Assembly (NCBI RefSeq): GCF_000498395.2
Contig: NZ_CP010979.1
Location: forward strand, 3,472,001-3,536,000
Origin: Pseudomonas putida S13.1.2
GTDB taxonomy: Bacteria; Pseudomonadota; Gammaproteobacteria; Pseudomonadales; Pseudomonadaceae
Length of the DNA stretch: 64,000 nt
Reading direction: 5' to 3'
The position numbers were made by a program, and so were the translations under genes. The first letter of the stretch is position 1, and each line of letters begins with the position of its first letter. Under the pieces are notes generated by a model, which had not been told where the DNA came from, did not search any database, and worked only from the letters and a program-made list of their open reading frames with translations. Positions 1-64,000 of this stretch are shown here, piece by piece.

Positions 1-68
1 TCGGCAAAGCTGCCCACCTCGGCACTGCGGATGAAGCATTCCAACGCGTTGAACGATTCCACGGCCAT
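1..68 (-). CDS. LysR-family regulator, N-terminal fragment (cut by window start)
   Basis: Read on the minus strand from the ATG at 68-66, the sequence encodes MAVESFNALECFIRSAEVGS followed by FA, then runs off the window. This is the typical opening of a LysR-type DNA-binding domain, where helix 1 begins 'L..F..v.e.gSFa.AA'. Only about 22 residues are visible, so the family call rests on this short match. The gene is divergent from the short-chain dehydrogenase that starts at 187, and a perfect dyad lies between them, which is the usual layout of a LysR regulator and its target. Confidence 0.65.
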   Translation of the reverse strand, partial: MAVESFNALECFIRSAEVGSFA

Positions 69-90
69 GATTAGCAACCAAAGGTTTACT

Positions 91-121
91 CTGCTGATAG
101 TGATTGCCATCTTATCAGCAG
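91..121. promoter_or_regulatory. Perfect dyad in divergent promoter, likely LysR operator
   Basis: CTGCTGATA (91-99) is repeated inverted as TATCAGCAG (113-121) with a 13-base spacer. It sits between the divergent LysR fragment (start 68) and the SDR gene (start 187). The inner part fits the T-N11-A type of LysR box. Binding by the neighbouring regulator is inferred. Confidence 0.5.
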
Positions 122-186
122 GTAATCAAGCGCCGATACTTTGCCCATCCAAGGCATTTCGGCCTGGCTTCCAGCAGGAGATCAGC

Positions 187-936
187 ATGTCCAAGCAACA
201 GTCACTCGAAGGCAAAGTGGCCCTGGTTCAGGGCGGTTCTCGCGGCATTGGCGCAGCCATCGTGCGGCGCCTGGCCCGCGAAGGTGCGCAGGTGGCCTTC
301 ACCTATGTCAGCTCCGCCGGCCCGGCAGAAGCACTGGCCCGCGAAATTACCGAAAACGGTGGTAAAGCCCTGGCACTGCGGGCCGACAGCGCCGACGCCG
401 CCGCCGTGCAACTGGCAGTGGATGACGCCGTGAAGGCCTTCGGCAGGCTGGATATCCTGGTTAATAACGCCGGCGTGCTGACGGTGGCACCGGTGAGCGA
501 ATTCGACCTGGCCGACTTCGACCGCATGCTGGCGGTGAACGTGCGCAGCGTGTTCGTCGCCAGCCAGGCCGCAGCACGCTACATGGGCCAGGGCGGGCGC
601 ATCATCAATATTGGCAGCACCAACGCCGAGCGCATGCCATTTGCTGGCGGTGCGCCTTATGCCATGAGCAAGTCGGCGCTGGTTGGCCTGACCCGTGGCA
701 TGGCCCGTGACCTGGGGCCACAGGGCATTACCGTGAACAACGTACAGCCAGGGCCGGTGGACACCGACATGAACCCCGCCAGTGGCGAATTCGCCGAGAG
801 CCTGATCCCGTTGATGGCGATTGGGCGGTATGGCGAGCCGGAAGAGATTGCCAGCTTTGTGGCTTACCTGGCGGGGCCGGAGGCGGGGTATATCACCGGG
901 GCAAGTCTGACCATTGATGGTGGGTTTGCAGCTTGA
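187..936 (+). CDS. Short-chain dehydrogenase/reductase (FabG-like)
   Basis: Encodes a 249-residue classical SDR, a cytosolic NAD(P)H-dependent oxidoreductase. The N-terminal cofactor motif reads GGSRGIG, NNAG follows at about residue 95, and the catalytic Tyr-Lys pair is in YAMSK near residue 158. The C-terminus TGASLTIDGG is typical of FabG-like members. The ATG at 187 is chosen because GGAG at 177-180 lies just upstream and because the family starts here. A longer open frame from 31 would add an unrelated N-terminus. The substrate cannot be read from sequence. Divergence from a LysR gene suggests an inducible catabolic or detoxifying role rather than fatty-acid synthesis. Confidence 0.85.
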   Translation: MSKQQSLEGKVALVQGGSRGIGAAIVRRLAREGAQVAFTYVSSAGPAEALAREITENGGKALALRADSADAAAVQLAVDDAVKAFGRLDILVNNAGVLTVAPVSEFDLADFDRMLAVNVRSVFVASQAAARYMGQGGRIINIGSTNAERMPFAGGAPYAMSKSALVGLTRGMARDLGPQGITVNNVQPGPVDTDMNPASGEFAESLIPLMAIGRYGEPEEIASFVAYLAGPEAGYITGASLTIDGGFAA

Positions 937-948
937 TTTGATGGGTTG

Positions 949-1057
949 CCTGTTCTGGCCCCATCGCCGGCAAGCCAGCTCCTACAGGATCACCACAGGC
1001 CTTGAACCTGTGGGGGTCCTGTAGGAGCTGGCTTGCCGGCGATGGGGCCAGAACAGG
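949..1057. repeat. Paired inverted REP element (GCCGGCAAGCCAGC type)
   Basis: Two near-perfect inverted arms (949-990 and 1017-1057) are separated by about 26 bases. Each carries the core TCGCCGGCAAGCCAGCTCC or its complement. The element lies between the convergent SDR and LysR genes, a usual REP position, and may act as a bidirectional transcript end. Confidence 0.85.
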
Positions 1058-1058
1058 C

Positions 1059-1940
1059 TCAATCATTGCAGCCCAGATGCTGCTCCATCACCTCCAGAAA
1101 CGCCCGGGCAGCCGGCGTCGGGCTGGAGGACCACACGGCATACAGGTGCCGCACCGGCGCATCCACCAACCGCGCCACCGCCACACCGTCGATGCCCTGG
1201 GCCACCCGTTCCGGCACCAGGCCCACCGCCATGCCCCGCTGTACAAACTTTTCCACCAGGCGCACATGCCCGATCTCGAACTGCACCTTGTGCTGCAAAC
1301 CCGCTGCCTGAAACGCCTCATCGGTCTGGCGCCGCGCCCCGGTGCCTTCGGGGAAGTCCACCAGCACTTCACCCGCCAGGTCGGCCAGCGCCAGCTGCCC
1401 GCGGCCGGCCAGCCGGTGATCAACCGGCAACAACGCCACCAGTTCTTCCCTGGCCAGCAAACGATGCTGCACACCCTGCACCACCTCGCCCTGCCACAGG
1501 CCAATGAAGCCAACGTCCAGGCGCCGCTCGACCACATCGGCAACCAGCAATTCGCTCTTGGCGGTGATCCAGCGCACATCCACATCGGGGAATCGACCGT
1601 GGAACACTGCCAGCAGGTCGACCAGGTCCAGCGCCGTGAGCGAGCTGATTTCACCAATCGCCAGCCGCCCGCGCACCTGCCCGCAGGCCGCGGCCACATC
1701 ATCGGCAATGCGCCGGGCAGCCTCCACCGCCGGCCGCGCGCTAAGTACAAAGGCCTCGCCGGCAGGCGTCAGGCGCACCCGCCGCGAACTACGTTCGAAC
1801 AGGCTTACGCCCAGTTGCGCTTCCAGCCGCGCCACCTGGTGGCTGAGCGCCGACTGCACCACATGGCAACGCTCCGCCGCACGGGTAAAACTGCCGGTAT
1901 CGGCCACGGCGAGGGCGTACTCAAGCTGCTTGAGGTTCAT
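1059..1940 (-). CDS. LysR-family transcriptional regulator
   Basis: Encodes 293 residues with an N-terminal winged helix-turn-helix (MNLKQLEYALAVADTGSFTR, then AAERCHVVQSALSHQVARLE, residues 1-60) and a LysR substrate-binding domain from about residue 90. The ATG at 1940 is chosen because LysR proteins begin at this point; an in-frame ATG at 1958 would add six residues and lacks a ribosome-binding site. It is divergent from an MFS transporter gene at 2047 and probably controls it. The inducer is unknown. Confidence 0.88.
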   Translation of the reverse strand: MNLKQLEYALAVADTGSFTRAAERCHVVQSALSHQVARLEAQLGVSLFERSSRRVRLTPAGEAFVLSARPAVEAARRIADDVAAACGQVRGRLAIGEISSLTALDLVDLLAVFHGRFPDVDVRWITAKSELLVADVVERRLDVGFIGLWQGEVVQGVQHRLLAREELVALLPVDHRLAGRGQLALADLAGEVLVDFPEGTGARRQTDEAFQAAGLQHKVQFEIGHVRLVEKFVQRGMAVGLVPERVAQGIDGVAVARLVDAPVRHLYAVWSSSPTPAARAFLEVMEQHLGCND

Positions 1941-1952
1941 CGATCTATCTGC

Positions 1953-1974
1953 TTTCAAGATGGATAAGTTGAAA
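1953..1974. promoter_or_regulatory. Inverted repeat TTTCAA-N10-TTGAAA, candidate LysR site
   Basis: TTTCAA at 1953-1958 and TTGAAA at 1969-1974 form a dyad just upstream of the LysR start codon, in the 106-base gap to the divergent MFS gene. The position suits autoregulation and divergent activation by the adjacent LysR protein. This is inferred from context only. Confidence 0.4.
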
Positions 1975-2046
1975 ACTATACATTGGCGTCATGCCTGACA
2001 CTTCTTGATAATTCCCCCACTTACTACTGCCCGCCACGAGAACCCC

Positions 2047-3234
2047 ATGAACGCCCCCACTCTCAGCCGCGCCATGATCCTGCTGATGGCTACCGCCACC
2101 GGCCTGGCCGTGGCCAGCAACTACTACGCCCAACCGCTGCTGCACAGCATCGCCCAGCAGTTCGGGCTGAGCACTGCCAGCGCCGGCAGCATCGTCATCG
2201 CCGCGCAGCTCAGCTATGGCGCCGGCCTGTTGTTGCTGGCGCCACTGGGTGACCTGTTCGAACAGCGCCGGCTGATCACCGTGATGACTGCCATTGCCAC
2301 CTTGGGCCTGGTCATCAGTGCGTGCGCGCCGAGCCTGCCCTGGCTGCTCCTGGGCACGGCGCTGACCGGGCTGTTTTCGGTAGTGGCGCAGATCCTGGTG
2401 CCCATGGCCGCGACCCTCAGCGAGCCACATCAGCGTGGGCGCGCAGTCGGCACGCTGATGAGCGGCTTGCTGCTGGGCATCCTGCTGGCACGGACGGCTG
2501 CTGGTTTCATGGCCGAACTGGGCGGCTGGCGCAGCATCTATGTGCTAGCCGCTGTGCTGATGGCGATCACTGCCGTGGCGCTGTACCGCAGCCTGCCGCA
2601 GCACCACAGCCATGCCGGGCTGAAATACCCGGCGCTGATCGGCTCGGTGTTCCGCCTGTTTATTGAAGAACCGGTGCTGCGCCTGCGCTCGCTGCTCGGC
2701 CTGCTGTCGTTCAGCTTGTTCGCCCTGTTCTGGACGCCCCTGGCGTTCCTGCTGAGCAACGGGCCATACCACTATTCGGATGCGGTGATTGGCCTGTTCG
2801 GCCTGGCCGGTGCAGCCGGTGCGTTGTCGGCCAACTGGGCCGGGCGGCTGGCCGACCGCGGCAAGGGCGCCCTGGGCACCACCGTGGGCCTGGTGGTGTT
2901 GCTGCTGTCGTGGGTACCGCTGGGCTTTGCCCAGCAGTCGTTGCTGGCGCTGCTGCTGGGCGTGCTGATGCTTGACCTGGCGGTGCAGCTGGTGCACGTC
3001 AGCAACCAGAACGCGGTGATTGCCCTGCGCCCCGAGGCACGCACGCGGCTGAACGCCGGGTACATCACCTGCTACTTCATTGGCGGGGCGCTGGGGTCGT
3101 TGCTGGGCACGCAGTTGTTCCAGCACCAGGGCTGGATGGGCATTGTGGTGGCGGGCCTGGTGATTGGCGGGCTGGCGTTGCTGGTGTGGGGCCTGGCCGA
3201 GCGTAAGCGCAAGACCACCTTGCAGGTGGCCTGA
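2047..3234 (+). CDS. MFS transporter (DHA1-type drug or metabolite efflux)
   Basis: A 395-residue inner-membrane protein with about 12 hydrophobic segments and the usual major-facilitator layout. The loop 2-3 motif appears as GDLFEQRRL, and the N-terminus GLAVASNYYAQPLL is characteristic of the YnfM/AraJ-like group with a conserved NYYAQPLL after TM1. The start ATG at 2047 has an ACGAG-type site upstream; an earlier in-frame start at 2005 lacks one. It probably exports a small molecule by proton antiport. The divergent LysR gene is its likely regulator. The substrate is unknown. Confidence 0.85.
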   Translation: MNAPTLSRAMILLMATATGLAVASNYYAQPLLHSIAQQFGLSTASAGSIVIAAQLSYGAGLLLLAPLGDLFEQRRLITVMTAIATLGLVISACAPSLPWLLLGTALTGLFSVVAQILVPMAATLSEPHQRGRAVGTLMSGLLLGILLARTAAGFMAELGGWRSIYVLAAVLMAITAVALYRSLPQHHSHAGLKYPALIGSVFRLFIEEPVLRLRSLLGLLSFSLFALFWTPLAFLLSNGPYHYSDAVIGLFGLAGAAGALSANWAGRLADRGKGALGTTVGLVVLLLSWVPLGFAQQSLLALLLGVLMLDLAVQLVHVSNQNAVIALRPEARTRLNAGYITCYFIGGALGSLLGTQLFQHQGWMGIVVAGLVIGGLALLVWGLAERKRKTTLQVA

Positions 3235-3245
3235 AAGATTCTTGC

Positions 3246-3340
3246 TGGCCTCTTCGCGGGCACGCCCGCTCCCACCGGTGCATCACAAGCCTCAGGGCAG
3301 TGACAAGCCTGTGGGAGCGGGCGTGCCCGCGAAGAGGCCA
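3246..3340. repeat. Paired inverted REP element (GCGGGC..GCCCGC type)
   Basis: Arms at 3246-3275 and 3311-3340 are inverted copies around the core TTCGCGGGCACGCCCGC and are separated by 35 bases. They lie between the MFS gene and the small gene at 3454. Confidence 0.85.
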
Positions 3341-3453
3341 TTAGCCACGGCGACAATGCACCGCACTACCCTCCGTCGCATGGTCGTTGACTTGCCTGCC
3401 CGTGCAGCGCTCATTAGGCGCTGGTCAATGCCCTTTCCCGACAGGACGACGTT

Positions 3454-3834
3454 ATGACAAGACTCACGGTGCAATCCGGCGATTTCTTGCAAGGTGAAGG
3501 CGAGTATCGCAACGGATCGCTCACACTCAAGACCCCGCGCAGCCCCTCCCCGGGTGAGCGGATTTCCCTGGCCCGCATCAGCGACCTCAGGCTGGCCAGC
3601 CTCGAAACCAACCGCAGCCTGGGCAGCGCCCTGGGCTGGGGCGTGGCCGGGGCCCTGGTAGCCGGGCCGGTGGGGCTGCTTGCCGGGCTGTGGCTGGGCG
3701 GCAAGGAGCAAGAAGCCACCTTCCTGGCCACCTTCAAGGATGGCCGCAAGCTCATGGCCATTACCGACGGCAAAACCTGGTCGAAGATCGATGACAGCTG
3801 GCGCCAGCACAAGCGCCCCGCCAACCAGGGCTGA
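3454..3834 (+). CDS. Small conserved protein with glycine-rich membrane segment
   Basis: Encodes 126 residues. Residues 1-50 look like a soluble beta-rich domain. A glycine/alanine/valine-rich hydrophobic stretch follows (about 56-80, LGWGVAGALVAGPVGLLAGL), and then a charged C-terminal part. It may be membrane-attached through the glycine-rich segment. No named family was recognised with confidence. It appears to be a single-gene unit, because a REP pair lies upstream and an intrinsic terminator at 3865 lies directly downstream. Confidence 0.7.
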   Translation: MTRLTVQSGDFLQGEGEYRNGSLTLKTPRSPSPGERISLARISDLRLASLETNRSLGSALGWGVAGALVAGPVGLLAGLWLGGKEQEATFLATFKDGRKLMAITDGKTWSKIDDSWRQHKRPANQG

Positions 3835-3864
3835 ATATCGCGGGGCCTGGATCGTTTTATGCTG

Positions 3865-3893
3865 AAGGCGGCTGCTAAGATGCCGCCTTTTTC
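3865..3893 (+). terminator. Rho-independent terminator
   Basis: AAGGCGGC (3865-3872) pairs with GCCGCCTT (3882-3889) around a 9-base loop and runs into TTTTTC. It ends the transcript of the small gene at 3454-3834. Confidence 0.8.
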
Positions 3894-3897
3894 ATGG

Positions 3898-4007
3898 CCT
3901 GTGCCGGCCTCTTCGCGGGTAAACCCGCTCCCACAGGAAAATCACCGCCCTAGGGTTCTGTGATAACCCTGTGGGAGCGGGTTTACCCGCGAAGAGGCCC
4001 GCACAGG
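3898..4007. repeat. Paired inverted REP element (GCGGGTAAACCCGC type)
   Basis: Arms at 3898-3937 and 3968-4007 are almost perfect inverted copies of about 40 bases, separated by 30 bases. They end only 22 bases before the TonB-dependent receptor start. Confidence 0.88.
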
Positions 4008-4029
4008 TATGCCCATCCAGGAGCCCCGC

Positions 4030-6162
4030 ATGCCCCCGTGTCACCCCCGCCTGCCCCTGAGCCTGCTCAGCCTGGGCCTGGCCCTGCATTGCCCCCATGT
4101 GCTCGCCGAAGACAGCGTGGTGCTGGCCCCGTTGCAGGTGTCCGACACCTATGCCAATGACGGCTACCAGGCTCGCCAGGCAGCGGTGGGCAGCTTCCAG
4201 CCGGCGCCCCTGCTCGATACCCCTGCCGCCATCAGCGTGTTCAGCCAGCAACTGCTGGAAGACCGCCAGGTGCGCAAGCTCAGCGAAGTGTTGCAAAGCG
4301 ATGCCTCGGTTGGCGAAAGCTATGCCCCCATCGGCTACTACGAAAACTTCAACGTGCGGGGCTTCGAGCTGAATGCCGCCAGCAGCTACCGCATCAACGG
4401 CCAGACCATCGCTGGCGAGCAGAACGTGGCCCTGGAGAACAAGCAGCAGGTAGAGCTGCTAAAGGGGTTGTCGGGGCTGCAAAGCGGTGTGTCGGAGCCG
4501 GGCGGCCTGATCAACTACGTAACCAAACGCGCCGAGGATGTGCGCAGCGTGACGGTGTCGACCAACGAACAGGGCGAACGCTACCTGGCCACCGACCTGG
4601 GTGGCTGGTTCGGCAGCGAAAAACAGTTCGGCCTGCGCGCCAACCTCGCCCATGAAGACATCCGCTCCTACGTCGACCACGCAGATGGCAAACGCGACTT
4701 CGCTTCGCTGGCCTTCGACTGGCAGATCAGCCCGGATGCCACCCTGCAGCTGGATGCCGAATACCAGCACCGCGAGCAGCGCTCGGTGCCGGGTTATCAA
4801 CTGCTAGGTGGTACCGAAGTGCCCCACGGCATCGACCCGGACGACCGCCTGGCTTACCAGGATTGGGCAAAGCCTGTGCAAAACGACTCGCTGAACCTGG
4901 GCGGGCGCTTCGAGTACCGCTTCAACGAGGCCTGGACCGGCACCTTGAGTGCCTCGCTCAGCAAGGTGGTGATCGACGATTACAGCGCGTTTGCCTGGGG
5001 TTCGAGCGAAGGCGCCTTCTTTGGCAGCAATGGCGATTACGACATCTACGACTTCCGCAGCCCCGACGACACCCGCCGCACCGATGAGGCCCAGGCCATG
5101 CTCAACGGGCACTTCGATGCGCTGGGCGTGGGGCATGAGCTGACCGTGGGTACCAGTGCGCAGCGGCGCACGCTGGATCAGCGCCCGTACTACAACGAGT
5201 GGCTTGGCACCGGCAACATCTACACCGGGGCCCCTGCCCTCGACCCGTCCGACAAACCCGTCGGCGCCAGCGAACGCCGACTGGACAGCCGTCAGTACGG
5301 CGTATTCATCAGCGACCGCATCAGTTTCAACGAGCAATGGCAGACCGTGCTGGGCGCCCGTGAAGTGCGCCTGGATGAAAAGACCTGGGACGAAAATGGT
5401 GTTGCCGGGCGCCATACCCGTCAATACCAGTTGCTGCCCAATGCTGCGCTTATCTACAAGCCGCAGCCAGACACCACGGTATACGCCAGCTACGCCAAGG
5501 GCCTGTCTGCCGGCGGCACGGCCCCCTGGTTTGCCAGCAACGCCGCCGAAATCCTCGCGCCCACCACCTCACACCAACTGGAGCTGGGCCTCAAGCACGA
5601 CTGGCAAGGCTTGAGCTTCAGCGCTGCGCTGTTCCAGATCCGCCAGGCCTACCAGTACGCACGCCCGGACGGTGCTGGCAATTTCACCTACGTGCAGCAA
5701 GGCCAGCAGAAAAACACCGGCCTGGAGCTGGGCGCCAGCGGCTGGGTGAGCCAGAACCTGCAAGTGCAGGCCAGCGCCGCAGCCATTCGTGCGCGGGTGC
5801 AAAACAGCGGTACCGAGGCCTACGAAGGACACCAGGCGATCAACGTGCCCAAGTTGCGGGCGGCGCTGCAGGCGCAATACACCCTTCCGGTACCGGGCTT
5901 GGCACTGCTGGGCGGGGCGCGGTACAGCGCCAGCAAGTATGCGAGCCAGGCGGGGAACGTGGAGGTTGGCGGGTATACCGTGTTCGATGTGGGTAGCCGG
6001 TATCAGACGCGCATTGGCGGGTATGACACGGTGCTGCGCCTGACCGTGGATAACGTGTTCGACAAACGCTACTGGCGGGATGTGGGGGATTACCTGGGGG
6101 ATAACTACCTGTTCCAGGGGGCACCGCGTACCGCTCGGCTTTCGGCTTCGGTCAACTTTTGA
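4030..6162 (+). CDS. TonB-dependent siderophore receptor
   Basis: A 710-residue outer-membrane receptor. A signal peptide ends near residue 26 (VLA-ED). A plug domain follows (about 50-170, with TPAAISVFSQQLLEDRQV and VRGF), then a 22-strand-type barrel ending in the aromatic C-terminus SASVNF. No N-terminal STN signalling domain is present, so it should not drive its own sigma/anti-sigma pair. The ATG at 4030 is preceded by AGGAG at 4019-4023; the in-frame ATG seven codons earlier lies on the edge of the REP element. The length and plug are typical of ferric-siderophore receptors such as FhuA/FpvA relatives. The ligand is unknown, and no Fur box was found upstream. Confidence 0.9.
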   Translation: MPPCHPRLPLSLLSLGLALHCPHVLAEDSVVLAPLQVSDTYANDGYQARQAAVGSFQPAPLLDTPAAISVFSQQLLEDRQVRKLSEVLQSDASVGESYAPIGYYENFNVRGFELNAASSYRINGQTIAGEQNVALENKQQVELLKGLSGLQSGVSEPGGLINYVTKRAEDVRSVTVSTNEQGERYLATDLGGWFGSEKQFGLRANLAHEDIRSYVDHADGKRDFASLAFDWQISPDATLQLDAEYQHREQRSVPGYQLLGGTEVPHGIDPDDRLAYQDWAKPVQNDSLNLGGRFEYRFNEAWTGTLSASLSKVVIDDYSAFAWGSSEGAFFGSNGDYDIYDFRSPDDTRRTDEAQAMLNGHFDALGVGHELTVGTSAQRRTLDQRPYYNEWLGTGNIYTGAPALDPSDKPVGASERRLDSRQYGVFISDRISFNEQWQTVLGAREVRLDEKTWDENGVAGRHTRQYQLLPNAALIYKPQPDTTVYASYAKGLSAGGTAPWFASNAAEILAPTTSHQLELGLKHDWQGLSFSAALFQIRQAYQYARPDGAGNFTYVQQGQQKNTGLELGASGWVSQNLQVQASAAAIRARVQNSGTEAYEGHQAINVPKLRAALQAQYTLPVPGLALLGGARYSASKYASQAGNVEVGGYTVFDVGSRYQTRIGGYDTVLRLTVDNVFDKRYWRDVGDYLGDNYLFQGAPRTARLSASVNF

Positions 6163-6167
6163 AATCT

Positions 6168-6190
6168 TGGGGCTGCAAAGCAGCCCCAAC
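6168..6190 (+). terminator. Hairpin after receptor gene
   Basis: TTGGGGCTGC and GCAGCCCCAA form a 10-bp stem with an AAA loop immediately after the receptor stop. No T-run follows on the plus strand, so its efficiency is uncertain. Confidence 0.5.
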
Positions 6191-6195
6191 AGCCC

Positions 6196-6233
6196 AAAAA
6201 CAAAAAGCCCCCGGGCTTTTCAGCGCGGGGGCT
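6196..6233 (-). terminator. Rho-independent terminator of tRNA-Ser
   Basis: On the minus strand a GC-rich stem (AGCCCCCG-type arms at 6227-6233 and 6206-6212) is followed by TTTTTG and TTTTT. It lies just downstream of the tRNA, as expected for its transcript end. Confidence 0.75.
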
Positions 6234-6245
6234 CTTCGTAGAATG

Positions 6246-6335
6246 TGGCGGTGAAGAAGGGATTTGAACCCTTGATACGATTTCTCGTATACACACTTTC
6301 CAGGCGTGCTCCTTCGACCACTCGGACACTTCACC
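6246..6335 (-). tRNA. tRNA-Ser (anticodon GGA)
   Basis: Read on the minus strand from 6335, the sequence starts GGTGAAG and ends CTTCACC-G-CCA, giving a 7-bp acceptor stem and an encoded CCA. The 90-base length with a long variable arm (TATACGAGAAATCGTAT) is diagnostic of a class II tRNA. The anticodon loop CTGGAAA contains GGA, which reads UCC and UCU serine codons. The T-loop GGTTCAAATCC is intact. Confidence 0.97.
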
Positions 6336-6449
6336 GTTTCTCTTCAAGCCTTGCGGCCCGTCGAGGTGCGCTAATTTAGTGAAAGACATTCCCTTTGGCA
6401 AGCACTTTTTTCAAATTTTTCATGTATTTGCATTTGCGCCGCGTTGAGC

Positions 6450-6467
6450 GCTGACCGACCAGTCAGC
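6450..6467. promoter_or_regulatory. Dyad GCTGAC-N6-GTCAGC, TetR-like operator candidate
   Basis: A perfect 6-bp inverted repeat with 6-base spacer (GACCGACCAGTC inside) lies about 67 bases before the crotonase start. Palindromes of the GACCGACC/GGTCGGTC kind are typical TetR-family targets. No TetR gene is adjacent in this window, so the regulator is unknown. Confidence 0.35.
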
Positions 6468-6533
6468 CTTGCTGCTTTACCTGGCCTCTGGCGCTGGGTA
6501 ACGTCATCGCCACGCCAACAAAAGGACTCTGCC

Positions 6534-7223
6534 ATGAGCGAGCTGATTACCTACCACGCCGAAGACGGCATCGCCACCCTGACCCTGAACAACGGCAAGG
6601 TCAACGCCATCTCGCCAGACGTCATCACCGCCTTCAACGCCGCGCTCGACCGCGCGACCGAAGCGCGTGCAGTGGTGATCATCACCGGGCAGCCAGGCAT
6701 CCTGTCGGGGGGTTACGACCTCAAGGTAATGACCAGCGGCCCGAAAGAGGCCATCAGCCTGGTCACCGCCGGCTCCACCCTCGCCCGCCGCCTGCTGTCG
6801 CACCCGTTCCCGGTGGTGGTCGCCTGCCCGGGCAATGCTGTGGCCAAAGGCGCCTTCCTGCTGCTGTCGGCCGATTACCGCATTGGCGTCGAAGGGCCGT
6901 ACAAGGTGTGCCTGAACGAAGTGCAGATCGGCATGACCATGCACCATGCCGGTATCGAACTGGCCCGCGACCGCCTGCGCCGCTCAGCTTTCCACCGCTC
7001 GGTGATCAATGCCGAAGTGTTCGACCCGCACGCGGCGGTTGATGCCGGCTTCCTCGACAAGGTGGTGCCGGCCGAGCAGCTGCAAGAAGCGGCACTGACA
7101 GCGGCGCGTGAATTGAAGAAGCTGAACATGCTGGCGCACAAGAACACCAAGCTGAAAGTGCGCAAAGGCCTGCTGGAGGCGCTGGACAAGGCGATCGAGC
7201 TGGACCAGCACCATATGGGCTAG
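6534..7223 (+). CDS. Enoyl-CoA hydratase/isomerase-family (crotonase) protein
   Basis: A 229-residue crotonase-fold enzyme, somewhat shorter than the usual 255-260. The oxyanion-hole segments are visible as GILSGGYDLK (about residue 57) and PGNAVAKGAF (about residue 99), and an acidic residue lies at the usual catalytic region in LNEVQIG. The C-terminal helix that usually packs on the trimer is short. The ATG at 6534 has AAAGGA at 6520-6525. It is expected to act on an acyl-CoA in the cytosol; the exact substrate is not readable. Confidence 0.85.
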   Translation: MSELITYHAEDGIATLTLNNGKVNAISPDVITAFNAALDRATEARAVVIITGQPGILSGGYDLKVMTSGPKEAISLVTAGSTLARRLLSHPFPVVVACPGNAVAKGAFLLLSADYRIGVEGPYKVCLNEVQIGMTMHHAGIELARDRLRRSAFHRSVINAEVFDPHAAVDAGFLDKVVPAEQLQEAALTAARELKKLNMLAHKNTKLKVRKGLLEALDKAIELDQHHMG

Positions 7224-7235
7224 GCGCACCGGCCT

Positions 7236-7324
7236 CTGTGGGAGCGGGCTTGCCCCGCGAAGCAGGCAACGCGGTGTATGGCACCGGCTTTGCCGGTGTT
7301 CGCGGGGCAAGCCCGCTCCCACAG
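7236..7324. repeat. Paired inverted REP element (GGGCTTGCCCCGCGA type)
   Basis: CTGTGGGAGCGGGCTTGCCC and on to CGCGA (7236-7260) is repeated inverted at 7300-7324. The inner region also contains a GGCACCGGC..GCCGGTG hairpin. Confidence 0.85.
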
Positions 7325-7404
7325 CCAGGTAAGCACAGCAGCAAGGTTTGCCCGAACCAGTGCACATCCGTACACTCCGGCGACCGTCTGGTGTGAGTCG
7401 TACC

Positions 7405-8118
7405 ATGCTTTATTCCTTGCGCATGCTTCTGCTGGCGCTGCATTTCCTTGTGGTTGGCGTCGTGGGCCTGGTCATTGGCCTGTGCCGCCCTTTCAACCCC
7501 GACAACAGCCGGGTATTCGCCCACCTCTACAGCCGGCCGGCTACCTGGCTGATGCGTATCAAGGTCAAGGCCGAGGTCGGCCCGCTATGGGACCAGCCCC
7601 CCGGTTGCGTGATCATCGCCAACCACCAATCCAACTTCGACCTGTTCGTGGTGGGCCAGGTAGTGCCACAGCGCACCGTGGCCATCGGCAAGAAAAGCCT
7701 GGGCTGGGTGCCGCTGTTCGGCCAGCTGTTCTGGCTGGGCGGCAACGTGCTGATCGACCGCAAGAACAGCTACCAGGCACGCAAGGCGCTGCAGAAAACC
7801 ACCCGCGTGCTGCAGGACGACACCTCGATCTGGGTGTTCCCCGAAGGCACACGTAACCCTGGCGAAGACTTGCTGGCATTCAAGAAAGGCGCGTTCCACA
7901 TGGCCATCGAGGCGGGTGTGCCGATTGTGCCGGTGTGCGTCAGCCGCTACGCCAGGCGCATGGGCCTGAACAGCTGGCGCCAGCGCACGGTGGTGGTGCG
8001 CTCGCTGCCCCCCATTGCCACCACCGGCATGACCCAAAGGGACATCCCGACGCTGATCGAGCAGTGCCGGATGCAGATGCAGCAATGCATCGACCGCATG
8101 GAACACGAGCTGGCCTGA
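7405..8118 (+). CDS. 1-acyl-sn-glycerol-3-phosphate acyltransferase family (PlsC)
   Basis: A 237-residue membrane-associated acyltransferase for phosphatidic-acid synthesis. The N-terminus is a hydrophobic helix (about residues 5-26). The catalytic H-x4-D motif appears as NHQSNFD (about residue 73) and the phosphate-binding block as FPEGTRN (about residue 150). The ATG at 7405 follows GTGAG and starts directly before the membrane helix, as in family members. It is followed at a 69-base distance by a CorA-type gene on the same strand. Confidence 0.9.
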   Translation: MLYSLRMLLLALHFLVVGVVGLVIGLCRPFNPDNSRVFAHLYSRPATWLMRIKVKAEVGPLWDQPPGCVIIANHQSNFDLFVVGQVVPQRTVAIGKKSLGWVPLFGQLFWLGGNVLIDRKNSYQARKALQKTTRVLQDDTSIWVFPEGTRNPGEDLLAFKKGAFHMAIEAGVPIVPVCVSRYARRMGLNSWRQRTVVVRSLPPIATTGMTQRDIPTLIEQCRMQMQQCIDRMEHELA

Positions 8119-8187
8119 AGCGGGTTGCTCTTGGGCCGGGTACGGCCCAAGCTGTACCCCGTGTTCAACCGGAATAAGCGGGCAACC

Positions 8188-9159
8188 ATGGGTCGAGTCG
8201 TGGCATCGGCGGTGTACAGCGCCGGCAGAAAGGTCACCAACATCAGCATCGACGAAGGCAGCGAGTGGGCGCGCAAGCCGGGGCACTTTGTGTGGATCGG
8301 CCTGGAAGAGCCCAATGCCGAGGAACTGGCCAACCTGCAATGCCAGTTCAACCTGCACGAACTGGCCATCGAAGACGCCCTGGAAAAGCACAGCCGGCCC
8401 AAGCTGGAAACCTTTGGCGACGCGCTGTTCATCGTCACCTATTCGCCAGTGCGCCACGAAGGCAAGCTGGAGTTCATCGAAACGCATATCTTTGCCGGCA
8501 ACGGCTACATCATCACCTGCCGTAACGGCCACTCCAAATCCTACGCCCTGGTGCGCCAGCGCTGCGAGGCACGGCCGCTGCTGCTGGAGCACGGTGAAGA
8601 CTTTGTGCTGTACGCCCTGCTCGACTTCGTCACCGAGAACTACCAACCGGTCAGCGAGGCCATTCATGGTGAGATCGAAGAGCTGGAGCAAAGCGTGCTT
8701 GGCGGCTCGTTGCAGGAAGATGATATCCGCCGCCTGCACAGCCTGCGCCGCGACATCCTGCGCCTGCGCCGCTATGTGGCGCCCATGGTGGAGATAAGCG
8801 AGGAATTGCAGCGCCTGAGCTTCCCGTTTATCGACAAGAACATGCGCCCGTATTTTCGTGATGTGCAGATCCACGTGACACGGCAGATGGAAGACCTGGT
8901 CAGCATCCGCGACATCGCCAGCCAGACCATCGAAATCGGCATGCTGCTGGAGTCGTCACGCCAGAGCATCGTGCAACGCAAGTTTGCGGCGTGGGCGGCG
9001 ATCCTGGCGTTCCCTACGGCGATTGCGGGGATTTACGGGATGAACTTTCAGAACATGCCGGAGCTGGGGTGGCACTACGGGTACTTCGGGGTACTGGGGG
9101 TAATCGTGCTGGGGTGTACGGGGCTGTTTGCCAGCTTCAAGAAATCTGGCTGGCTCTGA
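8188..9159 (+). CDS. CorA-family divalent-metal transporter
   Basis: A 323-residue magnesium/cobalt channel of the CorA family. It has a large soluble N-terminal domain with long helices and two C-terminal membrane helices. The signature YGMNF is present at the end of the first membrane helix (about residue 283), followed by NMPEL in the periplasmic loop. The ATG at 8188 is taken because the family starts here; an earlier frame from 8125 would extend into the intergenic gap. It could move Mg2+, Co2+, Ni2+ or Zn2+. Confidence 0.9.
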   Translation: MGRVVASAVYSAGRKVTNISIDEGSEWARKPGHFVWIGLEEPNAEELANLQCQFNLHELAIEDALEKHSRPKLETFGDALFIVTYSPVRHEGKLEFIETHIFAGNGYIITCRNGHSKSYALVRQRCEARPLLLEHGEDFVLYALLDFVTENYQPVSEAIHGEIEELEQSVLGGSLQEDDIRRLHSLRRDILRLRRYVAPMVEISEELQRLSFPFIDKNMRPYFRDVQIHVTRQMEDLVSIRDIASQTIEIGMLLESSRQSIVQRKFAAWAAILAFPTAIAGIYGMNFQNMPELGWHYGYFGVLGVIVLGCTGLFASFKKSGWL

Positions 9160-9186
9160 GATTGCCGGGGCCGCTTTGCGGCCCAT

Positions 9187-9264
9187 TCGCCGGCAAGCCA
9201 GCTCCCACAGGACTGCACAGGCCTCCCAGGCAGTGCAATCCTGTGGGAGCTGGCTTGCCGGCGA
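9187..9264. repeat. Paired inverted REP element (GCCGGCAAGCCAGC type)
   Basis: TCGCCGGCAAGCCAGCTCCC (9187 onward) is repeated inverted ending at 9264. The pair is flanked by two small GC-rich hairpins (9163-9183 and about 9268-9284), so it forms a compact cluster between convergent genes. Confidence 0.85.
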
Positions 9265-9289
9265 TTGGGCTGCAAGGCAGCCCCCGCCA

Positions 9290-10021
9290 CTACGCCGCGT
9301 TATGCTTGCTCGTCGGCTGCTGGACAAAGCGCATCATCCACTCCCCCACCAGGTCGCCCTGGTGCTCGGTGGCCAGGCTGGCCACGGCCTTGTGGTACAC
9401 CTCATCCCCCAGGTACTCCTGGCGGGCATCCAGCAGGGCGCGGGAGTAGTCGTGCACGAACTCCGGGTGGCCCTGGAAGCACAGCACCTGGTCACGAATG
9501 TGGTACGCCGCATTCGGGCAGAAATCGCTTGAAGCAATGACCGTGGCGCCTTCCGGCAATTCGGTCACCTGGTCCTGGTGGCTGATCAGCAAGGTCAGCT
9601 CCGACACCTCCGGGTCCATCCACGGCGCATGGGCCGCCAGCGAGTAGCGATGGATGCCCACGCCCCAGCCCTTCTCTGCCCGCTCGGCCTTGCCGCCCAG
9701 GGTCAATGCCAGCAACTGATGGCCAAAACACACACCCAGCAGTTTCTCGCCACGCTCGTAAAGCTTCAGCAAGTATGCCTTGAGCGTCTGGATCCAGGCA
9801 TCGGTACCAAACGAATCGGCCTTGCTGCCCGTCACAAGGTAAGCATCGAACACTTCATTGTCGGCGGGGTAGTCGCCGTGCATCACGTTGTAGACACAAA
9901 ATTCGGCGGCGATCGGCTGACGCGAGAAAAGCTGCTCGAACATCCTGCCGTAGCCCTGGTACTGCGCCGTCAACTCCGGTCGCAGGACATCGGTTTCAAG
10001 GATGCAGATGCGTAACGACAT
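9290..10021 (-). CDS. Class I glutamine amidotransferase-like protein
   Basis: A 243-residue stand-alone GATase1-fold protein. The nucleophile elbow is GVCFGHQ (Cys about residue 94) and the catalytic His-Glu pair is in QGHPEF (about residue 183), so the triad is complete. The ATG at 10021 is preceded by AGGAC. Such proteins resemble the glutaminase half of GuaA but stand alone, and some act on gamma-glutamyl compounds. No synthetase partner lies beside it, so the ammonia acceptor or true substrate is unknown. Confidence 0.85.
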   Translation of the reverse strand: MSLRICILETDVLRPELTAQYQGYGRMFEQLFSRQPIAAEFCVYNVMHGDYPADNEVFDAYLVTGSKADSFGTDAWIQTLKAYLLKLYERGEKLLGVCFGHQLLALTLGGKAERAEKGWGVGIHRYSLAAHAPWMDPEVSELTLLISHQDQVTELPEGATVIASSDFCPNAAYHIRDQVLCFQGHPEFVHDYSRALLDARQEYLGDEVYHKAVASLATEHQGDLVGEWMMRFVQQPTSKHNAA

Positions 10022-10387
10022 AGGGGTAGTCCTGAACGACATGGGTGGGAATCTGCTGTAGAGACTGACGCGAAAGACACGTACAAGCAAGTAGGCTGCA
10101 CTGACGAACGGTCACATTTTGTGGGTACCTGGCTGGCACCTGCGCCACTGTCTAGTCAGAGCATGCCAGCCAGATAGCACATGGCCTCATAGCCAATGGC
10201 AATCGTAGAGCCACACAATTAGAACAAAGGGTTCTCAAACATGGATCACACACACCCTACTGTTGGTTGTATATCCACTTTCAAGAGGCAGGCAGTCAGG
10301 GCGCCACGCGGTGCCACTGTGATCGACCCGAAGCGCGACAAGGAAGCCAACGGGTATTCAGGAATAACAACAAGAAGGCGGTCCGCC
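10022..10387. other. Intergenic region, divergent promoter candidate
   Basis: No gene is supported here. It contains a short dyad AGAAC-N5-GTTCT (10221-10235) just before an unsupported ATG at 10241, and must hold the promoters for the amidotransferase (leftward) and the 31-residue gene (rightward). No convincing -35/-10 pair was identified. Confidence 0.4.
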
Positions 10388-10483
10388 ATGTTCAGACAAT
10401 CGAAAATTCGCCAAGCTGGGCTCATTCTGTTTGCCACCACTTTACTGTTGATCTTGCCGAACCTGACACGTTTGTTCGGCTGA
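10388..10483 (+). CDS. 31-residue predicted single-pass membrane protein
   Basis: The ATG at 10388 is preceded by AGAAGG at 10373-10378 with 9-base spacing. It encodes a short basic N-terminus (MFRQSKIRQ), one hydrophobic helix (AGLILFATTLLLILP) and a short tail. A longer reading from ATG 10241 would add 49 residues without recognisable features, so the short form is preferred. I recognise no function. It precedes the cytochrome gene by 66 bases on the same strand and might be transcribed with it. Confidence 0.5.
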   Translation: MFRQSKIRQAGLILFATTLLLILPNLTRLFG

Positions 10484-10549
10484 CAGTGGCGGTGGCGCCA
10501 ATGGGCAGTGCACAGGTAACCTGCCGGCCTTGATGGTTGGAGATTGCCC

Positions 10550-11350
10550 ATGCGCCACTGCCTTGCCCTGTTTGCGTTGTGCCTGAGCCTGCCGCTTTCG
10601 GCGGCGCAACTGCACCTGGAACTGGGCGCCAGCACGCGCCAGTGGAGCAGCGCCGAACTGCTGGCCCACCCGCAGGCCGAGGAAATCAGCGTCGATCAGG
10701 ATGTTTCGTACAAACGCCCCATGCACTATCGGGCGGTGCCGTTGGCCACGCTGCTGGAAGGCGTGAACGCCGGCGATCACCTGCAGGCCGTGGCATTGGA
10801 CGGCTTTGCCGCCGAAATGCCCGCCGCACCGTTGCTGCAGCAAGGGCCGGCACGGGCGTGGGTGGCCGTAGAGGACCCCGGCAAGCCGTGGCCGGCACTG
10901 GGCAAGGGCAAACCCAGCGCGGGGCCGTTCTACCTCGTGTGGACCCAGCCACTGGCCAGCGGCATCCGCCCGGAGCAGTGGCCGTTCCAGATTTCCACCC
11001 TGCGTAAACTGGCCGCTGTCGAAACACGGTTCCCGGCCTTGCTGCCCGACCCGAAGCTGCCAGCCGACAGCCCCGTGCGCCAGGGCTTTGCCTTGTTCCA
11101 GCAAAATTGCATGGCGTGCCACCGCCTGAACGGTGCTGGGGATGCGCAGATGGGGCCGGATTTGAATGTGCCGCACAACCCGACCGAGTATTTTCAACCG
11201 GGTTATCTGCGCAAATTGATTCGCGACCCGCAACGCCTGCGGCAGTGGCCACAGGCGAAGATGCCGGGGTTTACTGAAAGTGTGCTGAGTGAACAGGAAC
11301 TGGATGCGTTGCTGGCCTATCTGGGGCATATGGCCGGGCGCAAACCGTAA
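10550..11350 (+). CDS. Periplasmic c-type cytochrome with N-terminal extra domain
   Basis: A 266-residue exported protein. A signal peptide (about 1-18, ending LSAAQ) is followed by about 160 residues resembling the small molybdopterin-oxidoreductase-like domain found near cytochromes, without recognisable metal ligands, and then a C-terminal cytochrome c domain. The heme-binding CMACH is near residue 185 and a candidate axial Met is in KMPGF (about 239). The ATG at 10550 has GGAG at 10538-10541; a TTG two codons earlier is less likely. It likely carries electrons in the periplasm. The partner is unknown. Confidence 0.85.
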   Translation: MRHCLALFALCLSLPLSAAQLHLELGASTRQWSSAELLAHPQAEEISVDQDVSYKRPMHYRAVPLATLLEGVNAGDHLQAVALDGFAAEMPAAPLLQQGPARAWVAVEDPGKPWPALGKGKPSAGPFYLVWTQPLASGIRPEQWPFQISTLRKLAAVETRFPALLPDPKLPADSPVRQGFALFQQNCMACHRLNGAGDAQMGPDLNVPHNPTEYFQPGYLRKLIRDPQRLRQWPQAKMPGFTESVLSEQELDALLAYLGHMAGRKP

Positions 11351-11362
11351 GAACAGCGTGTG

Positions 11363-11446
11363 CTTTTTCGCGGGCTTGCCCGCTCCCACAGGATCACCAC
11401 AGGGCTAGACATTGTGAGATACCTCTGGGAGCCCCGCGAAAAAGGC
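11363..11446. repeat. Degenerate REP pair
   Basis: The left arm (11364-11392) is a good GCGGGCTTGCCCGC copy. The right arm (about 11421-11446) has lost part of the core and keeps CTGGGAGCCCCGCGAAAAAG. It lies between convergent genes. Confidence 0.7.
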
Positions 11447-11457
11447 AACGGATACCT

Positions 11458-11790
11458 TCAGGCGGTCTGCCGTTCGTGCTTGACGCCCCACCCTTCCACC
11501 TCCCCCCCATAAGGTGTCACCAGCTGCTCAAAGGTCTCTTCAAAGTCACCAATACCGCCATAGGTGGCGTACATGACCTTGCTCAGTTCAAGGTGCCAGG
11601 CACCGTCGCCCAGCTCCTTCACCTGGGCATTGAGCGATTCGCCACGAAATTGCCCCGCGGCGCGGCGGGCCCCTGCCTCGTCGGGGAATACGGCATAGAA
11701 CTCGATGGGGTGGATCTGGGTGAAGTCGAAACCGCCTGCCTTCATCTGGCGCAGGACGTTGCTGCTGATATCGTCGTTCTGGCTGCTCAT
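11458..11790 (-). CDS. rraB: RraB-family ribonuclease E regulator-like protein
   Basis: A 110-residue acidic protein matching the RraB family (regulator of ribonuclease E activity B). The pattern is a short helix, FDFTQIHPIEFYAVFPDEA, a basic middle strand, YEGIGDFEETF-like helix text, and a closing GGEVEGWG that is very characteristic. In other bacteria RraB binds RNase E and alters mRNA decay. The ATG at 11790 has a strong AGGAGGA site; longer upstream reading is not supported. The next gene on this strand starts at 12207. Confidence 0.75.
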   Translation of the reverse strand: MSSQNDDISSNVLRQMKAGGFDFTQIHPIEFYAVFPDEAGARRAAGQFRGESLNAQVKELGDGAWHLELSKVMYATYGGIGDFEETFEQLVTPYGGEVEGWGVKHERQTA

Positions 11791-11970
11791 GAATCGTCCT
11801 CCTGAATAAAGCAATGGATAGACTTTCCGTGCACTACGCACCTGCCGGCAATCAATGGCCGAGCAGTTCGAGCTGATGCAAGACGCGAATTGAAGCGGTG
11901 CCAACCCGCAGAATAGGGGGGCACCTTCCCTCATCGTAGCGCCTGAACAGGCGCCACGCAAACGTGTGGG

Positions 11971-12207
11971 TCAGGGCGCTTCGTGAATGCTGGTGATGGT
12001 CACCCCGCTATGCTCCTTGAGCCAGCGGGCGGTCGGGGAAATGGTGCGGTCCTGGAAGTCGTTGAGGTCCAGCTCGTCCATTACCGGGAACAGTTGCGAA
12101 CGGATGGCCCGCGCGGCTTCCTCTTCGCTGGGGCGCAGCTCAGCCCGCAGCACTACGGTGGACGGTTCGCCTTTTTGATCGGCAAAGGTGACTTCCCACG
12201 CTTTCAT
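11971..12207 (-). CDS. Conserved hypothetical 78-residue protein
   Basis: A small acidic protein with an AGG/GGAGGA-type ribosome site upstream of the ATG at 12207. The sequence begins MKAWEVTFADQKGEPSTVVL and ends ITSIHEAP. It has an alternating strand-helix composition and no signal peptide or membrane helix. I do not recognise the family. It lies 180 bases upstream of the RraB-like gene on the same strand, and the two could share a transcript. Confidence 0.7.
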   Translation of the reverse strand: MKAWEVTFADQKGEPSTVVLRAELRPSEEEAARAIRSQLFPVMDELDLNDFQDRTISPTARWLKEHSGVTITSIHEAP

Positions 12208-12292
12208 TGAACAAGTCCTCCCAATCCAGAGACACCAAGGTGTGATGCCTGATCAACTGACCTTGGGGCTGGGAGAATGTTCAGTCTGTAAG

Positions 12293-12387
12293 GGCCTCTT
12301 CGCGAGGTAAGCCCGCTCCCACAGAGATATCAACGGCGGGATTGCGATGATATCCCTGTGGGAGCGGGCTTGCCCCGCGAATGGGCC
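12293..12387. repeat. Paired inverted REP element (mixed arms)
   Basis: The left arm is of the GCGAGGTAAGCCCGC form and the right arm (12356-12387) of the GGGCTTGCCCCGCGAA form, so the two arms differ in the core. A GGGCCGC/GCGGCCC hairpin with TTTT follows at 12383-12403. Confidence 0.8.
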
Positions 12388-12409
12388 GCAAAGCGGCCCT
12401 TTTGCAGCC

Positions 12410-14467
12410 TTACTTCGGCGTGCCGTGCACCACACCGGCTGTGTTATCCAAAAGGCTCTTGGTCGCCGTCTGGATGTACGCTTCCAGCTTTTTCAGCATT
12501 TCCGGCTGGTCCGGGCTTTCGATCAGTTCGGCCTTGAACTCGCTGCCCAGCTGGTAGCGATACATGCGTGGGGTCATGTCCTTGGACTCGATCAGGATGC
12601 GGTCGCCTTGCACCAGGCCAACGATCTGCTCGCTGCCCGACGGCTTGATCATGCCCACGCCCTGGTCGCCCTCTGGCAGGTTGAGCAGGTCGCGGCCCCA
12701 GCACTGGTGGCGGGCCGCGCCACCCAGGCGGCCCATGATGGTCGGCACGATATCGACCTGGGTGCCCACGGTGTGGTTCACCGCACCAAACTTCTCCTGA
12801 ATGCCCGGGGCAATCAGCAGCAGCGGCACGTTGAAACGGCCCAGGTCCAGTTCGGTGACCTGCTGGTGGTTGCCAAAGCCATGGTCGCCGACGATGACGA
12901 ACAGGGTTTCCTTGAAGTAAGGCTCTTTACGCGCCTTCTCGAAGAACTGGCCCAGCGCCCAGTCCGAATAGCGCATGGCAGTGAGGTGCTCGTCCAGGCG
13001 GCCTTGCCCGGTGACCTTCTCGACCGGCAGGTCTTTGGGCAGCGCATACGGGGTGTGGTTGGACAGCGTCTGCAGCAGCGCGTAGATCGGCTTCTTGCCG
13101 TCGTGCTTGGCCAGTTCCTCGTTGCCGCGGTCGAACATGTCCTGGTCGGACACGCCCCAGGTCGGGTCGGAGAACACCGGGTTGACGAAGTCGTTACGGC
13201 CAATGAAGGTGGTCATGCCCTGGTTGCCGAAGAACCCGGACTGGTTGTCCCAGGCAAAATCACCGTTGTAGACGTACACGTCGTCGTAATCACGGGCGCT
13301 GAGCAGTGCCGGCAGGCCAGACAGCTTATGGCCGCCTTCCGGGGTCTGCATCAGGTATTCGAAACCTGGCAGGTTGGGGAAGCACGCCATGGTGGCGAAC
13401 ATACCCTGGTGGGTATGGGTGCCGTTGGAGAAGAAGCGGTCGAACAGCAGGCCTTCTTTGGCCAGCTTGTCGAAGTACGGGGTGATGTTGTTGGGGCTGC
13501 CCAGCGCACCCACCGAGTGGCCGGCAAAGCTCTCCATCAGGATCACCACCACGTTCTTGATCGGCAGGGTGCGTTCGGCCGGCGGCAGGAAGTCGCGGCG
13601 GATGGCAGCCTCGTCGGCATCGACCAGGGTGTCGTGGGCGGTCAGCAGCTGTTCGCGCACGCTTTGCGTGGCCACGTTCTGCTCCAGTACCGGCTTCCAG
13701 ATGTTGGCGCGGTCTTCGCCGAAGCGGCTCTTGGCGGCGTCGATCAGGGTCAGGGTGCCGTTCAGGCCAAGCTGGTTGACGAAGTTGGAGTCGGTGGTAA
13801 AGGCATCACCCCAGCGCATTGGCGGGCCTTGGCGCAGGGTGCCACGGGCAGCGACCACGGCCACCAGCAGAATCACCATGAACACCGCCAGGCGGTTGTA
13901 CCACGGGGCAGCGCGGTGCAGGCCATCGCCACGGGTGGCGCGGTCGATACCTTTGAACAGCAAGCTCAGCAGCCAGGTGCCGAAGGCCCAGGCCAGCAGG
14001 TAGCGCACGACAGGGAAGCCGTACCAGAGCATGCTCATGACGGTTTTCGGGTCTTCCTTGATGTACTGGAACACCAGGCCGTTGAGGCGTTGGTGGAACT
14101 CGCGGTAGAAGTCCATTTCCATCAGGCCGAGGAACATCACCACGCTCGAGGTGAGGGTCAGCCAGAAGCGGAACACGCCACGCCGGGCCATGGCCCAGGG
14201 GCTGAGGATGGCCAGCAGCAGCGGGATGCTGAGGTAAACCACTACCCGCAGGTCGAAGCGCAAGCCGTTGAGGAAGCCTTCGGCGACAGTCGAATAAGGG
14301 GTATCGCCGATCATGTCGCTGTTGTAGACCAGCAGCGCCAGGCGCACCAGGCTGAGCATCAGCATGATCACCAGGCCGCTGAGCAGCGTGTAGGCCAAGT
14401 GGGATTTCAGGGTCGGCGAAAACGACGTTCGCGCGCCCTGTTGCTTCAAGGCGTCCGTGTTAGCCAT
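12410..14467 (-). CDS. LTA-synthase-family membrane sulfatase-fold enzyme
   Basis: A 685-residue protein with about five N-terminal membrane helices (residues 25-200) and a large periplasmic alkaline-phosphatase/sulfatase-fold domain (from about 250). Expected metal and nucleophile positions are visible: Glu in VVILMESFAG, Thr in FSNGTHTHQG, and Asp-His in VIVGDHGFG. Relatives transfer phosphoglycerol or phosphoethanolamine to glycans or lipids. In Gram-negative bacteria this group modifies periplasmic glucans or envelope glycans. The ATG at 14467 has AGGA upstream. The exact acceptor is not known. A second, shorter member of the superfamily lies in the capsule locus at 60361. Confidence 0.88.
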   Translation of the reverse strand: MANTDALKQQGARTSFSPTLKSHLAYTLLSGLVIMLMLSLVRLALLVYNSDMIGDTPYSTVAEGFLNGLRFDLRVVVYLSIPLLLAILSPWAMARRGVFRFWLTLTSSVVMFLGLMEMDFYREFHQRLNGLVFQYIKEDPKTVMSMLWYGFPVVRYLLAWAFGTWLLSLLFKGIDRATRGDGLHRAAPWYNRLAVFMVILLVAVVAARGTLRQGPPMRWGDAFTTDSNFVNQLGLNGTLTLIDAAKSRFGEDRANIWKPVLEQNVATQSVREQLLTAHDTLVDADEAAIRRDFLPPAERTLPIKNVVVILMESFAGHSVGALGSPNNITPYFDKLAKEGLLFDRFFSNGTHTHQGMFATMACFPNLPGFEYLMQTPEGGHKLSGLPALLSARDYDDVYVYNGDFAWDNQSGFFGNQGMTTFIGRNDFVNPVFSDPTWGVSDQDMFDRGNEELAKHDGKKPIYALLQTLSNHTPYALPKDLPVEKVTGQGRLDEHLTAMRYSDWALGQFFEKARKEPYFKETLFVIVGDHGFGNHQQVTELDLGRFNVPLLLIAPGIQEKFGAVNHTVGTQVDIVPTIMGRLGGAARHQCWGRDLLNLPEGDQGVGMIKPSGSEQIVGLVQGDRILIESKDMTPRMYRYQLGSEFKAELIESPDQPEMLKKLEAYIQTATKSLLDNTAGVVHGTPK

Positions 14468-14595
14468 GAATGGGAAGGTCCTAGGATTGCGGTTTGCGAA
14501 GAGGCGCTGGTGCTAGACCAACGCAGCATTGTGCGGGTGCGGATTCTGTTTAAACCAATGTGAAAATTTTGTCACTGGGATGTTGCGGCTTTTGT

Positions 14596-14704
14596 CTGTG
14601 CCGGCCTCTTCGCGGGCTTGCCCGCTCCCACAGGAGCCCCGCAACTCTTGAGAGCGGCGTAGTACCTGTGGGAGCGGGCGAGCCCGCGAAAAGGCCGGCA
14701 CAGG
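14596..14704. repeat. Paired inverted REP element (GCGGGC..GCCCGC type)
   Basis: The outer ends CTGTGCCGGCC and GGCCGGCACAG are perfectly inverted, with GCGGGCTTGCCCGC and GCGGGCGAGCCCGC cores inside. It lies in the gap upstream of the 12410-14467 gene. Confidence 0.88.
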
Positions 14705-14707
14705 CGT

Positions 14708-14899
14708 TCAGATGCGCACATTCCCCCGCGGCCCGGCAATCGCCCAGATCACCAGCCCCACCACCGGCAGCAGGGCGATCAACAAGATCCACAACACCTT
14801 GATACCCACCTCGCTGCCGCTCTTGATCACATTGAGGATGGCCCAGATATCCAGCGCCAGAATGATCAGCCCGACCAGGCTGTTGAATGTAGACCCCAT
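14708..14899 (-). CDS. PLDc_N-type small membrane protein
   Basis: A 63-residue protein with two hydrophobic helices (about 5-22 and 34-54) and the ending VIWAIAGPRG, which matches the phospholipase-D N-terminal (PLDc_N) small-protein family in which 'W..i...GP.g' closes the domain. The ATG at 14899 has AGGAG upstream. It stands alone, with no PLD catalytic domain, so it is probably a small inner-membrane protein of unknown role. Confidence 0.75.
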   Translation of the reverse strand: MGSTFNSLVGLIILALDIWAILNVIKSGSEVGIKVLWILLIALLPVVGLVIWAIAGPRGNVRI

Positions 14900-15025
14900 G
14901 CCTAAACTCCTGTCCAGAGGCTTTGCTGCACAGCATAGCCAGCTATCGCACCAATAGAAGGGAATCCTTGGCCGTTGGCGCAGGTCCCTGAGTAGACTGA
15001 CTGCAATAATTGATTCGAGGTTCGC

Positions 15026-15964
15026 ATGCCCCCCGCACACAGCCAAAGCGCCGCCCCACCTTCACTGCTGCACGCCTGGCGCCAGCAGGTTGCCAACACG
15101 CCCTGGCTCAGTGCCGGCCTGGGGTTGAGCCTGCTGGCGGTGGTCGCACTGCTGGCGGCCAGCTTCTGGAACGCGGTGAACGGCGACCATGCCGATAACC
15201 TGCACCTGGCCGTGCTGGGTGGGTTGTCCGGCTTTGGCGCCACCGCGCTGGGTGCGGTGCTGGCCGTGGTGCTGCGCGATGTCAGCGCCCGCAACCAGGA
15301 TGTGATGCTGGGTTTTGCCGCCGGCATGATGCTGGCCGCCAGTTCGTTTTCGCTGATTCTGCCGGGCCTGGACGCCGCCCGCGAGATCACCGGCAACGGC
15401 CCCGCAGCGGCCTTTACCGTGGTGCTGGGCATGGGCCTGGGCGTGTTGCTGATGCTGGGCCTGGACCGTTTCACCCCGCATGAGCATGAAAGCACCGGCC
15501 CGTGCGGCCCCGAGGCCGAGCGCATCAGCCGGGTTTGGCTGTTTGTGCTGGCGATCACCTTGCACAACCTGCCCGAAGGCATGGCGATTGGCGTGAGCTT
15601 CGCCAATGGCGACATGAACATCGGCCTGCCGCTGACCAGCGCCATCGCCATCCAGGACATACCCGAAGGCCTGGCCGTCGCGCTGGCCCTGCGCGCCACC
15701 GGGCTGTCGAACATGAAAGCCGCGCTGGTTGCCATAGGGTCTGGGCTGATGGAGCCGCTGGGGGCGGTGATCGGACTGGGGATTTCGACCGGTTTTGCAC
15801 TCGCCTACCCGATCAGCATGGGGCTGGCGGCGGGGGCGATGATCTTTGTGGTAAGCCACGAGGTGATCCCCGAAACCCACCGTAACGGGCACCAGACGGC
15901 GGCGACCCTGGGGCTGATGGGTGGGTTTGCGGTGATGATGTTTCTGGATACCGCGCTGGGCTGA
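15026..15964 (+). CDS. ZIP-family metal transporter (GufA-like)
   Basis: A 312-residue inner-membrane protein with about eight membrane helices. The metal-binding signatures are HNLPEGMAIG in helix 4 (about residue 181) and QDIPEGLAVA in helix 5 (about 210), which place it in the ZIP family and close to GufA. A short His-containing loop (PHEHES) lies before them. It likely imports Zn2+ or other divalent cations. The ATG at 15026 has CGAGG upstream. It is divergent from the PLDc_N-type gene. Confidence 0.9.
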   Translation: MPPAHSQSAAPPSLLHAWRQQVANTPWLSAGLGLSLLAVVALLAASFWNAVNGDHADNLHLAVLGGLSGFGATALGAVLAVVLRDVSARNQDVMLGFAAGMMLAASSFSLILPGLDAAREITGNGPAAAFTVVLGMGLGVLLMLGLDRFTPHEHESTGPCGPEAERISRVWLFVLAITLHNLPEGMAIGVSFANGDMNIGLPLTSAIAIQDIPEGLAVALALRATGLSNMKAALVAIGSGLMEPLGAVIGLGISTGFALAYPISMGLAAGAMIFVVSHEVIPETHRNGHQTAATLGLMGGFAVMMFLDTALG

Positions 15965-15984
15965 AGCTGCCCTGCACAGATCCC

Positions 15985-16100
15985 TGTAGGAGCGGCCTTG
16001 TGTCGCGATGGGGCGCAAAGCGGCCCCGGCAATTTGTGCGGCGAAGCTGAAAACGCCGGGGCCGCTGCGCGCCCCATCGCGACACAAGGCCGCTCCTACA
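15985..16100. repeat. Paired inverted REP-like element (GCGGCCTTGTGTCGCGA type)
   Basis: TGTAGGAGCGGCCTTGTGTC and on to GCGATGGGGCGC (15985-16016) is perfectly inverted at 16069-16100. The inner part holds a further GGCCCCGGC..GCCGGGGCC pair. This core differs from the other REP types here and recurs at 34925. Confidence 0.85.
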
Positions 16101-16117
16101 CGGGACCGCGCCTGGCT

Positions 16118-16648
16118 TTAGATGTGTACAGCGACTTTCAGGGCTTCCAGGGCTGGCTCGACCTTGATGCCCAGCTCGGCACCCAGCTCCAGCACCCGCG
16201 CCAGGTCGTTCTGCCCCACCATCACCACCTGCAGCTCGTCATCCAGCAACTGGCTGAAGTTGAGCAACACATAACCACCGGCCTCCTTGTTCAATGCGCC
16301 CATCTGCACCTGGATGCGGTTGAGCGCGGTCAGTGGCTCGGTGCGGGCCAGTTGCTTGGGCTTGAGGGTGAACGGCACGCTGCTATCGAACGAGTCGCTG
16401 ATCTGCTGGAACAGGTCCTGATAGCTGTCAGCCTGGAACACCACAGTGTCCGGCAGGCTGCCCAGCACCACCCATTCGCCCAGCGGGATGGGGAAGCTGT
16501 CGTCGTAGTTGATGTCGGGGTTGGCGGCCAGGAAAGCGGCCGGGTCGGCGTAGGCCTGGGCGGCCTCGTCGGCGACGCGCTCGATGTCGGCCTCACGCAT
16601 GCAGCCGGCGCCAATGAGGCTGATGAATTCGAGCAACTGAGTTTTCAT
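16118..16648 (-). CDS. DUF6630-like conserved protein
   Basis: A 176-residue soluble acidic protein. The N-terminal helix region (MKTQLLEFISLIGAGCMREA) and the strongly acidic middle suit the family I know as DUF6630, though I give this name from memory. No catalytic motif is visible. The start at 16648 lacks a strong ribosome site. It is followed on the same strand by nothing closer than the REP pair. Upstream on the same strand is the ankyrin gene, which ends 60 bases away. Confidence 0.65.
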   Translation of the reverse strand: MKTQLLEFISLIGAGCMREADIERVADEAAQAYADPAAFLAANPDINYDDSFPIPLGEWVVLGSLPDTVVFQADSYQDLFQQISDSFDSSVPFTLKPKQLARTEPLTALNRIQVQMGALNKEAGGYVLLNFSQLLDDELQVVMVGQNDLARVLELGAELGIKVEPALEALKVAVHI

Positions 16649-16708
16649 GAAAGGGGGCCTGCGACGGGTGAAAAGTCGCCAAGGATAGCCGCAAATGCCC
16701 CCTGGCAG

Positions 16709-17233
16709 TTAGCCGGCCAGCGCTTGCAGGCGCGCGGCAGTGTCTACCGCGCCCATGGTTTGCGCCGCCATCAGCGCGGTGGCGCCGCGGGCATCCTGGC
16801 GCGCCGGGTCGGCGCCCTGGGCCAGCAGGTAGTCAAGGATTTCGCTGCGGTTGAACATGGCCGCCAGCATCAGCGCGGTGCGCCCGTCCTGCGCAGCGGC
16901 GTCCACCGGCACGCCGTGCTCCAGCAGCAGGCGGATCATCGCCATGTCACCCTTGAAGGCAGCACCGGCAATCGGCAGCTGGCCGTTGTCGTTGGCTATC
17001 AGTGGGTCGGCGCCCTGCGCCAGCAGCACCCGCACCGCGTCGTGGTGGCCGTGGTAGCTGGCCAGCATCAGCAGCGTGTCGCCCTTGTGGTTGCGCAGGT
17101 TGGCCGGCAGGCCACTGGCAAGCAGGCGCTCGAGCATTTCGGCGTCGCCCTGGCGGGCACGCTCGAACACTTGCTCGGCGAATGCAGCGGTTTCGTCGTC
17201 GGTCATGGTGGCGGGCGGGGTTTGGCTGGACAT
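16709..17233 (-). CDS. Ankyrin-repeat protein
   Basis: A 174-residue protein made mostly of ankyrin repeats. Repeats with the 'G.T.L..A...G....v..LL..GA' pattern are seen at about residues 45-77, 78-110, 111-143 and 144-174 (for example GDTLLMLASYHGHHDAVRVL). The ATG at 17233 is preceded by AGGAGG. No signal peptide is present, so it is probably cytosolic and binds another protein. It is divergent from the DUF3509 gene and shares its 266-base upstream region, which carries repeated TGCA sites. Confidence 0.88.
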   Translation of the reverse strand: MSSQTPPATMTDDETAAFAEQVFERARQGDAEMLERLLASGLPANLRNHKGDTLLMLASYHGHHDAVRVLLAQGADPLIANDNGQLPIAGAAFKGDMAMIRLLLEHGVPVDAAAQDGRTALMLAAMFNRSEILDYLLAQGADPARQDARGATALMAAQTMGAVDTAARLQALAG

Positions 17234-17333
17234 CGGGAACCTCCTGGCATAAATGATTGCCCAAGTGTTTGTCAGGCACGCCATTGCGGTCAAAGGTTCA
17301 GATTCTATAGGCCCGATAGCCAACGCCCGATCC

Positions 17334-17377
17334 GTGCAAAATGCACTATGCAAAATGCACGACCATGCAACCTGCAC
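17334..17377. promoter_or_regulatory. Three TGCA-N4-TGCA repeats, candidate enhancer sites
   Basis: TGCAAAATGCAC occurs at 17335-17346 and 17349-17360, and TGCAACCTGCAC at 17366-17377. The first forms the perfect dyad GTGCA-AAA-TGCAC. Their centres are about 95-130 bases before the start site predicted from the sigma-54 promoter at 17443, the usual range for enhancer-binding-protein sites. The activator is not identified. Confidence 0.55.
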
Positions 17378-17442
17378 GGTACCGCTGCTGCAAATACCCC
17401 ATAACTGCCTGTATTTACTGGGTTTTTCTTTAGATCAAGTTC

Positions 17443-17457
17443 TGGCACGGTCGCTGC
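17443..17457 (+). promoter_or_regulatory. Sigma-54 (RpoN) promoter
   Basis: TGGCACG-GTCG-CTGC matches the -24/-12 consensus TGGCACG-N4-TTGC with one mismatch. The invariant GG and GC doublets are separated by exactly 10 bases. The predicted transcript begins near 17469, about 30 bases before the DUF3509 start codon. Confidence 0.8.
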
Positions 17458-17499
17458 AACCATCAACTCATGTCTGCCACACAACAGTCAGGAGTTGAT

Positions 17500-17772
17500 A
17501 TGGACCTCATCCAGCAAAAGTTCGTTTCGGTATTTCCGGCCTATCAGGTGAGCACCCAGGCCCGCCCTGATGGCGGCGTGCTGTTGACTCTGCGTGCCGC
17601 TGACAACAAAGTCACTCGCCGGGTGCTGACCTATTCGCAACTGCACAATGCCGAGCAACTGTCCTGGGCGATCAGCGCCATCCGCCGTGACCTGGCTGAA
17701 CAGGCCAGTGAACTGCCAGTGATTACCATGCTGCAAAGCCAGCAACGGTTTGCCTTGCCGACCTATCGCTGA
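17500..17772 (+). CDS. DUF3509-family protein
   Basis: A 90-residue soluble protein typical of the Pseudomonas-restricted DUF3509 family (MDLIQQKFVSVFPAYQ at the start, RVLTYSQLHNAEQL in the middle). The function is unknown. The ATG at 17500 has GGAG at 17491-17494. The strong sigma-54 promoter just upstream, with possible enhancer sites, suggests control by nitrogen, carbon or another two-component signal. A REP pair follows the stop. Confidence 0.8.
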   Translation: MDLIQQKFVSVFPAYQVSTQARPDGGVLLTLRAADNKVTRRVLTYSQLHNAEQLSWAISAIRRDLAEQASELPVITMLQSQQRFALPTYR

Positions 17773-17791
17773 GTTTGATGGTGTTGCTACT

Positions 17792-17885
17792 GGCCCCATC
17801 GCCGGCAAGCCAGCTCCCACATTGACCGCGTCGGTCTCAAGGCCTGCGCACAACCTGTGGGAGCTGGCTTGCCGGCGATAGGGCC
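17792..17885. repeat. Paired inverted REP element (GCCGGCAAGCCAGC type)
   Basis: GGCCCCATCGCCGGCAAGCC and on to CAGCTCCCACA (from 17792) is inverted at 17856-17885. It lies between convergent genes. Confidence 0.85.
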
Positions 17886-17895
17886 GGCCAAGCAA

Positions 17896-18432
17896 TTACA
17901 GCTCGTCAATCCCCAGAAACGCCCGCGCAGTCACATCCCCGGTGAATCGCGCCTGCACGCCCTGCTCGCTGCCATACAAACGCAACGCCAGGCAAAACGG
18001 CGTCGCGCCAAGCTCTACCCAGCGCCGCGTCCCAGCCGGCACCACCAGCTGGTCACCTTTCTCGCACAGCACCGAATACACCCAGTCGCCCAACCGCAGG
18101 CCAACCTGCGCACGCCCGCTGACCACGGCAAACACCTCGTCGGCATCATGCACATGCTCATCGCGCACATCGGCTTGCACCGGGTCTTCACCGTCGCGGT
18201 TCAACACCACGAAGGCCTTGCTGCCGTGTGCAGTCATCAACTGGTCCAGATGCTCACGGCAGGTGTCCAGGACCTCGGCCTCAGCCGTGCCAGGGCGCAC
18301 CCGCAGGCCATGCTCGCGGTGGGTAAAATGCACGCCCTGCTCGGCCAGGGTTGCGGCGATATCGGCGTGGTGGGTCAGCACCTTGTTCGGCAGTGCCGGG
18401 CTGGCGGGGTGGAAAACGCAGAGAATGCTCAT
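17896..18432 (-). CDS. Acireductone-dioxygenase-like cupin with altered metal site
   Basis: A 178-residue cupin of the acireductone dioxygenase (ARD) family, which normally oxidises acireductone in methionine salvage. The first metal motif is intact as EHVHDADE (about residues 92-99, giving two His and one Glu). The fourth ligand, normally the His of a T-x-H-W block after VPAGT, is Arg here (VPAGTRRW, codon at 18022-18024). The MFS gene upstream overlaps it by one base (TGATG), so the two are probably translationally coupled. I expect altered or lost ARD activity. It may be a paralogue separate from mtnD, with a partner role to the transporter. Confidence 0.8.
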   Translation of the reverse strand: MSILCVFHPASPALPNKVLTHHADIAATLAEQGVHFTHREHGLRVRPGTAEAEVLDTCREHLDQLMTAHGSKAFVVLNRDGEDPVQADVRDEHVHDADEVFAVVSGRAQVGLRLGDWVYSVLCEKGDQLVVPAGTRRWVELGATPFCLALRLYGSEQGVQARFTGDVTARAFLGIDEL

Positions 18433-19586
18433 CAGGGGCGGGTCCTGGTCGGTTGCGAACAAAGGGCAATGATAACGGCTGCAGCCAAGGCTGCGGCACT
18501 GGCCATACCAAAGGTGAAGGTGGGGCCCAGCAAGTTCCAGCTGTAGCCCGAGTACAATGCCCCCAGCGCACCGCCGGTGCCCGACAGCGCCGCGTACAGC
18601 GCCTGGCCCTGGCCCTGTTGGCGAGCGCCGAAACTGGCCTGCACGAAAGCGATGCTGGCAGCGTGAAAGCAACCGAAGGTGGCCGCGTGCAGCAGCTGGG
18701 CGAAGATCAGTACGGCCGGTTCCTGGGCCAAGCTGCCCAGCAACAACCAACGCAGCGCCGCCAGTAGAAAGCTGACCAGCAATACGCGTTGCACACTGAA
18801 GCGCGCGAACAGGCGGCTCATGACCATGAACATCAGCACTTCGGCCACCACCCCCAGCGCCCACAGCAGGCCGATAGCACCGCGGCTGTAGCCCAGGTGC
18901 TCCAGGTGCAGGGTAAGGAAGGTGTAATACGGCCCATGGCTGAGCTGCATCAGCGCCACGCAGGCGTAGAACGCGAGCACCCCCGGGGCACGCAACTGCT
19001 GCACAAAGCCACCCGCGCCGCTGCGCTCGCCCTGCTCTACCGGCTGGGCGTTTGGCACCCACAGGCTGGCGGCGACGATCCCGGCCATGATCGTGACCAG
19101 GGCCACCGGGTAGATGTCCAGGCTCAGCCATTCGAACAGACGGCCCAGGCCAACCACCGTGAGGATGAAGCCGATCGAGCCCCACAGGCGCACCTGGCTG
19201 TAGCGCGCTGTTTGCCCGTGCAGGTGCGCCAGGGTGATGACCTCGAACTGCGGCAGTACCGCATGCCAGAAAAAGGCGTGCAGCGCCATCACCAGCGCCA
19301 GCCAGGCGTAGCTTTTGCCGAAGAAGATCAGGGCGAATGTGGCCAGGGTAGACAACGCGCCCAGGCGCACGATCAGCAAGCGCTGGCTGGTACGGTCGCC
19401 CAGCCAGCCCCACAGGTTGGGGGCGATGCAGCGCATCAGCATGGGAATGGCCACCAGCTCGCCGATGCGCGCCGGGGAGAAACCCAGGTGGTCGAAGTAC
19501 AGCGCCAGGAAGGGGGCGGTGGAGCCTAACAAGGCGAAGTAGAAGAGGTAGAAGCTGGACAGGCGCCAGTAGGGAATTGCGGGCAT
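18432..19586 (-). CDS. MFS transporter, HcaT-like
   Basis: A 384-residue protein with 12 predicted membrane helices. It begins MPAIPYWRLSSFYLFYFALLG, typical of the HcaT/3-phenylpropionate-type MFS group in Pseudomonas. The loop 2-3 motif appears as GWLGDRTSQR. The ATG at 19586 is preferred over a TTG four codons earlier; neither has a clear ribosome site. Its stop overlaps the start of the ARD-like gene, which suggests one operon and a shared substrate or pathway. Expected to be a proton symporter for an organic acid or nucleoside-like compound. Confidence 0.85.
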   Translation of the reverse strand: MPAIPYWRLSSFYLFYFALLGSTAPFLALYFDHLGFSPARIGELVAIPMLMRCIAPNLWGWLGDRTSQRLLIVRLGALSTLATFALIFFGKSYAWLALVMALHAFFWHAVLPQFEVITLAHLHGQTARYSQVRLWGSIGFILTVVGLGRLFEWLSLDIYPVALVTIMAGIVAASLWVPNAQPVEQGERSGAGGFVQQLRAPGVLAFYACVALMQLSHGPYYTFLTLHLEHLGYSRGAIGLLWALGVVAEVLMFMVMSRLFARFSVQRVLLVSFLLAALRWLLLGSLAQEPAVLIFAQLLHAATFGCFHAASIAFVQASFGARQQGQGQALYAALSGTGGALGALYSGYSWNLLGPTFTFGMASAAALAAAVIIALCSQPTRTRP

Positions 19587-19610
19587 GGGTTCAGCCAATC
19601 ATGTTGTGTC

Positions 19611-19718
19611 CTGCAGTGGCCTCTTCGCGGGCTTGCCCGCTCCCACAGGGATATCACAGGACCTGAGGGCCGCGTAATACCTGTGGGGGCGGGCAAGCCC
19701 GCGAAGAGGCCTGTGCAG
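19611..19718. repeat. Paired inverted REP element (GCGGGC..GCCCGC type)
   Basis: GGCCTCTTCGCGGGCTTGCC and on to CGCTCCCACAGG (19618-19649) is inverted at 19680-19711, with additional CTGCA ends. It lies between aroC and the MFS gene. Confidence 0.88.
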
Positions 19719-19723
19719 GTGAA

Positions 19724-20815
19724 TCAGAGCTGGCCCAGCACCGGGGTGGTCACCTTCACATCGGCATTCTGCGCGCGGTGGCGCAGCAGGTGGTCCATCA
19801 GCGCGATGGCCATCATCGCCTCGGCGATCGGCGTGGCGCGGATGCCCACGCACGGGTCGTGGCGGCCTTTGGTGATGACGTCCACCGGGTTGCCGTCGAT
19901 GTCGATCGAGCGGCCTGGGGTGGTGATGCTGGAAGTCGGCTTCAACGCCAGGTGGGCAACGATCGGCTGGCCCGAGGAAATGCCGCCCAGGATGCCGCCC
20001 GCGTTGTTGCTGAGGAAACCTTCCGGGGTCAGCTCGTCACGGTGCTCGGTACCGCGCTGGGCCACGCTGGCGAAGCCGGCGCCGATTTCTACGCCCTTGA
20101 CCGCGTTGATGCTCATCAGCGCGTGGGCCAGCTCGGCATCGAGGCGGTCGAAGATCGGTTCGCCCAGGCCCGGCATCACGCCCTCGGCCACCACGGTGAT
20201 CTTGGCGCCCACAGAGTCCTGGTCACGGCGCAGTTGGTCCATGTACGCCTCCAGCTCCGGCACCTTGTCCGGGTCGGGGCTGAAGAAGGCGTTCTGCTCC
20301 ACCGACTCCCAGGTCTTGAACGGGATTTCGATCGGGCCCAGCTGGCTCATGTAGCCACGTACGGTGATGCCCTGGCTGGCCAGGTACTTTTTGGCGATGG
20401 CACCGGCGGCGACGCGCATGGCGGTTTCGCGGGCCGAGCTGCGGCCACCGCCGCGGTAGTCGCGGATGCCGTACTTGTGGTGGTAGGTGTAGTCGGCGTG
20501 GGCCGGGCGGAACAGGTCCTTGATGGCCGAGTAGTCCTTGGACTTCTGGTCGGTGTTGCGGATCAGCAGGCCGATCGAGCAACCGGTGGTGCGGCCTTCG
20601 AACACGCCGGAGAGGATTTCTACCTCGTCGGCTTCCTGGCGCTGGGTGGTGTGCCGGCTGGTGCCGGGCTTGCGCCGGTCGAGGTCGTGCTGCAGGTCGG
20701 CCAGGGAAATTTCCAGGCCCGGCGGGCATCCATCGACAATGGCGACCAACGCCGGGCCATGGCTTTCGCCAGCGGTGGTGACAGTGAACAGCTTGCCGTA
20801 GGTATTACCGGACAT
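19724..20815 (-). CDS. aroC: Chorismate synthase
   Basis: A 363-residue enzyme converting 5-enolpyruvylshikimate-3-phosphate to chorismate with reduced FMN, the last step of the common aromatic pathway. The family signatures are [18 protein letters not shown] near the N-terminus, the central [26 protein letters not shown] (residues about 105-137), and the C-terminal [10 protein letters not shown]. The length is standard. The ATG at 20815 has GGAGCG upstream. It is set in a conserved Pseudomonas neighbourhood with the MFS, the hydrolase and prmB. Confidence 0.98.
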
Positions 20816-20884
20816 GGACGCTCCGCGAGTTCTGCCTGAAATGGACGAAAGCGGCAGTATACAGATGGTTGGGCTGCCTGTGCG

Positions 20885-20979
20885 GGCCTCTTCGCGGGTA
20901 AACCCGCTCCCACTGGTACCCTACAGCCCCCAAAAACTGTGCGGTCCCTGGTAGGAGCGGGTTTACCCGCGAAGAGGCC
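20885..20979. repeat. Paired inverted REP element (GCGGGTAAACCCGC type)
   Basis: GGCCTCTTCGCGGGTAAACC (from 20885) is repeated inverted ending at 20979. It lies between the divergent aroC and hydrolase genes, so the promoters must sit outside its arms. Confidence 0.85.
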
Positions 20980-21047
20980 TGGCCTGCCATGCGCAGAACC
21001 TTCCCGCAAACACTGGGTCAAAGCTGCATCTCCCCATGTAGTACCGC

Positions 21048-22010
21048 ATGATGTCGCGCCTTGTCGCCTTGCTCTTCCTGCTGTGCACCGGCCTGGCCCA
21101 GGCTGCCGCCCCCACTGTGCTGCAACGCCCGATCGACCTGGACACCGGCCAAGGCGTGCTGCATGGCAGCCTGCTGCTGCCGCAACAGGCCACCCCGCCG
21201 CCGGTGGTGCTGATCATCGCAGGCTCCGGCCCCACCGACCGCGACGGCAACAACCCGGCGTCTGGCCGGGTCGACAACCTCAAGCGCCTGGCCCTGCTAC
21301 TGGCCAACGAGCACATCGCCAGCGTGCGCTACGACAAGCGTGGGGTGGCTGCCAGCCAGCCGGCTACGCCCGACGAGCGCGACCTCAGCGTGGAGCGCTA
21401 CGTGGCCGATGTGGTCGCCTGGAGCCACAAGCTGAAGGCCGACCCGCGCTTCGGCCCGCTTATCCTGATCGGCCATAGCGAAGGCGCGCTGATCGCCAGC
21501 CTGGCTGCAGAACAGGCCGGCGCCAGCGCGGTGATCACCTTGGCCGGCAGCGGCCGGCCGCTGGCCGACGTACTGCGCGAACAACTGGCCGAGCGCCTGC
21601 CCCCGGCGCAACTGGCCGGTGGCAGCGCCCTGCTCGACCGCCTGCAGGCCGGGCAAACCAGCCTGGAAGTACCCGCGCCGCTGCGCCAGGTGTTCCGCCC
21701 TAGCGTGCAGCCGTACCTGATCTCGCTGTTCCAGCAAAACCCGGCGGCAGCCTTTGCCCGCCTGCCCATGCCCGCATTGATCGTGCAGGGGCGCAACGAC
21801 GTGCAGGTGGACGTGACCGACGCCGAACGGCTGAAGGCGGCCAAGCCGGACGCGCAGCTTGTGCTGATCGACGGCATGAACCACATGCTGCGCATCAGCC
21901 CCAGGGACATGAGCCAGCAGCGCGACAGCTACCTCAACCCCGAGCTGCCGCTGGCGCGCGAGCTGGGTGAGCGAATTGTGACGTTCATCCAGCATTTGCC
22001 TTCGGCGTGA
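21048..22010 (+). CDS. Exported alpha/beta hydrolase
   Basis: A 320-residue protein with a signal peptide (about 1-19, LAQAAAP) and an alpha/beta-hydrolase domain. The oxyanion region is IIAGSGPTDRDGNN, the nucleophile elbow GHSEG (Ser about residue 143), the acid in VQGRNDVQVD (about 254), and the His in GMNHML (about 280), so the triad is complete. Two adjacent ATGs (21048, 21051) are possible and no clear ribosome site is seen. It is expected to be a periplasmic esterase or peptidase-like enzyme. The substrate is unknown. Confidence 0.85.
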   Translation: MMSRLVALLFLLCTGLAQAAAPTVLQRPIDLDTGQGVLHGSLLLPQQATPPPVVLIIAGSGPTDRDGNNPASGRVDNLKRLALLLANEHIASVRYDKRGVAASQPATPDERDLSVERYVADVVAWSHKLKADPRFGPLILIGHSEGALIASLAAEQAGASAVITLAGSGRPLADVLREQLAERLPPAQLAGGSALLDRLQAGQTSLEVPAPLRQVFRPSVQPYLISLFQQNPAAAFARLPMPALIVQGRNDVQVDVTDAERLKAAKPDAQLVLIDGMNHMLRISPRDMSQQRDSYLNPELPLARELGERIVTFIQHLPSA

Positions 22011-22074
22011 CGTAAACAGGCTCAGGTCCGTGGCAAGCCTGCCGATACAGCAGGCATAGCCGAGGACAAGCCTG

Positions 22075-22857
22075 ATGACCACCGCCCCCGCCGCCGTAGA
22101 GCCGGCCGAACAACCCCAGGAAAACCCTGCCCTGCCTTGGGCCGAGCTGGCCGCCGAACACTTCCAGTTGCTGCGCCTGGCCGCCCTGCCCACCGACCGC
22201 AGCACCGGCGCACGGCCGCTGCGCTTTGTGCAGTTCGGCTATGCCGAGCGCCACGACAAGGCCCACAGCCTGCTGCGTATGGAAATCCAGCTGCCTGGGC
22301 AAAAGGTACACAAAGAGCAGAACCGCCTGGATATCCGGGTGGACCATGCCGAGCGCCTGGTGCGCATTGGCGGTGAACACGGCCTGCAACTGGAGCCGGT
22401 CAACCGTGGCATCGGCCGCTTCATGCTGGCCCAGGCCGCGCAGTGGCTGCAGCGCAAGTGGCCGCACTACCGGGTGCAAGGCATGGCGCTGCCGAGCAAG
22501 GATGCCCTGACCGAGGACTCACGCCTGCGCCGTGACCACTGCTTGCGTGGGGTGGGTATCGAGGTGGAGTACGAGGACGGTCAGCACCTGAAGGGCCGGA
22601 CCGTGGACATGACCGTAGGCCAGCTGAAGGCCGCCTGGAGCAACGAGCGCCTGCAGCGAGTGGAGATTCTGGATGCCGCCAACCTGCTGCAGCAGGCAGA
22701 CCAGCAGTTGCAAGAGATGGAAGGGCAACTGCGCGAGCGCGATGAGCGGGTGGCCAAGTACCACCGCGAAGACAGCGGGCTGCGCTTTACCATTACCTGC
22801 CTGGTGGCGTTTGCGGTGTTTCAGGCGGGGTTGTTGATATGGATTGCAACCCGCTGA
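22075..22857 (+). CDS. Tail-anchored coiled-coil protein of unknown function
   Basis: A 260-residue protein with a soluble N-terminal region (1-195), a charged helical stretch rich in Gln, Glu and Arg (about 200-232, likely coiled coil), and one C-terminal membrane helix (about 237-257) followed by only three residues. This layout fits a tail-anchored inner-membrane protein. A GAGGA site precedes the ATG at 22075. It follows the hydrolase by 64 bases and is likely co-transcribed. I do not recognise a family. Confidence 0.75.
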   Translation: MTTAPAAVEPAEQPQENPALPWAELAAEHFQLLRLAALPTDRSTGARPLRFVQFGYAERHDKAHSLLRMEIQLPGQKVHKEQNRLDIRVDHAERLVRIGGEHGLQLEPVNRGIGRFMLAQAAQWLQRKWPHYRVQGMALPSKDALTEDSRLRRDHCLRGVGIEVEYEDGQHLKGRTVDMTVGQLKAAWSNERLQRVEILDAANLLQQADQQLQEMEGQLRERDERVAKYHREDSGLRFTITCLVAFAVFQAGLLIWIATR

Positions 22858-22872
22858 CACCGCGTCGCGACC

Positions 22873-22953
22873 ATCGCCGGCAAGCCAGCTCCCACAGGAT
22901 TACCACAGGCTTGAATATTGTGAATAACCTGTAGGAGCTGGCTTGCCGGCGAT
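22873..22953. repeat. Paired inverted REP element (GCCGGCAAGCCAGC type)
   Basis: ATCGCCGGCAAGCCAGCTCC (from 22873) is inverted at 22928-22953. A GGGCTGC/GCAGCCC hairpin follows at 22955-22971. Confidence 0.85.
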
Positions 22954-22979
22954 TGGGCTGCAACGCAGCCCCTCCCGGC

Positions 22980-23888
22980 CTAAACGCGGGCCTTGAACAA
23001 TTCCTGATGCTGGCGGCACTGTTCGGCGGTGAGCATGAACACCCCATGCCCGCCACGCTCGAACTCCAGCCAGGCAAAGTCCACCTCGGGGTACAACGCC
23101 TCGACATGTACCTGGCTGTTGCCCACTTCAACAATCAGCAGGCCCTTGTCGGTCAGGTGGTCTGCAGCTTCCGCCAGCATGCGCCGTACCAGGTCCAGGC
23201 CGTCGTTGCCGCAGGCCAGGCCCAGTTCGGGCTCGTGGTGGTACTCGGCCGGCATGTCGTCGAAGTCTTCGGCATCGACATACGGCGGGTTGGACAGGAT
23301 CAGGTCGAACCGCTGCCCCGGCAAACCGCCAAAACCATCGCCCTGCACGGTATACACGCGGCCGTCCAGGCCGTGGCGTTCGATATTCTGGTTGGCCACT
23401 TCAAGGGCCTCGAACGACAGGTCGGCCAGCACCACTTCGGCCTCGGGGAACACGTCGGCCGCGACGATACCAATGCAGCCCGAACCCGTGCACAGGTCAA
23501 GAATGCGCGCAGGCTCGCTTGCCAGCCACGGCTCGAAGCGTTTTTCGATCAGCTCGCCAATTGGCGAGCGCGGCACCAGCACACGCTGGTCGACGATGAA
23601 CGCCATGCCGCAGAACCACGCTTCGCCCAACAGGTAGGCAGCCGGCACCCGCTCTTCGATGCGGCGCTTGAGCAAATGCTGCAGGCGTACCCGCTCGTCG
23701 TCCTCGAGCATGCAGTCCAGGTAGCTGTCAGCCACCTCCCAAGGCAGGTGCACGGCACCCAGCACCAGCAGGCGGGCCTCGTCCCAGGCGTTGTCGGCAC
23801 CGTGGCCGAAGAACAGGTCGTGCTCGTGGAAGCGGCTGACCGCCCAGCGAATGTAGTCGCGCAGCGTGCGCAGACGGGATGTGATCAC
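22980..23888 (-). CDS. prmB: Ribosomal protein L3 glutamine N5-methyltransferase
   Basis: A 302-residue SAM-dependent methyltransferase that modifies a Gln of ribosomal protein uL3. The SAM motif I is [12 protein letters not shown] (about residue 130), and the catalytic NPPY motif of Gln/Asn methyltransferases appears as [15 protein letters not shown] (about 200), the latter tail being typical of PrmB rather than PrmC. The start is GTG at 23888 with AGGAGT 5-6 bases upstream. It is divergent from the isochorismatase-like gene. Confidence 0.95.
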
Positions 23889-24067
23889 GGGGTACTCCTA
23901 ATTCAGACCGGACAAAAGTCTAACAGCCTCACCCGCACATTTGTTCGTTTGCCCTGCCCAATGGCTAGCCACAAGCCAGTAACCATGCCGCTTGCGTTGT
24001 CAACCATTCCCATTGGCGTCAAGGCAGGGGACAATAGGTATACAAAAGCCCTTCCAAGGAGCCCTTG

Positions 24068-24658
24068 ATGTCCGTTCCAACCACGATGTTCCGCCTCACT
24101 GGCCGCGACTACCCGCCGGCCAAGCTGAGCCACGCCAGCCTGATCATCATCGATGCGCAAAAGGAGTACCTCAGTGGGCCCCTGCAGCTGTCGGGCATGG
24201 ACGAGGCCGTGGCCAACATCGCCAGGTTGCTCGACGCCGCCCGTAAAAGCGGCCGTCCGATCATCCATGTTCGCCACCTGGGCACTGTTGGTGGCCGCTT
24301 CGATCCACAGGGGCCTGCCGGCCAGTTCATTCCGGGGCTGGAGCCGCTGGAAGGTGAAGTGGTCATTGAAAAGCGCATGCCCAACGCATTCAAGAACACC
24401 CAGCTGCACGAAACGCTGCAGGCGCTGGGCCATCTTGACCTGATTGTGTGCGGTTTCATGAGCCATTCCAGCGTCAGCACCACCGTGCGCCGCGCCAAGG
24501 ACTATGGTTACCGGTGCACCCTGGTGGAAGACGCCTCGGCAACCCGCGACCTGGCCTTCAAGGATGGCGTCATCCCGGCCGCGCAGATTCACCAGTGCGA
24601 AATGGCCGTGATGGCCGACAACTTCGCTTGCGTGGCCCCCACCGCCAGCCTGATCTGA
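24068..24658 (+). CDS. Isochorismatase-fold hydrolase lacking the usual cysteine
   Basis: A 196-residue protein with the isochorismatase/cysteine-hydrolase fold. The first catalytic Asp is in IIIDAQKEY (about residue 31) and a Lys candidate is in VIEKRMPNAF. The position of the nucleophilic Cys, normally in 'G.....CV..T', reads GFMSHSSVSTT, with Ser (codon 24470-24472). EntB and PhzD also lack Cys and keep a His at the same place as the SH here, so an isochorismatase-type or unrelated non-thiol reaction is possible. The ATG at 24068 has AAGGAGC upstream. Confidence 0.85.
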   Translation: MSVPTTMFRLTGRDYPPAKLSHASLIIIDAQKEYLSGPLQLSGMDEAVANIARLLDAARKSGRPIIHVRHLGTVGGRFDPQGPAGQFIPGLEPLEGEVVIEKRMPNAFKNTQLHETLQALGHLDLIVCGFMSHSSVSTTVRRAKDYGYRCTLVEDASATRDLAFKDGVIPAAQIHQCEMAVMADNFACVAPTASLI

Positions 24659-24744
24659 GCGGCTGGGCACGACCGCCCGGCAGCCGGGCGGAACCCGATG
24701 GGTGGCAGCAGGTCGAATTCCGGATATCCACAGAGGAGAGCGGA

Positions 24745-25065
24745 ATGAAGCTTAAAGGCAGTTTCGACGCCAAGCGCCTGCGCCCGCGCCAGCCGCGCAA
24801 CTGGGGCGCCCGCCTGGCGGCCGGCCTGTCGGCGCTGCTGGCGACCCTGGGCGTGCTGCTGGCCATGGCCGGCGTCGCCGGCCTGCTGGGCAACTACCCT
24901 GCCCTGCAGGAACTCAATGCCAACAAGCCATTGGCCAGTATCCTTACCGGGGCTGGCTTGTTGCTGCTGTGGCTGGGCGTGCGCTTCTGGCGGCGCAGCC
25001 GCATTCGCTTGCGCCGCGGGCGGGAACTGAACCTGTCGCCGCACCTGATGAAAAAGCACGACTGA
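24745..25065 (+). CDS. Small two-helix membrane protein
   Basis: A 106-residue basic protein with two membrane helices (about 25-48 and 66-82) and Arg-rich flanks, ending in a soluble tail. The ATG at 24745 has GAGGAGAG directly upstream. A longer in-frame reading from 24448 overlaps the previous gene and has no ribosome site. It is probably co-transcribed with the isochorismatase-like gene 86 bases upstream. I do not recognise a family. Confidence 0.75.
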   Translation: MKLKGSFDAKRLRPRQPRNWGARLAAGLSALLATLGVLLAMAGVAGLLGNYPALQELNANKPLASILTGAGLLLLWLGVRFWRRSRIRLRRGRELNLSPHLMKKHD

Positions 25066-25078
25066 TGATTTTATGTCG

Positions 25079-25188
25079 CCTGTGCGGGCCTCTTCGCGGG
25101 TAAACCCGCTCCCACAGGGATATCACTGGACCTGCGGGCAGCGGTGTACCTGTGGGAGCGGGTTTACCCGCGAAGAGGCCCGCACAGG
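25079..25188. repeat. Paired inverted REP element (GCGGGTAAACCCGC type)
   Basis: Two about 40-base arms with outer ends CCTGTGCGGGCC and GGCCCGCACAGG are perfectly inverted and 30 bases apart. Confidence 0.9.
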
Positions 25189-25239
25189 CTGCACACGGCC
25201 CCACAGTCGCGTAAACTACGCCGCCCACGTGGAGGCATC

Positions 25240-25800
25240 ATGCAAGACGACGATTTTTCCCTGTTCAAGGCCGAAGTGCGCGGCGTAAAGCCAATCCGCC
25301 ACGACCGCGCCGAAGTCGGCAAGCCCAAGGCCGACCGCCAGAAGCTGGCTGGCCTGCGCCAGGCCGCGACCGTGCGCAGTGACAAGGCCCTGGTAATCGA
25401 CGGCATGTCCGACCAGTTCGTCATCGACGTTGGCGCCGAAGACGAGCTTATGTGGCGCCGCGACGGCGTGCAGGAAGGCCAGCTGCGCAAGCTGAAGCTG
25501 GGGCAGATTCCGTTCGAGGGCAGCCTCGACCTGCACGGCATGACCGTGGAAAAGGCCCGCGAAACCCTGTGGGATTTCATCGCCGAAGCCACCAAGCTGG
25601 AAGTGCGCTGCGTGCGGGTTACCCATGGCAAGGCCGCACGCCTGGACGGCAAGCGCCCGATGATCAAGAGCCACGTCAACACCTGGCTGCGTCAGCACCC
25701 GCAAGTGCTCGGTTTTGCCTCGTGCAGCGCCCGCCACGGCGGCACCGGCGCGGTGTATGTGATGCTCAAGCGAACCATGCTCGAAGGCCGCGACGAGTAA
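25240..25800 (+). CDS. Smr-domain protein (SmrA/YdaL-like nuclease)
   Basis: A 186-residue protein with an N-terminal basic region, the segment LGQIPFEGSLDLHGMTVEKA (LDLHGM motif about residue 97) and the C-terminal Smr core with THGKA (about 128), ARHGGTGAVYVML. These are the MutS2-type Smr motifs. Proteins of this size are stand-alone Smr DNA- or RNA-cleaving enzymes. The ATG at 25240 is preceded by GGAGG. It lies 70 bases before folE on the same strand. Confidence 0.88.
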   Translation: MQDDDFSLFKAEVRGVKPIRHDRAEVGKPKADRQKLAGLRQAATVRSDKALVIDGMSDQFVIDVGAEDELMWRRDGVQEGQLRKLKLGQIPFEGSLDLHGMTVEKARETLWDFIAEATKLEVRCVRVTHGKAARLDGKRPMIKSHVNTWLRQHPQVLGFASCSARHGGTGAVYVMLKRTMLEGRDE

Positions 25801-25870
25801 CGCCGCGCTTGCAGCGCCGCCCTCACCGCCGTAACCTTCGTTTTTGCGATTTTTTCCCACAGGTAGATCC

Positions 25871-26416
25871 ATGTCCCTGGAACAGAACTACACCGAGATC
25901 CTCAGCCAGATTGGCGAGGACGTCTCCCGTGAGGGCCTGCTCGACACGCCCAAGCGGGCTGCAAAGGCCATGAAGTACCTTTGCCGCGGTTATGAGCAAA
26001 CACTGGAAGAAGTCACCAACAACGCGCTGTTCAGCTCTGACAACAGCGAAATGGTGCTGGTCCGGGACATCGAGCTGTATTCGATGTGCGAACACCACAT
26101 GCTGCCGTTCATCGGCAAGGCACACGTGGCCTACCTGCCCAAGGGCAAGGTACTGGGCCTGTCGAAGGTAGCGCGCATCGTCGACATGTATGCCCGCCGC
26201 CTGCAGATCCAGGAAAACCTCAGCCGCCAGATCGCCGACGCCGTGCAGCAGGTAACCGGTGCCGCCGGTGTGGCAGTGGTGGTCGAGGCCAAGCACATGT
26301 GCATGATGATGCGCGGTGTCGAAAAGCAGAACTCGACCATGATCACCTCGGTGATGCTGGGTGAGTTCCGCGAAAACGCCGCCACCCGCAGCGAGTTCCT
26401 CAGCCTGATCAAGTGA
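25871..26416 (+). CDS. folE: GTP cyclohydrolase I
   Basis: A 181-residue enzyme making 7,8-dihydroneopterin triphosphate from GTP, the first step of folate synthesis. The zinc ligands are in [10 protein letters not shown] (about residue 76) and the third Cys in [11 protein letters not shown] (about 145). The central [19 protein letters not shown] is diagnostic. The ATG at 25871 has AGGTAG upstream. An intrinsic terminator at 26432 follows. Pseudomonas often carries more than one folE copy, so this may not be the only one. Confidence 0.97.
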
Positions 26417-26431
26417 TTGGCTGCTGACCCC

Positions 26432-26458
26432 AAGCCGACCCTGCCGGGTCGGCTTTTG
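26432..26458 (+). terminator. Rho-independent terminator of folE
   Basis: AAGCCGACCC (26432-26441) pairs with GGGTCGGCTT (26446-26455) around a TGCC loop and continues TTG. It lies 15 bases after the folE stop. Confidence 0.85.
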
Positions 26459-26475
26459 CATTTCAGGAGTTGCCC

Positions 26476-26847
26476 ATGATCGTCAAAGCCCTGCGGGTTG
26501 GCCTCGGCCAGCTCATCGTGTTCGGTGACTGGATCAGCCGCCCGGCCAAGCGCAAGCGCGACGCCGCAGCCCAGGCCCGCGTCGAACAAGCGGCCAAGGG
26601 CCTGGCGCTGTACCAGTTCCATGCCTGCCCGTTCTGCGTCAAGACCCGCCGTACCCTGCACCGCCTGAACGTGCCGGTAGCGCTGCGCGATGCAAAGAAT
26701 GACCCGGTGCACCGCCAGGCCCTGCAGGAAGGTGGCGGCCGGGTGAAAGTGCCGTGCCTGCGCATTGAAGAAGCTGGCAAGGTGACCTGGATGTATGAGT
26801 CCAAAGCCATCATCGCCTACCTGGATGAGCGGTTTGCGTCGGCCTGA
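26476..26847 (+). CDS. Glutaredoxin-family protein with N-terminal extension
   Basis: A 123-residue protein. A 40-residue amphipathic or weakly hydrophobic N-terminal part is followed by a glutaredoxin domain with the redox centre ACPFCVKT (about residue 51), the cis-Pro segment GRVKVPCLRI, and a GST_N-like ending with WMYESKAIIAYLDERF. The last block is glutathione-site-like. It probably reduces disulfides with glutathione. AGGAG at 26465-26469 supports the ATG at 26476. Confidence 0.88.
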   Translation: MIVKALRVGLGQLIVFGDWISRPAKRKRDAAAQARVEQAAKGLALYQFHACPFCVKTRRTLHRLNVPVALRDAKNDPVHRQALQEGGGRVKVPCLRIEEAGKVTWMYESKAIIAYLDERFASA

Positions 26848-26861
26848 CTGTTGTTAGCAAT

Positions 26862-26970
26862 CCTGTGCCGGCCCCTTCGCGGGCGCGCCCGCTCCCACAG
26901 GTTTACCGCAGGGCTGAAGCCTGTGCAGTACCTGTGGGAGCGGGCATGCCCGCGAAGAGGCCAGCACAGG
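26862..26970. repeat. Paired inverted REP element (GCGGGC..GCCCGC type)
   Basis: The outer ends CCTGTGCCGGCC and GGCCAGCACAGG flank GCGGGCGCGCCCGC and GCGGGCATGCCCGC cores, 30 bases apart, between convergent genes. Confidence 0.88.
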
Positions 26971-26977
26971 CTGAAAA

Positions 26978-27580
26978 TCAACCCACCATCGGCACGTGCT
27001 GCGGGTGGCTGCTGACCCGCTCCAGCCAGGCCCGCACCGCCGGGTAATCGGCCAGGTCGAACCCGCCCTGCTGCGCCACATGGGTGTAGGCATACAACGC
27101 CACATCGGCAATCGAATACTGCTCACCCACCAGGTAGGGCGTCATCTGCAGTTGCCGCTCCATCACCCTCAGCGCCTTGTAGCCGCCCTTGTGCAGCTTG
27201 CGGTACTCCTCTACCCGTTCATCCGGCAGCCCCAGGTAAAACTGGATGAAGCGCGCCACGGCAATGTACGGCTCATGGCTGTACTGCTCGAAGAACTGCC
27301 ACTGCAACACCTGCGTGCGCAAGCGCGGTTCGCTGGGCAGGAACGCGCTGCCATCGGCCAGGAAGTTGAGAATGGCATTGGACTCCCACAGGTAGCTGCC
27401 GTCTTCCAGCTCTAGCACAGGCACCTTGCCGTTGGGGTTCATCGCCAGAAACTCGGGCGTTTCGGTCTCGCCCTTGAGGATGTCCACCGGGTGCCATTCA
27501 TACGGCCTGCCCAGCAGGCTCAACATCAGCTTGACCTTGTAGCAGTTGCCCGACTGGTAGTCGCCATAGACCTTGTACAT
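26978..27580 (-). CDS. Glutathione S-transferase
   Basis: A 200-residue soluble GST. The N-terminal thioredoxin-like half (1-80) contains YQSGNCYKVKL, with the active Ser/Cys region, and the glutathione-binding block GKVPVLELEDGSYLWESNAI (Glu-Ser pair about residue 66). The C-terminal half is all helical and ends with DYPAVRAWLERV. The ATG at 27580 has GGAGGGG upstream. The role is conjugation or a glutathione-dependent isomerase or peroxidase. It is divergent from the BenE-type gene. Confidence 0.9.
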   Translation of the reverse strand: MYKVYGDYQSGNCYKVKLMLSLLGRPYEWHPVDILKGETETPEFLAMNPNGKVPVLELEDGSYLWESNAILNFLADGSAFLPSEPRLRTQVLQWQFFEQYSHEPYIAVARFIQFYLGLPDERVEEYRKLHKGGYKALRVMERQLQMTPYLVGEQYSIADVALYAYTHVAQQGGFDLADYPAVRAWLERVSSHPQHVPMVG

Positions 27581-27725
27581 CGCCCCTCCCCTCCCAAGCA
27601 GTTTCGCAATTGCGCCCAATAGTTGGCGACTGTACGGCTAAAAGCAATGGCCGCTGTATGGCAAGGATCAATCTTGCGCGCTGTAGTCTGAAAAAACTGC
27701 TTACACCTTTACAAGGACTTTGTTC

Positions 27726-28916
27726 ATGACCGATGCCACTTCCGCACGCCTGCGGCCCCTGGCAGACACATCCCCGTCGGCTGTGGTCGCCGGCTTCATT
27801 GCCATGCTCACCGGCTATACCAGTTCGCTGGTGCTGATGTTCCAGGCCGGCCAGGCAGCCGGGCTGACTACCGCGCAGATCTCGTCGTGGATCTGGGCGC
27901 TGTCGATCGGCATGGCGGTATGCAGCATCGGCCTGTCGCTGCGCTACCGCACCCCCATCACCATCGCCTGGTCTACCCCCGGCGCCGCCTTGCTGATCAC
28001 CAGCCTGGGCGGGGTGAGCTACGGCGAGGCCATTGGTGCCTACATCACCTGTGCCGTGCTGGTGCTCATCTGCGGCCTTACGGGCAGCTTCGAGCGCCTG
28101 GTCAAGCGTATACCGGCCTCGCTGGCCTCGGCGTTGCTGGCGGGCATCCTGTTCAAGATTGGTAGCGAAATTTTTGTGGCGGCGCAGCACCGCACATTGC
28201 TGGTGCTGGGCATGTTCTTCAGCTACCTGCTGGTCAAGCGCCTGTCGCCACGCTACTGCGTGCTGGCCGCGCTGCTGGTGGGCACGGCATTGTCCGGCGC
28301 CCTGGGCCTGCTGGACTTCAGCGGCTTCCACCTGGAAGTGGCCAAGCCGGTATGGACCACACCGAGCTTTTCGCTGGCGGCCACCATCAGCATTGGCATT
28401 CCGCTGTTCGTGGTGGCCATGACCTCGCAGAACATGCCCGGCGTAGCCGTGCTGCGTGCCGACGGCTACCAAGTGCCGGCCTCGCCGCTGATATCGGCCA
28501 CCGGCTTTGCCTCATTGCTGCTGGCGCCATTCGGTTCGCACGGGGTCAACCTGGCGGCGATCAGCGCGGCGATCTGCACCGGGCCACACGCCCACGAAGA
28601 CCCGAGCAAACGCTACACCGCCGCGGTGTGGTGCGGGATTTTCTACGGCATTGCCGGGGTGTTCGGGGCGACGTTGGCGGCGCTGTTTGCAGCGTTGCCG
28701 AAAGAGCTGGTGCTGTCGATTGCCGCGCTGGCGCTGTTTGGTTCGATCATGAACGGGCTGACCGTGGCCATGAGCGAAGCGCGCGAGCGCGAAGCGGCAG
28801 TGATTACCTTCATGGTCACCGCCTCGGGGCTTACGCTGTTCTCGATTGGCTCGGCGTTCTGGGGGATTGTGGCGGGGGTGCTGGCCTTGATGATTCTCAA
28901 CCCGCGCAAGGCCTGA
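27726..28916 (+). CDS. BenE-family benzoate/H+ symporter-like transporter
   Basis: A 396-residue inner-membrane protein with about 12 hydrophobic segments. It shows the BenE signatures GYTSSLVLMFQAGQAAGLT, ITIAWSTPGAALLIT, and TSQNMPGVAVLRADGY in the middle of the protein. AAGGA precedes the ATG at 27726. BenE proteins take up aromatic acids with protons. No benzoate-degradation genes are beside it, so another carboxylic or purine-like substrate is possible. It is divergent from the GST gene. Confidence 0.88.
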   Translation: MTDATSARLRPLADTSPSAVVAGFIAMLTGYTSSLVLMFQAGQAAGLTTAQISSWIWALSIGMAVCSIGLSLRYRTPITIAWSTPGAALLITSLGGVSYGEAIGAYITCAVLVLICGLTGSFERLVKRIPASLASALLAGILFKIGSEIFVAAQHRTLLVLGMFFSYLLVKRLSPRYCVLAALLVGTALSGALGLLDFSGFHLEVAKPVWTTPSFSLAATISIGIPLFVVAMTSQNMPGVAVLRADGYQVPASPLISATGFASLLLAPFGSHGVNLAAISAAICTGPHAHEDPSKRYTAAVWCGIFYGIAGVFGATLAALFAALPKELVLSIAALALFGSIMNGLTVAMSEAREREAAVITFMVTASGLTLFSIGSAFWGIVAGVLALMILNPRKA

Positions 28917-28927
28917 GTTATTTATTG

Positions 28928-29036
28928 CCTGTACTGGCCCCTTCGCGGGTAAACCCGCTCCCACAGGTATAGCGCTGTTCTCAAGCCAGTGATATCCCTG
29001 TGGGAGCGGGTTTACCCGCGAAGAGGCCGGTACAGG
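28928..29036. repeat. Paired inverted REP element (GCGGGTAAACCCGC type)
   Basis: The outer ends CCTGTACTGGCC and GGCCGGTACAGG flank GCGGGTAAACCCGC cores, between the convergent transporter and chemoreceptor genes. Confidence 0.88.
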
Positions 29037-29058
29037 CGACAGATACTCATGGCCAGGC

Positions 29059-30999
29059 TCACAACCTGAAATGCCCCACCATCCCCTTCAAATCGGTACC
29101 CAACTGCGCCAGCTCCACACTCGACCGGGCATTGTCCTGCATCGCCAGCGCGGCCTGGTCCGCACTGCCGCGGATCTGCGTGACGCTGCGGCTGATCTCT
29201 TCCGCCACCGAGCTCTGCTGCTCGGCCGCCGCGGCAATCTGCTGGTTCATCTGCTGGATCAATGAAACCGCAGCCGCAATGCTGCCCAGCGCGCTCTCGG
29301 TGTGCAGCGCATCAGCCACCGCCAACCGCACCAGCTCGGTACTGCCACGGATCTGCGCCACCGACTGCTGGGCGTTTCCGCGCAAGCTGGCAACCAGTAC
29401 CTCGATCTGCTCGGTAGACTGCCGGGTACGCCGCGCCAACGCACGCACCTCGTCGGCCACCACGGCAAAACCACGCCCCTGCTCGCCAGCGCGGGCGGCC
29501 TCGATGGCGGCGTTCAGCGCCAGCAGGTTGGTCTGCTCGGCCACGCTCTTGATCACCTCCAGCACGTCGCCAATGGTGTGGATTTCGGCACTGAGGCTGT
29601 CGATACCGGCGCTGGCCGTTTCCGCTGCCGCCGCCAACTGCTCGATGCGCTGCATGCTCTGACGCACCACCTGTTGCCCCGACCCGACCTTGTCGTCCGC
29701 CGCCTGGGCCGCCTGCGCCGCTTGCTCGGCATTGCGCGCCACATCGTGCACGGTGGCAGTCATCTGCTGCATGGCGGTGGCCACCTGCTCGGTTTCCTCC
29801 TTCTGGCTGCCCACCTCACGGTTGGTCTGCTCGGTGACTGCCGATAACGCCTGGGCGTTGCCAGCCAGTTGTTCGATGCCTTGCTGCAAGCCGCTGACAA
29901 TGCCCGAAAGGCCCGCCGCCATCTGCTGCATAGCCTGCATCAACTGCCCCACCTCGTCACGCCGCGGGGCCTGTGCATCAAAGCCAAGCTCGCCAGCGGC
30001 TATGCGCTGGGCGCGGGCAATCACATGCTTGAGTGGGCCCACCACCGCGCGGGTAATCAGCCAAGCGGCCAGCACACCCACCAGCAGCGCCAGGCCGGTG
30101 GCCAGGGCAATGGCCACGGCATTGCGTTGCAGTTCGCCCTGCAGGGCCTGCTGCTGCCCCAGGTAGGCCTGGTCGACCCTGCCGGTGACCTGCTCGGCAC
30201 TGGCCTGCAACTGGGCTTTGAGCCCCTGCTCACGGGCCAGCTGGTCGGTGTATTCGTTGAGTTTTTCCGAGAAACTGCCAATGTGCCCTGCCACTTCGCC
30301 CAGCACGCTCTGGTAGCCGGCATCACTGACCGCGCCCTGCAACTGGCCAACCAGGCTGGCGGCCTCCACCGTCTGGGCAATACGCGCCTGGCTTACGCCC
30401 TCTTCGCCCTTGCGGCTTTTTTCCAGGCGTACCCGCGCTTCGTCCATGGCCTGCAACATCAGCCGCGACACCTGCGCCACCTGTGCAGCCTGCTCAAGAA
30501 ACTCGCCCCCCTGCTGGCCCTGGGACTGCTTGAGGGTATACACGCCGTCATCGGCCAGGCCGGCCTGCAGCACATCCAGGTTATTGGCGACGCTGGACAC
30601 CGACCAGCTGGCCATGTCCAGCGCCAGCTCCTTGGCCTGCACCGCCGCTACAAAAGCCTCGAACGCCTGGCCGTAGGCAGCCAGGTCGGTTTCGGCCGCC
30701 CCCAATGCCGGCAGGCCACGGGCGCGCTCGGCCAGGCCCTGCACACCACTGCGCAAGGCCTCGGCCTGCTGGATATCGGAGCGTAGGGCAAATGCCTGCT
30801 CATGCTGACGCAAGCGCAGCAGGTCGGTATTGAATTGTGCCAGTTGGCGCAAACTGTCGAAGCGCTGGCCAACGCTGTGCAGTGCGGCGATACCGATGGC
30901 CGCCACCGCCAGGGTCAGCACCAGCACCAAGGCAAAGCCCAGGCCGAGTTTGCGGGCCATGCCCAGGTTGGCCAGCACACTGTGCTTGCTCGCGCCCAT
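29059..30999 (-). CDS. Methyl-accepting chemotaxis receptor (HBM-type sensor)
   Basis: A 646-residue chemoreceptor. TM1 is at about 18-41 and TM2 at about 290-312. Between them lies a periplasmic all-helical domain of about 250 residues, a size that fits the helical bimodular (HBM) ligand domain known from McpS-like receptors of P. putida. A HAMP domain (about 313-365) and the cytoplasmic signalling hairpin follow, with the invariant tip [20 protein letters not shown]. There is no C-terminal CheR pentapeptide. The ATG at 30999 has AAGGGG upstream. HBM receptors often bind organic acids; the ligand here is unknown. Confidence 0.9.
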
Positions 31000-31404
31000 C
31001 GCCGATTCCCCTTCTGCTTGCGAGGTTATCCCGAAGGCCAAGGGTGGCAACGTTGCCCGCCGATGAACAAGGGGCTGGCGTCAGAATAGTGTCAAATAGC
31101 TATGGCTTGTCGCTTTTAGCTGCATCGAGGTCGGTTTTGATCACCGCCGCGTCCGCCATCATCAAGCCAATAATTTTAGTTCAGTACTGCACCACGCCAG
31201 GCCCTCGGCCCAATCAAATTGAAGCAAGCTCACCCGCAAGTTATTCCAATAACACATTTATATAAACGACTTTGACGCCATAATTTTTACGCCAAGAGTG
31301 GGGCAAGAAAAAATATTAAATGGCCACTATTCAATTTAAAAACAGCGCTATCGTGATCGGTAACTGGCCCGCTTCGGACCCGTCGTGCCCTCTGGAGCCT
31401 TTTC
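31000..31404. other. Intergenic region without a supported gene
   Basis: This region is A+T-richer than its flanks, especially 31240-31340. It separates the divergent chemoreceptor and outer-membrane-protein genes and should contain both promoters. A 20-codon minus-strand reading (from about 31171) ends near 31112, but it has no ribosome site and no recognised homology, so it is not called. Confidence 0.4.
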
Positions 31405-32148
31405 ATGAAAACAGCCCTGTTGACTGCTGTGGTTTCCCCGTTGCTGCTGGTTACGCTGCCCTTGGTAGGCCATGCCGCAACTTCTACTGCACCGTTATTG
31501 AGCATTGGTGTGCAAGGAAGTTACACACAGTTGGAATTGAACGGGCGTGACAATGAAAACGACGACATGCCAGAAGGCGGGCTATTCATAAACTTCGGCA
31601 ACAAGATGACGGCAATAGAAGGGCCGATTTACCAGGCAGAAGCCAGCGGCATGTACTCGAAAAAGCAGAACCAGAAGCTCAAGGACGGCCAGGCCGACCT
31701 GGACCTGGGCTGGCGCCTGGCACTGAGCGAACGCCATTCCGTCGACCTGCTGCTGGGTGCCGGCTATAAATGGAACCGCCTGCAACCCAATACCAGCCGC
31801 TATGACGTGGACCTGACCAACCGCACGCCGTTCGGCAAAATTGCGGCGGGCTACAATTACCGTTTCAATAATGCCACCTTGCGTTTTGAAGCCGGTATTC
31901 GCCATGTTATCAACGGTGATTCGCAACTGGAAATACATGGCATCAGCCGTGAAGACGTCGACCTGAACGATACCAACAACCCGTTTGCCGAACTTAGCGT
32001 GCTGTTCAACCAGGACGGCGCAGTGCCAATACTCGCTTCGCTTTACTTCAGCCGCTACAACTATGAACTGGACGGCCAGTTTGTGATGGCTGACGCCGAC
32101 GAACAAACCCGCGATGAGTATGGCCTGAAAGTAGGCATCAGCTTTTAA
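31405..32148 (+). CDS. Outer-membrane beta-barrel protein of unknown function
   Basis: A 247-residue exported protein. A signal peptide (about 1-24, GHAAT) is followed by alternating amphipathic strands and the C-terminal Phe of GLKVGISF, typical of a small barrel of 8-10 strands. No OmpA C-terminal domain is present. GGAG at 31391-31394 supports the ATG at 31405. The last 11 bases overlap the convergent MocR gene. I do not recognise the family. It could be an OmpW- or PagL-like barrel, but no diagnostic residues were found. Confidence 0.75.
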   Translation: MKTALLTAVVSPLLLVTLPLVGHAATSTAPLLSIGVQGSYTQLELNGRDNENDDMPEGGLFINFGNKMTAIEGPIYQAEASGMYSKKQNQKLKDGQADLDLGWRLALSERHSVDLLLGAGYKWNRLQPNTSRYDVDLTNRTPFGKIAAGYNYRFNNATLRFEAGIRHVINGDSQLEIHGISREDVDLNDTNNPFAELSVLFNQDGAVPILASLYFSRYNYELDGQFVMADADEQTRDEYGLKVGISF

Positions 32149-33547
32149 CCGGGCTGCCGGGTAACTGCCCGGCCTGTTCCAGAAAGGCTTGGGCGCGGGC
32201 ATCCTGCCCATAGGCGACGTTGATGCGCAGCCAGTCACTGTTGGCGCCTTGGTAATCGAAGGCACTGCCGGGGGTAAGCAACACGGCATGCGCCAGCGCC
32301 AGGCGCTCCAGGCTGGTGAAGCCCTGCCCCGGCATGCGCGCCCAGACGAACATGCCGCCATACGGCTCGCAGAACACTTGCCAGCCCCATTGTTCCAGCT
32401 GCCGCAGCAAGCGGGCCATGTGCTGGCCCAGGCGCACACGCAGGCGCTGCGCACTCTTGCGGTAACTGCCATTGGCCAGCATTTGCCCCACGACCTGCTC
32501 CGCAAAGCGCGACGTGCCAATGCCGCTGACCATCTTCAGCTCGGCCAGGCGCGCCAGCAGCGCAGGCTCGGCGACCAGGTAGCCAACCCGCAACGAGCTG
32601 CTGAGGGTTTTCGAGAAGCTGGCCATGTAGATCACACGCCGCTCGCTGTCGAGGGTGGCCAGGCGCGTGGCCGGGCCCTCCTGGAAGTCAGCGTAGATAT
32701 CGTCCTCGATAATGCGCAGGTTGTGCTCACGGGCCAGCTCCAGCAGGCGGTAGGCCACCTTGGGCGTGAGGCTGGTGCCAGTGGGGTTGTGGTACAGGCT
32801 GTTGATGAACAGGCAGCGCGGCTGGTGCGTGGCCAGCAGGGCTTCGAGGGCGGCCAGGTCCGGCCCCTGCGCAGTACGAGGTACCGGCAGCATGTGCACC
32901 TGGTGCTGGCGCAGCAGGTTGTACAGGTTGTAGTAACCGGGGTTTTCCACCAGCACCGTGTCGCCCGGGCGCAGCAGGGTGCGTACCAGCAGGTCGAGGC
33001 CATGGCTGGCGCCGTGCGTGGTGAGGATGCTCTCCAGGCCGGCGGCAATGCCCAGTTGCGCCAGGCGCTTGTGCAACTGCTGGCGCAGGCTGGCCAGGCC
33101 CAGGGGTGGGCAGTAGTCGAACAGGTCTTGCGGGATGCCGCGGCTCACCTGCCGCACCGCGTGGGCCAGCTCGGTTGCAGCGCGCCAACTGCTGGGCAGC
33201 CAGCCGCAGCCCAGCTTCAGCAACTCGTCATGGCCCTCGCGAAACTGCCGCCAGTTGCCGTCGCCAGCCTCACCCCAAGGTTGCGTATCGTCTATCGCCG
33301 GCCCGGGCTTGCGCTCGGCGACGAAAAACCCAGTGCCGTGGCGGGCCTCCAGCCAGCCGCTGGCGACCAGGCGGTCGTACGCCTCGATCACACAGGACGC
33401 GCTGACCGCCTGGCTGCGGGCCAGCGCGCGGATCGATGGCAGGCGGGCGCCGGGGCGCAGGCGTTGCTGGTCGATCCAGGCTTGCAGGTGGTGGGTGAGT
33501 TGCTGCACCAACGGGGTGGTGCTGGTGCGGTCGAGGGGAAAGTGCAT
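32138..33547 (-). CDS. MocR-type regulator (GntR HTH + aminotransferase domain)
   Basis: A 469-residue protein with an N-terminal GntR winged helix (about 10-75, LRPGARLPSIRALARSQAVS) and a fold-type I PLP aminotransferase-like domain. The PLP lysine is in SFSKTLSSSLRVGY (about residue 298) and the substrate Asn/Asp region in YHNPTGTSLTPK and IIEDDIYADF. MocR regulators bind PLP and usually control a neighbouring gene. The divergent MFS gene at 33772 is the likely target. The ATG at 33547 begins the HTH region; longer readings run into the REP pair. Confidence 0.9.
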   Translation of the reverse strand: MHFPLDRTSTTPLVQQLTHHLQAWIDQQRLRPGARLPSIRALARSQAVSASCVIEAYDRLVASGWLEARHGTGFFVAERKPGPAIDDTQPWGEAGDGNWRQFREGHDELLKLGCGWLPSSWRAATELAHAVRQVSRGIPQDLFDYCPPLGLASLRQQLHKRLAQLGIAAGLESILTTHGASHGLDLLVRTLLRPGDTVLVENPGYYNLYNLLRQHQVHMLPVPRTAQGPDLAALEALLATHQPRCLFINSLYHNPTGTSLTPKVAYRLLELAREHNLRIIEDDIYADFQEGPATRLATLDSERRVIYMASFSKTLSSSLRVGYLVAEPALLARLAELKMVSGIGTSRFAEQVVGQMLANGSYRKSAQRLRVRLGQHMARLLRQLEQWGWQVFCEPYGGMFVWARMPGQGFTSLERLALAHAVLLTPGSAFDYQGANSDWLRINVAYGQDARAQAFLEQAGQLPGSPVKS

Positions 33548-33644
33548 GGGCCAGGTGTTCGCAAATTTTGAGCGAACAGTTAAGCATAAATGGAGTGATG
33601 GTGTGTATGGCAGGGGGAATGGGCTGGCATCAGAGTGAGCAGGC

Positions 33645-33740
33645 CCGGCCCTTCGCGGGTAAACCCGCTCCCACAGGCTTCGCACTGCACTCGCGGCTGT
33701 GGTGATCCTGTGGGAGCGGGCTTACCCGCGAAAGGGCCGG
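33645..33740. repeat. Paired inverted REP element inside a divergent promoter
   Basis: GGCCCTTCGCGGGTAAACCC and its inverted copy ending at 33740 lie between the divergent MocR and MFS genes, 31 bases before the MFS start. This is an unusual position for a REP pair. Confidence 0.85.
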
Positions 33741-33771
33741 TACAACCACTAGAGAAACCAGGACACTACCC

Positions 33772-34929
33772 ATGCCCTCCGCCCCGGCCCGCTTGGCCTT
33801 CGCCCTTTGCCTGATTACCCTGGCCGTCAACCTGCAGGCCCCGCTGTACATCACCTACGCCGACCTTTCTGGCCAGGGCGCCGCTGCCACCGCGGTGGCC
33901 TTCTCTGGCTATGTGCTGGGCGTGCTGCCGGTGCTGCTGGCCTTGGGCGGCCTGGCCGACCGGGTCGGGCGCCGGCCACTGATCGTGGCGGCCCTCGCCC
34001 TGTCGATGGTCGCCACCGTGCTGATGCTGCTGGCGCCCAGCCTGCAAACCTTGGGCCTGGCGCGGCTGTTCCTGGGCCTGGGCACCGGGCTGGCCTCGGC
34101 CACAGCCACCGCCTACATGGGCGAACTGATGGGCGGCGAGCACACCACCCGCGCGGCCAACTGGGTCACCGCCAGCACCTCGCTGGGCTTCGGCCTGGGG
34201 GCAGCACTGACCAGCCTGTTCCTGCTACGGGGCCCCAGCCTCACCCCAGGCAGCTTCCACCTGCACCTGCTGTTGGCGGCCCTGGCCATCGTGCTGGCAT
34301 GGCGCCTGCCCGACCCGCGCCAAGCCCAGCGCAGCCCTATGCTGCGCCTGCCCTGCTACCCGCGAGGCAGCGTGGTCTATGGCCTGGCCATTTTGCTGGC
34401 GTGGGCCTGCGTGGGGCTGGTGATTGCCTTGCTGCCAGGCATTCTGCGCCAGCATGGCCTTAGCGCCTGGTCAGGGTTCTCCACCTTCTGCGTCATCAGC
34501 TGCGGGCTACTGTTCCAGCCCATGGCCCGGCGCCTGAGCAGCCGCACGGCCACATTGCTGGGGCTGCTGATACTGCCGTGCAGCTATGCGGTGCTGGCCT
34601 GGGGCGCGAACAGCGGGCAGTTGAGTGCGGTGTTGCTGGGTGCGGTGGCGGCCAGCAGTGCGTGCTACGGGTTTATCTACCTGGGCGGGCTGGCCGCGGT
34701 GAACCAGCTGGCCGGCAGCGAGAAAACACGGGCCAGTGCCGGGTTCTTTCTGCTGGCCTACCTGGGGTTCAGCTTGCCGGTAATCTTTACCGGGTTGCTG
34801 AGTGACCGGTTGGGGTCACAGGTGGCGCTGCTGGTGTTTGGCGGGGTGTTGGTGGTGGGCTGTGCAGCGGTGGGGCTGGCATTGCTGTCGGGCTCAATGA
34901 AAGCCGCCCAGGCAGCGCGGTCGGTGTAG
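33772..34929 (+). CDS. MFS transporter
   Basis: A 385-residue membrane protein with 12 predicted helices. The loop 2-3 motif is GGLADRVGRRPL (about residue 60). The N-terminus is short, and helix 4 is followed by AYMGELMGGEHTTRAANW, as in sugar/drug efflux MFS proteins. AGGA precedes the ATG at 33772. It is divergent from the MocR-type regulator, which probably controls it. The substrate is unknown; MocR-linked exporters often handle amines or amino-acid derivatives. Confidence 0.85.
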   Translation: MPSAPARLAFALCLITLAVNLQAPLYITYADLSGQGAAATAVAFSGYVLGVLPVLLALGGLADRVGRRPLIVAALALSMVATVLMLLAPSLQTLGLARLFLGLGTGLASATATAYMGELMGGEHTTRAANWVTASTSLGFGLGAALTSLFLLRGPSLTPGSFHLHLLLAALAIVLAWRLPDPRQAQRSPMLRLPCYPRGSVVYGLAILLAWACVGLVIALLPGILRQHGLSAWSGFSTFCVISCGLLFQPMARRLSSRTATLLGLLILPCSYAVLAWGANSGQLSAVLLGAVAASSACYGFIYLGGLAAVNQLAGSEKTRASAGFFLLAYLGFSLPVIFTGLLSDRLGSQVALLVFGGVLVVGCAAVGLALLSGSMKAAQAARSV

Positions 34930-35040
34930 GAGCGGCCTTGTGCCGCGAAAGGGGTGCAAAGCGCCCCCAGGACTTCAGCTTCGCCGCCTATATCGCCGGG
35001 GCCGCTCTGCGGCCCTTCGCGACACAAGGCCGCTCCTACA
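34925..35040. repeat. Paired inverted REP-like element (GCGGCCTTGTG type)
   Basis: TGTAGGAGCGGCCTTGTGCC and on to GCGAAAG is repeated inverted, ending CGCTCCTACA at 35040. It matches the type at 15985. Its left end overlaps the last codons and stop of the MFS gene. Confidence 0.85.
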
Positions 35041-35082
35041 GGGCCCGCACCGCGCATGCGGAGAAGGCCACACGGTATCGGC

Positions 35083-35844
35083 TCAGATCGCCGTGGCCCC
35101 GCCATCCACCGTCAAGCAATGCCCGGTGGTAAACGCCGCGCCATCGCTGCACAGGTACAGCACGGCGCTGGCAATTTCCTCAACCTTGCCAATGCGCCCC
35201 ACCGGGTGCATGGCGGCGGCGAACTCGGCCTTGCGTGGGTCGGCCTCGTAGGCGCGGCGGAACATGTCCGTGTCGATCACCGCCGGGCACACCGCATTCA
35301 CGCGGATGCCTTTCTTGGCGTATTCGATGGCCGCCGACTTGGTCAGGCCAATCACCGCGTGCTTGGAGGCGCTGTAGATACTCATCTTCGGCGCCGCCCC
35401 CAGCCCCGCTACCGACGCGGTATTGACGATCGCCCCACCGCCTTGAGCCAGCAGCAAGGGCAGCTGGTACTTCATGCACAACCACACGCCCTTCACGTTC
35501 ACGCCCATGATGGCATCAAACTGCGCCTCGCTGCCTTCGGCCAGGCGGTGTTGTTCTATCTCGATGCCGGCGTTGTTGAAGGCATAGTCCAGCCGGCCAA
35601 AGGCGGCGATCAGGCGCTCGTGCAACTGGCGCACCTCGGCATCGCGGGTAACGTCACAGGCGATGAACACAGCCTCGCCACCTGCGGCGTTAATCTGCGC
35701 CACCGTCGCCTCGCCGCCCAGCGGGTCGAGGTCGGCCACCACCACCTTCAGGCCCTCGCGGGCGAACGCCAGGGCCGTTGCCCGGCCTATGCCGGCAGCG
35801 CCGCCGGTGACCAGCGCTACCTGGCCGGAAAAGGTAATGCTCAT
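35083..35844 (-). CDS. Short-chain dehydrogenase/reductase
   Basis: A 253-residue classical SDR. Motifs: TGGAAGIG (residues 13-20), DxD acidic pair VVVADLDP (NAD preference likely), NNAG (about 91), catalytic Ser in NTASVAG and YSASK (about 157-161), and the closing GHCLTVDGG. AGGAG precedes the ATG at 35844. Similar proteins oxidise secondary alcohols, glucose or steroids; the substrate is unknown. It is divergent from the NADP-dependent oxidoreductase gene. Confidence 0.88.
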   Translation of the reverse strand: MSITFSGQVALVTGGAAGIGRATALAFAREGLKVVVADLDPLGGEATVAQINAAGGEAVFIACDVTRDAEVRQLHERLIAAFGRLDYAFNNAGIEIEQHRLAEGSEAQFDAIMGVNVKGVWLCMKYQLPLLLAQGGGAIVNTASVAGLGAAPKMSIYSASKHAVIGLTKSAAIEYAKKGIRVNAVCPAVIDTDMFRRAYEADPRKAEFAAAMHPVGRIGKVEEIASAVLYLCSDGAAFTTGHCLTVDGGATAI

Positions 35845-36019
35845 TGCGTGCTCCTGAGGGGATGCTGGGATTCAGAGCATAGTCAGCCACCGCCGGGCCG
35901 GGCAGCATCATCACACCAACGGTTGGGCTACCATGCTTGTCAGTGATGTTAACGACCTGCCTACATCAACAAGGTAGATTGAACGCCTAGCCTCTTCCAC
36001 TGCCCACAAGGACCCCTCC

Positions 36020-37021
36020 ATGACTCAGACCAACCGCCGCTTCCTGCTCGCCAAACGCCCGGTCGGCGCCGTGCGCCGTGATGACTTCACCTTCGAAAGC
36101 GTGCCCGCCGAACAACCCGGCGAAGGCCAGGTGCTGGTGCGCAACCTGTACCTGTCGCTGGACCCGGCCATGCGCGGCTGGATGAACGAAGGCAAATCCT
36201 ACATCCCCCCCGTCGCCCTGGGCCAGGTGATGCGGGCACTGGGCGTGGGCGAAGTGGTTGCCTCCAACCACCCGGCTTTCAAACCGGGCGACCACGTGAG
36301 CGGCGCCCTTGGCGTACAGGACTACTTCACCGGCGAGCCCCAGGGCCTGCACAAGATCGACCCCAACCTGGCGCCCCTGCCGCGCTACCTGTCGGCACTG
36401 GGCATGACCGGCATGACCGCCTACTTCGCCCTGCTGGAAGTTGGCCAGCCCAAGGCCGGTGAAACCGTGGTCATCTCCGGCGCGGCCGGTGCGGTGGGCA
36501 GCATTGTCGGGCAAATTGCCAAGGTCAAAGGCTGCCGCGTGGTCGGCATTGCCGGCGGCGCCGAGAAGTGCCAGTACCTGAAAGATGAACTGGGCTTTGA
36601 CGGCGTGATCGACTACAAGGCCGAAGACGTGCTGGCCGGCCTGAAGCGCGAATGCCCCAAAGGTGTGGACGTTTATTTTGACAACGTGGGCGGCGACATC
36701 CTCGATGCCGTGCTGACGCGCATCAACTTCAAGGCCCGCATCGTGATTTGCGGCGCGATCAGCCAGTACAACAACAAGGAAGCGGTAAAAGGCCCGGCCA
36801 ACTACCTGTCGCTGCTGGTGAACCGTGCCCGCATGGAAGGGTTTGTGGTGATGGACCATGCCAAGGACTACGGCAAGGCCGCGCTGGAGATGGCCGGGTG
36901 GCTGGCCAGTGGGCAGGTGAAGAGCAAGGAGGATGTGGTGGAGGGGCTGGAGACGTTCCCCGAGACGCTGCTGAAGCTGTTCAACGGGGAGAATTTTGGC
37001 AAGTTGGTGCTGAAGGTGTGA
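36020..37021 (+). CDS. NADPH-dependent 2-alkenal/curcumin reductase-like protein (MDR family)
   Basis: A 333-residue zinc-free medium-chain reductase. It contains the characteristic LSLDPAMRGWM near residue 52, the cofactor loop GAAGAVGS (about 155), and the C-terminal GLETFPETLLKLFNGENFGK. These match the CurA/leukotriene-B4 12-hydroxydehydrogenase group, which reduces carbon-carbon double bonds of enals and enones using NADPH. AAGGA precedes the ATG at 36020. It probably acts in cytosolic detoxification. Confidence 0.92.
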   Translation: MTQTNRRFLLAKRPVGAVRRDDFTFESVPAEQPGEGQVLVRNLYLSLDPAMRGWMNEGKSYIPPVALGQVMRALGVGEVVASNHPAFKPGDHVSGALGVQDYFTGEPQGLHKIDPNLAPLPRYLSALGMTGMTAYFALLEVGQPKAGETVVISGAAGAVGSIVGQIAKVKGCRVVGIAGGAEKCQYLKDELGFDGVIDYKAEDVLAGLKRECPKGVDVYFDNVGGDILDAVLTRINFKARIVICGAISQYNNKEAVKGPANYLSLLVNRARMEGFVVMDHAKDYGKAALEMAGWLASGQVKSKEDVVEGLETFPETLLKLFNGENFGKLVLKV

Positions 37022-37073
37022 CGTTGTGAGTTGCGCTTGGGGCTGAAAGCGCATGCCTTGAGGGGTTTAGCGT

Positions 37074-37115
37074 CTGTTAGATCGAGCGCCGCGCGGGCGG
37101 CGCTCGATCTAACAG
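37074..37115. repeat. Perfect 19-bp stem hairpin, dispersed-repeat type
   Basis: CTGTTAGATCGAGCGCCGC (37074-37092) pairs perfectly with the complementary copy at 37097-37115 around a 4-base loop. No T-run follows. It sits between the convergent oxidoreductase and pyrF genes and may be a REP-like element of another class. I remember similar GATCGAGCGCCGC hairpins in other P. putida genomes but cannot verify this here. Confidence 0.7.
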
Positions 37116-37167
37116 GCAAAGAAAATGCCCTGCCGGACCTTCCAGCCATCACACCTCATCCAGCCCG

Positions 37168-37197
37168 AAAAAAAAGGCCAGCACACGCGTGCTGGCC
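37168..37197 (-). terminator. Rho-independent terminator of pyrF
   Basis: On the minus strand, GGCCAGCAC/GTGCTGGCC (37176-37184 with 37189-37197) is followed by a run of eight T. It lies 21 bases after the pyrF stop. The plus-strand side also has TCTTTC and could act in both directions. Confidence 0.85.
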
Positions 37198-37217
37198 TCT
37201 TTCATTACCGCGGGCTT

Positions 37218-37919
37218 TTACCCACGGATTTCTGCAACCACCGCCGCCAGCGCTTGCGACGGGTTTGCGGCCTGGCTGATCGGCCGGCCGATCACCAGGT
37301 AGTCCGAACCCGCATCCAGTGCCTGGCGCGGGGTGAGGATGCGGCGCTGGTCATCCTGCGCGCTACCCGCCGGGCGAATGCCCGGGGTTACCAGTTGCAG
37401 CGAGGGGTGCGCCGCCTTCAGCGCCGGGGCCTCCAGCGCCGAGCACACCAAACCGTCCATGCCCGCCTTTTGCGCCAGCGCCGCCAGGCGCAGCACCTGC
37501 TCTTGCGGGTCGACATCCAGGCCAATGCCGGCCAGGTCTTCACGCTCCATGCTGGTCAGCACGGTCACGCCAATCAGCAAAGGCTGCGGGCCGCTGCGCT
37601 TGGCCAGCTCTTCACGGCAGGCGGCCATCATGCGCAGGCCACCGGAGCAATGCACGTTCACCATCCACACCCCCATCTCGGCGGCAGCCTTTACCGCCAT
37701 GGCCGTGGTGTTGGGGATGTCGTGGAACTTGAGGTCCAGGAACACTTCGAAGCCCTTGTCGCACAGGGTTTCGACAATGCCCGAAGCGCTGCTGGTGAAC
37801 AGCTCCTTGCCAACCTTCACCCGGCACAGCGCGGGGTCTAGCTGGTCAGCCAGCTTCAGGGCGGCCTCACGGGTAGGGAAATCCAGGGCGACGATCAGGG
37901 GCGTCTGGCAGGCGGACAT
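37218..37919 (-). CDS. pyrF: Orotidine 5'-phosphate decarboxylase
   Basis: A 233-residue TIM-barrel enzyme that forms UMP from OMP, the last step of de novo pyrimidine synthesis. The catalytic D-K-D network is in [13 protein letters not shown] (about residues 58-70), with IVALDFP at the N-terminus and the phosphate-binding LVTPGIRP (about 180) and YLVIGRPIS (about 210). The length is standard. The ATG at 37919 is taken. It is a single-gene unit closed by its own terminator. Confidence 0.97.
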
Positions 37920-38080
37920 GGGCAGGGTCTCTTGGCAAGTCGAAAACGGCGCGCATTGTAAACGAAGTGACGCAGGCTTTGGGGCCCGCGGGTCACCGAA
38001 TTGCCCGGCAATCGTGGCTCACATGCAACGGCCCATCACCCACCGCCCCTGCCGCACAGAAAACAGCGCCCCTGTGTGAG

Positions 38081-38165
38081 CAACTGCCTCACACAAAACC
38101 AAAAAGCTAGCGCGATCACTGCAACAACTGCCTTGCACAGCACCTAAACGCTAGCGCGATCACTG
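38081..38165. repeat. Tandem near-duplicate of about 41 bases
   Basis: A segment beginning CAACTGCCT and ending GCTAGCGCGATCACTG occurs at 38081-38121 and again at 38125-38165. The two copies differ at a few bases in the middle. The second copy runs straight into a single REP arm. The function is unknown. Confidence 0.65.
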
Positions 38166-38190
38166 TGGGAGCGGGCTTGCCCCGCGAACA
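38165..38190. repeat. Single (unpaired) REP arm
   Basis: TGTGGGAGCGGGCTTGCCCC and on to GCGAA occurs once, with no inverted partner nearby. It is followed by a small CGGGCGCAGCCCG hairpin. A further degraded piece (CTTGCCCCGCGAAGCAGGCA) is at about 38591. Confidence 0.7.
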
Positions 38191-38386
38191 CGGGCGCAGC
38201 CCGTGCCATCCCCCGCGCAGCATGCTCCGCAAGCAGGCGCCACCAACCCCTGTTATCACCGCAATCTCCACAAGGACCCAGACAAGCCCGCCAGCTGCGC
38301 GATCTCCTATAATTGAACCAACGGAACGGGTAATCGCTCAAATTTCGTACAAGCTTCACCCATGGCCCGATCAAAGGAGAACGACA

Positions 38387-38554
38387 ATGCCCTGGTATGC
38401 CTGGCTGATACTTATCATAGCCCTCGGGTCCATCGTCGGCGGGTTGATGATGCTGCGCGACACGGCAAAAAAACTGCCGCTGACCGATGAGCAACTGCGC
38501 AAGGTACATGAGCGCAATGCCGAGGCGGACGCCAAAGACGCCCAAGACCGCTAG
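38387..38554 (+). CDS. DUF2897-family small membrane protein
   Basis: A 55-residue protein with one N-terminal membrane helix (MPWYAWLILIIALGSIVGGL) and a charged cytoplasmic tail with KLPLTDEQLRKV. This matches the DUF2897 family of Gammaproteobacteria, whose role is unknown. AAGGAG at 38374-38379 supports the ATG at 38387. It lies between pyrF and comEA, a neighbourhood that I recall being conserved in Pseudomonas. Confidence 0.85.
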   Translation: MPWYAWLILIIALGSIVGGLMMLRDTAKKLPLTDEQLRKVHERNAEADAKDAQDR

Positions 38555-38672
38555 AACACCCAGCCCTCAAGTGGTCATTATGCGAACGGCCTTGCCCCGC
38601 GAAGCAGGCAAGGCTGTGCCTTTCCAGCCAGGGTAAAGACCGGGCCAGGGCAGCGCCCCAGCCCCTGCCCTT

Positions 38673-39008
38673 TTATTCCACCATCACCTTGTCCCGATTA
38701 CGTTCCAGCAACGCATTGCCTATACCCTTTATCTCCAGCAGCTCATCCACCGAAGCAAACGGCCCATTGGCTTCGCGGTAGGCCACGATAGCCTCCGCCT
38801 TGGCCTTGCCAATGCCGTTCAGCTCCTTTTGCAGGGTCAGTGCATCCGCCGTGTTCAAGTCCAGCCTAGGCGCCTGCTGTGCCTGTACCTGGGCCACCAC
38901 CGGCACAGGTTCGGCCACTGCCGTGGCGCTGGCCGGGGCGGCGCTAATGGAGAAAGACAAACTGGCGAACAGCGGCAGCAGCAGGTACGACAGAACGTTA
39001 TTGCGCAT
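38673..39008 (-). CDS. comEA: ComEA-family helix-hairpin-helix protein
   Basis: A 111-residue exported DNA-binding-type protein. A signal peptide (about 1-25) and a low-complexity Ala/Val/Gln linker are followed by the domain LDLNTADALTLQKELNGIGK, with two helix-hairpin-helix motifs (GIGKAKAEAI and GIGNALLER). ComEA proteins bind incoming DNA in the periplasm during natural transformation, though the family is also present in non-competent species. AAGGAG precedes the ATG at 39008 by 8 bases; a GTG three codons earlier is too close to it. Confidence 0.9.
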   Translation of the reverse strand: MRNNVLSYLLLPLFASLSFSISAAPASATAVAEPVPVVAQVQAQQAPRLDLNTADALTLQKELNGIGKAKAEAIVAYREANGPFASVDELLEIKGIGNALLERNRDKVMVE

Positions 39009-39460
39009 GGTCAACACTCCTTGGATTGGTCATTTTTGCAGCCGTTTTCCTTCGGCTGCGCAACCAACCCTAGCGGCTAACCCGGCAGCAATACACCCAA
39101 CAACCCCGGCGAATGGTTACCGGATCGGTCAGCAAAACGGTCAGCTTCGCCCACCCACCAACAGCGGCCATTCCCCCCGGTTGGCCAGGGCCCTGCGCCT
39201 GTAGCCAGATCCCCGTTTACCGCGTAGCCCCTGCCCACCAACGCCCGGCCATTCTCCTACACCACCCGCCGAACAAGGCCCGCCCCGTGAACTGCCCTCC
39301 CCCGGGCGCACACCCAATCGGGCTGCCGTCGCACCGCGCCAGACGCGTCAGACTTTCCTGAAACCTTGCCCCCGCCTCTTCAGTTGGGAGCAACAAGCGA
39401 ACTATCCTACACGCCAGTCAGAAGCAGCTGAATTGTCGGGGAAATGCCCCAGGGATAACT
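39009..39460. other. Intergenic region, pyrimidine-rich, no supported gene
   Basis: This long stretch is rich in C and poor in credible start sites. It contains a GCAGCCG-TTTTCCTT-CGGCTGC hairpin near 39041 and a GGGG-AAAT-(G)CCCC hairpin near 39439. It separates comEA from the structured leader of the DUF3077 gene and presumably holds both promoters. Confidence 0.4.
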
Positions 39461-39463
39461 TCA

Positions 39464-39622
39464 CCGGGTCGCCATGTTGGGGACCGGGTGTGAGAACCTG
39501 ATGCGAGTTACCTGGCTTGCCTGTCATGGCGGTCGTACGCGGGCAGACTTCGGTCTGGCCGGGCTTTGTAGCTCCCTCGGTTTCTCACCCCGTGTACGAC
39601 TGCCGCCCTGGTCCGTGAGAAA
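39464..39622 (+). ncRNA. Structured 5' leader upstream of a DUF3077 gene
   Basis: A 16-bp helix joins 39528-39543 to 39589-39604 with only two G-U pairs. Inside it are a UUCG-capped hairpin CAGAC-TTCG-GTCTG (39544-39557) and a second hairpin (about 39559-39580), giving a junction. A separate GGTC..GACC hairpin lies at 39467-39485. TTTCTCAC (39581-39588) can pair either with GTGAGAAA (39615-39622) or nearly with GTGAGAAC (39490-39497), so alternative folds are possible. The ribosome site at 39648 lies just downstream. It is a candidate cis-regulatory RNA. Confidence 0.55.
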
Positions 39623-39660
39623 GATTCGCGTGGCAGTTCCACTTATCAGGAGCTACTACC

Positions 39661-39936
39661 ATGGAAAAAAACGACCCATCCCCCATCCTTACCGCAGGCA
39701 TCGAAACCTTCCTCGAAGCCGGCAACCCCACCCTGGACCTGCTCCGCGTCCAGCCCGGCGTCCCCGTCGATGATGCCTATGAACACGTCTCGGTCCTGCT
39801 GGGCTACTGCAAGCACCTGGTGCGCGAAGGCGACATGGAAGACGACCACAAAATGCTGGGCGCAGCCGATTACCTGCTGGCCATGGCCAAAGCACTGATG
39901 AACGACATCGAGATAGCGAAGAACAAGCGCCATTGA
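39661..39936 (+). CDS. DUF3077-family protein
   Basis: A 91-residue acidic soluble protein. The block LLRVQPGVPVDDAYEHVSVL and the ending LGAADYLLAMAKALMNDIE match the DUF3077 family, found mostly in Pseudomonas and often in several copies per genome. The function is unknown. AGGAG at 39648-39652 supports the ATG at 39661. A long structured leader precedes the gene and may control its translation or transcription. Confidence 0.8.
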   Translation: MEKNDPSPILTAGIETFLEAGNPTLDLLRVQPGVPVDDAYEHVSVLLGYCKHLVREGDMEDDHKMLGAADYLLAMAKALMNDIEIAKNKRH

Positions 39937-40096
39937 TGGCGCTATCCCAAGCCCCGGCGAGGCTGCGCGGCGCTTGCCGCGAGATGGGGTAGGCAATGTC
40001 GGCAGGAGTTTTGTGAAAGCAGGCTTTGTGGGGAGTCGACCTTATGGCAGCAGGCTTGCCCTACGAACTTACGAAAACAGCCTCGCCCCGCAAACT

Positions 40097-40140
40097 GGTA
40101 GGCGCGGGCTTGCCCCGCGAACACCGGCACAGCCGGTGCC
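40097..40140. repeat. Single REP arm with adjacent hairpin
   Basis: GGTAGGCGCGGGCTTGCCCC and on to GCGA is followed directly by CACCGGC-ACA-GCCGGTG. No inverted partner is present. This is the last REP-like unit in the window; none is seen in the capsule locus. Confidence 0.65.
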
Positions 40141-40188
40141 ATCCCCCACAGCACTACAAAGCATCACAGCGCCCCTGCAGCCCGCCCT

Positions 40189-40902
40189 TCAAATCACTGT
40201 CCGCGGATAAACACTGATAAAGGCAGAAATAGCAATCGCATCCCCATCATCAACTTTCACCCGCGGGCTCTGCCCCGAGCGTTTGATATCGGTTGCAAAC
40301 TCAGCCGTCTTGAACGCCTGCTCCAGCTCGTCACTGCCCGTACCGGCATAAACAACCACTTGGGTCCCGGTATTTTGCTTCTGCAGTTGCAGCTGTTTGA
40401 TCTGTACCTGTACCCCTGCCTTGGTCAGCGCAACGGCAATCTCCTTGGCAAAGCGAACAGCTTCCTTGTCATCCTTGTGGATATTCAGCAATACCACTGG
40501 CGCCAGTGTTTTAGCCTTCAACTCGCCCGCCAATGCCTTGAAGGCGTCATGCGCCTGCGGCGTCAGCGCCCTGGGCTTAAGGCTGGCCTCCAGCTTGAGC
40601 CGCTCGGCCCTTTCGCGCTCCAGTTCGGCCCTTAGAGCGTCGTTCTGCTCCATGAGCTGCTCGATCTCCAACTGAGCCTGCACGTCCGACTCATTGACGA
40701 CCGTAACCGCCTGTGGGGCCCGCGCAACGATCACTTCGGAATGCTGGTTTTTCACATCCGAGGTCATATGGGCAAGGATCATTGCACTCGCCGCGATCAA
40801 GGCCGCGATTACCGCAGTGGCAGAGGCTATGGCATGGATAAGGCTGGCTGTGTCTGCTGAAATATCAGGCATAAACAACTTCTTGACGTTGTGGATGTTC
40901 AT
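40189..40902 (-). CDS. Membrane-anchored coiled-coil protein of unknown function
   Basis: A 237-residue protein. One membrane helix (about residues 23-44, IHAIASATAVIAALIAASAM) is followed by a long charged segment with heptad-like Leu/Glu/Arg spacing (about 72-105, likely coiled coil), then a compact mixed domain (about 120-237). The ATG at 40902 has only a weak ribosome site, and an ATG at 40872 is also possible. No family was recognised. It lies between the core region and the capsule island. Confidence 0.65.
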   Translation of the reverse strand: MNIHNVKKLFMPDISADTASLIHAIASATAVIAALIAASAMILAHMTSDVKNQHSEVIVARAPQAVTVVNESDVQAQLEIEQLMEQNDALRAELERERAERLKLEASLKPRALTPQAHDAFKALAGELKAKTLAPVVLLNIHKDDKEAVRFAKEIAVALTKAGVQVQIKQLQLQKQNTGTQVVVYAGTGSDELEQAFKTAEFATDIKRSGQSPRVKVDDGDAIAISAFISVYPRTVI

Positions 40903-41811
40903 CGTTTCACGGTCAGGCAGGCGTGCCGGGCAGGTGCCCCGGTACGGGTACAAGGCGAGCCACAAGGCTAGCGAGGCCTGGCAGAGTGCCATAATTTTGC
41001 GGATTTTGCTGAAAAACAGATTGATTTCGCGACCAATGTCGAAGCTCTGCCTGCCCTTGGCGTTACGCAGTCTGTAGCAGATAAACGGTCCTTTGGGCTA
41101 GTTAGCCGCACACAGAAGAATGTCAGAGCAGGAGCGAAGGCCATGCGCAAAGTATATAGAGGCTCTGTTTCGTTTCGAGCGGCACTACCTGCGAACTCCG
41201 GTACAGTCGGTGCACTCAGCGTGTAGCCCAGTCAGAGCTGCCGATTCCCCCCCAACCCCAATCGGGGGATGTTTCGAAAATCAATAATGCAAGGGTTATC
41301 GCCAAGCCCCGTATGCAAAGAACGCTCTGAGTACTGTAGCTGCCTGATTGCAGGTAGCTGAAAGCAGCTACCTCTGCGAAGAGGGTTCGGTCATCCTGGC
41401 TTGGGGACTGCATAACCCCTACTCTCGAAGGCAAAATAGCCCCGAGCATCACTGCTCGCCGGCGCATTTCATTACTCAGTATGAATCCCATTCACCTCCC
41501 CAAGCGCCTTTCAGCGTAGCTGTGAAGCACCTAGGGTGAGAAGAATCTGTCGGCTCACACCTTTGCAAGATGGAGTCAATGTGCCATCATCGAATCGATT
41601 GCCATTCGTCTCTAATATGGCCAAAGGATTAGAACTTTCGGCAGCATTTGCTGTGCCTCGCTTGACGCTTATGCCGCCGACGCTTACCCTCTCGCCCCTT
41701 AGAACAGGGAAGTGTCCGGAAAAATCCGTCTTAAATCGCCTGGAGGCGAGCCTTTCCTGAAGATGAATTCCGGCGTGCCTAGGCGCGCTGCATTGCTTTG
41801 CGGTCGCCATC
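40903..41811. other. 909-base region without a supported gene, capsule locus border
   Basis: No frame here has a credible start, ribosome site or recognisable product. It contains a perfect hairpin at 41352-41373. The promoter of the kps operon should lie towards the right end; a weak TTGACG at about 41663 with TACCCT 17 bases later is only a poor match. No JUMPstart/ops (GGCGGTAG) element was found. Confidence 0.45.
41352..41373. other. Hairpin AGGTAGCTG-AAAG-CAGCTACCT
   Basis: A perfect 9-bp stem with a 4-base loop lies in the gene-free region before the kps operon. A further GTAGCTG copy lies at 41336-41342. It could be part of a small RNA or an operator; no T-run follows. Confidence 0.4.
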
Positions 41812-42603
41812 TTGAAAGCTCGTTCGTCTCTACAGATTCAGAAATCGGTCATCTTCGCCCTCGTGCTTCGCGAGGCGCGGTCTCGCGTTGGCGATAGTCG
41901 CCTGGGAGCCTTGTGGCTGCTGCTCGAGCCCGTCTGCCACCTCCTTATCTTCTCTATCCTGTTTGCAATGCTCCGCACCCGCACCGTCGCTGACGTCGAG
42001 TATCCCGTATTCGTCTTAGTCGGCATGGCTCCGTTTTTGCTTTATCGAAATACGGCGTTGCGCTTGATGGATAGCTTGCGCGAAAACCGATCACTCTTTG
42101 GATACAAACAAATTAAGCCACTCGATACATATGTAGCGCGAGTGATAGTAGAAACATGCATTAGCGCAACTGTCTATGCCATTTTGGTATTTGGCTTTGC
42201 ATGGTTCGGTTTTAACATGTCGGTGCACAGCCCCCTGCAATGGGTGATGACACTAACCTTGGGGCTTTTCTTTGCGTTTGGCTTAGGCATGTTTTTCGCC
42301 ATGCTCACTCATGCGCTTCCGAGCATTAAAATAATTATCAGAATGGCATTCTTCCCGCTGTATTTTATCTCTGGCGTATTAATTCCACCCGCCTACCTAC
42401 CCCCGGCGATGATGCCAGCACTTCTATTGAACCCATTCCTGCACCTGCTGGAACTTATTCGCGCCGAGGTTCTGCCGAATTACGTCCCAGTCGACGGCGT
42501 TTCCGAAGCTTATGTTGTCACAGTCACTGTAGTACTAATGTTCCTGTCGCTTGGCGCCTATCGCGCTCGCAGGATGCACCTCATTTCCACCAAGAACGGT
42601 TGA
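41812..42603 (+). CDS. kpsM: Capsule export ABC transporter, permease subunit
   Basis: A 263-residue inner-membrane protein with six predicted helices, closely resembling E. coli KpsM along its length (QKSVIFALVLREARSRVG..RLGALWLLLEP, FLLYRN, PLDTYVARVIVET, PLYFISGVLIP, NPFLHLLELIRAEVLPNY). With KpsT it exports group 2 capsule across the inner membrane. No ATG exists in frame between the stop at 41764 and the conserved region, so the TTG at 41812, which aligns with the KpsM start, is used. No clear ribosome site is seen. First gene of the kps operon. Confidence 0.9.
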   Translation: MKARSSLQIQKSVIFALVLREARSRVGDSRLGALWLLLEPVCHLLIFSILFAMLRTRTVADVEYPVFVLVGMAPFLLYRNTALRLMDSLRENRSLFGYKQIKPLDTYVARVIVETCISATVYAILVFGFAWFGFNMSVHSPLQWVMTLTLGLFFAFGLGMFFAMLTHALPSIKIIIRMAFFPLYFISGVLIPPAYLPPAMMPALLLNPFLHLLELIRAEVLPNYVPVDGVSEAYVVTVTVVLMFLSLGAYRARRMHLISTKNG

Positions 42604-42616
42604 GTACGGGTCAAAC

Positions 42617-43270
42617 GTGTTCGAGCTTAGAAACGTAACCAAGTCTTACCTTACACCTAATGGGCGAAGATACGTATTTCGTAATCTCACGCTGGCCATT
42701 CCACCAGGTAAAAACATTGGCCTGATCGGTCGAAATGGGGCAGGCAAATCTACACTAATGCGTCTGCTAGGCGGAGCTGATGTACCAGACTCCGGAAGCA
42801 TCGTGACCGACCGAAGTATTTCTTGGCCTGTAGGCTTGACTGGCGGATTCCAGGGCAGCATGACCGGTCGTGACAACATAAAGTTTGTGTGTCGCATTTA
42901 CGGCGCCGAGGGCGAGTCCATGCGTGAAAAAATCCGTTTCGTCCAAGAATTTGCAGAAATTGGCGACTGGATTGACGAACCAATCAAAACGTATTCATCC
43001 GGCATGCGCTCCAGAGTCGCATTCGGGCTTAGCATGGCTTTCGATTTCGACTATTACCTAATCGATGAAGTTATGTCTGTCGGCGACGCCCAGTTCAAAC
43101 GTAAATGTGCCGATGTGTTTGAAGAGCGATTGAAAAAATCCAACATTGTGCTGGTCTCACACTCGATGCCGGAAATCAAGAAACTATGCGACATCGTACT
43201 ATTGGTTCGCGGTGGCGGAATCCATGTTTACGACGATGTCGATGAAGGCATCCAAGCCTATAACAGCTGA
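42617..43270 (+). CDS. kpsT: Capsule export ABC transporter, ATPase subunit
   Basis: A 217-residue ABC ATPase, the same length as E. coli KpsT. Walker A is GRNGAGKST (about residue 38), the signature YSSGMRSR (about 133), Walker B YYLIDE (about 155), and the H-loop SHSM (about 187). The segment ISWPVGLTGGFQGSMTGRDN is a KpsT hallmark. The GTG at 42617 is chosen by alignment; the stop of kpsM is 13 bases upstream and the ribosome site is weak. Confidence 0.93.
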   Translation: MFELRNVTKSYLTPNGRRYVFRNLTLAIPPGKNIGLIGRNGAGKSTLMRLLGGADVPDSGSIVTDRSISWPVGLTGGFQGSMTGRDNIKFVCRIYGAEGESMREKIRFVQEFAEIGDWIDEPIKTYSSGMRSRVAFGLSMAFDFDYYLIDEVMSVGDAQFKRKCADVFEERLKKSNIVLVSHSMPEIKKLCDIVLLVRGGGIHVYDDVDEGIQAYNS

Positions 43271-43323
43271 TCAAACCCTTATTTAACTTTGCAACACCGT
43301 TACATATCAAGGATGCATCCATT

Positions 43324-44430
43324 ATGAGCAGTTCGGGCAACAAGAAAGGCTGGGGACTGGCGATCGCCATGGTAATCCTGCCCATGGTCCTAGCGGCCGT
43401 TTACTACAGCGTTTTCTCCGTAGACCGCTACGTGAGCACCGCTCAGGTCGTAGTGCGCCAGGATGGCAACAACCAAGGTGCTCAGGTCCCCGGACTAGCC
43501 ACCCTGCTTACCGGCACTAACCCTGCCTCGCGAGAAGAAACTCTATATCTGCGCGAGTACATCACATCCATGGACATGATGCTGCTCCTAGAGCAAAAAG
43601 TTCAATGGGTTGAAGCCTATGCAGCCCAGAGCAGTGATGTATTCTTCTGGCTGGACAAAGATGCTCCGCGCGAGGATCTGCTGAAGTACTACCAACGCTT
43701 AGTATCTGCGCATTACGACGAAACCACTGGATTGCTCCGGGTTGAGGTTCAAGCTTTCACCCCAGAGCTGTCAGAGACAATGTTGCGCACCATTCTTCAA
43801 GCAAGCGAACACTTTGTGAACGAAGTGAGTCACAATATTGCTCGCGAGCAAATGAAGTTTGCACAAGGCGAATTGGAAACTGCTCGAGTAAATTACTCGA
43901 AACGCAAAACCCAGCTGCTTAACTTCCAGAACGATAACAAGGTTCTCGACGGCGGCAACACTGCTCAAAATCGTGCAACCATTATCGCTGAACTGGAAAG
44001 CCAGTACACGAAAGAGCAAGCAGTGCTGACCGAAATGACCTTTAAGCTTCGTGGCGATGCTCCTCAGGTACGCCAGCAGAAGCAAAAAGTCGAAGCGATT
44101 ACCCAGCAACTCGCCAAAGAGAAGCGTCTACTTGTCTCTTCCCCGCAAGGTTCGCAATTGAACGTAATTGCGTCGCGCTTTCAACAGCTTACGCTAGACG
44201 CAGGGATTGCAGAAGAAACATACAAAAGTGCCGTAGCCGCGCTTGACAACGCCCGGATCGAAGCGAGCAAAAAAATTCGGACGCTCGTCACTGTGGTGAG
44301 CCCAAACACCCCTCAGCTGGCACTGTATCCAGAACGCTTATACAACCTGGCAACCATTTTGCTTGGTTTACTGATGCTCTATGGCATTACCCGCTTCATC
44401 CTGGCTTCGATCGAGGATCATCGTGATTAA
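43324..44430 (+). CDS. kpsE: Capsule export inner-membrane protein (PCP family)
   Basis: A 368-residue protein with a membrane helix at each end (about 11-31 and 340-360) and a long periplasmic part rich in helices (about 150-310, likely coiled coil). It contains PGLATLLTGTNP and TLYLREYITSMDM, as in KpsE/BexC/CtrB. It links the ABC transporter to the outer-membrane KpsD. AAGGATG precedes the ATG at 43324. The last 8 bases overlap kpsD. Confidence 0.93.
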   Translation: MSSSGNKKGWGLAIAMVILPMVLAAVYYSVFSVDRYVSTAQVVVRQDGNNQGAQVPGLATLLTGTNPASREETLYLREYITSMDMMLLLEQKVQWVEAYAAQSSDVFFWLDKDAPREDLLKYYQRLVSAHYDETTGLLRVEVQAFTPELSETMLRTILQASEHFVNEVSHNIAREQMKFAQGELETARVNYSKRKTQLLNFQNDNKVLDGGNTAQNRATIIAELESQYTKEQAVLTEMTFKLRGDAPQVRQQKQKVEAITQQLAKEKRLLVSSPQGSQLNVIASRFQQLTLDAGIAEETYKSAVAALDNARIEASKKIRTLVTVVSPNTPQLALYPERLYNLATILLGLLMLYGITRFILASIEDHRD

Positions 44431-45511
44431 ATTCCAGCCTGTGTCCAAGATGTTTAACCTAAAAGTGGCGGCACTGGCCTTGGCGACCTTTGGTCTTGCC
44501 GGTTGCGGCGGCACCATATCGGGGGCCGGCCCATACAAAGGCGAAATCGAAAGCAAGAATGAGGCGTACAATCTCGTCGACATTAATGCAAATACAATCG
44601 CCCCCTACATGCGCGGCGTTGAGCCCCCTCCTCTGGCGTCGGTGAGCAAACCAGTCTCGCCAGAGGTTCGCTTAATGCCTGGGGACACCCTGAACGTATT
44701 GATTGCCGATACGGCTCCGGAAGGATCCGCACTGTTCGCCCCCCTTGCGAGCGGTGGCACGCAACTAAAATCGCGAATTGACACTCAAGGCATGCTCTCC
44801 CTGCCCTATGTCGGACGACAGTTCGTCGGAGGGATGACGCTTAACCAGGTTGAGGACTTGATTCGCCGCCAGTTGAAGGGCATCACTACTGATGTTCAGA
44901 CACATGTAGAGCTTGTTGGCGACCTATCTGGTTCTGTATTGGTCGCAGGCGCAGTTAAAAGCCCGGGGCGATTCAGCACCCTGCAGGGTCCGCTGACCTT
45001 GCTGGATGCAATCAACCAAGCTGGCGGTCCTGTGATTGAACCTCATCTGGTCAACGTCACTGTGCGCACCGGAAGTCAAGTTCAGCAGTTCAACTACGAG
45101 GATGTGCTTGCTGGCAACAACATGGTTTTGCGCCCCAACTCTGAAGTAGTGCTGGACAGAGCTCGTCAGCGTTTCGTAGCCATGGGAGCTGTCACTGAGC
45201 CTGGACTTAAGGATTTGCCTAGCCAACATACCACCCTACTGGATGCACTAGGAAGCGTTGGCGGTCTGCGAGAAGCCAATGCTAACCCTGAGGGTGTGTT
45301 CGTATTCCGTATGGCAAGCGGTGTAAGCAAGCCAACAGTTCTAAGGCTGAACATGCGCGATCCGGCCGCAATTTTCTATGCCCGCCAAGTAATGATCAAA
45401 CCGGATGATACGATCTACGTTACCAATGCGGCAGTTTATGAGTGGCAAAAAGTCATTTCACCTATCGTTCAAACGATGATTCTTGGCCGCACCGTAGGCG
45501 TGTACCAGTAA
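44423..45511 (+). CDS. kpsD: Capsule export outer-membrane lipoprotein
   Basis: A 362-residue polysaccharide-export protein of the Wza/KpsD/BexD group. A lipoprotein signal with lipobox LAGC (Cys about residue 33) is followed by a Poly_export domain (about 70-160, LMPGDTLNVLIADTAPEGSA) and two SLBB-type repeats (VLVAGAVKSPGRF and FVAMGAVTEPGL). The GTG at 44423 is preferred because GAGG lies 6-9 bases upstream and it gives a basic n-region; ATG 44450 is an alternative. It forms the outer-membrane exit for capsule. Confidence 0.92.
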   Translation: MIKFQPVSKMFNLKVAALALATFGLAGCGGTISGAGPYKGEIESKNEAYNLVDINANTIAPYMRGVEPPPLASVSKPVSPEVRLMPGDTLNVLIADTAPEGSALFAPLASGGTQLKSRIDTQGMLSLPYVGRQFVGGMTLNQVEDLIRRQLKGITTDVQTHVELVGDLSGSVLVAGAVKSPGRFSTLQGPLTLLDAINQAGGPVIEPHLVNVTVRTGSQVQQFNYEDVLAGNNMVLRPNSEVVLDRARQRFVAMGAVTEPGLKDLPSQHTTLLDALGSVGGLREANANPEGVFVFRMASGVSKPTVLRLNMRDPAAIFYARQVMIKPDDTIYVTNAAVYEWQKVISPIVQTMILGRTVGVYQ

Positions 45512-45524
45512 CCATTAACATCAT

Positions 45525-45547
45525 TTCCGGCAGTTCAGCTGCCGGAA
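45525..45547 (+). terminator. Hairpin between kpsD and the first glycosyltransferase
   Basis: TTCCGGCAG and CTGCCGGAA form a perfect 9-bp stem with a 5-base loop 13 bases after the kpsD stop. No T-run follows, so it may be a partial attenuator or an mRNA-stabilising stem that separates export genes from serotype-specific genes. Confidence 0.45.
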
Positions 45548-45582
45548 TACAAACATTTTGACCCGCTCTCAGGAAGCGATGT

Positions 45583-47733
45583 ATGGACCCTGCGATGAAT
45601 GGAATCTACATATTAGTTGACCCGTTCAACCGAAAAGACAGTGGTGTCACCACATACACCCGCTATGCATCCGAGCAGCTAGCAACCCTTGGAGTGACCG
45701 TTAAGGTCATCGAAAAAACATTAGAAGAGACGCTTGAGGCTTTTCGCGTTCGCGTGCGCGACGAAGTCGAGCGGACTCCAAAAATCTTATGCGTCGAAGC
45801 TCCAGAGTCCCTTAGTAGCACGCGCCTTGTTGCCAGCAATATTCCGCTCCATATCAGACTTCATTGCTCCAGAAGCCTGGGGGCAGTTATACAAGGCTTA
45901 CCCTTTAGCAAAGAGGAAGTGCATTTCGAGAAGATCGAAATTGAACGCTCAACCTACTTGAGCTCTCCCTCTTGGGCGTCATTTTTTGCCAGCAAAGAGC
46001 TATTTGGATTTAAGAAAACACCAAACGTTTTCCCAAATCCCGCCCCCTCGAATGCAACGCCACAGTTAGCGGCAAAAAAATATGACGTAACCTTTGTTGG
46101 GCGCTATCAAAAGCTAAAAGGCACCTCCGTTCTGGAGCAATTTGCCAGCGACCTTCCCCATCTAAAATTCGCCATTGTGTGCCCACCAATCAATGAGGCA
46201 CCAATAGCTAGCAATATGACCTTTTTAGATGGTACCTCCATGAGCAAGGATGAAATTTACTCGCTCTCAAACGTAGTAATCATTCCAAGCCTGTTCGAAA
46301 CATCGTCAATGGTCGCCATCGAAGCACTGACCCGCGGTTGCCACGTAGTACTTTGGCAACACCTCGGCGTGGTCGAGTACTTCTCCAGCCTGGCGGAGCT
46401 AATCGCTGTCAAGCCCGGTGACACTAAGAAGTTTTCAAATAACATTTCGGAAACCTCTAAATTACCGAAAGCCGTTAAAAACTTTGGCCTTACAACCCAA
46501 ATAAACCTAGCATTCAGAAATGGTCTCATGGAGACACTCAAAGGGGGAAAGAAGGTTTCTCTGACCACCAGGCCCGAAAAGCAAATTGAAAAATATCTAA
46601 AAACTCTGGTCAAAAGCCAACTAAAAAATATCATGAAGAAAAAACAGTCCCCCTTTGTTAAAAAAACAAAGAAGTTATTTCTGCATCCTATCGACTTTTT
46701 TCGCGACTCAACGGAAGCGAAATATATTAGAAGGAAGCTCCAGGACCGCCGATTGAAACGATTGGCAGACTTAAAGGTCGAATTCAAAGACCACCCAATA
46801 ATCGCAGAGAAACCTGCGGCTCCCGTTACCGTCATAGTGAAATCCCCTACAGTGAAAGCCATAGTGGACAACGCCCAACCGAAGCAAAAAAAGGCAATTT
46901 TGGAAAATTACATTACTTCAATTAGCGATGAAAGTCGCATTGAGTTCAAAGTACGCCCTGCCAAACCCAAAGGATATGGGACAGCATTTCTTCACCAAAG
47001 CGATGTCGACCCCGAGATGGTTCTCTCCATTCTCGACAAGCTTAACACTTATGACGATTTCAAATATGTGAATACGGAAAGGATGCAGCTGGGCGTCTTT
47101 GACATCGCTGAAGATCAATCTCCGCTATCAATCATCAACCGTATTGATGCAAAGAACAAAGGCAACCTGGCAGAAATCAGCTTTTTGATCATGCTGAATG
47201 CACCTGCCAACCTGTGCTACGCGCTGAGATACTCAGGCACTGATCAGAGAGTCATTCTGATCAAGACCGAGGAAGACTTGGCCGTTGATCCTGAGGCAGT
47301 AGATGTTCTTATCACACTCTTCCCCGAGGAAGAGGCTGCAGACCTGAACCGTTTAATCACTCTCGAATCGGTTGACGACATACCAGTAGCCATCCGACGA
47401 GCGTTGCAGGAAGGGTTCCCCCGCAAAAAGGACATGCTGCTCCCAGTCCTTATCAGCGAAGACGCGGGGTTTGATAGATCTGAGTTTTTCAACTTTGATC
47501 ATCGTTACTATCAAGGCATATTGAAAATTCGCCCGGTTGATCATACCGGATCAAATAATATGATCGATATTTATGAAGATCTCGCCAAGTCGACCGTAGG
47601 TTTTGCATTACTGGAATCGGTTTATATGAGGTATCGCTCACAATGCGAGGCCGTAGAACAAGGTGGTTCGCCTCTCAACCTCATTAAAGCTTGCTTGAAA
47701 GATGGAGTGATGATTGATGTCCAAGAAGTATAA
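45583..47733 (+). CDS. Two-part glycosyltransferase (GT4-like N-terminus, unknown C-terminus)
   Basis: A 716-residue protein. Residues 1-320 look like a GT-B glycosyltransferase: DSGVTTYTRY near the N-terminus, VTFVGRYQKLKG (about 168) and the E-x7-E motif FETSSMVAIEAL (about 245). A very basic Lys-rich linker follows (about 325-400). Residues about 430-716 form a second acidic domain that I cannot assign. AGGAA precedes the ATG at 45583. The codons are A+T-rich. It is likely a cytosolic or membrane-associated enzyme building the capsule repeat or its linkage. It overlaps the next gene by 17 bases. Confidence 0.75.
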   Translation: MDPAMNGIYILVDPFNRKDSGVTTYTRYASEQLATLGVTVKVIEKTLEETLEAFRVRVRDEVERTPKILCVEAPESLSSTRLVASNIPLHIRLHCSRSLGAVIQGLPFSKEEVHFEKIEIERSTYLSSPSWASFFASKELFGFKKTPNVFPNPAPSNATPQLAAKKYDVTFVGRYQKLKGTSVLEQFASDLPHLKFAIVCPPINEAPIASNMTFLDGTSMSKDEIYSLSNVVIIPSLFETSSMVAIEALTRGCHVVLWQHLGVVEYFSSLAELIAVKPGDTKKFSNNISETSKLPKAVKNFGLTTQINLAFRNGLMETLKGGKKVSLTTRPEKQIEKYLKTLVKSQLKNIMKKKQSPFVKKTKKLFLHPIDFFRDSTEAKYIRRKLQDRRLKRLADLKVEFKDHPIIAEKPAAPVTVIVKSPTVKAIVDNAQPKQKKAILENYITSISDESRIEFKVRPAKPKGYGTAFLHQSDVDPEMVLSILDKLNTYDDFKYVNTERMQLGVFDIAEDQSPLSIINRIDAKNKGNLAEISFLIMLNAPANLCYALRYSGTDQRVILIKTEEDLAVDPEAVDVLITLFPEEEAADLNRLITLESVDDIPVAIRRALQEGFPRKKDMLLPVLISEDAGFDRSEFFNFDHRYYQGILKIRPVDHTGSNNMIDIYEDLAKSTVGFALLESVYMRYRSQCEAVEQGGSPLNLIKACLKDGVMIDVQEV

Positions 47734-48682
47734 GATAGTTCACATATCTCAGACGCCGCTGGTGGCTGCTCCCGCGAAGGTTGCGCTCGCCCAGCGTCTG
47801 ATCGGTCATGATTCCATCGCTATTGCGCTCAACGACTATCCTAACAATGGGCCACTTTTTCAAAAGTTCATTGAAGATTACATTGTTGAGACTGAATTCA
47901 CTAAGCCGCTGATTGATGCAGCCATTCGCGAAGCGGATATCATCCAGATTCATAACGACCTGCCGCCAGCTTGGGCTGAACGCTTGATTCACGCCAACCA
48001 AGCAGCAAAGTATTTTTACCAAGTCCACTCTCCCCTGAGAGAAGGGCCGCTTTATGTGCCTCGCCAAAATGACATTAACCTACCATTCCTGGCCAATTTT
48101 GTAGTAGGTCAATTCCAGCCGAGAATCCATAACAACCACATTTTTGTTCCTAACATCATTCACGATACGCCGATGGCCAGTATCAGGCAGAAAGGTGAGA
48201 AGCTTCGAGTTATCTTCAGCCCAACTCATCTTAGGCCAGGCCGCTGGAACAATAAGTATGTGGCAGAGCTTGAAACGGCGATGAACTCGCTTGTTAGCCT
48301 CGGCAAAATTGAAGCTGTTGTGCCTGACAAACCTGTTTCTCCAAAAGTTTTGATGGCGGTACGAAAGACGTGCCACGTTTCTATTGATGAGATTGCCACC
48401 GGCGGATTCCACCAGGTATCGGTTGAAGGCCTAGCAGCTGGCAACGTGACGATTAACAGAGCGGACTACTTCTGCAAGGCAGTATTTTCGACATTCGCCG
48501 AAGGCAACAAGCCTCCATTCCTCTATGCCACAGGTGAGTCGATCGCTGAGACGCTCCATGAGTTAGCGAATGACTGGAAGAAGACCGCTGAACTTCAAGA
48601 AGCAAGCTTGGACTACTTTAAGTCCTACTTGACCCCCGAAAAAATGGCTAGAGTGTTCGACAACGCTTATGAAAATTTTTAA
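47717..48682 (+). CDS. Glycosyltransferase-like protein (GT-B)
   Basis: A 321-residue protein. The N-terminal half (IVHISQTPLVAAPAKVALAQ, HNDLPPAW) resembles a Rossmann-type acceptor domain, and the C-terminal half contains VIFSPTHLRPGRWNNKY and GGFHQVSVEGLAAGNV, equivalent to the donor-site E-containing motif of GT4 enzymes. The ATG at 47717 has GGAG at 47704-47707. It overlaps both neighbours (17 and 14 bases), so the genes are tightly coupled. The sugar specificity is unknown. Confidence 0.7.
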   Translation: MSKKYKIVHISQTPLVAAPAKVALAQRLIGHDSIAIALNDYPNNGPLFQKFIEDYIVETEFTKPLIDAAIREADIIQIHNDLPPAWAERLIHANQAAKYFYQVHSPLREGPLYVPRQNDINLPFLANFVVGQFQPRIHNNHIFVPNIIHDTPMASIRQKGEKLRVIFSPTHLRPGRWNNKYVAELETAMNSLVSLGKIEAVVPDKPVSPKVLMAVRKTCHVSIDEIATGGFHQVSVEGLAAGNVTINRADYFCKAVFSTFAEGNKPPFLYATGESIAETLHELANDWKKTAELQEASLDYFKSYLTPEKMARVFDNAYENF

Positions 48683-49349
48683 ATCCATCTCCGCTCTGAA
48701 GAACCGAGAAAAAGGCAAACGTGCATTTATCTTGGCAAACGGCCCCTCTATTCTTTCCGAAGACCTTTCTCTTCTAAAAGGAGAGGTGACCATTGGAATG
48801 AATGCCTCGACCATGCTGGAAGAACAGCATGGCTTCACCACTGACTACTATGTGCTCTCGGACAAGCGGTTCTTGACGCATCCAGAGAAAAGCCATTTCG
48901 GCACTACCGATCTTGACCCCAAGACAATTCGAATCCTCCGCGAAGAGCTTCGCGAAGTTGATGATAGAACTCTTCCGAACAAGAGCTATTATGTCCCAGC
49001 CCTTCAGCGGGACGGGTTCTCCCGAGATATTCGTGCCGGCTACTTCTTTGGCTGCACAACAACCATGCTGGCCATTCAGTTTGCATACTATCTCGGAGTC
49101 AAAGACATTTACCTCCTGGGCTGCGACCTAAAGTACACAGCCGAGTCACCGCGCTTTTACAAAGAAAGCAATCCGCAATTGGAAGATAGCTTTACAAGTA
49201 TTCAGATCTGGAATATTGCAAACGCTAACGCAATCATGAACAAAGAAGAGAAACGCATAATCAACTGCAGCAAGGGCTCTTTCTTGCGCCCCTATCTAGA
49301 TTATGAGGAATTCTCTTCGCTATTCGGGAAAAGGGTGGTAGCTGCATGA
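48669..49349 (+). CDS. DUF115/GT42-like Rossmann protein
   Basis: A 226-residue protein. It begins with a nucleotide-binding-like loop ILANGPSILSE (about residues 21-31) and carries a second conserved block GVKDIYLLGCDLKY (about 143-156). This pair, 'GNGPS' and 'Y..G.D', is shared by DUF115 (Maf-like flagellin glycosylation factors) and by GT42 sialyltransferases. It probably transfers or processes a nucleotide-activated nonulosonate-like sugar, but this is inference. It overlaps the FkbM gene by four bases (ATGA). Confidence 0.65.
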   Translation: MKIFKSISALKNREKGKRAFILANGPSILSEDLSLLKGEVTIGMNASTMLEEQHGFTTDYYVLSDKRFLTHPEKSHFGTTDLDPKTIRILREELREVDDRTLPNKSYYVPALQRDGFSRDIRAGYFFGCTTTMLAIQFAYYLGVKDIYLLGCDLKYTAESPRFYKESNPQLEDSFTSIQIWNIANANAIMNKEEKRIINCSKGSFLRPYLDYEEFSSLFGKRVVAA

Positions 49350-50269
49350 AATTCATGGAGAATAAGAATGAAGCTGCGTTGGCGCTAAGAAAGCTGTACC
49401 AACATAAAGCCAATACAACCATCGACAAAGCTCAATTTGAATCTTTAATGGAGAAAACTTCATACTTTGGATTCGTAGACATTGAGATTGATGACATCTT
49501 ATTCTCCATGTTCAGCAACAACGATGATTTCGTTGCTCGCACTTACTTCTGGAATGGTAAGAATGCTTACGAATCCACAAGTCTTAAGCTTTGGACTGCG
49601 CTCGCAAAGCTTTCCTCGCATGTCATTGACATTGGCTCATACACCGGGGTCTATTCTCTAGCAGCAGCAAAAAGCAATCCCAAGTCTAAGGTCTTTGCCA
49701 TAGAAGCTTTAGACCGGGTTTACTCTCGCCTGCTAGCAAACAAGCGCGCCAACGGGGCATCCAACCTCAAGTGCTTCAACATAGCGATTACTGATGGCAG
49801 TCCTGAAGTAGAGCTTTTTATTTACTCTGGTGAAGACATTCTCGTTTCTGGCTCGACCACAGTTGCTGAAGTGACTGACCGCTCACCGGTGGAAAGCAGG
49901 ATTGTCCGGGCTACGAGCCTCGATAACTTTGTTCAGGACCACAATATCCCTAGAATTGAACTCCTGAAAATTGATGCTGAGGGTGCTGAGCACCTGATCC
50001 TAAGCAGTGCGCAAGGTATCATCGAAAAATCCAAACCAGACATTATCTGCGAACTGCTACCTACATCTGTAACTGAAAGTATTCATGCCTCGCTGAAGCC
50101 ATATGGCTACAGATATTATAGAATATCGGAGTCATCTCTAATTCTGACTGAGAGTCGGACCCCCCCAGCCTCAATTGAGCCACCAGATTTCAACATTCTG
50201 ATGACCACGATGAGCGCATCGGAATTAGAGCATGCACTTCCGTTTTTGACTTTCGAACATCTAGCTTAA
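49346..50269 (+). CDS. FkbM-family methyltransferase
   Basis: A 307-residue protein with a class I SAM fold. SAM motif I is VIDIGSYTGVYSLAAA (about 92-107), followed by KVFAIEALDRVY, and the FkbM-type block IELLKIDAEGAEHLIL (about 210). FkbM enzymes O-methylate sugars or polyketides. Here it probably methylates a capsule sugar. The ATG at 49346 overlaps the previous stop; ATG 49355 is an alternative. It ends 15 bases before kdsA. Confidence 0.8.
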   Translation: MKFMENKNEAALALRKLYQHKANTTIDKAQFESLMEKTSYFGFVDIEIDDILFSMFSNNDDFVARTYFWNGKNAYESTSLKLWTALAKLSSHVIDIGSYTGVYSLAAAKSNPKSKVFAIEALDRVYSRLLANKRANGASNLKCFNIAITDGSPEVELFIYSGEDILVSGSTTVAEVTDRSPVESRIVRATSLDNFVQDHNIPRIELLKIDAEGAEHLILSSAQGIIEKSKPDIICELLPTSVTESIHASLKPYGYRYYRISESSLILTESRTPPASIEPPDFNILMTTMSASELEHALPFLTFEHLA

Positions 50270-51127
<858 letters not shown>

Positions 51128-51156
51128 GTAGATCTTAGGTAGCAAGGATTGTGAAC

Positions 51157-52443
51157 ATGCCAAGTTCTGAACAACGGGTCGCGATCGTTATTCCAGCCCG
51201 ATACGGTTCGACACGCTTGCCAGGTAAACCGCTGGCCGATATTGCAGGCAAACCTATGGTGCAGCACGTTTACGAGCGTGCTCTTCAGGTTTCCAACGTA
51301 AATGATGTAGTCATCGCCACCGACGACGAACGTGTCGCAGAAGCGGTACGTGCATTCGGCGGTAGATACGTTATGACTTCACCGGATCACCCGTCTGGTA
51401 CCGATCGACTAGCAGAAGTTATGCAGGAGGTGGATGCTGACATCTACATCAATCTCCAGGGGGATGAACCGCTAGTACGCCCGGCTGACATTGAATTGCT
51501 AGCCTCAGGCATGCTGGCCGACGCAGGAGTGAGCGTTGGAACTCTTTGCCACCCGATCGAAGAAGATGAGGCTCACAACCCCAATACCGTGAAGGTCGTG
51601 CTTGCCAACAACGGTAACGCACTCTATTTTAGTCGCGCGCCAATCCCGTATCCACGAGATAACGAAGCGGCTTCTTATCTGAAGCACGTTGGTGTCTATG
51701 CGTATCGCCGTGACGTAGTTGCAAAATACTCTGCGCTGCCTCAACCGATGATGGAGCATGCCGAGAAATTAGAGCAACTTCGTCTAATGGCTGCAGGCTA
51801 TTGCATTCGAGCTTATATAGTTGAACCAACCGGACCCGGGGTAGACACGCCAGAGTGCCTAGAACAGGTAAGAGCCCTCATCACCGGTCAACAACCGACA
51901 CCTAAACCGACGCTCAAAGATATCCGCTTAGTAATCACCGACGTGGATGGCGTTCTAACTGATGGCGGCATCTACTATGACGCTACAGGAGAATGCATTA
52001 AACGCTTCCATGTTCGTGACGGACTGGGAATGCGTATGCTGGAAGAGAACGGTGTTCGGGTTGCAGTGCTGTCGGGTCGTGACTCTGCTACCTTACGTAA
52101 GCGCGTGTCTGACTTAGGCATTAGCCTTTGCCAATTTGGTGTTAAAGACAAGCACAGTGCCTGTAAGCAACTGATGGATGAAGCAGGTGTAACCTCTGCG
52201 CAAACAGCATGCATTGGAGATGACAGTATTGACCTGCCAGCCTTCTTAGCTTGCGCCATTTCTTTCGCTGTAGCGGACGCTCCAGTTTACGTGAAAGCAG
52301 CAGCGACTCATACGCTACTGGCCAGCGGCGGAACAGGGGCATTCCGTGAGGTTGCAGATGCCATTCTTTGCGCTCAAGGTAAAGAAAGCGTACTCAGCAC
52401 AGCGACAGGTTATGCGAAAGTAATGAGTGCCATGGCGCAGTAG
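51157..52443 (+). CDS. KdsB-KdsC fusion: CMP-Kdo synthetase with Kdo-8-P phosphatase domain
   Basis: A 428-residue bifunctional protein. Residues 1-245 match KdsB (IPARYGSTRLPGKPLADIAG, ATDDERV, MTSPDHPSGTDR, LQGDEPL, YLKHVGVYAYRRD), which makes CMP-Kdo. Residues about 255-428 match the KdsC HAD phosphatase (ITDVDGVLTDGGIYYDATGE, AVLSGRDSATLRKR, GDDSIDLPAF), which removes phosphate from Kdo-8-P. Fusing the two gives the last two activation steps in one chain. AAGGA precedes the ATG at 51157. It ends the plus-strand operon. Confidence 0.93.
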   Translation: MPSSEQRVAIVIPARYGSTRLPGKPLADIAGKPMVQHVYERALQVSNVNDVVIATDDERVAEAVRAFGGRYVMTSPDHPSGTDRLAEVMQEVDADIYINLQGDEPLVRPADIELLASGMLADAGVSVGTLCHPIEEDEAHNPNTVKVVLANNGNALYFSRAPIPYPRDNEAASYLKHVGVYAYRRDVVAKYSALPQPMMEHAEKLEQLRLMAAGYCIRAYIVEPTGPGVDTPECLEQVRALITGQQPTPKPTLKDIRLVITDVDGVLTDGGIYYDATGECIKRFHVRDGLGMRMLEENGVRVAVLSGRDSATLRKRVSDLGISLCQFGVKDKHSACKQLMDEAGVTSAQTACIGDDSIDLPAFLACAISFAVADAPVYVKAAATHTLLASGGTGAFREVADAILCAQGKESVLSTATGYAKVMSAMAQ

Positions 52444-52450
52444 CAAACCA

Positions 52451-52482
52451 CATGAGGGAGAGTAATTATACTTTCCCTCATG
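52451..52482. terminator. Bidirectional hairpin between convergent genes
   Basis: CATGAGGGAGAG pairs with CTTTCCCTCATG (11 of 12 pairs) around a TAATTATA loop. It lies 8 bases after the kdsB-kdsC stop and before the convergent hydrolase gene. T-runs are weak on both sides. Confidence 0.6.
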
Positions 52483-52511
52483 CTCTAAAACCAAGCCAAT
52501 AACAAACTGGC

Positions 52512-53282
52512 TTAGTCCATAGAACGCCCTTTCCCCCAGAAATCAATAATATCGAATAGTCGATATTTATTGATAGTGGTCTCGCTATGCCCACCGCCGG
52601 TAAACTCTCGGCTGTAGCAAATTTTTAAATCGGTAAGCGACCCAATAAGCTTATTAACGGCCGCCACATCGGCAGGATAATCACCGTGCTCAATGTGTAT
52701 TTTTGGCTTAACGTCAAAACGATAGACGAAGTCATTTAAATCAACCCAAGTATCTCCAATCTCCCGGATTTGCCTCTCCCAGTTTTGCAAGGAGTGACGA
52801 CGAGTACTTGAATAATCGATTTGGGGATTTATGGAAACCACACCTGCAACACCAAGCGTGAATCCAAAATAAAGCGCAGCATACCCACCCATGGAAGAGC
52901 CGACCATGTAGGTGTCCGAGGCCTTAAGCCCGCGCGACTCTAGCTGCTCAGTGATAAATTTAATATGCCTGATATACATGGAGGAGGTGCTGTCCCCCAG
53001 GTAGTAATGCTGAGAATCATCTTTGAAAATTATGTATAAATCTTCGGAGCCTTCCGAGTGACGCTCAAAAAACCATGACCAACGCTCATATTTACCGGGA
53101 TTCATACTCGAAAACGAAATTACTGCTCGTTTTGGATTAGCCCCAGACATCACTAAAGCTTCAACACCATTCCGCTGAATTTCATATTTTGAAAAATCAA
53201 CTTTGGATAAAGCTGCCTGCGACTGAGCCAATTCTGCCTGCTTTATATTCATATTATCTGGCGACTCAACGGCGTTCATCAT
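52512..53282 (-). CDS. Capsule-locus serine hydrolase (XcbB/Asp2-like alpha/beta fold)
   Basis: A 256-residue protein with an alpha/beta-hydrolase core. The nucleophile elbow is VGSSMGGYAALYFGF (Ser about residue 129) and the late catalytic His is in FTGGGHSET (about 235). The sequence resembles the Asp2 and XcbB/CpsF-type hydrolases associated with glycan export or capsule synthesis. Some such proteins transfer or remove acyl groups on sugars. The start at 53282 follows AAAGAGATGAGAC; ATG 53252 is an alternative. The base composition is A+T-rich, like the kps block. Confidence 0.7.
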   Translation of the reverse strand: MMNAVESPDNMNIKQAELAQSQAALSKVDFSKYEIQRNGVEALVMSGANPKRAVISFSSMNPGKYERWSWFFERHSEGSEDLYIIFKDDSQHYYLGDSTSSMYIRHIKFITEQLESRGLKASDTYMVGSSMGGYAALYFGFTLGVAGVVSINPQIDYSSTRRHSLQNWERQIREIGDTWVDLNDFVYRFDVKPKIHIEHGDYPADVAAVNKLIGSLTDLKICYSREFTGGGHSETTINKYRLFDIIDFWGKGRSMD

Positions 53283-53462
53283 GTCTCATCTCTTTAAAGA
53301 TCAACTTAAACTGCACTACTCAAAGCGGATCTCAGCACCCTACTGCGCCCACCACTTCACTCACTTCGAATATAGATCATTATTCGAGGGTGGGAAAGCA
53401 GGGCGTTGAAATGAGCATGATGAATGCCGACAAAACCAGCATTTCCGGGGGGAAAATGCTAA

Positions 53463-53488
53463 GGCAGCGCACCGGAGCGTACGCTGCC
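53463..53488. terminator. Hairpin downstream of kpsF
   Basis: GGCAGCG (53463-53469) pairs with CGCTGCC (53482-53488). It lies in the 242-base gap between kpsF and the hydrolase gene on the minus strand. No T-run is present, so it may only partly separate the two genes. Confidence 0.4.
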
Positions 53489-53524
53489 AAGACACACAAA
53501 TCCGTCTACAAAGGCGTAGCCCGG

Positions 53525-54457
53525 TCAGTCAAAAATCTCAACAACCCCCACAACAGCACCCTCAGCATCAGTCACAGCCAACGCCCGAATCTTGTTATCC
53601 AGCATGTAGGCTTCAGCCTCTGAAAGCTGAGAATCCTCGCGAATCGTATGCGGACTGGCCGTCATGAACTGGTCAACGGTAGCCTGAATAATACTCTCAT
53701 CGTCCAGCAGCGCCCGGCGCAGGTCGCCGTCGGTGACAATGCCTACCAGTTTGTCATTATCCATCACCACCGCCATGCCCAAGCGACTACGAGTCATGAC
53801 CAGCAAGCAATCATGGAAGCTGGTAGACGGTGCAACAACAGGTGCCGGCGAGTGCATGACGTCGCAAACACGGGTCAGCAGCTTGCGCCCCAGGCTGCCA
53901 CCGGGGTGATAGCGAGCGAAGTCCATTGGTTTGAACTGGATAGCCTCAATCAGAGCGACCGCCAATGCATCACCCATGGCCATTGTTGCCAGAGTCGAAG
54001 TGGTCGGGGCCAGATTGTTCGGGCAGACTTCACGCTCAACCGAAATATCGAGCCAAATGTCTGCATGCTTGGCCAGTGTAGATTTGCCATTCCCCGTCAT
54101 GGCAATGAACTTGTTACCGAACGACTTCAGACTCGGGATCAGCTTGATCAGCTCTTCGGTCTCACCGCTGTAACTGATCAGGATCAGCACATCGATTGGC
54201 TTGAGCATGCCCAAGTCGCCATGGAAGGCTTCGGCTGGGTGTAGGAAGAAGCTTGGGGTGCCCGTGGAGGCGAAGGTGGCGACCATTTTCTGGCCGATCA
54301 GACCGGACTTTCCCATGCCACAGACTACGGCGCGGCCTTTGCAACCGAGGATCAGTTCAACGGCACTCTGGAACTCGCCATCCAGGCGGTCGGCCAGTTG
54401 AGTAACGGCTTGAGCCTGGGCGATGAGGGCTTCTTTGGCGATGCTGAGGTGATTCAT
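53525..54457 (-). CDS. kpsF: Arabinose-5-phosphate isomerase
   Basis: A 310-residue SIS-domain enzyme with two C-terminal CBS domains (about 195-250 and 265-310). It converts ribulose-5-phosphate to arabinose-5-phosphate, the KdsA substrate. Signatures: VVCGMGKSGLIGQKMVAT (residues about 44-61), ASTGTPSFFLHPAEAFHGDLG, SYSGETEE, and FKPMDFARYHPGGSLGRKLL. KpsF/KdsD/GutQ cannot be separated by sequence alone; the capsule location favours KpsF. AGGGACG precedes the ATG at 54457. Confidence 0.92.
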   Translation of the reverse strand: MNHLSIAKEALIAQAQAVTQLADRLDGEFQSAVELILGCKGRAVVCGMGKSGLIGQKMVATFASTGTPSFFLHPAEAFHGDLGMLKPIDVLILISYSGETEELIKLIPSLKSFGNKFIAMTGNGKSTLAKHADIWLDISVEREVCPNNLAPTTSTLATMAMGDALAVALIEAIQFKPMDFARYHPGGSLGRKLLTRVCDVMHSPAPVVAPSTSFHDCLLVMTRSRLGMAVVMDNDKLVGIVTDGDLRRALLDDESIIQATVDQFMTASPHTIREDSQLSEAEAYMLDNKIRALAVTDAEGAVVGVVEIFD

Positions 54458-54972
54458 TTTCGTCCCTGACGACAGCAGATATATGCGAAGGCGCGAATGT
54501 TAAGGTTTTTGTAACCGGAAGCAAAGCACAAGGACCTGAGTCGTCAGTCAATCTGACTGGCGGACCCTACCGCTGAAGACTGAAAACACGCTGATTGCCG
54601 ATCAGGGATGGCATAGTAACATCAATTGAACCCGCCTCTTCCGGGCTCGCCCTCGGCTAATTCCTTCCGCCCCAAAAAACTACTTGAGCTGGGCTGCTGA
54701 TTCACGCTCCTCTACCGTGAGGCAAACGACAAGCCCTGCTCGTCTAAAACGACAGCCGTCGCACACCAGGGTAAATTGAGAGCGGAGGACGCTATCTCCG
54801 CTGCTGGCTTCTTAAGAATTCTGACATCCATCGCGCCCCCTAAACATCTGGGCATGCAGCCATCCTTCCCTTCCGAATCAATATCTTGTTGTAACTTTTC
54901 GTTGTACACAAAGCTCTCATAAAGCAGCATACCCCCCTTCACAGCTTCAATTGGACGTATGGCAGTGCCAAC
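54458..54972. other. Divergent intergenic region, no supported gene
   Basis: This 515-base gap separates kpsF (leftward) from the kinase gene (rightward) and should hold both promoters. It contains a small dyad CAGTCA-ATC-TGACTG (54545-54559). Base composition changes here from A+T-richer (left) to G+C-rich (right). A minus-strand frame at 54712-55062 has no ribosome site and overlaps the kinase start, so it is not called. Confidence 0.45.
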
Positions 54973-56031
54973 ATGGATGTTATGAATCCTCCTACACGCC
55001 GGCACGTAGCCAGCAAAACATACTACCGCTGGCAAAGGGCCTCCCTCGAAAGGCATCTTCATGCTCTATCCCCCCAATGGGAAGGATGGCCGCTGGAGAT
55101 CACGACCGAGGTGCTGGGCGGTAATGCGTCGTTCGTGAATTACGTGCGCCACCATCGGCTACTTGACCCTTGTACCGGACAACCTGTAGAGGTCGTAGAA
55201 AAGTCGATTCGCAAATTGGCGTTCATCGGTAGCCAAGAGGCGCGCTTTCATCGCGCAGCGGGCATGCTGACCGGCAGCCTACATTTTCAATATCCCGCCT
55301 GCCTGGGCGTTATTGAAACACCATGGGAAAGCTTGATCTTCACCGAGTTCGTACGCGGCAAGCCACCGCGAATGCACAAGATTGGCAAACAGCTGGCGCT
55401 AGGTATTGCAGAACTTGAGACGTTGAGCCATGACTATCTACAAGCACAGCCATTTGGAAAGGCACCTCTACTTTGGAGCATGGATTTCTTCAGGCCTTGG
55501 TTCCGTTTACGCCCACGCTTCAATTTTTCCCGGTGCTTGCCCGGATTGGTGAGCCTTGGGCTCGAAGACGAAAGGTTTGCCGGTCTTGCGGAGCGGTTCG
55601 AGGCGTTTGCGCCTTTGACTCGAAAAATGGCAACCGAAGCGCGGCGTACCCCTTGCTGCATCAGCCACATGGATTACCTGCAAAAAAACCTGTTCGTAGA
55701 CAACGGCCAACTGCACCTGATTGACTGGAGCGAGGTAAAGGTTGGGCGGATTGGCTTCGATGGTGGGGCCTACTTGGGCAGCCTGTTCCGGCGCAAGGAA
55801 ATGAAGGTATTTTTGGCAGCACAGGCCGAATTCATCGAGGCATACCGAGCGGCCCTGCCAGAGCGCTTCGATGTTGAGCAGGCGCTAGGAAACTTACGCT
55901 ACGTCTTTCTACTCACAGCGCTGTTCCATTGCCTGCGCCCGGAGACCGTAGCTGAGTATCGGGAACGCGACCGGATGCCGTTACTGCTGGAGAAATACAC
56001 CTACCTGCTGGGGTTGCTCGACAAGGGATGA
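54973..56031 (+). CDS. APH-fold kinase/phosphotransferase of the capsule locus
   Basis: A 352-residue protein with the aminoglycoside-phosphotransferase/choline-kinase fold. The catalytic loop is ISHMDYLQKNLFVDNGQ (His-x-Asp...Asn, about residues 232-248) and the metal-binding Asp is in HLIDWSEVKVG (about 254). The N-terminal part has EVVEKSIRKL, which may carry the ATP-binding Lys. It probably phosphorylates a small polar substrate such as a sugar, glycerol or choline used in capsule or lipid anchor synthesis. The ATG at 54973 lacks a strong ribosome site. Confidence 0.75.
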   Translation: MDVMNPPTRRHVASKTYYRWQRASLERHLHALSPQWEGWPLEITTEVLGGNASFVNYVRHHRLLDPCTGQPVEVVEKSIRKLAFIGSQEARFHRAAGMLTGSLHFQYPACLGVIETPWESLIFTEFVRGKPPRMHKIGKQLALGIAELETLSHDYLQAQPFGKAPLLWSMDFFRPWFRLRPRFNFSRCLPGLVSLGLEDERFAGLAERFEAFAPLTRKMATEARRTPCCISHMDYLQKNLFVDNGQLHLIDWSEVKVGRIGFDGGAYLGSLFRRKEMKVFLAAQAEFIEAYRAALPERFDVEQALGNLRYVFLLTALFHCLRPETVAEYRERDRMPLLLEKYTYLLGLLDKG

Positions 56032-56314
56032 ATCGGCTTTTGCGCATGAAGCCACCCAGCTTCTCGGACAAGCCCGCGTATACATAAAGGCGCGTGACAC
56101 AGGGGTTTCAGGGAGTTTGCGGGGATTAGATATCATTTTGATGCCATAGGTCATCATTTGCACAGATCGTCTAATTTCTTTTTGCGATTTTTGCCCAACG
56201 GCACGCCTACAAATGTGAATTTGTATTAAGATTCGCCACCCCTTTGTTTTCAATGGACCCGCAGGGCTATCAGCTCCTGCCGCCACTTTGTTGAATGGAT
56301 GCCGCTCCACGTTT

Positions 56315-58336
56315 ATGGACGACGCTTCGCCCCGCCCTCGCCTGCTGGTCCTGTCAAAAGGAGCCCAGCGCATCAGCACGTTGCCTGCATTGCTGCCCGA
56401 ATTCGCGCTGCAAAACGGTGCCGTGGGCGATGTCGAGCTCGCTGACTGGGTAATGGCTTGGGGCCGCAAGCCAAGTGCCATCAAGGCAATGGCCCAGGCG
56501 GTCAAGGCCGGCAAGCCCGTACTCACGCTGGAAGACGGTTTTATCCGCTCCGTAGGCCTGGGCGCCGACGAGCCGCCCTTGTCGCTGATCGTCGATGACG
56601 TGGGCGTGTACTACGACGCCTCCCAGCCGTCCCGCCTCGAGCAGCTGATCGCCACGCCCCTCGACACCGACCAAACCCAACGTGCCTTGGCGCTACGTAC
56701 CTTGTGGCAGCAGCAACGGGTGTCCAAGTACAACGACGCACGCATAGAGCTGCCAGCACTGCCGGCGGACTGCGTGCTGGTGGCCGACCAGACTTGCGGC
56801 GATGCCTCGTTGCAAGGTGCAGGCGCCGACGACTTCCGGGCCATGCTGGATGCCGCATTGGCCCGCTACCCGCATAGCACCATCGTGCTCAAGGTACACC
56901 CTGACGTGGTGGCCGGGCGCAAGGCCGGGCACTTCGACCTGGCGGCGCTGGCCAACAACCCGCGGGTGCAGGTGCTGGCACGCAATATTCATCCAGCCGA
57001 CTTGCTGCCGCGCATGCGTGCAGTGTTCGTCATGACGTCGCAACTGGGCTTCGATGCCCTGCTATGGGACGTGCCGGTGCACACCTGGGGCATGCCGTTC
57101 TATGCCGGCTGGGGCCTGACCGACGACCGCTTGCCGGCGCCTTCGCGCCGCATGCCCGTGCCGTTGGCGCAACTGATTCATGCCAGCCTGGTGGCTTACC
57201 CGCGCTATGTATGCCCGGAGCGTGGTCAACCGTGCACGCCAGAGGTGCTGATCAACTGGCTGGGCCTGCAACGGCGGCACCGCAGCGTGTTGCCAAGCGC
57301 CGTACAGATGCTGGGCTTTAGCCGCTGGAAAGAGCCGCTGGCAAACCTGTTTTTCAATGGCGCGGCCATTCGCTTCGTCAAGCCCGAGCAACCGCTGGCG
57401 CAAGACGTGGCCGTGGTGTCCTGGGGCTGCAAGCACGACACCAGCCTTTGCGCCCACCCACTGCCCGTCAACCGGGTGGAAGACGGCTTTCTGCGCTCGG
57501 TCGGCCTGGGCGCCGGCAAAGCGCGGCCGTTGTCGTGGGTGGTCGATGACCTGGGCATCTACTACGACGCCACCCGGCCTTCGCGCCTGGAGCGCATCCT
57601 GGCCGACGAACCATTCGACCCGCAGCTGCTGGCCCGCGCCCAGGCGTTGCGCCTGGCCATCTGCGCGGCGGGGCTGACCAAGTACAACTTGCCCGGCGCC
57701 AGTTGGCAGCGCCCGGCGCATGCGCAACGGGTAATCCTGGTGCCTGGCCAGGTGGAAGGCGATGCGTCTATCCGCTTTGGCGGCAACCGTATCCGCAGCA
57801 ACCTGCAACTGCTGCGCGGAGTGCGTGAGCAAAACCCTGATGCGTGGGTGTTGTACAAACCCCACCCAGAGGTGCTGGCCGGCACCCGCGCCCGCGGTGA
57901 CGACGAAGCGCAAACCGTGCACTGGTGCGATGAAGTGATCGGCGATGCGCCGCTGCAGCAATTGCTGGAAGTGGTCGACGAATTGCATGTGCTGACCTCG
58001 CAGTCGGGCTTCGAGGCCCTGCTGCGCGGTGTGCCGGTGACGACCTATGGCCAGCCGTTCTACGCAGGCTGGGGGCTGACACGCGACCTGGACCTTCAAG
58101 CACCGGTGCAGGCGCGGCGCAGCCGACAACTGACGCTGGACCAGTTGGTAGCGGGCACCCTGCTGCTTTACCCCACGTACGTAAGCTTGGTCACCAACCG
58201 CTTCACGACCGCCGAACAAACCTTATACGAACTACAAAATTGGCACGCCTTACCGCAGCCTGGAGCTCCCTCCCGATGGCAGGACTTGAAACGACGCTTG
58301 AGCAGTTTGTTGGGCATGAAGCGCCCGACCAACTGA
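56315..58336 (+). CDS. kpsC: Capsule beta-Kdo transferase, two-module
   Basis: A 673-residue protein close to the E. coli KpsC length (675). It has two related modules: residues about 1-330 and 345-673. Each shows LEDGF.RS.GLG, VDD.G.YYDA..PSRLE, a KVHPD or KPHPE segment, and PFYAGWGLT. KpsC adds Kdo residues to the lyso-phosphatidylglycerol-Kdo linker of group 2 capsules in alternation with itself and KpsS. The ATG at 56315 is used; a TTG nine codons earlier is possible. The gene overlaps kpsS by 61 bases. Confidence 0.92.
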   Translation: MDDASPRPRLLVLSKGAQRISTLPALLPEFALQNGAVGDVELADWVMAWGRKPSAIKAMAQAVKAGKPVLTLEDGFIRSVGLGADEPPLSLIVDDVGVYYDASQPSRLEQLIATPLDTDQTQRALALRTLWQQQRVSKYNDARIELPALPADCVLVADQTCGDASLQGAGADDFRAMLDAALARYPHSTIVLKVHPDVVAGRKAGHFDLAALANNPRVQVLARNIHPADLLPRMRAVFVMTSQLGFDALLWDVPVHTWGMPFYAGWGLTDDRLPAPSRRMPVPLAQLIHASLVAYPRYVCPERGQPCTPEVLINWLGLQRRHRSVLPSAVQMLGFSRWKEPLANLFFNGAAIRFVKPEQPLAQDVAVVSWGCKHDTSLCAHPLPVNRVEDGFLRSVGLGAGKARPLSWVVDDLGIYYDATRPSRLERILADEPFDPQLLARAQALRLAICAAGLTKYNLPGASWQRPAHAQRVILVPGQVEGDASIRFGGNRIRSNLQLLRGVREQNPDAWVLYKPHPEVLAGTRARGDDEAQTVHWCDEVIGDAPLQQLLEVVDELHVLTSQSGFEALLRGVPVTTYGQPFYAGWGLTRDLDLQAPVQARRSRQLTLDQLVAGTLLLYPTYVSLVTNRFTTAEQTLYELQNWHALPQPGAPSRWQDLKRRLSSLLGMKRPTN

Positions 58337-59595
58337 ATGCAAGGGCGACGCGTGGTCCGCTGCTGCGTATCCCGTCACACAATTTTCTGCTTCTTCAGGG
58401 GGTCAGTTCGCCCTTCTTCAGTCGCCTTGCCAAGGGGCTGCGGGATATCGGCCAGCGGGTGCACAGCGTGCGCTTCAATGTGGGCGACGCCCTTTATGGC
58501 CCCGGTGGCGCGCGGCTGACCTGCCCGCATCGCCCGGAAGACATGGAGGCCTGGTATTCACAGGTGTTCCGCCAACTGGATATCACCGACCTGGTGCTGT
58601 TCGGCGACTGCCGCCCGGTACACCGCCCGGCCGTGATCCTGGCGCGTCTGTCAGGTGTGCGCGTGCATGTGTTCGAGGAAGGCTACTTCCGGCCCTACTG
58701 GGTGACGCTGGAGCGCGACGGTGTCAACAACAACTCGCGCTTGCCACGTGACCCGCAGTGGTACCGCGATGTGGGCAAGCACATTCCGCGCTATCAGAAT
58801 GGCAACCCGTTCAAGCTGTCGTTTGCCGCACGTGCCACGCACGACGTGCTGTACCACGCCGGTGGCGCGCTCAACCGGCTGTGCTTCCCGCGGTACCGCA
58901 CTCATGCGCCGTTCAACGCGGCCACGGAGTATGCCGGCTTTATCCGCCAGGGCATGCGCCTGCTGCGCGCCCGGGTGCATGACGACGCGCTGGTGGCCGA
59001 AGTAGCCCGCGAGCGGCACCCCACGTTCCTGCTGCCATTGCAGCTGGACAGCGACTCGCAAATCCGCGACCACTCGCCGTTCCAGACCATGACCCAGGTG
59101 ATCGAGCATGTGATCGAATCGTTCGCGCTCAACGCGCCGTTCGATGCGCGCCTGCTGGTGAAAAACCACCCGTTGACGCCCGGGCTGGTCAACTACCGCA
59201 AGGTCACCGAGCAGTTGGCGCGCAAGTACGACGTGGCCGAGCGTGTCGACTTCATGGAAAGCGGGCACATGCCTACGCTGCTCTCGCACATCACCGGCAT
59301 GATTACCGTCAACAGTACCGCCGGGGCTTCAGCATTGCTGCACCACCGCCCTACCTGCACACTGGCAGAGCCGATCTACGCTATGCCGGGGCTAACCCAC
59401 CAGGGCGGGCTGGATGATTTCTGGCAGCAGCCCGAAGCGCCCGACAACACGCTGTTTCAACGCTTCCGCAATACCGTCATCCATACCACCCAGGTTAACG
59501 GCGGCTTCTACACCGCCTGCGGCATGGACATGGCCGTGGCCAACTGCCTGGAAGTGCTGATGGCGAAAACCTCAAGAATCGAAAAATACCTATGA
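58276..59595 (+). CDS. kpsS: Capsule Kdo transferase, initiating
   Basis: A 439-residue protein of the KpsS/LipB family, which puts the first Kdo on lyso-phosphatidylglycerol. Signatures: HNFLLLQGVSSPFFSRLA (near residue 35), FGDCRPVHRPAV, EEGYFRPYWVTLERDGVN (about 150), PLQLDSDSQIRDHSPF, VKNHPLTPG and VNSTAGASAL (about 350). GGAG at 58262-58265 precedes the ATG at 58276, inside the end of kpsC, so the two are coupled. It ends in an ATGA overlap with the SDR gene. Confidence 0.92.
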   Translation: MAGLETTLEQFVGHEAPDQLNARATRGPLLRIPSHNFLLLQGVSSPFFSRLAKGLRDIGQRVHSVRFNVGDALYGPGGARLTCPHRPEDMEAWYSQVFRQLDITDLVLFGDCRPVHRPAVILARLSGVRVHVFEEGYFRPYWVTLERDGVNNNSRLPRDPQWYRDVGKHIPRYQNGNPFKLSFAARATHDVLYHAGGALNRLCFPRYRTHAPFNAATEYAGFIRQGMRLLRARVHDDALVAEVARERHPTFLLPLQLDSDSQIRDHSPFQTMTQVIEHVIESFALNAPFDARLLVKNHPLTPGLVNYRKVTEQLARKYDVAERVDFMESGHMPTLLSHITGMITVNSTAGASALLHHRPTCTLAEPIYAMPGLTHQGGLDDFWQQPEAPDNTLFQRFRNTVIHTTQVNGGFYTACGMDMAVANCLEVLMAKTSRIEKYL

Positions 59596-60368
59596 GTTCG
59601 CACGCTTCACCCCGCTGCATCCTCATCACCGGCGCCACGGGCGGTATCGGTGGCGCGTTGGCGCCTGCCTACGCCGCCCCGGGGGTGACGCTGATCCTGC
59701 AAGGCCGGCGCCAGGACCGCCTGGCCGAAATGGCCGAACAATGCCGCGCCCTGGGTGCCCAGGTGCTGCTTGAAGCCCTCGACGTGCGCGACCTGGACGC
59801 CCTGCGCGCCATGGTACGGCGGGTGAGCGAAGCCCATCAGCCCGACCTGGTGCTGGTCGGCGCCGGGCTGAACACGGCCGTTGGCGCCAATGGCGAGGCA
59901 GAAGACTGGGACGACAGCCGCGCCCTGATGGAAGTGAACGTGATGGCCGCCCTGGCCACCGTCGAGGCGGCTCTGCCGGCCATGCGCAGCCGTGGCAACG
60001 GGCAAATCGCGCTGTTCAGCTCGCTGGCGGGCTGGCGTGGCTTGCCGGTTACGCCTACCTACAGCGCCAGCAAGGCCGCCATCCGCGTGTACGGCGAGGC
60101 TATCCGCGACTGGCTGGCGCCGGAAGGGGTAAAAGTGAATGTGATTGTGCCGGGGTATGTGGAGTCGAAGATGTGCTTCGAAATGCCCGGGCCCAAACCG
60201 TTTTTGTGGACCGCCGAAAAAGCGGCCCGGCGTATCAAGCGCGGGCTGGCGGCGAACCAGGCGCGTATCAGTTTTCCGTTCCCGCTCAACCTGGGCACCT
60301 GGCTGCTGGGGCTTATCCCGCAGTGGCTTTCTTCGATGATCCTGCGTGGGCTGAAGTACAGTGATTGA
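59592..60368 (+). CDS. Short-chain dehydrogenase/reductase of the capsule locus (WcbP-like)
   Basis: A 258-residue SDR. Motifs: TGATGGIGGAL (about 14-24), VLVGAGLN in place of NNAG (about 88), catalytic Ser in FSSLAG, and YSASK (about 157). The C-terminal part (about 200-258) has extra basic and hydrophobic residues and may touch the membrane. It is coupled to kpsS by ATGA and overlaps the next gene by 8 bases. In Burkholderia capsule loci an SDR (WcbP) occupies the same place; its substrate is unclear. Confidence 0.82.
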   Translation: MSSHASPRCILITGATGGIGGALAPAYAAPGVTLILQGRRQDRLAEMAEQCRALGAQVLLEALDVRDLDALRAMVRRVSEAHQPDLVLVGAGLNTAVGANGEAEDWDDSRALMEVNVMAALATVEAALPAMRSRGNGQIALFSSLAGWRGLPVTPTYSASKAAIRVYGEAIRDWLAPEGVKVNVIVPGYVESKMCFEMPGPKPFLWTAEKAARRIKRGLAANQARISFPFPLNLGTWLLGLIPQWLSSMILRGLKYSD

Positions 60369-61938
60369 TGTTTCCATGTTGCCGGTTGCCTTGATCGGCC
60401 TTGGCTTGACCGTAGCGGTCGAGCGACTGCTGGTTCCACGCCCTGCCCTGCGCCGCCCCGCCGATTGCTGGCTGCTGCATGCAGGGCTGTGGTGTGTGGC
60501 GTTCGGGCTGTTGTATGCACTCACGGCGCGGCCATTGTTCAGTGGCGTGAATGTGTTGCTGCTGTGGCTGTTGATCGTGCTGGTGAGCAACGCCAAGTAT
60601 CACTCGCTGCGCGAGCCGTTTGTGTGCGCAGACTTCGAATATTTCAGCGATGCAGTGAAATTTCCGCGGTTGTACTTGCCGTTCTTCGGTTTTGGCAAGG
60701 CAGCGCTACTGGCGGTGGGGTTTCTGGTTTACCTCTGGGCGGGGTTGAGCTTCGAGGTGCCGGGCGCGCGGCTTGAGGCGTGGCTGCCGTTGGCGGGAGG
60801 CCTGGGGTTGTTGCGCCTGGGGCACCGGCCTGTGCAGCCAAGCTTCGATGCCGAGCGGGATGTGCGTGGCTGGGGGCTGGCGGCCAGTTTGTGGCGGTAC
60901 TTCTGGGCGGCGCGGGCGCCGGTTGATCGAAACGCGCTGGGGTCGCCATTTGGCGGGGAACCGGCGGCGGCCCCAGCGCAGGGCAAGCCTGCGAATGCGT
61001 CGGCACAGCAAACGGTACCTGCGGCAAGCCCGATGCCAGACCTGGTCTCGGTCCAGAGCGAATCGTTTTTCGATGTGCGCGACCTGTGGCCCGGCGTGCG
61101 GCCGCAAGTGCTCGGCCAGTACGACCTGCTGGCCAGCCAGGCCTTGGCCCGTGGCAAGCTGCAAGTTGCGGCGTGGGGGGCGAACACGGTGCGCACCGAG
61201 TTTGCCTACCTGACCGGTATCCCGGCTGATCGGCTTGGGGTGCACCGCTTCAACCCGTACCGCGTGCTTGCGCGCCAGGGGTTGCCCAGCATCGCCTCCA
61301 GGCTCAAGGCGCAGGGGTATCGCACCATCTGCATCCATCCTTATGACGGGGGTTTCTATGGGCGCAACAAGGTGCTGCCGGCGCTGGGCTTCGATGAGTT
61401 CATCGATGTAAAAGCGTTCAACGCTTCGCAAAAAGCCGGGCCGTTCATTGGTGATTGCGCCGTGGCAGAAAAAATCCGCGAGCTGCTGCAGGCACCTGGC
61501 CGCACCCAGCCGCTGTTCATCCATGCGGTCACCATGGAGAACCACGGCCCACTGCACCTGGAGAGCGTGGCGGCACACGAACTGCCCGCCTGGTTCGACC
61601 GCCCGCTGCAACCGGGCATGCAGGACCTGGCCCCCTACCTGCGCCATATCTGTAATGCCGACCGCATGCTGGGCATGCTGCGCGAAACGCTGATGGCCCA
61701 GCCGAACGAGGCGCTGCTGTGTTTCTTCGGTGACCATGTGCCGATCTTGCCCGAGGTGTACCAGGCCGTTGGTGCACCCGCGGGTGATACCGACTACCTG
61801 GTGTGGTCCAACCGCCGCCGGCCTGGCTGCGGGGCCAGGCCAATGCCGGTGCAGCAGTTGTCCAATGCCTTGCTGGCCCATGCCCAGGCGCCGGCAGCCA
61901 GCCAGCACACGCCTGCGGCCAGCGCAGGGGTAGCCTGA
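60361..61938 (+). CDS. Membrane sulfatase/LTA-synthase-fold enzyme of the capsule locus
   Basis: A 525-residue protein with about four membrane helices (residues 5-155), an Ala/Pro-rich linker, and a periplasmic alkaline-phosphatase-fold domain. Expected active-site pieces are visible: Glu in VSVQSESFFDV (about 232), Thr in WGANTVRTEFAY (about 278), and Asp-His in CFFGDHVPIL (about 462). Such enzymes transfer phospho-groups such as phosphoglycerol or phosphoethanolamine from lipids. The GTG at 60361 overlaps the SDR stop; ATG 60376 is an alternative. It may decorate the capsule or its lipid anchor. Confidence 0.8.
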   Translation: MIDVSMLPVALIGLGLTVAVERLLVPRPALRRPADCWLLHAGLWCVAFGLLYALTARPLFSGVNVLLLWLLIVLVSNAKYHSLREPFVCADFEYFSDAVKFPRLYLPFFGFGKAALLAVGFLVYLWAGLSFEVPGARLEAWLPLAGGLGLLRLGHRPVQPSFDAERDVRGWGLAASLWRYFWAARAPVDRNALGSPFGGEPAAAPAQGKPANASAQQTVPAASPMPDLVSVQSESFFDVRDLWPGVRPQVLGQYDLLASQALARGKLQVAAWGANTVRTEFAYLTGIPADRLGVHRFNPYRVLARQGLPSIASRLKAQGYRTICIHPYDGGFYGRNKVLPALGFDEFIDVKAFNASQKAGPFIGDCAVAEKIRELLQAPGRTQPLFIHAVTMENHGPLHLESVAAHELPAWFDRPLQPGMQDLAPYLRHICNADRMLGMLRETLMAQPNEALLCFFGDHVPILPEVYQAVGAPAGDTDYLVWSNRRRPGCGARPMPVQQLSNALLAHAQAPAASQHTPAASAGVA

Positions 61939-61942
61939 TAGC

Positions 61943-62509
61943 GTGGTGCATATCGTTTTGGGATCGGACCTGCCACCACAGCGCGCCGCAGACCCGGCCC
62001 TGGCCCGCTTGCTGGCCGAGGGGCGGGGGTCGCTGGCGTTTCTGATTGGCGATAACGCCTGCCGCTATCGCCTGCTGGGGACCGCTATCCACTGGGACCG
62101 TGTGCTGCTGGCCTTCGACGGCGAGCAGGCGCTGGGCTTTGCCGCGTTCAAGCATGGCCGGCGCGGGCCGTTTGCCTTGCACTGGCGGCCGTTCATTCGT
62201 GAATTTGGCGTGCTCAGTGGCTGGGTGCGGTTTATCGGCTTCTGCCTGAGCGAGCTGCGCGAATGGCGCTACCCGTTCTTGCTGTACGGGCTGCGGGTCA
62301 GCAAGCCCGCACGCCAGCAGGGCGTGGGCTCGGCGCTGGTGCAGGCGTGCTGCGCGCACGCCGCCGGGCAGGGCTTTGCCCAGGTCGAGCTGGAAGTGCC
62401 GCTGAGTAATCATCGGGCACAGCACCTGTACCTGCACAATGGCTTTGCCCTGCGCCGCAAGCGTTGGGTACCGTTCCCCCCGGTGCGCAACATGTGGCGG
62501 GCCGTGTAA
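61943..62509 (+). CDS. GNAT-family N-acetyltransferase
   Basis: A 188-residue protein with the GNAT acetyl-CoA-binding motif VSKPARQQGVGSALVQACCA (R-x2-G-x-G, about residue 126) and the late NHRAQHLYLHNGFAL block. GTG codons at 61943 and 61946 are the candidate starts. No strong ribosome site is seen, and coupling to the preceding gene (4-base gap) is likely. It may acetylate a capsule sugar or a small precursor. Its stop overlaps the start of the next gene (TAATG). Confidence 0.85.
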   Translation: MVHIVLGSDLPPQRAADPALARLLAEGRGSLAFLIGDNACRYRLLGTAIHWDRVLLAFDGEQALGFAAFKHGRRGPFALHWRPFIREFGVLSGWVRFIGFCLSELREWRYPFLLYGLRVSKPARQQGVGSALVQACCAHAAGQGFAQVELEVPLSNHRAQHLYLHNGFALRRKRWVPFPPVRNMWRAV

Positions 62510-64000
62510 TGCACAACACGCCGCCCGTTGTACCCCACCCGCCCGAAGGTTACCTGCCACCCGAAACCCTGGTAGACGGCACTGGCTGGGTCGGCATCAT
62601 GTCGCAATGGGTGGCCTGGAAGGTCCTGCACCTGCCACAGTTCCTCGGCCCGGAAGGCCCGCCCTTCTGGCTGTGGCGCCGTGGCCGCAAGGCGCCCAAG
62701 GGGCTCAAGGCCATTGCCGGTATCGGCTACAAGCAATCGTCGGCCCATGCCCGGGTGCTGTGCCAGCGCTGGGGCCTGCCGTATATCGCGCTGGAAGACG
62801 GCTTTTTGCGTTCGTCTTCGCTGGGCATCGAGGGCGATACGCCAATGTCCATGGTGGTCGACCCGGTGGGCATCCACTACCTGGCCGACCGCCCTTCGCT
62901 GCTGGAAAACATCCTGCAGCAGCCCGAGGCGCTTAGCGCATACGAGCTGGATTGCGCCCGCGAACTGATTGCCTTGATGCGCAGCAGCGGCATCGGCAAG
63001 TACAACAACGCCCAGGACCTGCCCGCCGACGACCCGCTGGGGCGCGAGCGGCCGTTGGTGCTGGTGGTGGACCAGACTGCCGGGGATTATTCGATCCCGG
63101 GGGGCGGGCTGTGCGAAGCCGACTACGTGCGCATGCTGGATCAGGCCCTGGCGGAAAACCCGGATGCCGAGGTGCGCGTGCGCATTCACCCGGACTGCCT
63201 GGGCGGGCAAAAGCCCAGTTGCCTGCTGGATGCCGCGCGGGCCCGTGGGGTAACGCTGGAGGCGCGGCCGGTAGCCTGGGCGTCACTGGCCCGGCGTGCC
63301 CGGCGGGTGTACGTGGGTACCAGCCAGGCCGGGCTGGAGGCGTTGATCCAGGGCGTGCCGGTCACCTGCTTTGGCCTGCCGTTTTACGCGGGCTGGGGGC
63401 TGACCGATGACCGCATGGCCATTCCTCGCCGGCAGGCCCGGCCAGACCTGGTGCAACTGGTGGCGGCGGCCTATGTGCGCTACTGCCGCTACGTCAACCC
63501 GCTGAACGGCCAACTGACCGATGCCTTGACCGTTGCCCGCCAGCTGGCCAGCACAAAAGCCCGCGATGCGGCGTTTGCCGGCCCCACTACGGTATTGGGC
63601 GTGAAGCGGCACAAGCAGCACAACATCAGGCGTTTTTTTGCAAGCCGTTGGGGGCAGTTGCGCTTCAGCGTGGACGGCCCGCAACTGGTAAACCAGGTGG
63701 CTGCCGAACAGGGGCGGCTGCTGGTATGGGCTGCGCGCGAGCCGGCCGGCCTGGCTGACCGTGCGCGCCAGGCGGGGGTGCCACTGTGGCGGGTTGAGGA
63801 TGGTTTCCTGCGCTCCACGGGGCTGGGTGCTACCAACAGCCCGGCGCTGTCGCTGGTACTGGACCGGGGTGGCATTCATTACGATGCGCAGTCTGCCAGC
63901 GACCTGGAGCAGCTGTTGCAGCATGGCGACTATGATGCCCCAAGCCTGGCCGAGGCGGCGCGCTTGCGGGCGCAGATCGTTGCCAGCGGTACCAGCAAGT
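62509..64000 (+). CDS. Second KpsC-like Kdo transferase (cut by window end)
   Basis: An open frame from ATG 62509 (overlapping the GNAT stop as TAATG) runs without a stop to the window end, giving 497 residues. It shows the KpsC hallmarks: IALEDGFLRSSSLG (about 95), MVVDPVGIHYLADRPS, KYNNAQ, VDQTAGDYS, RIHPDC, and FYAGWGLTDDR (about 300), then a second module beginning with WRVEDGFLRSTGLG (about 430). A different N-terminus from the first kpsC suggests a paralogue rather than a recent copy. It probably acts in linker synthesis or chain capping. Confidence 0.88.
   Translation, partial: MHNTPPVVPHPPEGYLPPETLVDGTGWVGIMSQWVAWKVLHLPQFLGPEGPPFWLWRRGRKAPKGLKAIAGIGYKQSSAHARVLCQRWGLPYIALEDGFLRSSSLGIEGDTPMSMVVDPVGIHYLADRPSLLENILQQPEALSAYELDCARELIALMRSSGIGKYNNAQDLPADDPLGRERPLVLVVDQTAGDYSIPGGGLCEADYVRMLDQALAENPDAEVRVRIHPDCLGGQKPSCLLDAARARGVTLEARPVAWASLARRARRVYVGTSQAGLEALIQGVPVTCFGLPFYAGWGLTDDRMAIPRRQARPDLVQLVAAAYVRYCRYVNPLNGQLTDALTVARQLASTKARDAAFAGPTTVLGVKRHKQHNIRRFFASRWGQLRFSVDGPQLVNQVAAEQGRLLVWAAREPAGLADRARQAGVPLWRVEDGFLRSTGLGATNSPALSLVLDRGGIHYDAQSASDLEQLLQHGDYDAPSLAEAARLRAQIVASGTSK

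Follow-up and report, generated by a model that had tools for sequence, protein, structure and literature searches.

A C4-type antisense RNA in front of a DUF3077 gene of Pseudomonas putida and its matched copies along the chromosome

The locus and its folded leader

The stretch of DNA analysed here, 64 kb in all and termed the window in what follows, carries on its + strand a gene for a 91-residue protein (39661..39936) that matches the DUF3077 profile (PF11275) with 54.6 bits for a cut-off of 21. This gene is the first and apparently the only one of its module, and is presumed to be controlled by the RNA that precedes it. Its neighbours are a helix-hairpin-helix gene on one side and an ABC-2 transporter gene on the other; of four genes tested in its flanks, three have matches to cellular families and the fourth has none. 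The leader of the gene (39464-39660) had been predicted to fold strongly, and this is borne out: on the + strand it reaches -88.8 kcal/mol (z -3.0), better than 200 of 200 shuffled sequences. The fold of its - strand is not unusual (z -0.55, 57 of 200 shuffles being as good).

Within the leader lies a segment, 39522..39610 on the + strand, that the Rfam covariance model of C4 antisense RNA (RF01695) matches over its full length (positions 1-87 of 87) with 66.4 bits, over a curated gathering cut-off of 45 (E 1.1e-10 in 64 kb). One tRNA is the only other Rfam match over cut-off in the window. A long stem, P1 (39528-39543 with 39589-39604), which comprises 16 base pairs of which two are G-U, is present in the letters as well as in the minimum-energy fold, and covaries among homologues. 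It encloses P2, a UUCG hairpin (39544-39557), and P3 (39558-39580), the loop of which holds an antisense segment, b'; both hairpins, like the stem, had been described correctly from the letters. Long P1, two enclosed hairpins, covariation and full-length score together place the RNA in RF01695. In front of the DUF3077 gene, then, stands a C4 antisense RNA of the phage type, which is a small antisense RNA and not a ligand switch. The original prediction had proposed a cis-acting switch or a small RNA: the latter was right, while a switch of folds within one RNA is not needed. It also knew of no described element of this kind, and there it erred, because the RNA belongs to RF01695; the association of this RNA with DUF3077 is what we found in no open-access paper.

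Antisense segments and their targets

C4 RNAs are recognized by two antisense segments matching the ribosome site of the next gene and the region upstream of it, and both are found here, all on the + strand. Segment b' (GTAGCTCC, 39568..39575) is the exact complement of b2 (GGAGCTAC, 39649..39656), which holds the Shine-Dalgarno (SD) sequence of the DUF3077 gene, and the duplex would have 8 exact pairs at -14.9 kcal/mol. Segment a' (TTTCTCAC, 39581..39588) is the exact complement of a2 (GTGAGAAA, 39615..39622), with 8 exact pairs at -10.3 kcal/mol; both pairings are cognate-specific across loci. Imperfect copies of the two targets lie 5' of C4: a1 (GTGAGAAC, 39490..39497), the GTGAGAA of which pairs with a', and, adjoining it, b1 (GAGTTAC, 39505..39511), which makes 7 pairs with b', one of them G-U, at -8.9 kcal/mol. 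From 5' to 3' the order is a1 (39490), b1 (39505), C4 (39522-39610), a2 (39615), b2 with the SD (39649) and the start codon (39661). The pairing options of TTTCTCAC with GTGAGAAA or GTGAGAAC, the two GTGAGAAN stretches, had been seen in the original prediction exactly as they are, and b' had been missed. These competing partners are best read as antisense segments within C4 and targets placed upstream (a1/b1) and downstream (a2/b2).

The upstream copies have an Rfam family of their own, c4-a1b1 (RF03163), which likewise groups a1/b1 targets upstream of C4. In the window, 39455-39504 scores 20.2 bits with this model, below the cut-off of 46.7, so that a1b1 is identified here by pairing and not by family score; the model is over cut-off at 11 of 20 copies scanned in the same genome. 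The isrK model (RF01394), which fits the a1b1-terminator segment of certain modules in Pseudomonas, gives no match up to E 1 in 39200-40000.

Fold predictions qualify the accessibility of these segments. In isolated C4, seven of the eight a' bases are predicted to be unpaired (probability 0.94-0.99), three b' bases to be paired and one half paired, and the SD of the target is mostly predicted to be paired. A local hairpin (39635-39654) can indeed close the SD without C4, an anti-SD arm, AGTTCC (39635..39640, + strand), being able to pair with 39649-39654. Such an arm, with at least five exact pairs, occurs at 53% of 98 loci and at 11% in shuffles (start codons in this survey and in those of open reading frames were picked by a simple SD rule). 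The arm may also keep the site closed and present part of b2 in a loop. A dimer calculation limited to nested folds gave no contact between C4 and target (gain 0.0); we count it as silent because loop-loop contacts cannot be drawn in it.

Matched pairings among C4 copies

The genome holds 22 C4 loci over cut-off (up to 150 candidates scored). Together with 90 loci from the genus (30, and 60 taken one per genome), which lean to high scores because they were taken from the best-scoring places, they make 112 loci, and 98 distinct C4 once 14 repeats of identical C4 are dropped. Exact runs of at least 7 pairs between a' and a2 are found in 22/22 cognate combinations of the genome and in 15% of sampled non-cognate ones; for b' and b2 the figures are 17/22 and 4%. 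Ten thousand random re-assignments of targets (10,000) never reached the means observed in this genome (z 9.2 for a, 7.6 for b). With the 98 distinct C4, such runs occur at a in 97 (z 20.5) and at b in 73 (z 17.2). When at least 6 exact pairs are required at both sites, 21 of 22 cognate combinations remain, against 3 of 462 non-cognate ones. Matches to the upstream copies a1 and b1 are cognate-specific too in this genome (z 7.6 and 5.8), those at b reaching at least 7 exact pairs in 12 of the 22 copies. The letters themselves vary a great deal: 21 different b' matches and 14 different a' matches are found among the 22.

The rule is not without exceptions at b, where pairing between b' and b2 stays below 7 exact pairs in 5 of the 22 copies (25 of the 98). 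In three of the genome's C4 (L036, L047, L052) the four best runs of each copy include none of 7 pairs that lies at the ribosome site, even with G-U allowed; their b score comes from 6-nt runs, and that of L036 is not clearly at the SD.

Stem P1 was followed in an alignment of 81 distinct stems (17 pairs) derived from 141 C4 sequences. Standard pairs fill 98.2% of its cells, against at most 91.0% in 2000 shuffles that redistributed the 3' strands over the sequences, a control that ignores relatedness, and 14 of the 17 pairs have changed on both sides. The genome's 22 C4 taken alone give 8 of 17 pairs changed on both sides and 97.3% of cells paired, against at most 94.7%. A lack of compensatory changes had been named in advance as the result that would speak against the prediction; such changes are frequent. 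The opening edge of P1 reads ATGG in 122 of 124 distinct C4. As far as a comparison of sequences goes, the pairing at the window locus is more than chance: it recurs with other letters at other loci, and the stem covaries.

Coordinated change around a conserved protein

A further comparison is with a locus of Pseudomonas sp. 10-1B (L170), whose protein is 98% identical to that of the window (19 nucleotide and 2 amino-acid differences), and which has the downstream neighbours of the window and different upstream ones. Identity to the window is high in the upstream part with a1 (96%), in a' (100%), in a2 (94%) and in the coding sequence (93%); it drops to 41% in b1 and its linker, 53% in the b' loop, 30% in b2 and the SD, and 67-70% in the strands of P1. 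The pairing is there nevertheless, with other letters: b' contains CAGTGC, and b1 and b2 both contain GCACTG, for 6 exact pairs only. The window's b' is kept at three further loci (L171, L172, L173), one of which (L171) has GGGGCTAC at b2 and retains the pairing via a G-U pair. A more distant one (L174, 86% identical protein, rearranged neighbourhood) has the second b set in common with L170. At or next to the window locus there are at least two codes, which differ in b1, b' and b2 while the protein is almost the same; to judge from these alignments the three have changed together, and cassette recombination and stepwise change are alike possible. Two loci first taken for same-place orthologues (L070, L071) were rejected, since blastn shows their neighbourhood to be rearranged; the statement on allele swap rests on L170, where only the downstream side is shared.

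Genes that follow C4

A covariance-model search upstream of DUF3077 genes had been put forward with the original prediction as a way to check it. In this genome a C4 precedes 13 of 15 DUF3077 matches by no more than 0.5 kb, on the same strand, and among other genomes the count is 29 of 29 fetched loci (the best match per genome, from 29 of the 187 other genomes with a DUF3077 match). The two genes that stand apart (L053 at 982255 and L067 at 4072503 of the chromosome) have no C4 up to E 0.01 and may be controlled otherwise.

Seen from the RNA, a DUF3077 or DUF6124-like gene lies within 900 nt 3' on the same strand at 18/22 C4 of the genome and 41/90 of the genus, and at 0/112 loci on the opposite strand, with a superfamily profile that was built from the same fetched loci. 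It may be the first open reading frame (ORF) after C4, as in the window, or a later one. No gene of the superfamily is found within that distance at 4/22 and 49/90 C4, respectively. Of the other C4 of this genome, three successive ones stand before 42-aa ORFs and one before a 28-codon ORF (L042). The three form a tandem array of C4 modules at 4278118-4280710 of the chromosome (L033, L034, L035), every one of which has a separate a'/b' code and is followed by a 42-aa ORF; the ORF of L033 overlaps the next one, in which there is no Pfam match. At 9 of the 90 genus loci, eight of them judged by eye, C4 is followed by an ORF of Bro-N type, 172-175 aa long (L028, L029, L099, L100, L103, L104, L110, L111, L114; shortened at L107). 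The one tested matches Pfam Bro-N with 46.2 bits, and its PHROGs relatives are named anti-repressor.

C4 is present in at least 275 of 298 genomes of the genus (up to 14 candidates scored per genome), and in at least 11 of 228 other genomes of the class, where at most 4 copies were seen (up to 18 candidates per genome). A search for DUF3077 in 273 other genomes of the class gave no match. Twelve of 20 scanned DUF3077 loci (L072, L073, L075, L077-L084, L087) have a tRNA gene, a common place of integration, no more than about 1.3 kb away.

Related modules are carried by mobile elements. Viral contigs gave two loci for the window protein, three for a paralogue from the same genome and one for a third type; 22 viral contigs carry the 52-aa first ORF of a related module. 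C4 stands before this ORF in all 11 of the loci scanned, with a1b1 over cut-off in 9 and the isrK model over cut-off in 6. On one contig (L203, 6923-12896) the C4 module has a helix-turn-helix ORF (just under cut-off) on one side and Toprim and DUF927 genes on the other, a setting reminiscent of P4-like satellites; this suggests satellites that employ C4 as an immunity RNA. Plasmids gave one DUF3077 match (41% identity, P. putida T25-27), with C4 upstream: the 19-kb P. putida plasmid NZ_CP043577.1 (L158, 1193-1978) has a1b1, C4, a hypothetical gene and the DUF3077 gene in succession. No plasmid gave a near-DNA match of the window module.

Upstream elements and the protein

A candidate promoter -10 region or regulator site, TATCCTAC (39403..39410, + strand), lies about 117 nt 5' of C4 and is unchanged in six aligned sequences. 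The motif TCCTAC is found at a distance of 60 to 270 nt 5' of C4 in 15 of the genome's 22 copies when the strand of C4 is read, on the other strand in 1 of 22, and in 3.3% of 210-nt pieces of the window taken as background. No sigma-70-like site was found in 39200-40250, which leaves TATCCTAC as the only lead to a promoter. Seven of the 22 copies (L037-L041, L043, L048) share TTTCCCAAANATACT some 120-130 nt 5' of C4, where most others have TCCTAC; three of the seven have TCCTAC further up. There are perhaps two promoter classes, as far as these motifs indicate.

The DUF3077 protein shows dN/dS values of 0.03-0.22 against eight relatives, and is under strong constraint by this measure; all its named relatives (25/25) come from Pseudomonas. 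In furfural-adapted P. putida, a single-base insertion is reported to have restored a DUF3077 frame (PMC9630843). An AlphaFold2 model (23-sequence alignment; mean pLDDT 79.8, pTM 0.70) predicts a hairpin of two helices, preceded by short strands. Foldseek returned no match at E ≤0.001 in PDB or BFVD. VIA-align 2 reached Z up to 7.8, ribosomal and designed helical hairpins included, which may reflect only a common arrangement, and a search of solved structures by sequence gave weak matches only (best E 0.0035, DHP1). Rop variants were among the structure matches, and a Rop-like reading was dropped because any helical hairpin would match. A PADLOC search for defence systems with three proteins, and tblastn against phage records with three DUF3077-type proteins, gave no match; the window protein has a single PHROG match, to a group of unknown function.

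Relation to known C4 systems

A C4 RNA is characterised by excision by RNase P from a longer transcript, down to about 77 nt, and by repression of the translation of its target. C4 RNAs are known chiefly as a phage immunity device, while the multi-copy chromosomal relatives reported in Acinetobacter come without established targets. For P1 and P7, PMC5320573 describes a b' loop that overlaps part of the ribosome site, with a' pairing on the upstream side. The window RNA is alike in its covariance match, its three-stem fold and the placing of its two segments at and upstream of the ribosome site. It differs from the C4 of the c4-icd-ant operon in being chromosomal, in having a DUF3077 target in place of icd/ant, hence no antirepressor, and in being one of 22 copies with almost all different codes. 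Speculatively, these codes might be regarded as heteroimmune alleles of the kind that separate P1 from P7. The Bro-N type ORFs that follow C4 at nine genus loci are of the target type known from P1.

The closest chromosomal parallel is the Group 1 sRNAs of A. baumannii, a 21-copy C4-like family whose RNAs are expressed and seem to be processed at a GG edge (PMC5320573), an edge that corresponds to the ATGG edge of Pseudomonas C4. The account given there establishes no target for this family, whereas nearly every copy described here has one in the adjoining mRNA, in many cases an mRNA for the same small-protein family. The Gifsy-1 system of Salmonella (IsrK/orf45-anrP), where a short leader RNA named IsrK turns on the translation of its own long mRNA, is alike in this leader RNA, its read-through transcript, small ORF and antirepressor (PMC4825925). 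The window differs from it by having no RF01394 match, no terminator between a1b1 and C4, and the DUF3077 gene directly next. We take STnc1160, the stable processed RNA downstream of IsrK, to be the C4-like part; PMC4825925 itself does not speak of a C4 RNA. Its authors compare IsrK with seqA/CI/seqC of P4, where a processed antisense RNA likewise lies between two target copies in one leader; P4 CI acts by transcription termination (PMC4825925), and we liken it to our case by description, not by sequence comparison. C4 was predicted in Pseudomonadales in 2010, as cited in PMC5320573, and a 2010 table lists both c4 antisense RNA and c4-a1b1 (PMC2864571). In the open-access literature, supplements aside, we found no paper that links C4 with DUF3077 or DUF6124, nor any description of multi-copy C4 modules in Pseudomonas. 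The RNA family and multi-copy chromosomal C4 (in Acinetobacter) are known; the DUF3077 setting in Pseudomonas was found in no open-access paper.

How the module may work

The two recognition segments match the start region of the next gene, and C4 therefore most likely keeps this gene off. That a processed C4 blocks translation of its own DUF3077 mRNA is, as the explanation of the whole, highly probable. Direct support comes from family membership, the pairings and their coordinated change, the covariation of P1, the association with the gene and the constraint on the protein. We infer transcription in the window, processing, repression and its relief, and a role for a1-b1, along the following lines. 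One leader transcript would comprise a1-b1, C4, a2, b2 with the ribosome site, and the DUF3077 gene. By analogy with P1 and P7, RNase P would cut C4 (about 80 nt) out at the GG (39528) that opens stem P1. On further copies of the mRNA, b' would pair with the SD region b2 and a' with a2, and an excess of C4 would hold translation of DUF3077 off. Pairing with a1-b1 would probably limit C4's own transcript or titrate C4, as has been proposed for P4 CI and seqA, and the letters of a' and b' would keep the window module apart from the other 21.

The same pairings might act mainly through attenuation of transcription, contact with nascent a1-b1 or a2-b2 leading to premature termination and the translational block being secondary. 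The order seqA-CI-seqC of P4 is that of a1b1-C4-a2b2 (PMC4825925), and mobile-element copies, in the 6 of 11 noted above, have an isrK-like terminated leader between a1b1 and C4. In the window, however, no terminator-like site separates b1 from C4 on the + strand, and the position of b2 over the SD suits a translational block, so that we hold attenuation to be unlikely as the main mode of action. A leader toggling between folds within one molecule, with no free C4, is a good deal less probable still: all the pairings are possible within one RNA, and the local anti-SD arm exists, but the family members studied are excised (in P1 and P7, and apparently in A. baumannii, PMC5320573), and two targets per antisense pair together with the prevalent ATGG edge suit an excised RNA. 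Judged from the neighbouring gene, it is very improbable that the window C4 mainly regulates other mRNAs in trans, its neighbour being incidental; such a role is suggested for the C4-like sRNAs of A. baumannii (PMC5320573), but the match to the neighbour's SD region is exact and tracks changes in C4. The presence of C4 on viral contigs, and some copies of the genome that look damaged (such as L042), could suggest a decaying prophage relic with no present function, which coordinated change of target and antisense, compensatory changes in the stem, the low dN/dS and the cellular families of the flanking genes, all signs of constraint or of a cellular setting, make barely credible.

What the modules may mean for Pseudomonas

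In our reading, a processed C4 acting on its own DUF3077 mRNA would be a device that passed from phages or satellites to the chromosome, where it multiplied, a direction that we infer. More speculatively, and we would rather doubt it than believe it, a phage immunity RNA might have given rise in Pseudomonas to a chromosomal array of insulated small-protein genes that silence themselves, with private codes that are heteroimmune-like alleles and could serve in self/non-self checks. If this were true, a resident C4 would silence an incoming module of the same code, and a foreign code, or loss of C4, would switch the small protein on. One chromosome with 22 natural antisense/target pairs and few cross-matches makes a test bed for the divergence of specificity after duplication. 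Targets of C4 are readable from sequence across a genus, many of them on one uncharacterised family of small proteins, and the DUF3077 and DUF6124-like genes gain a likely regulator and an experimental handle.
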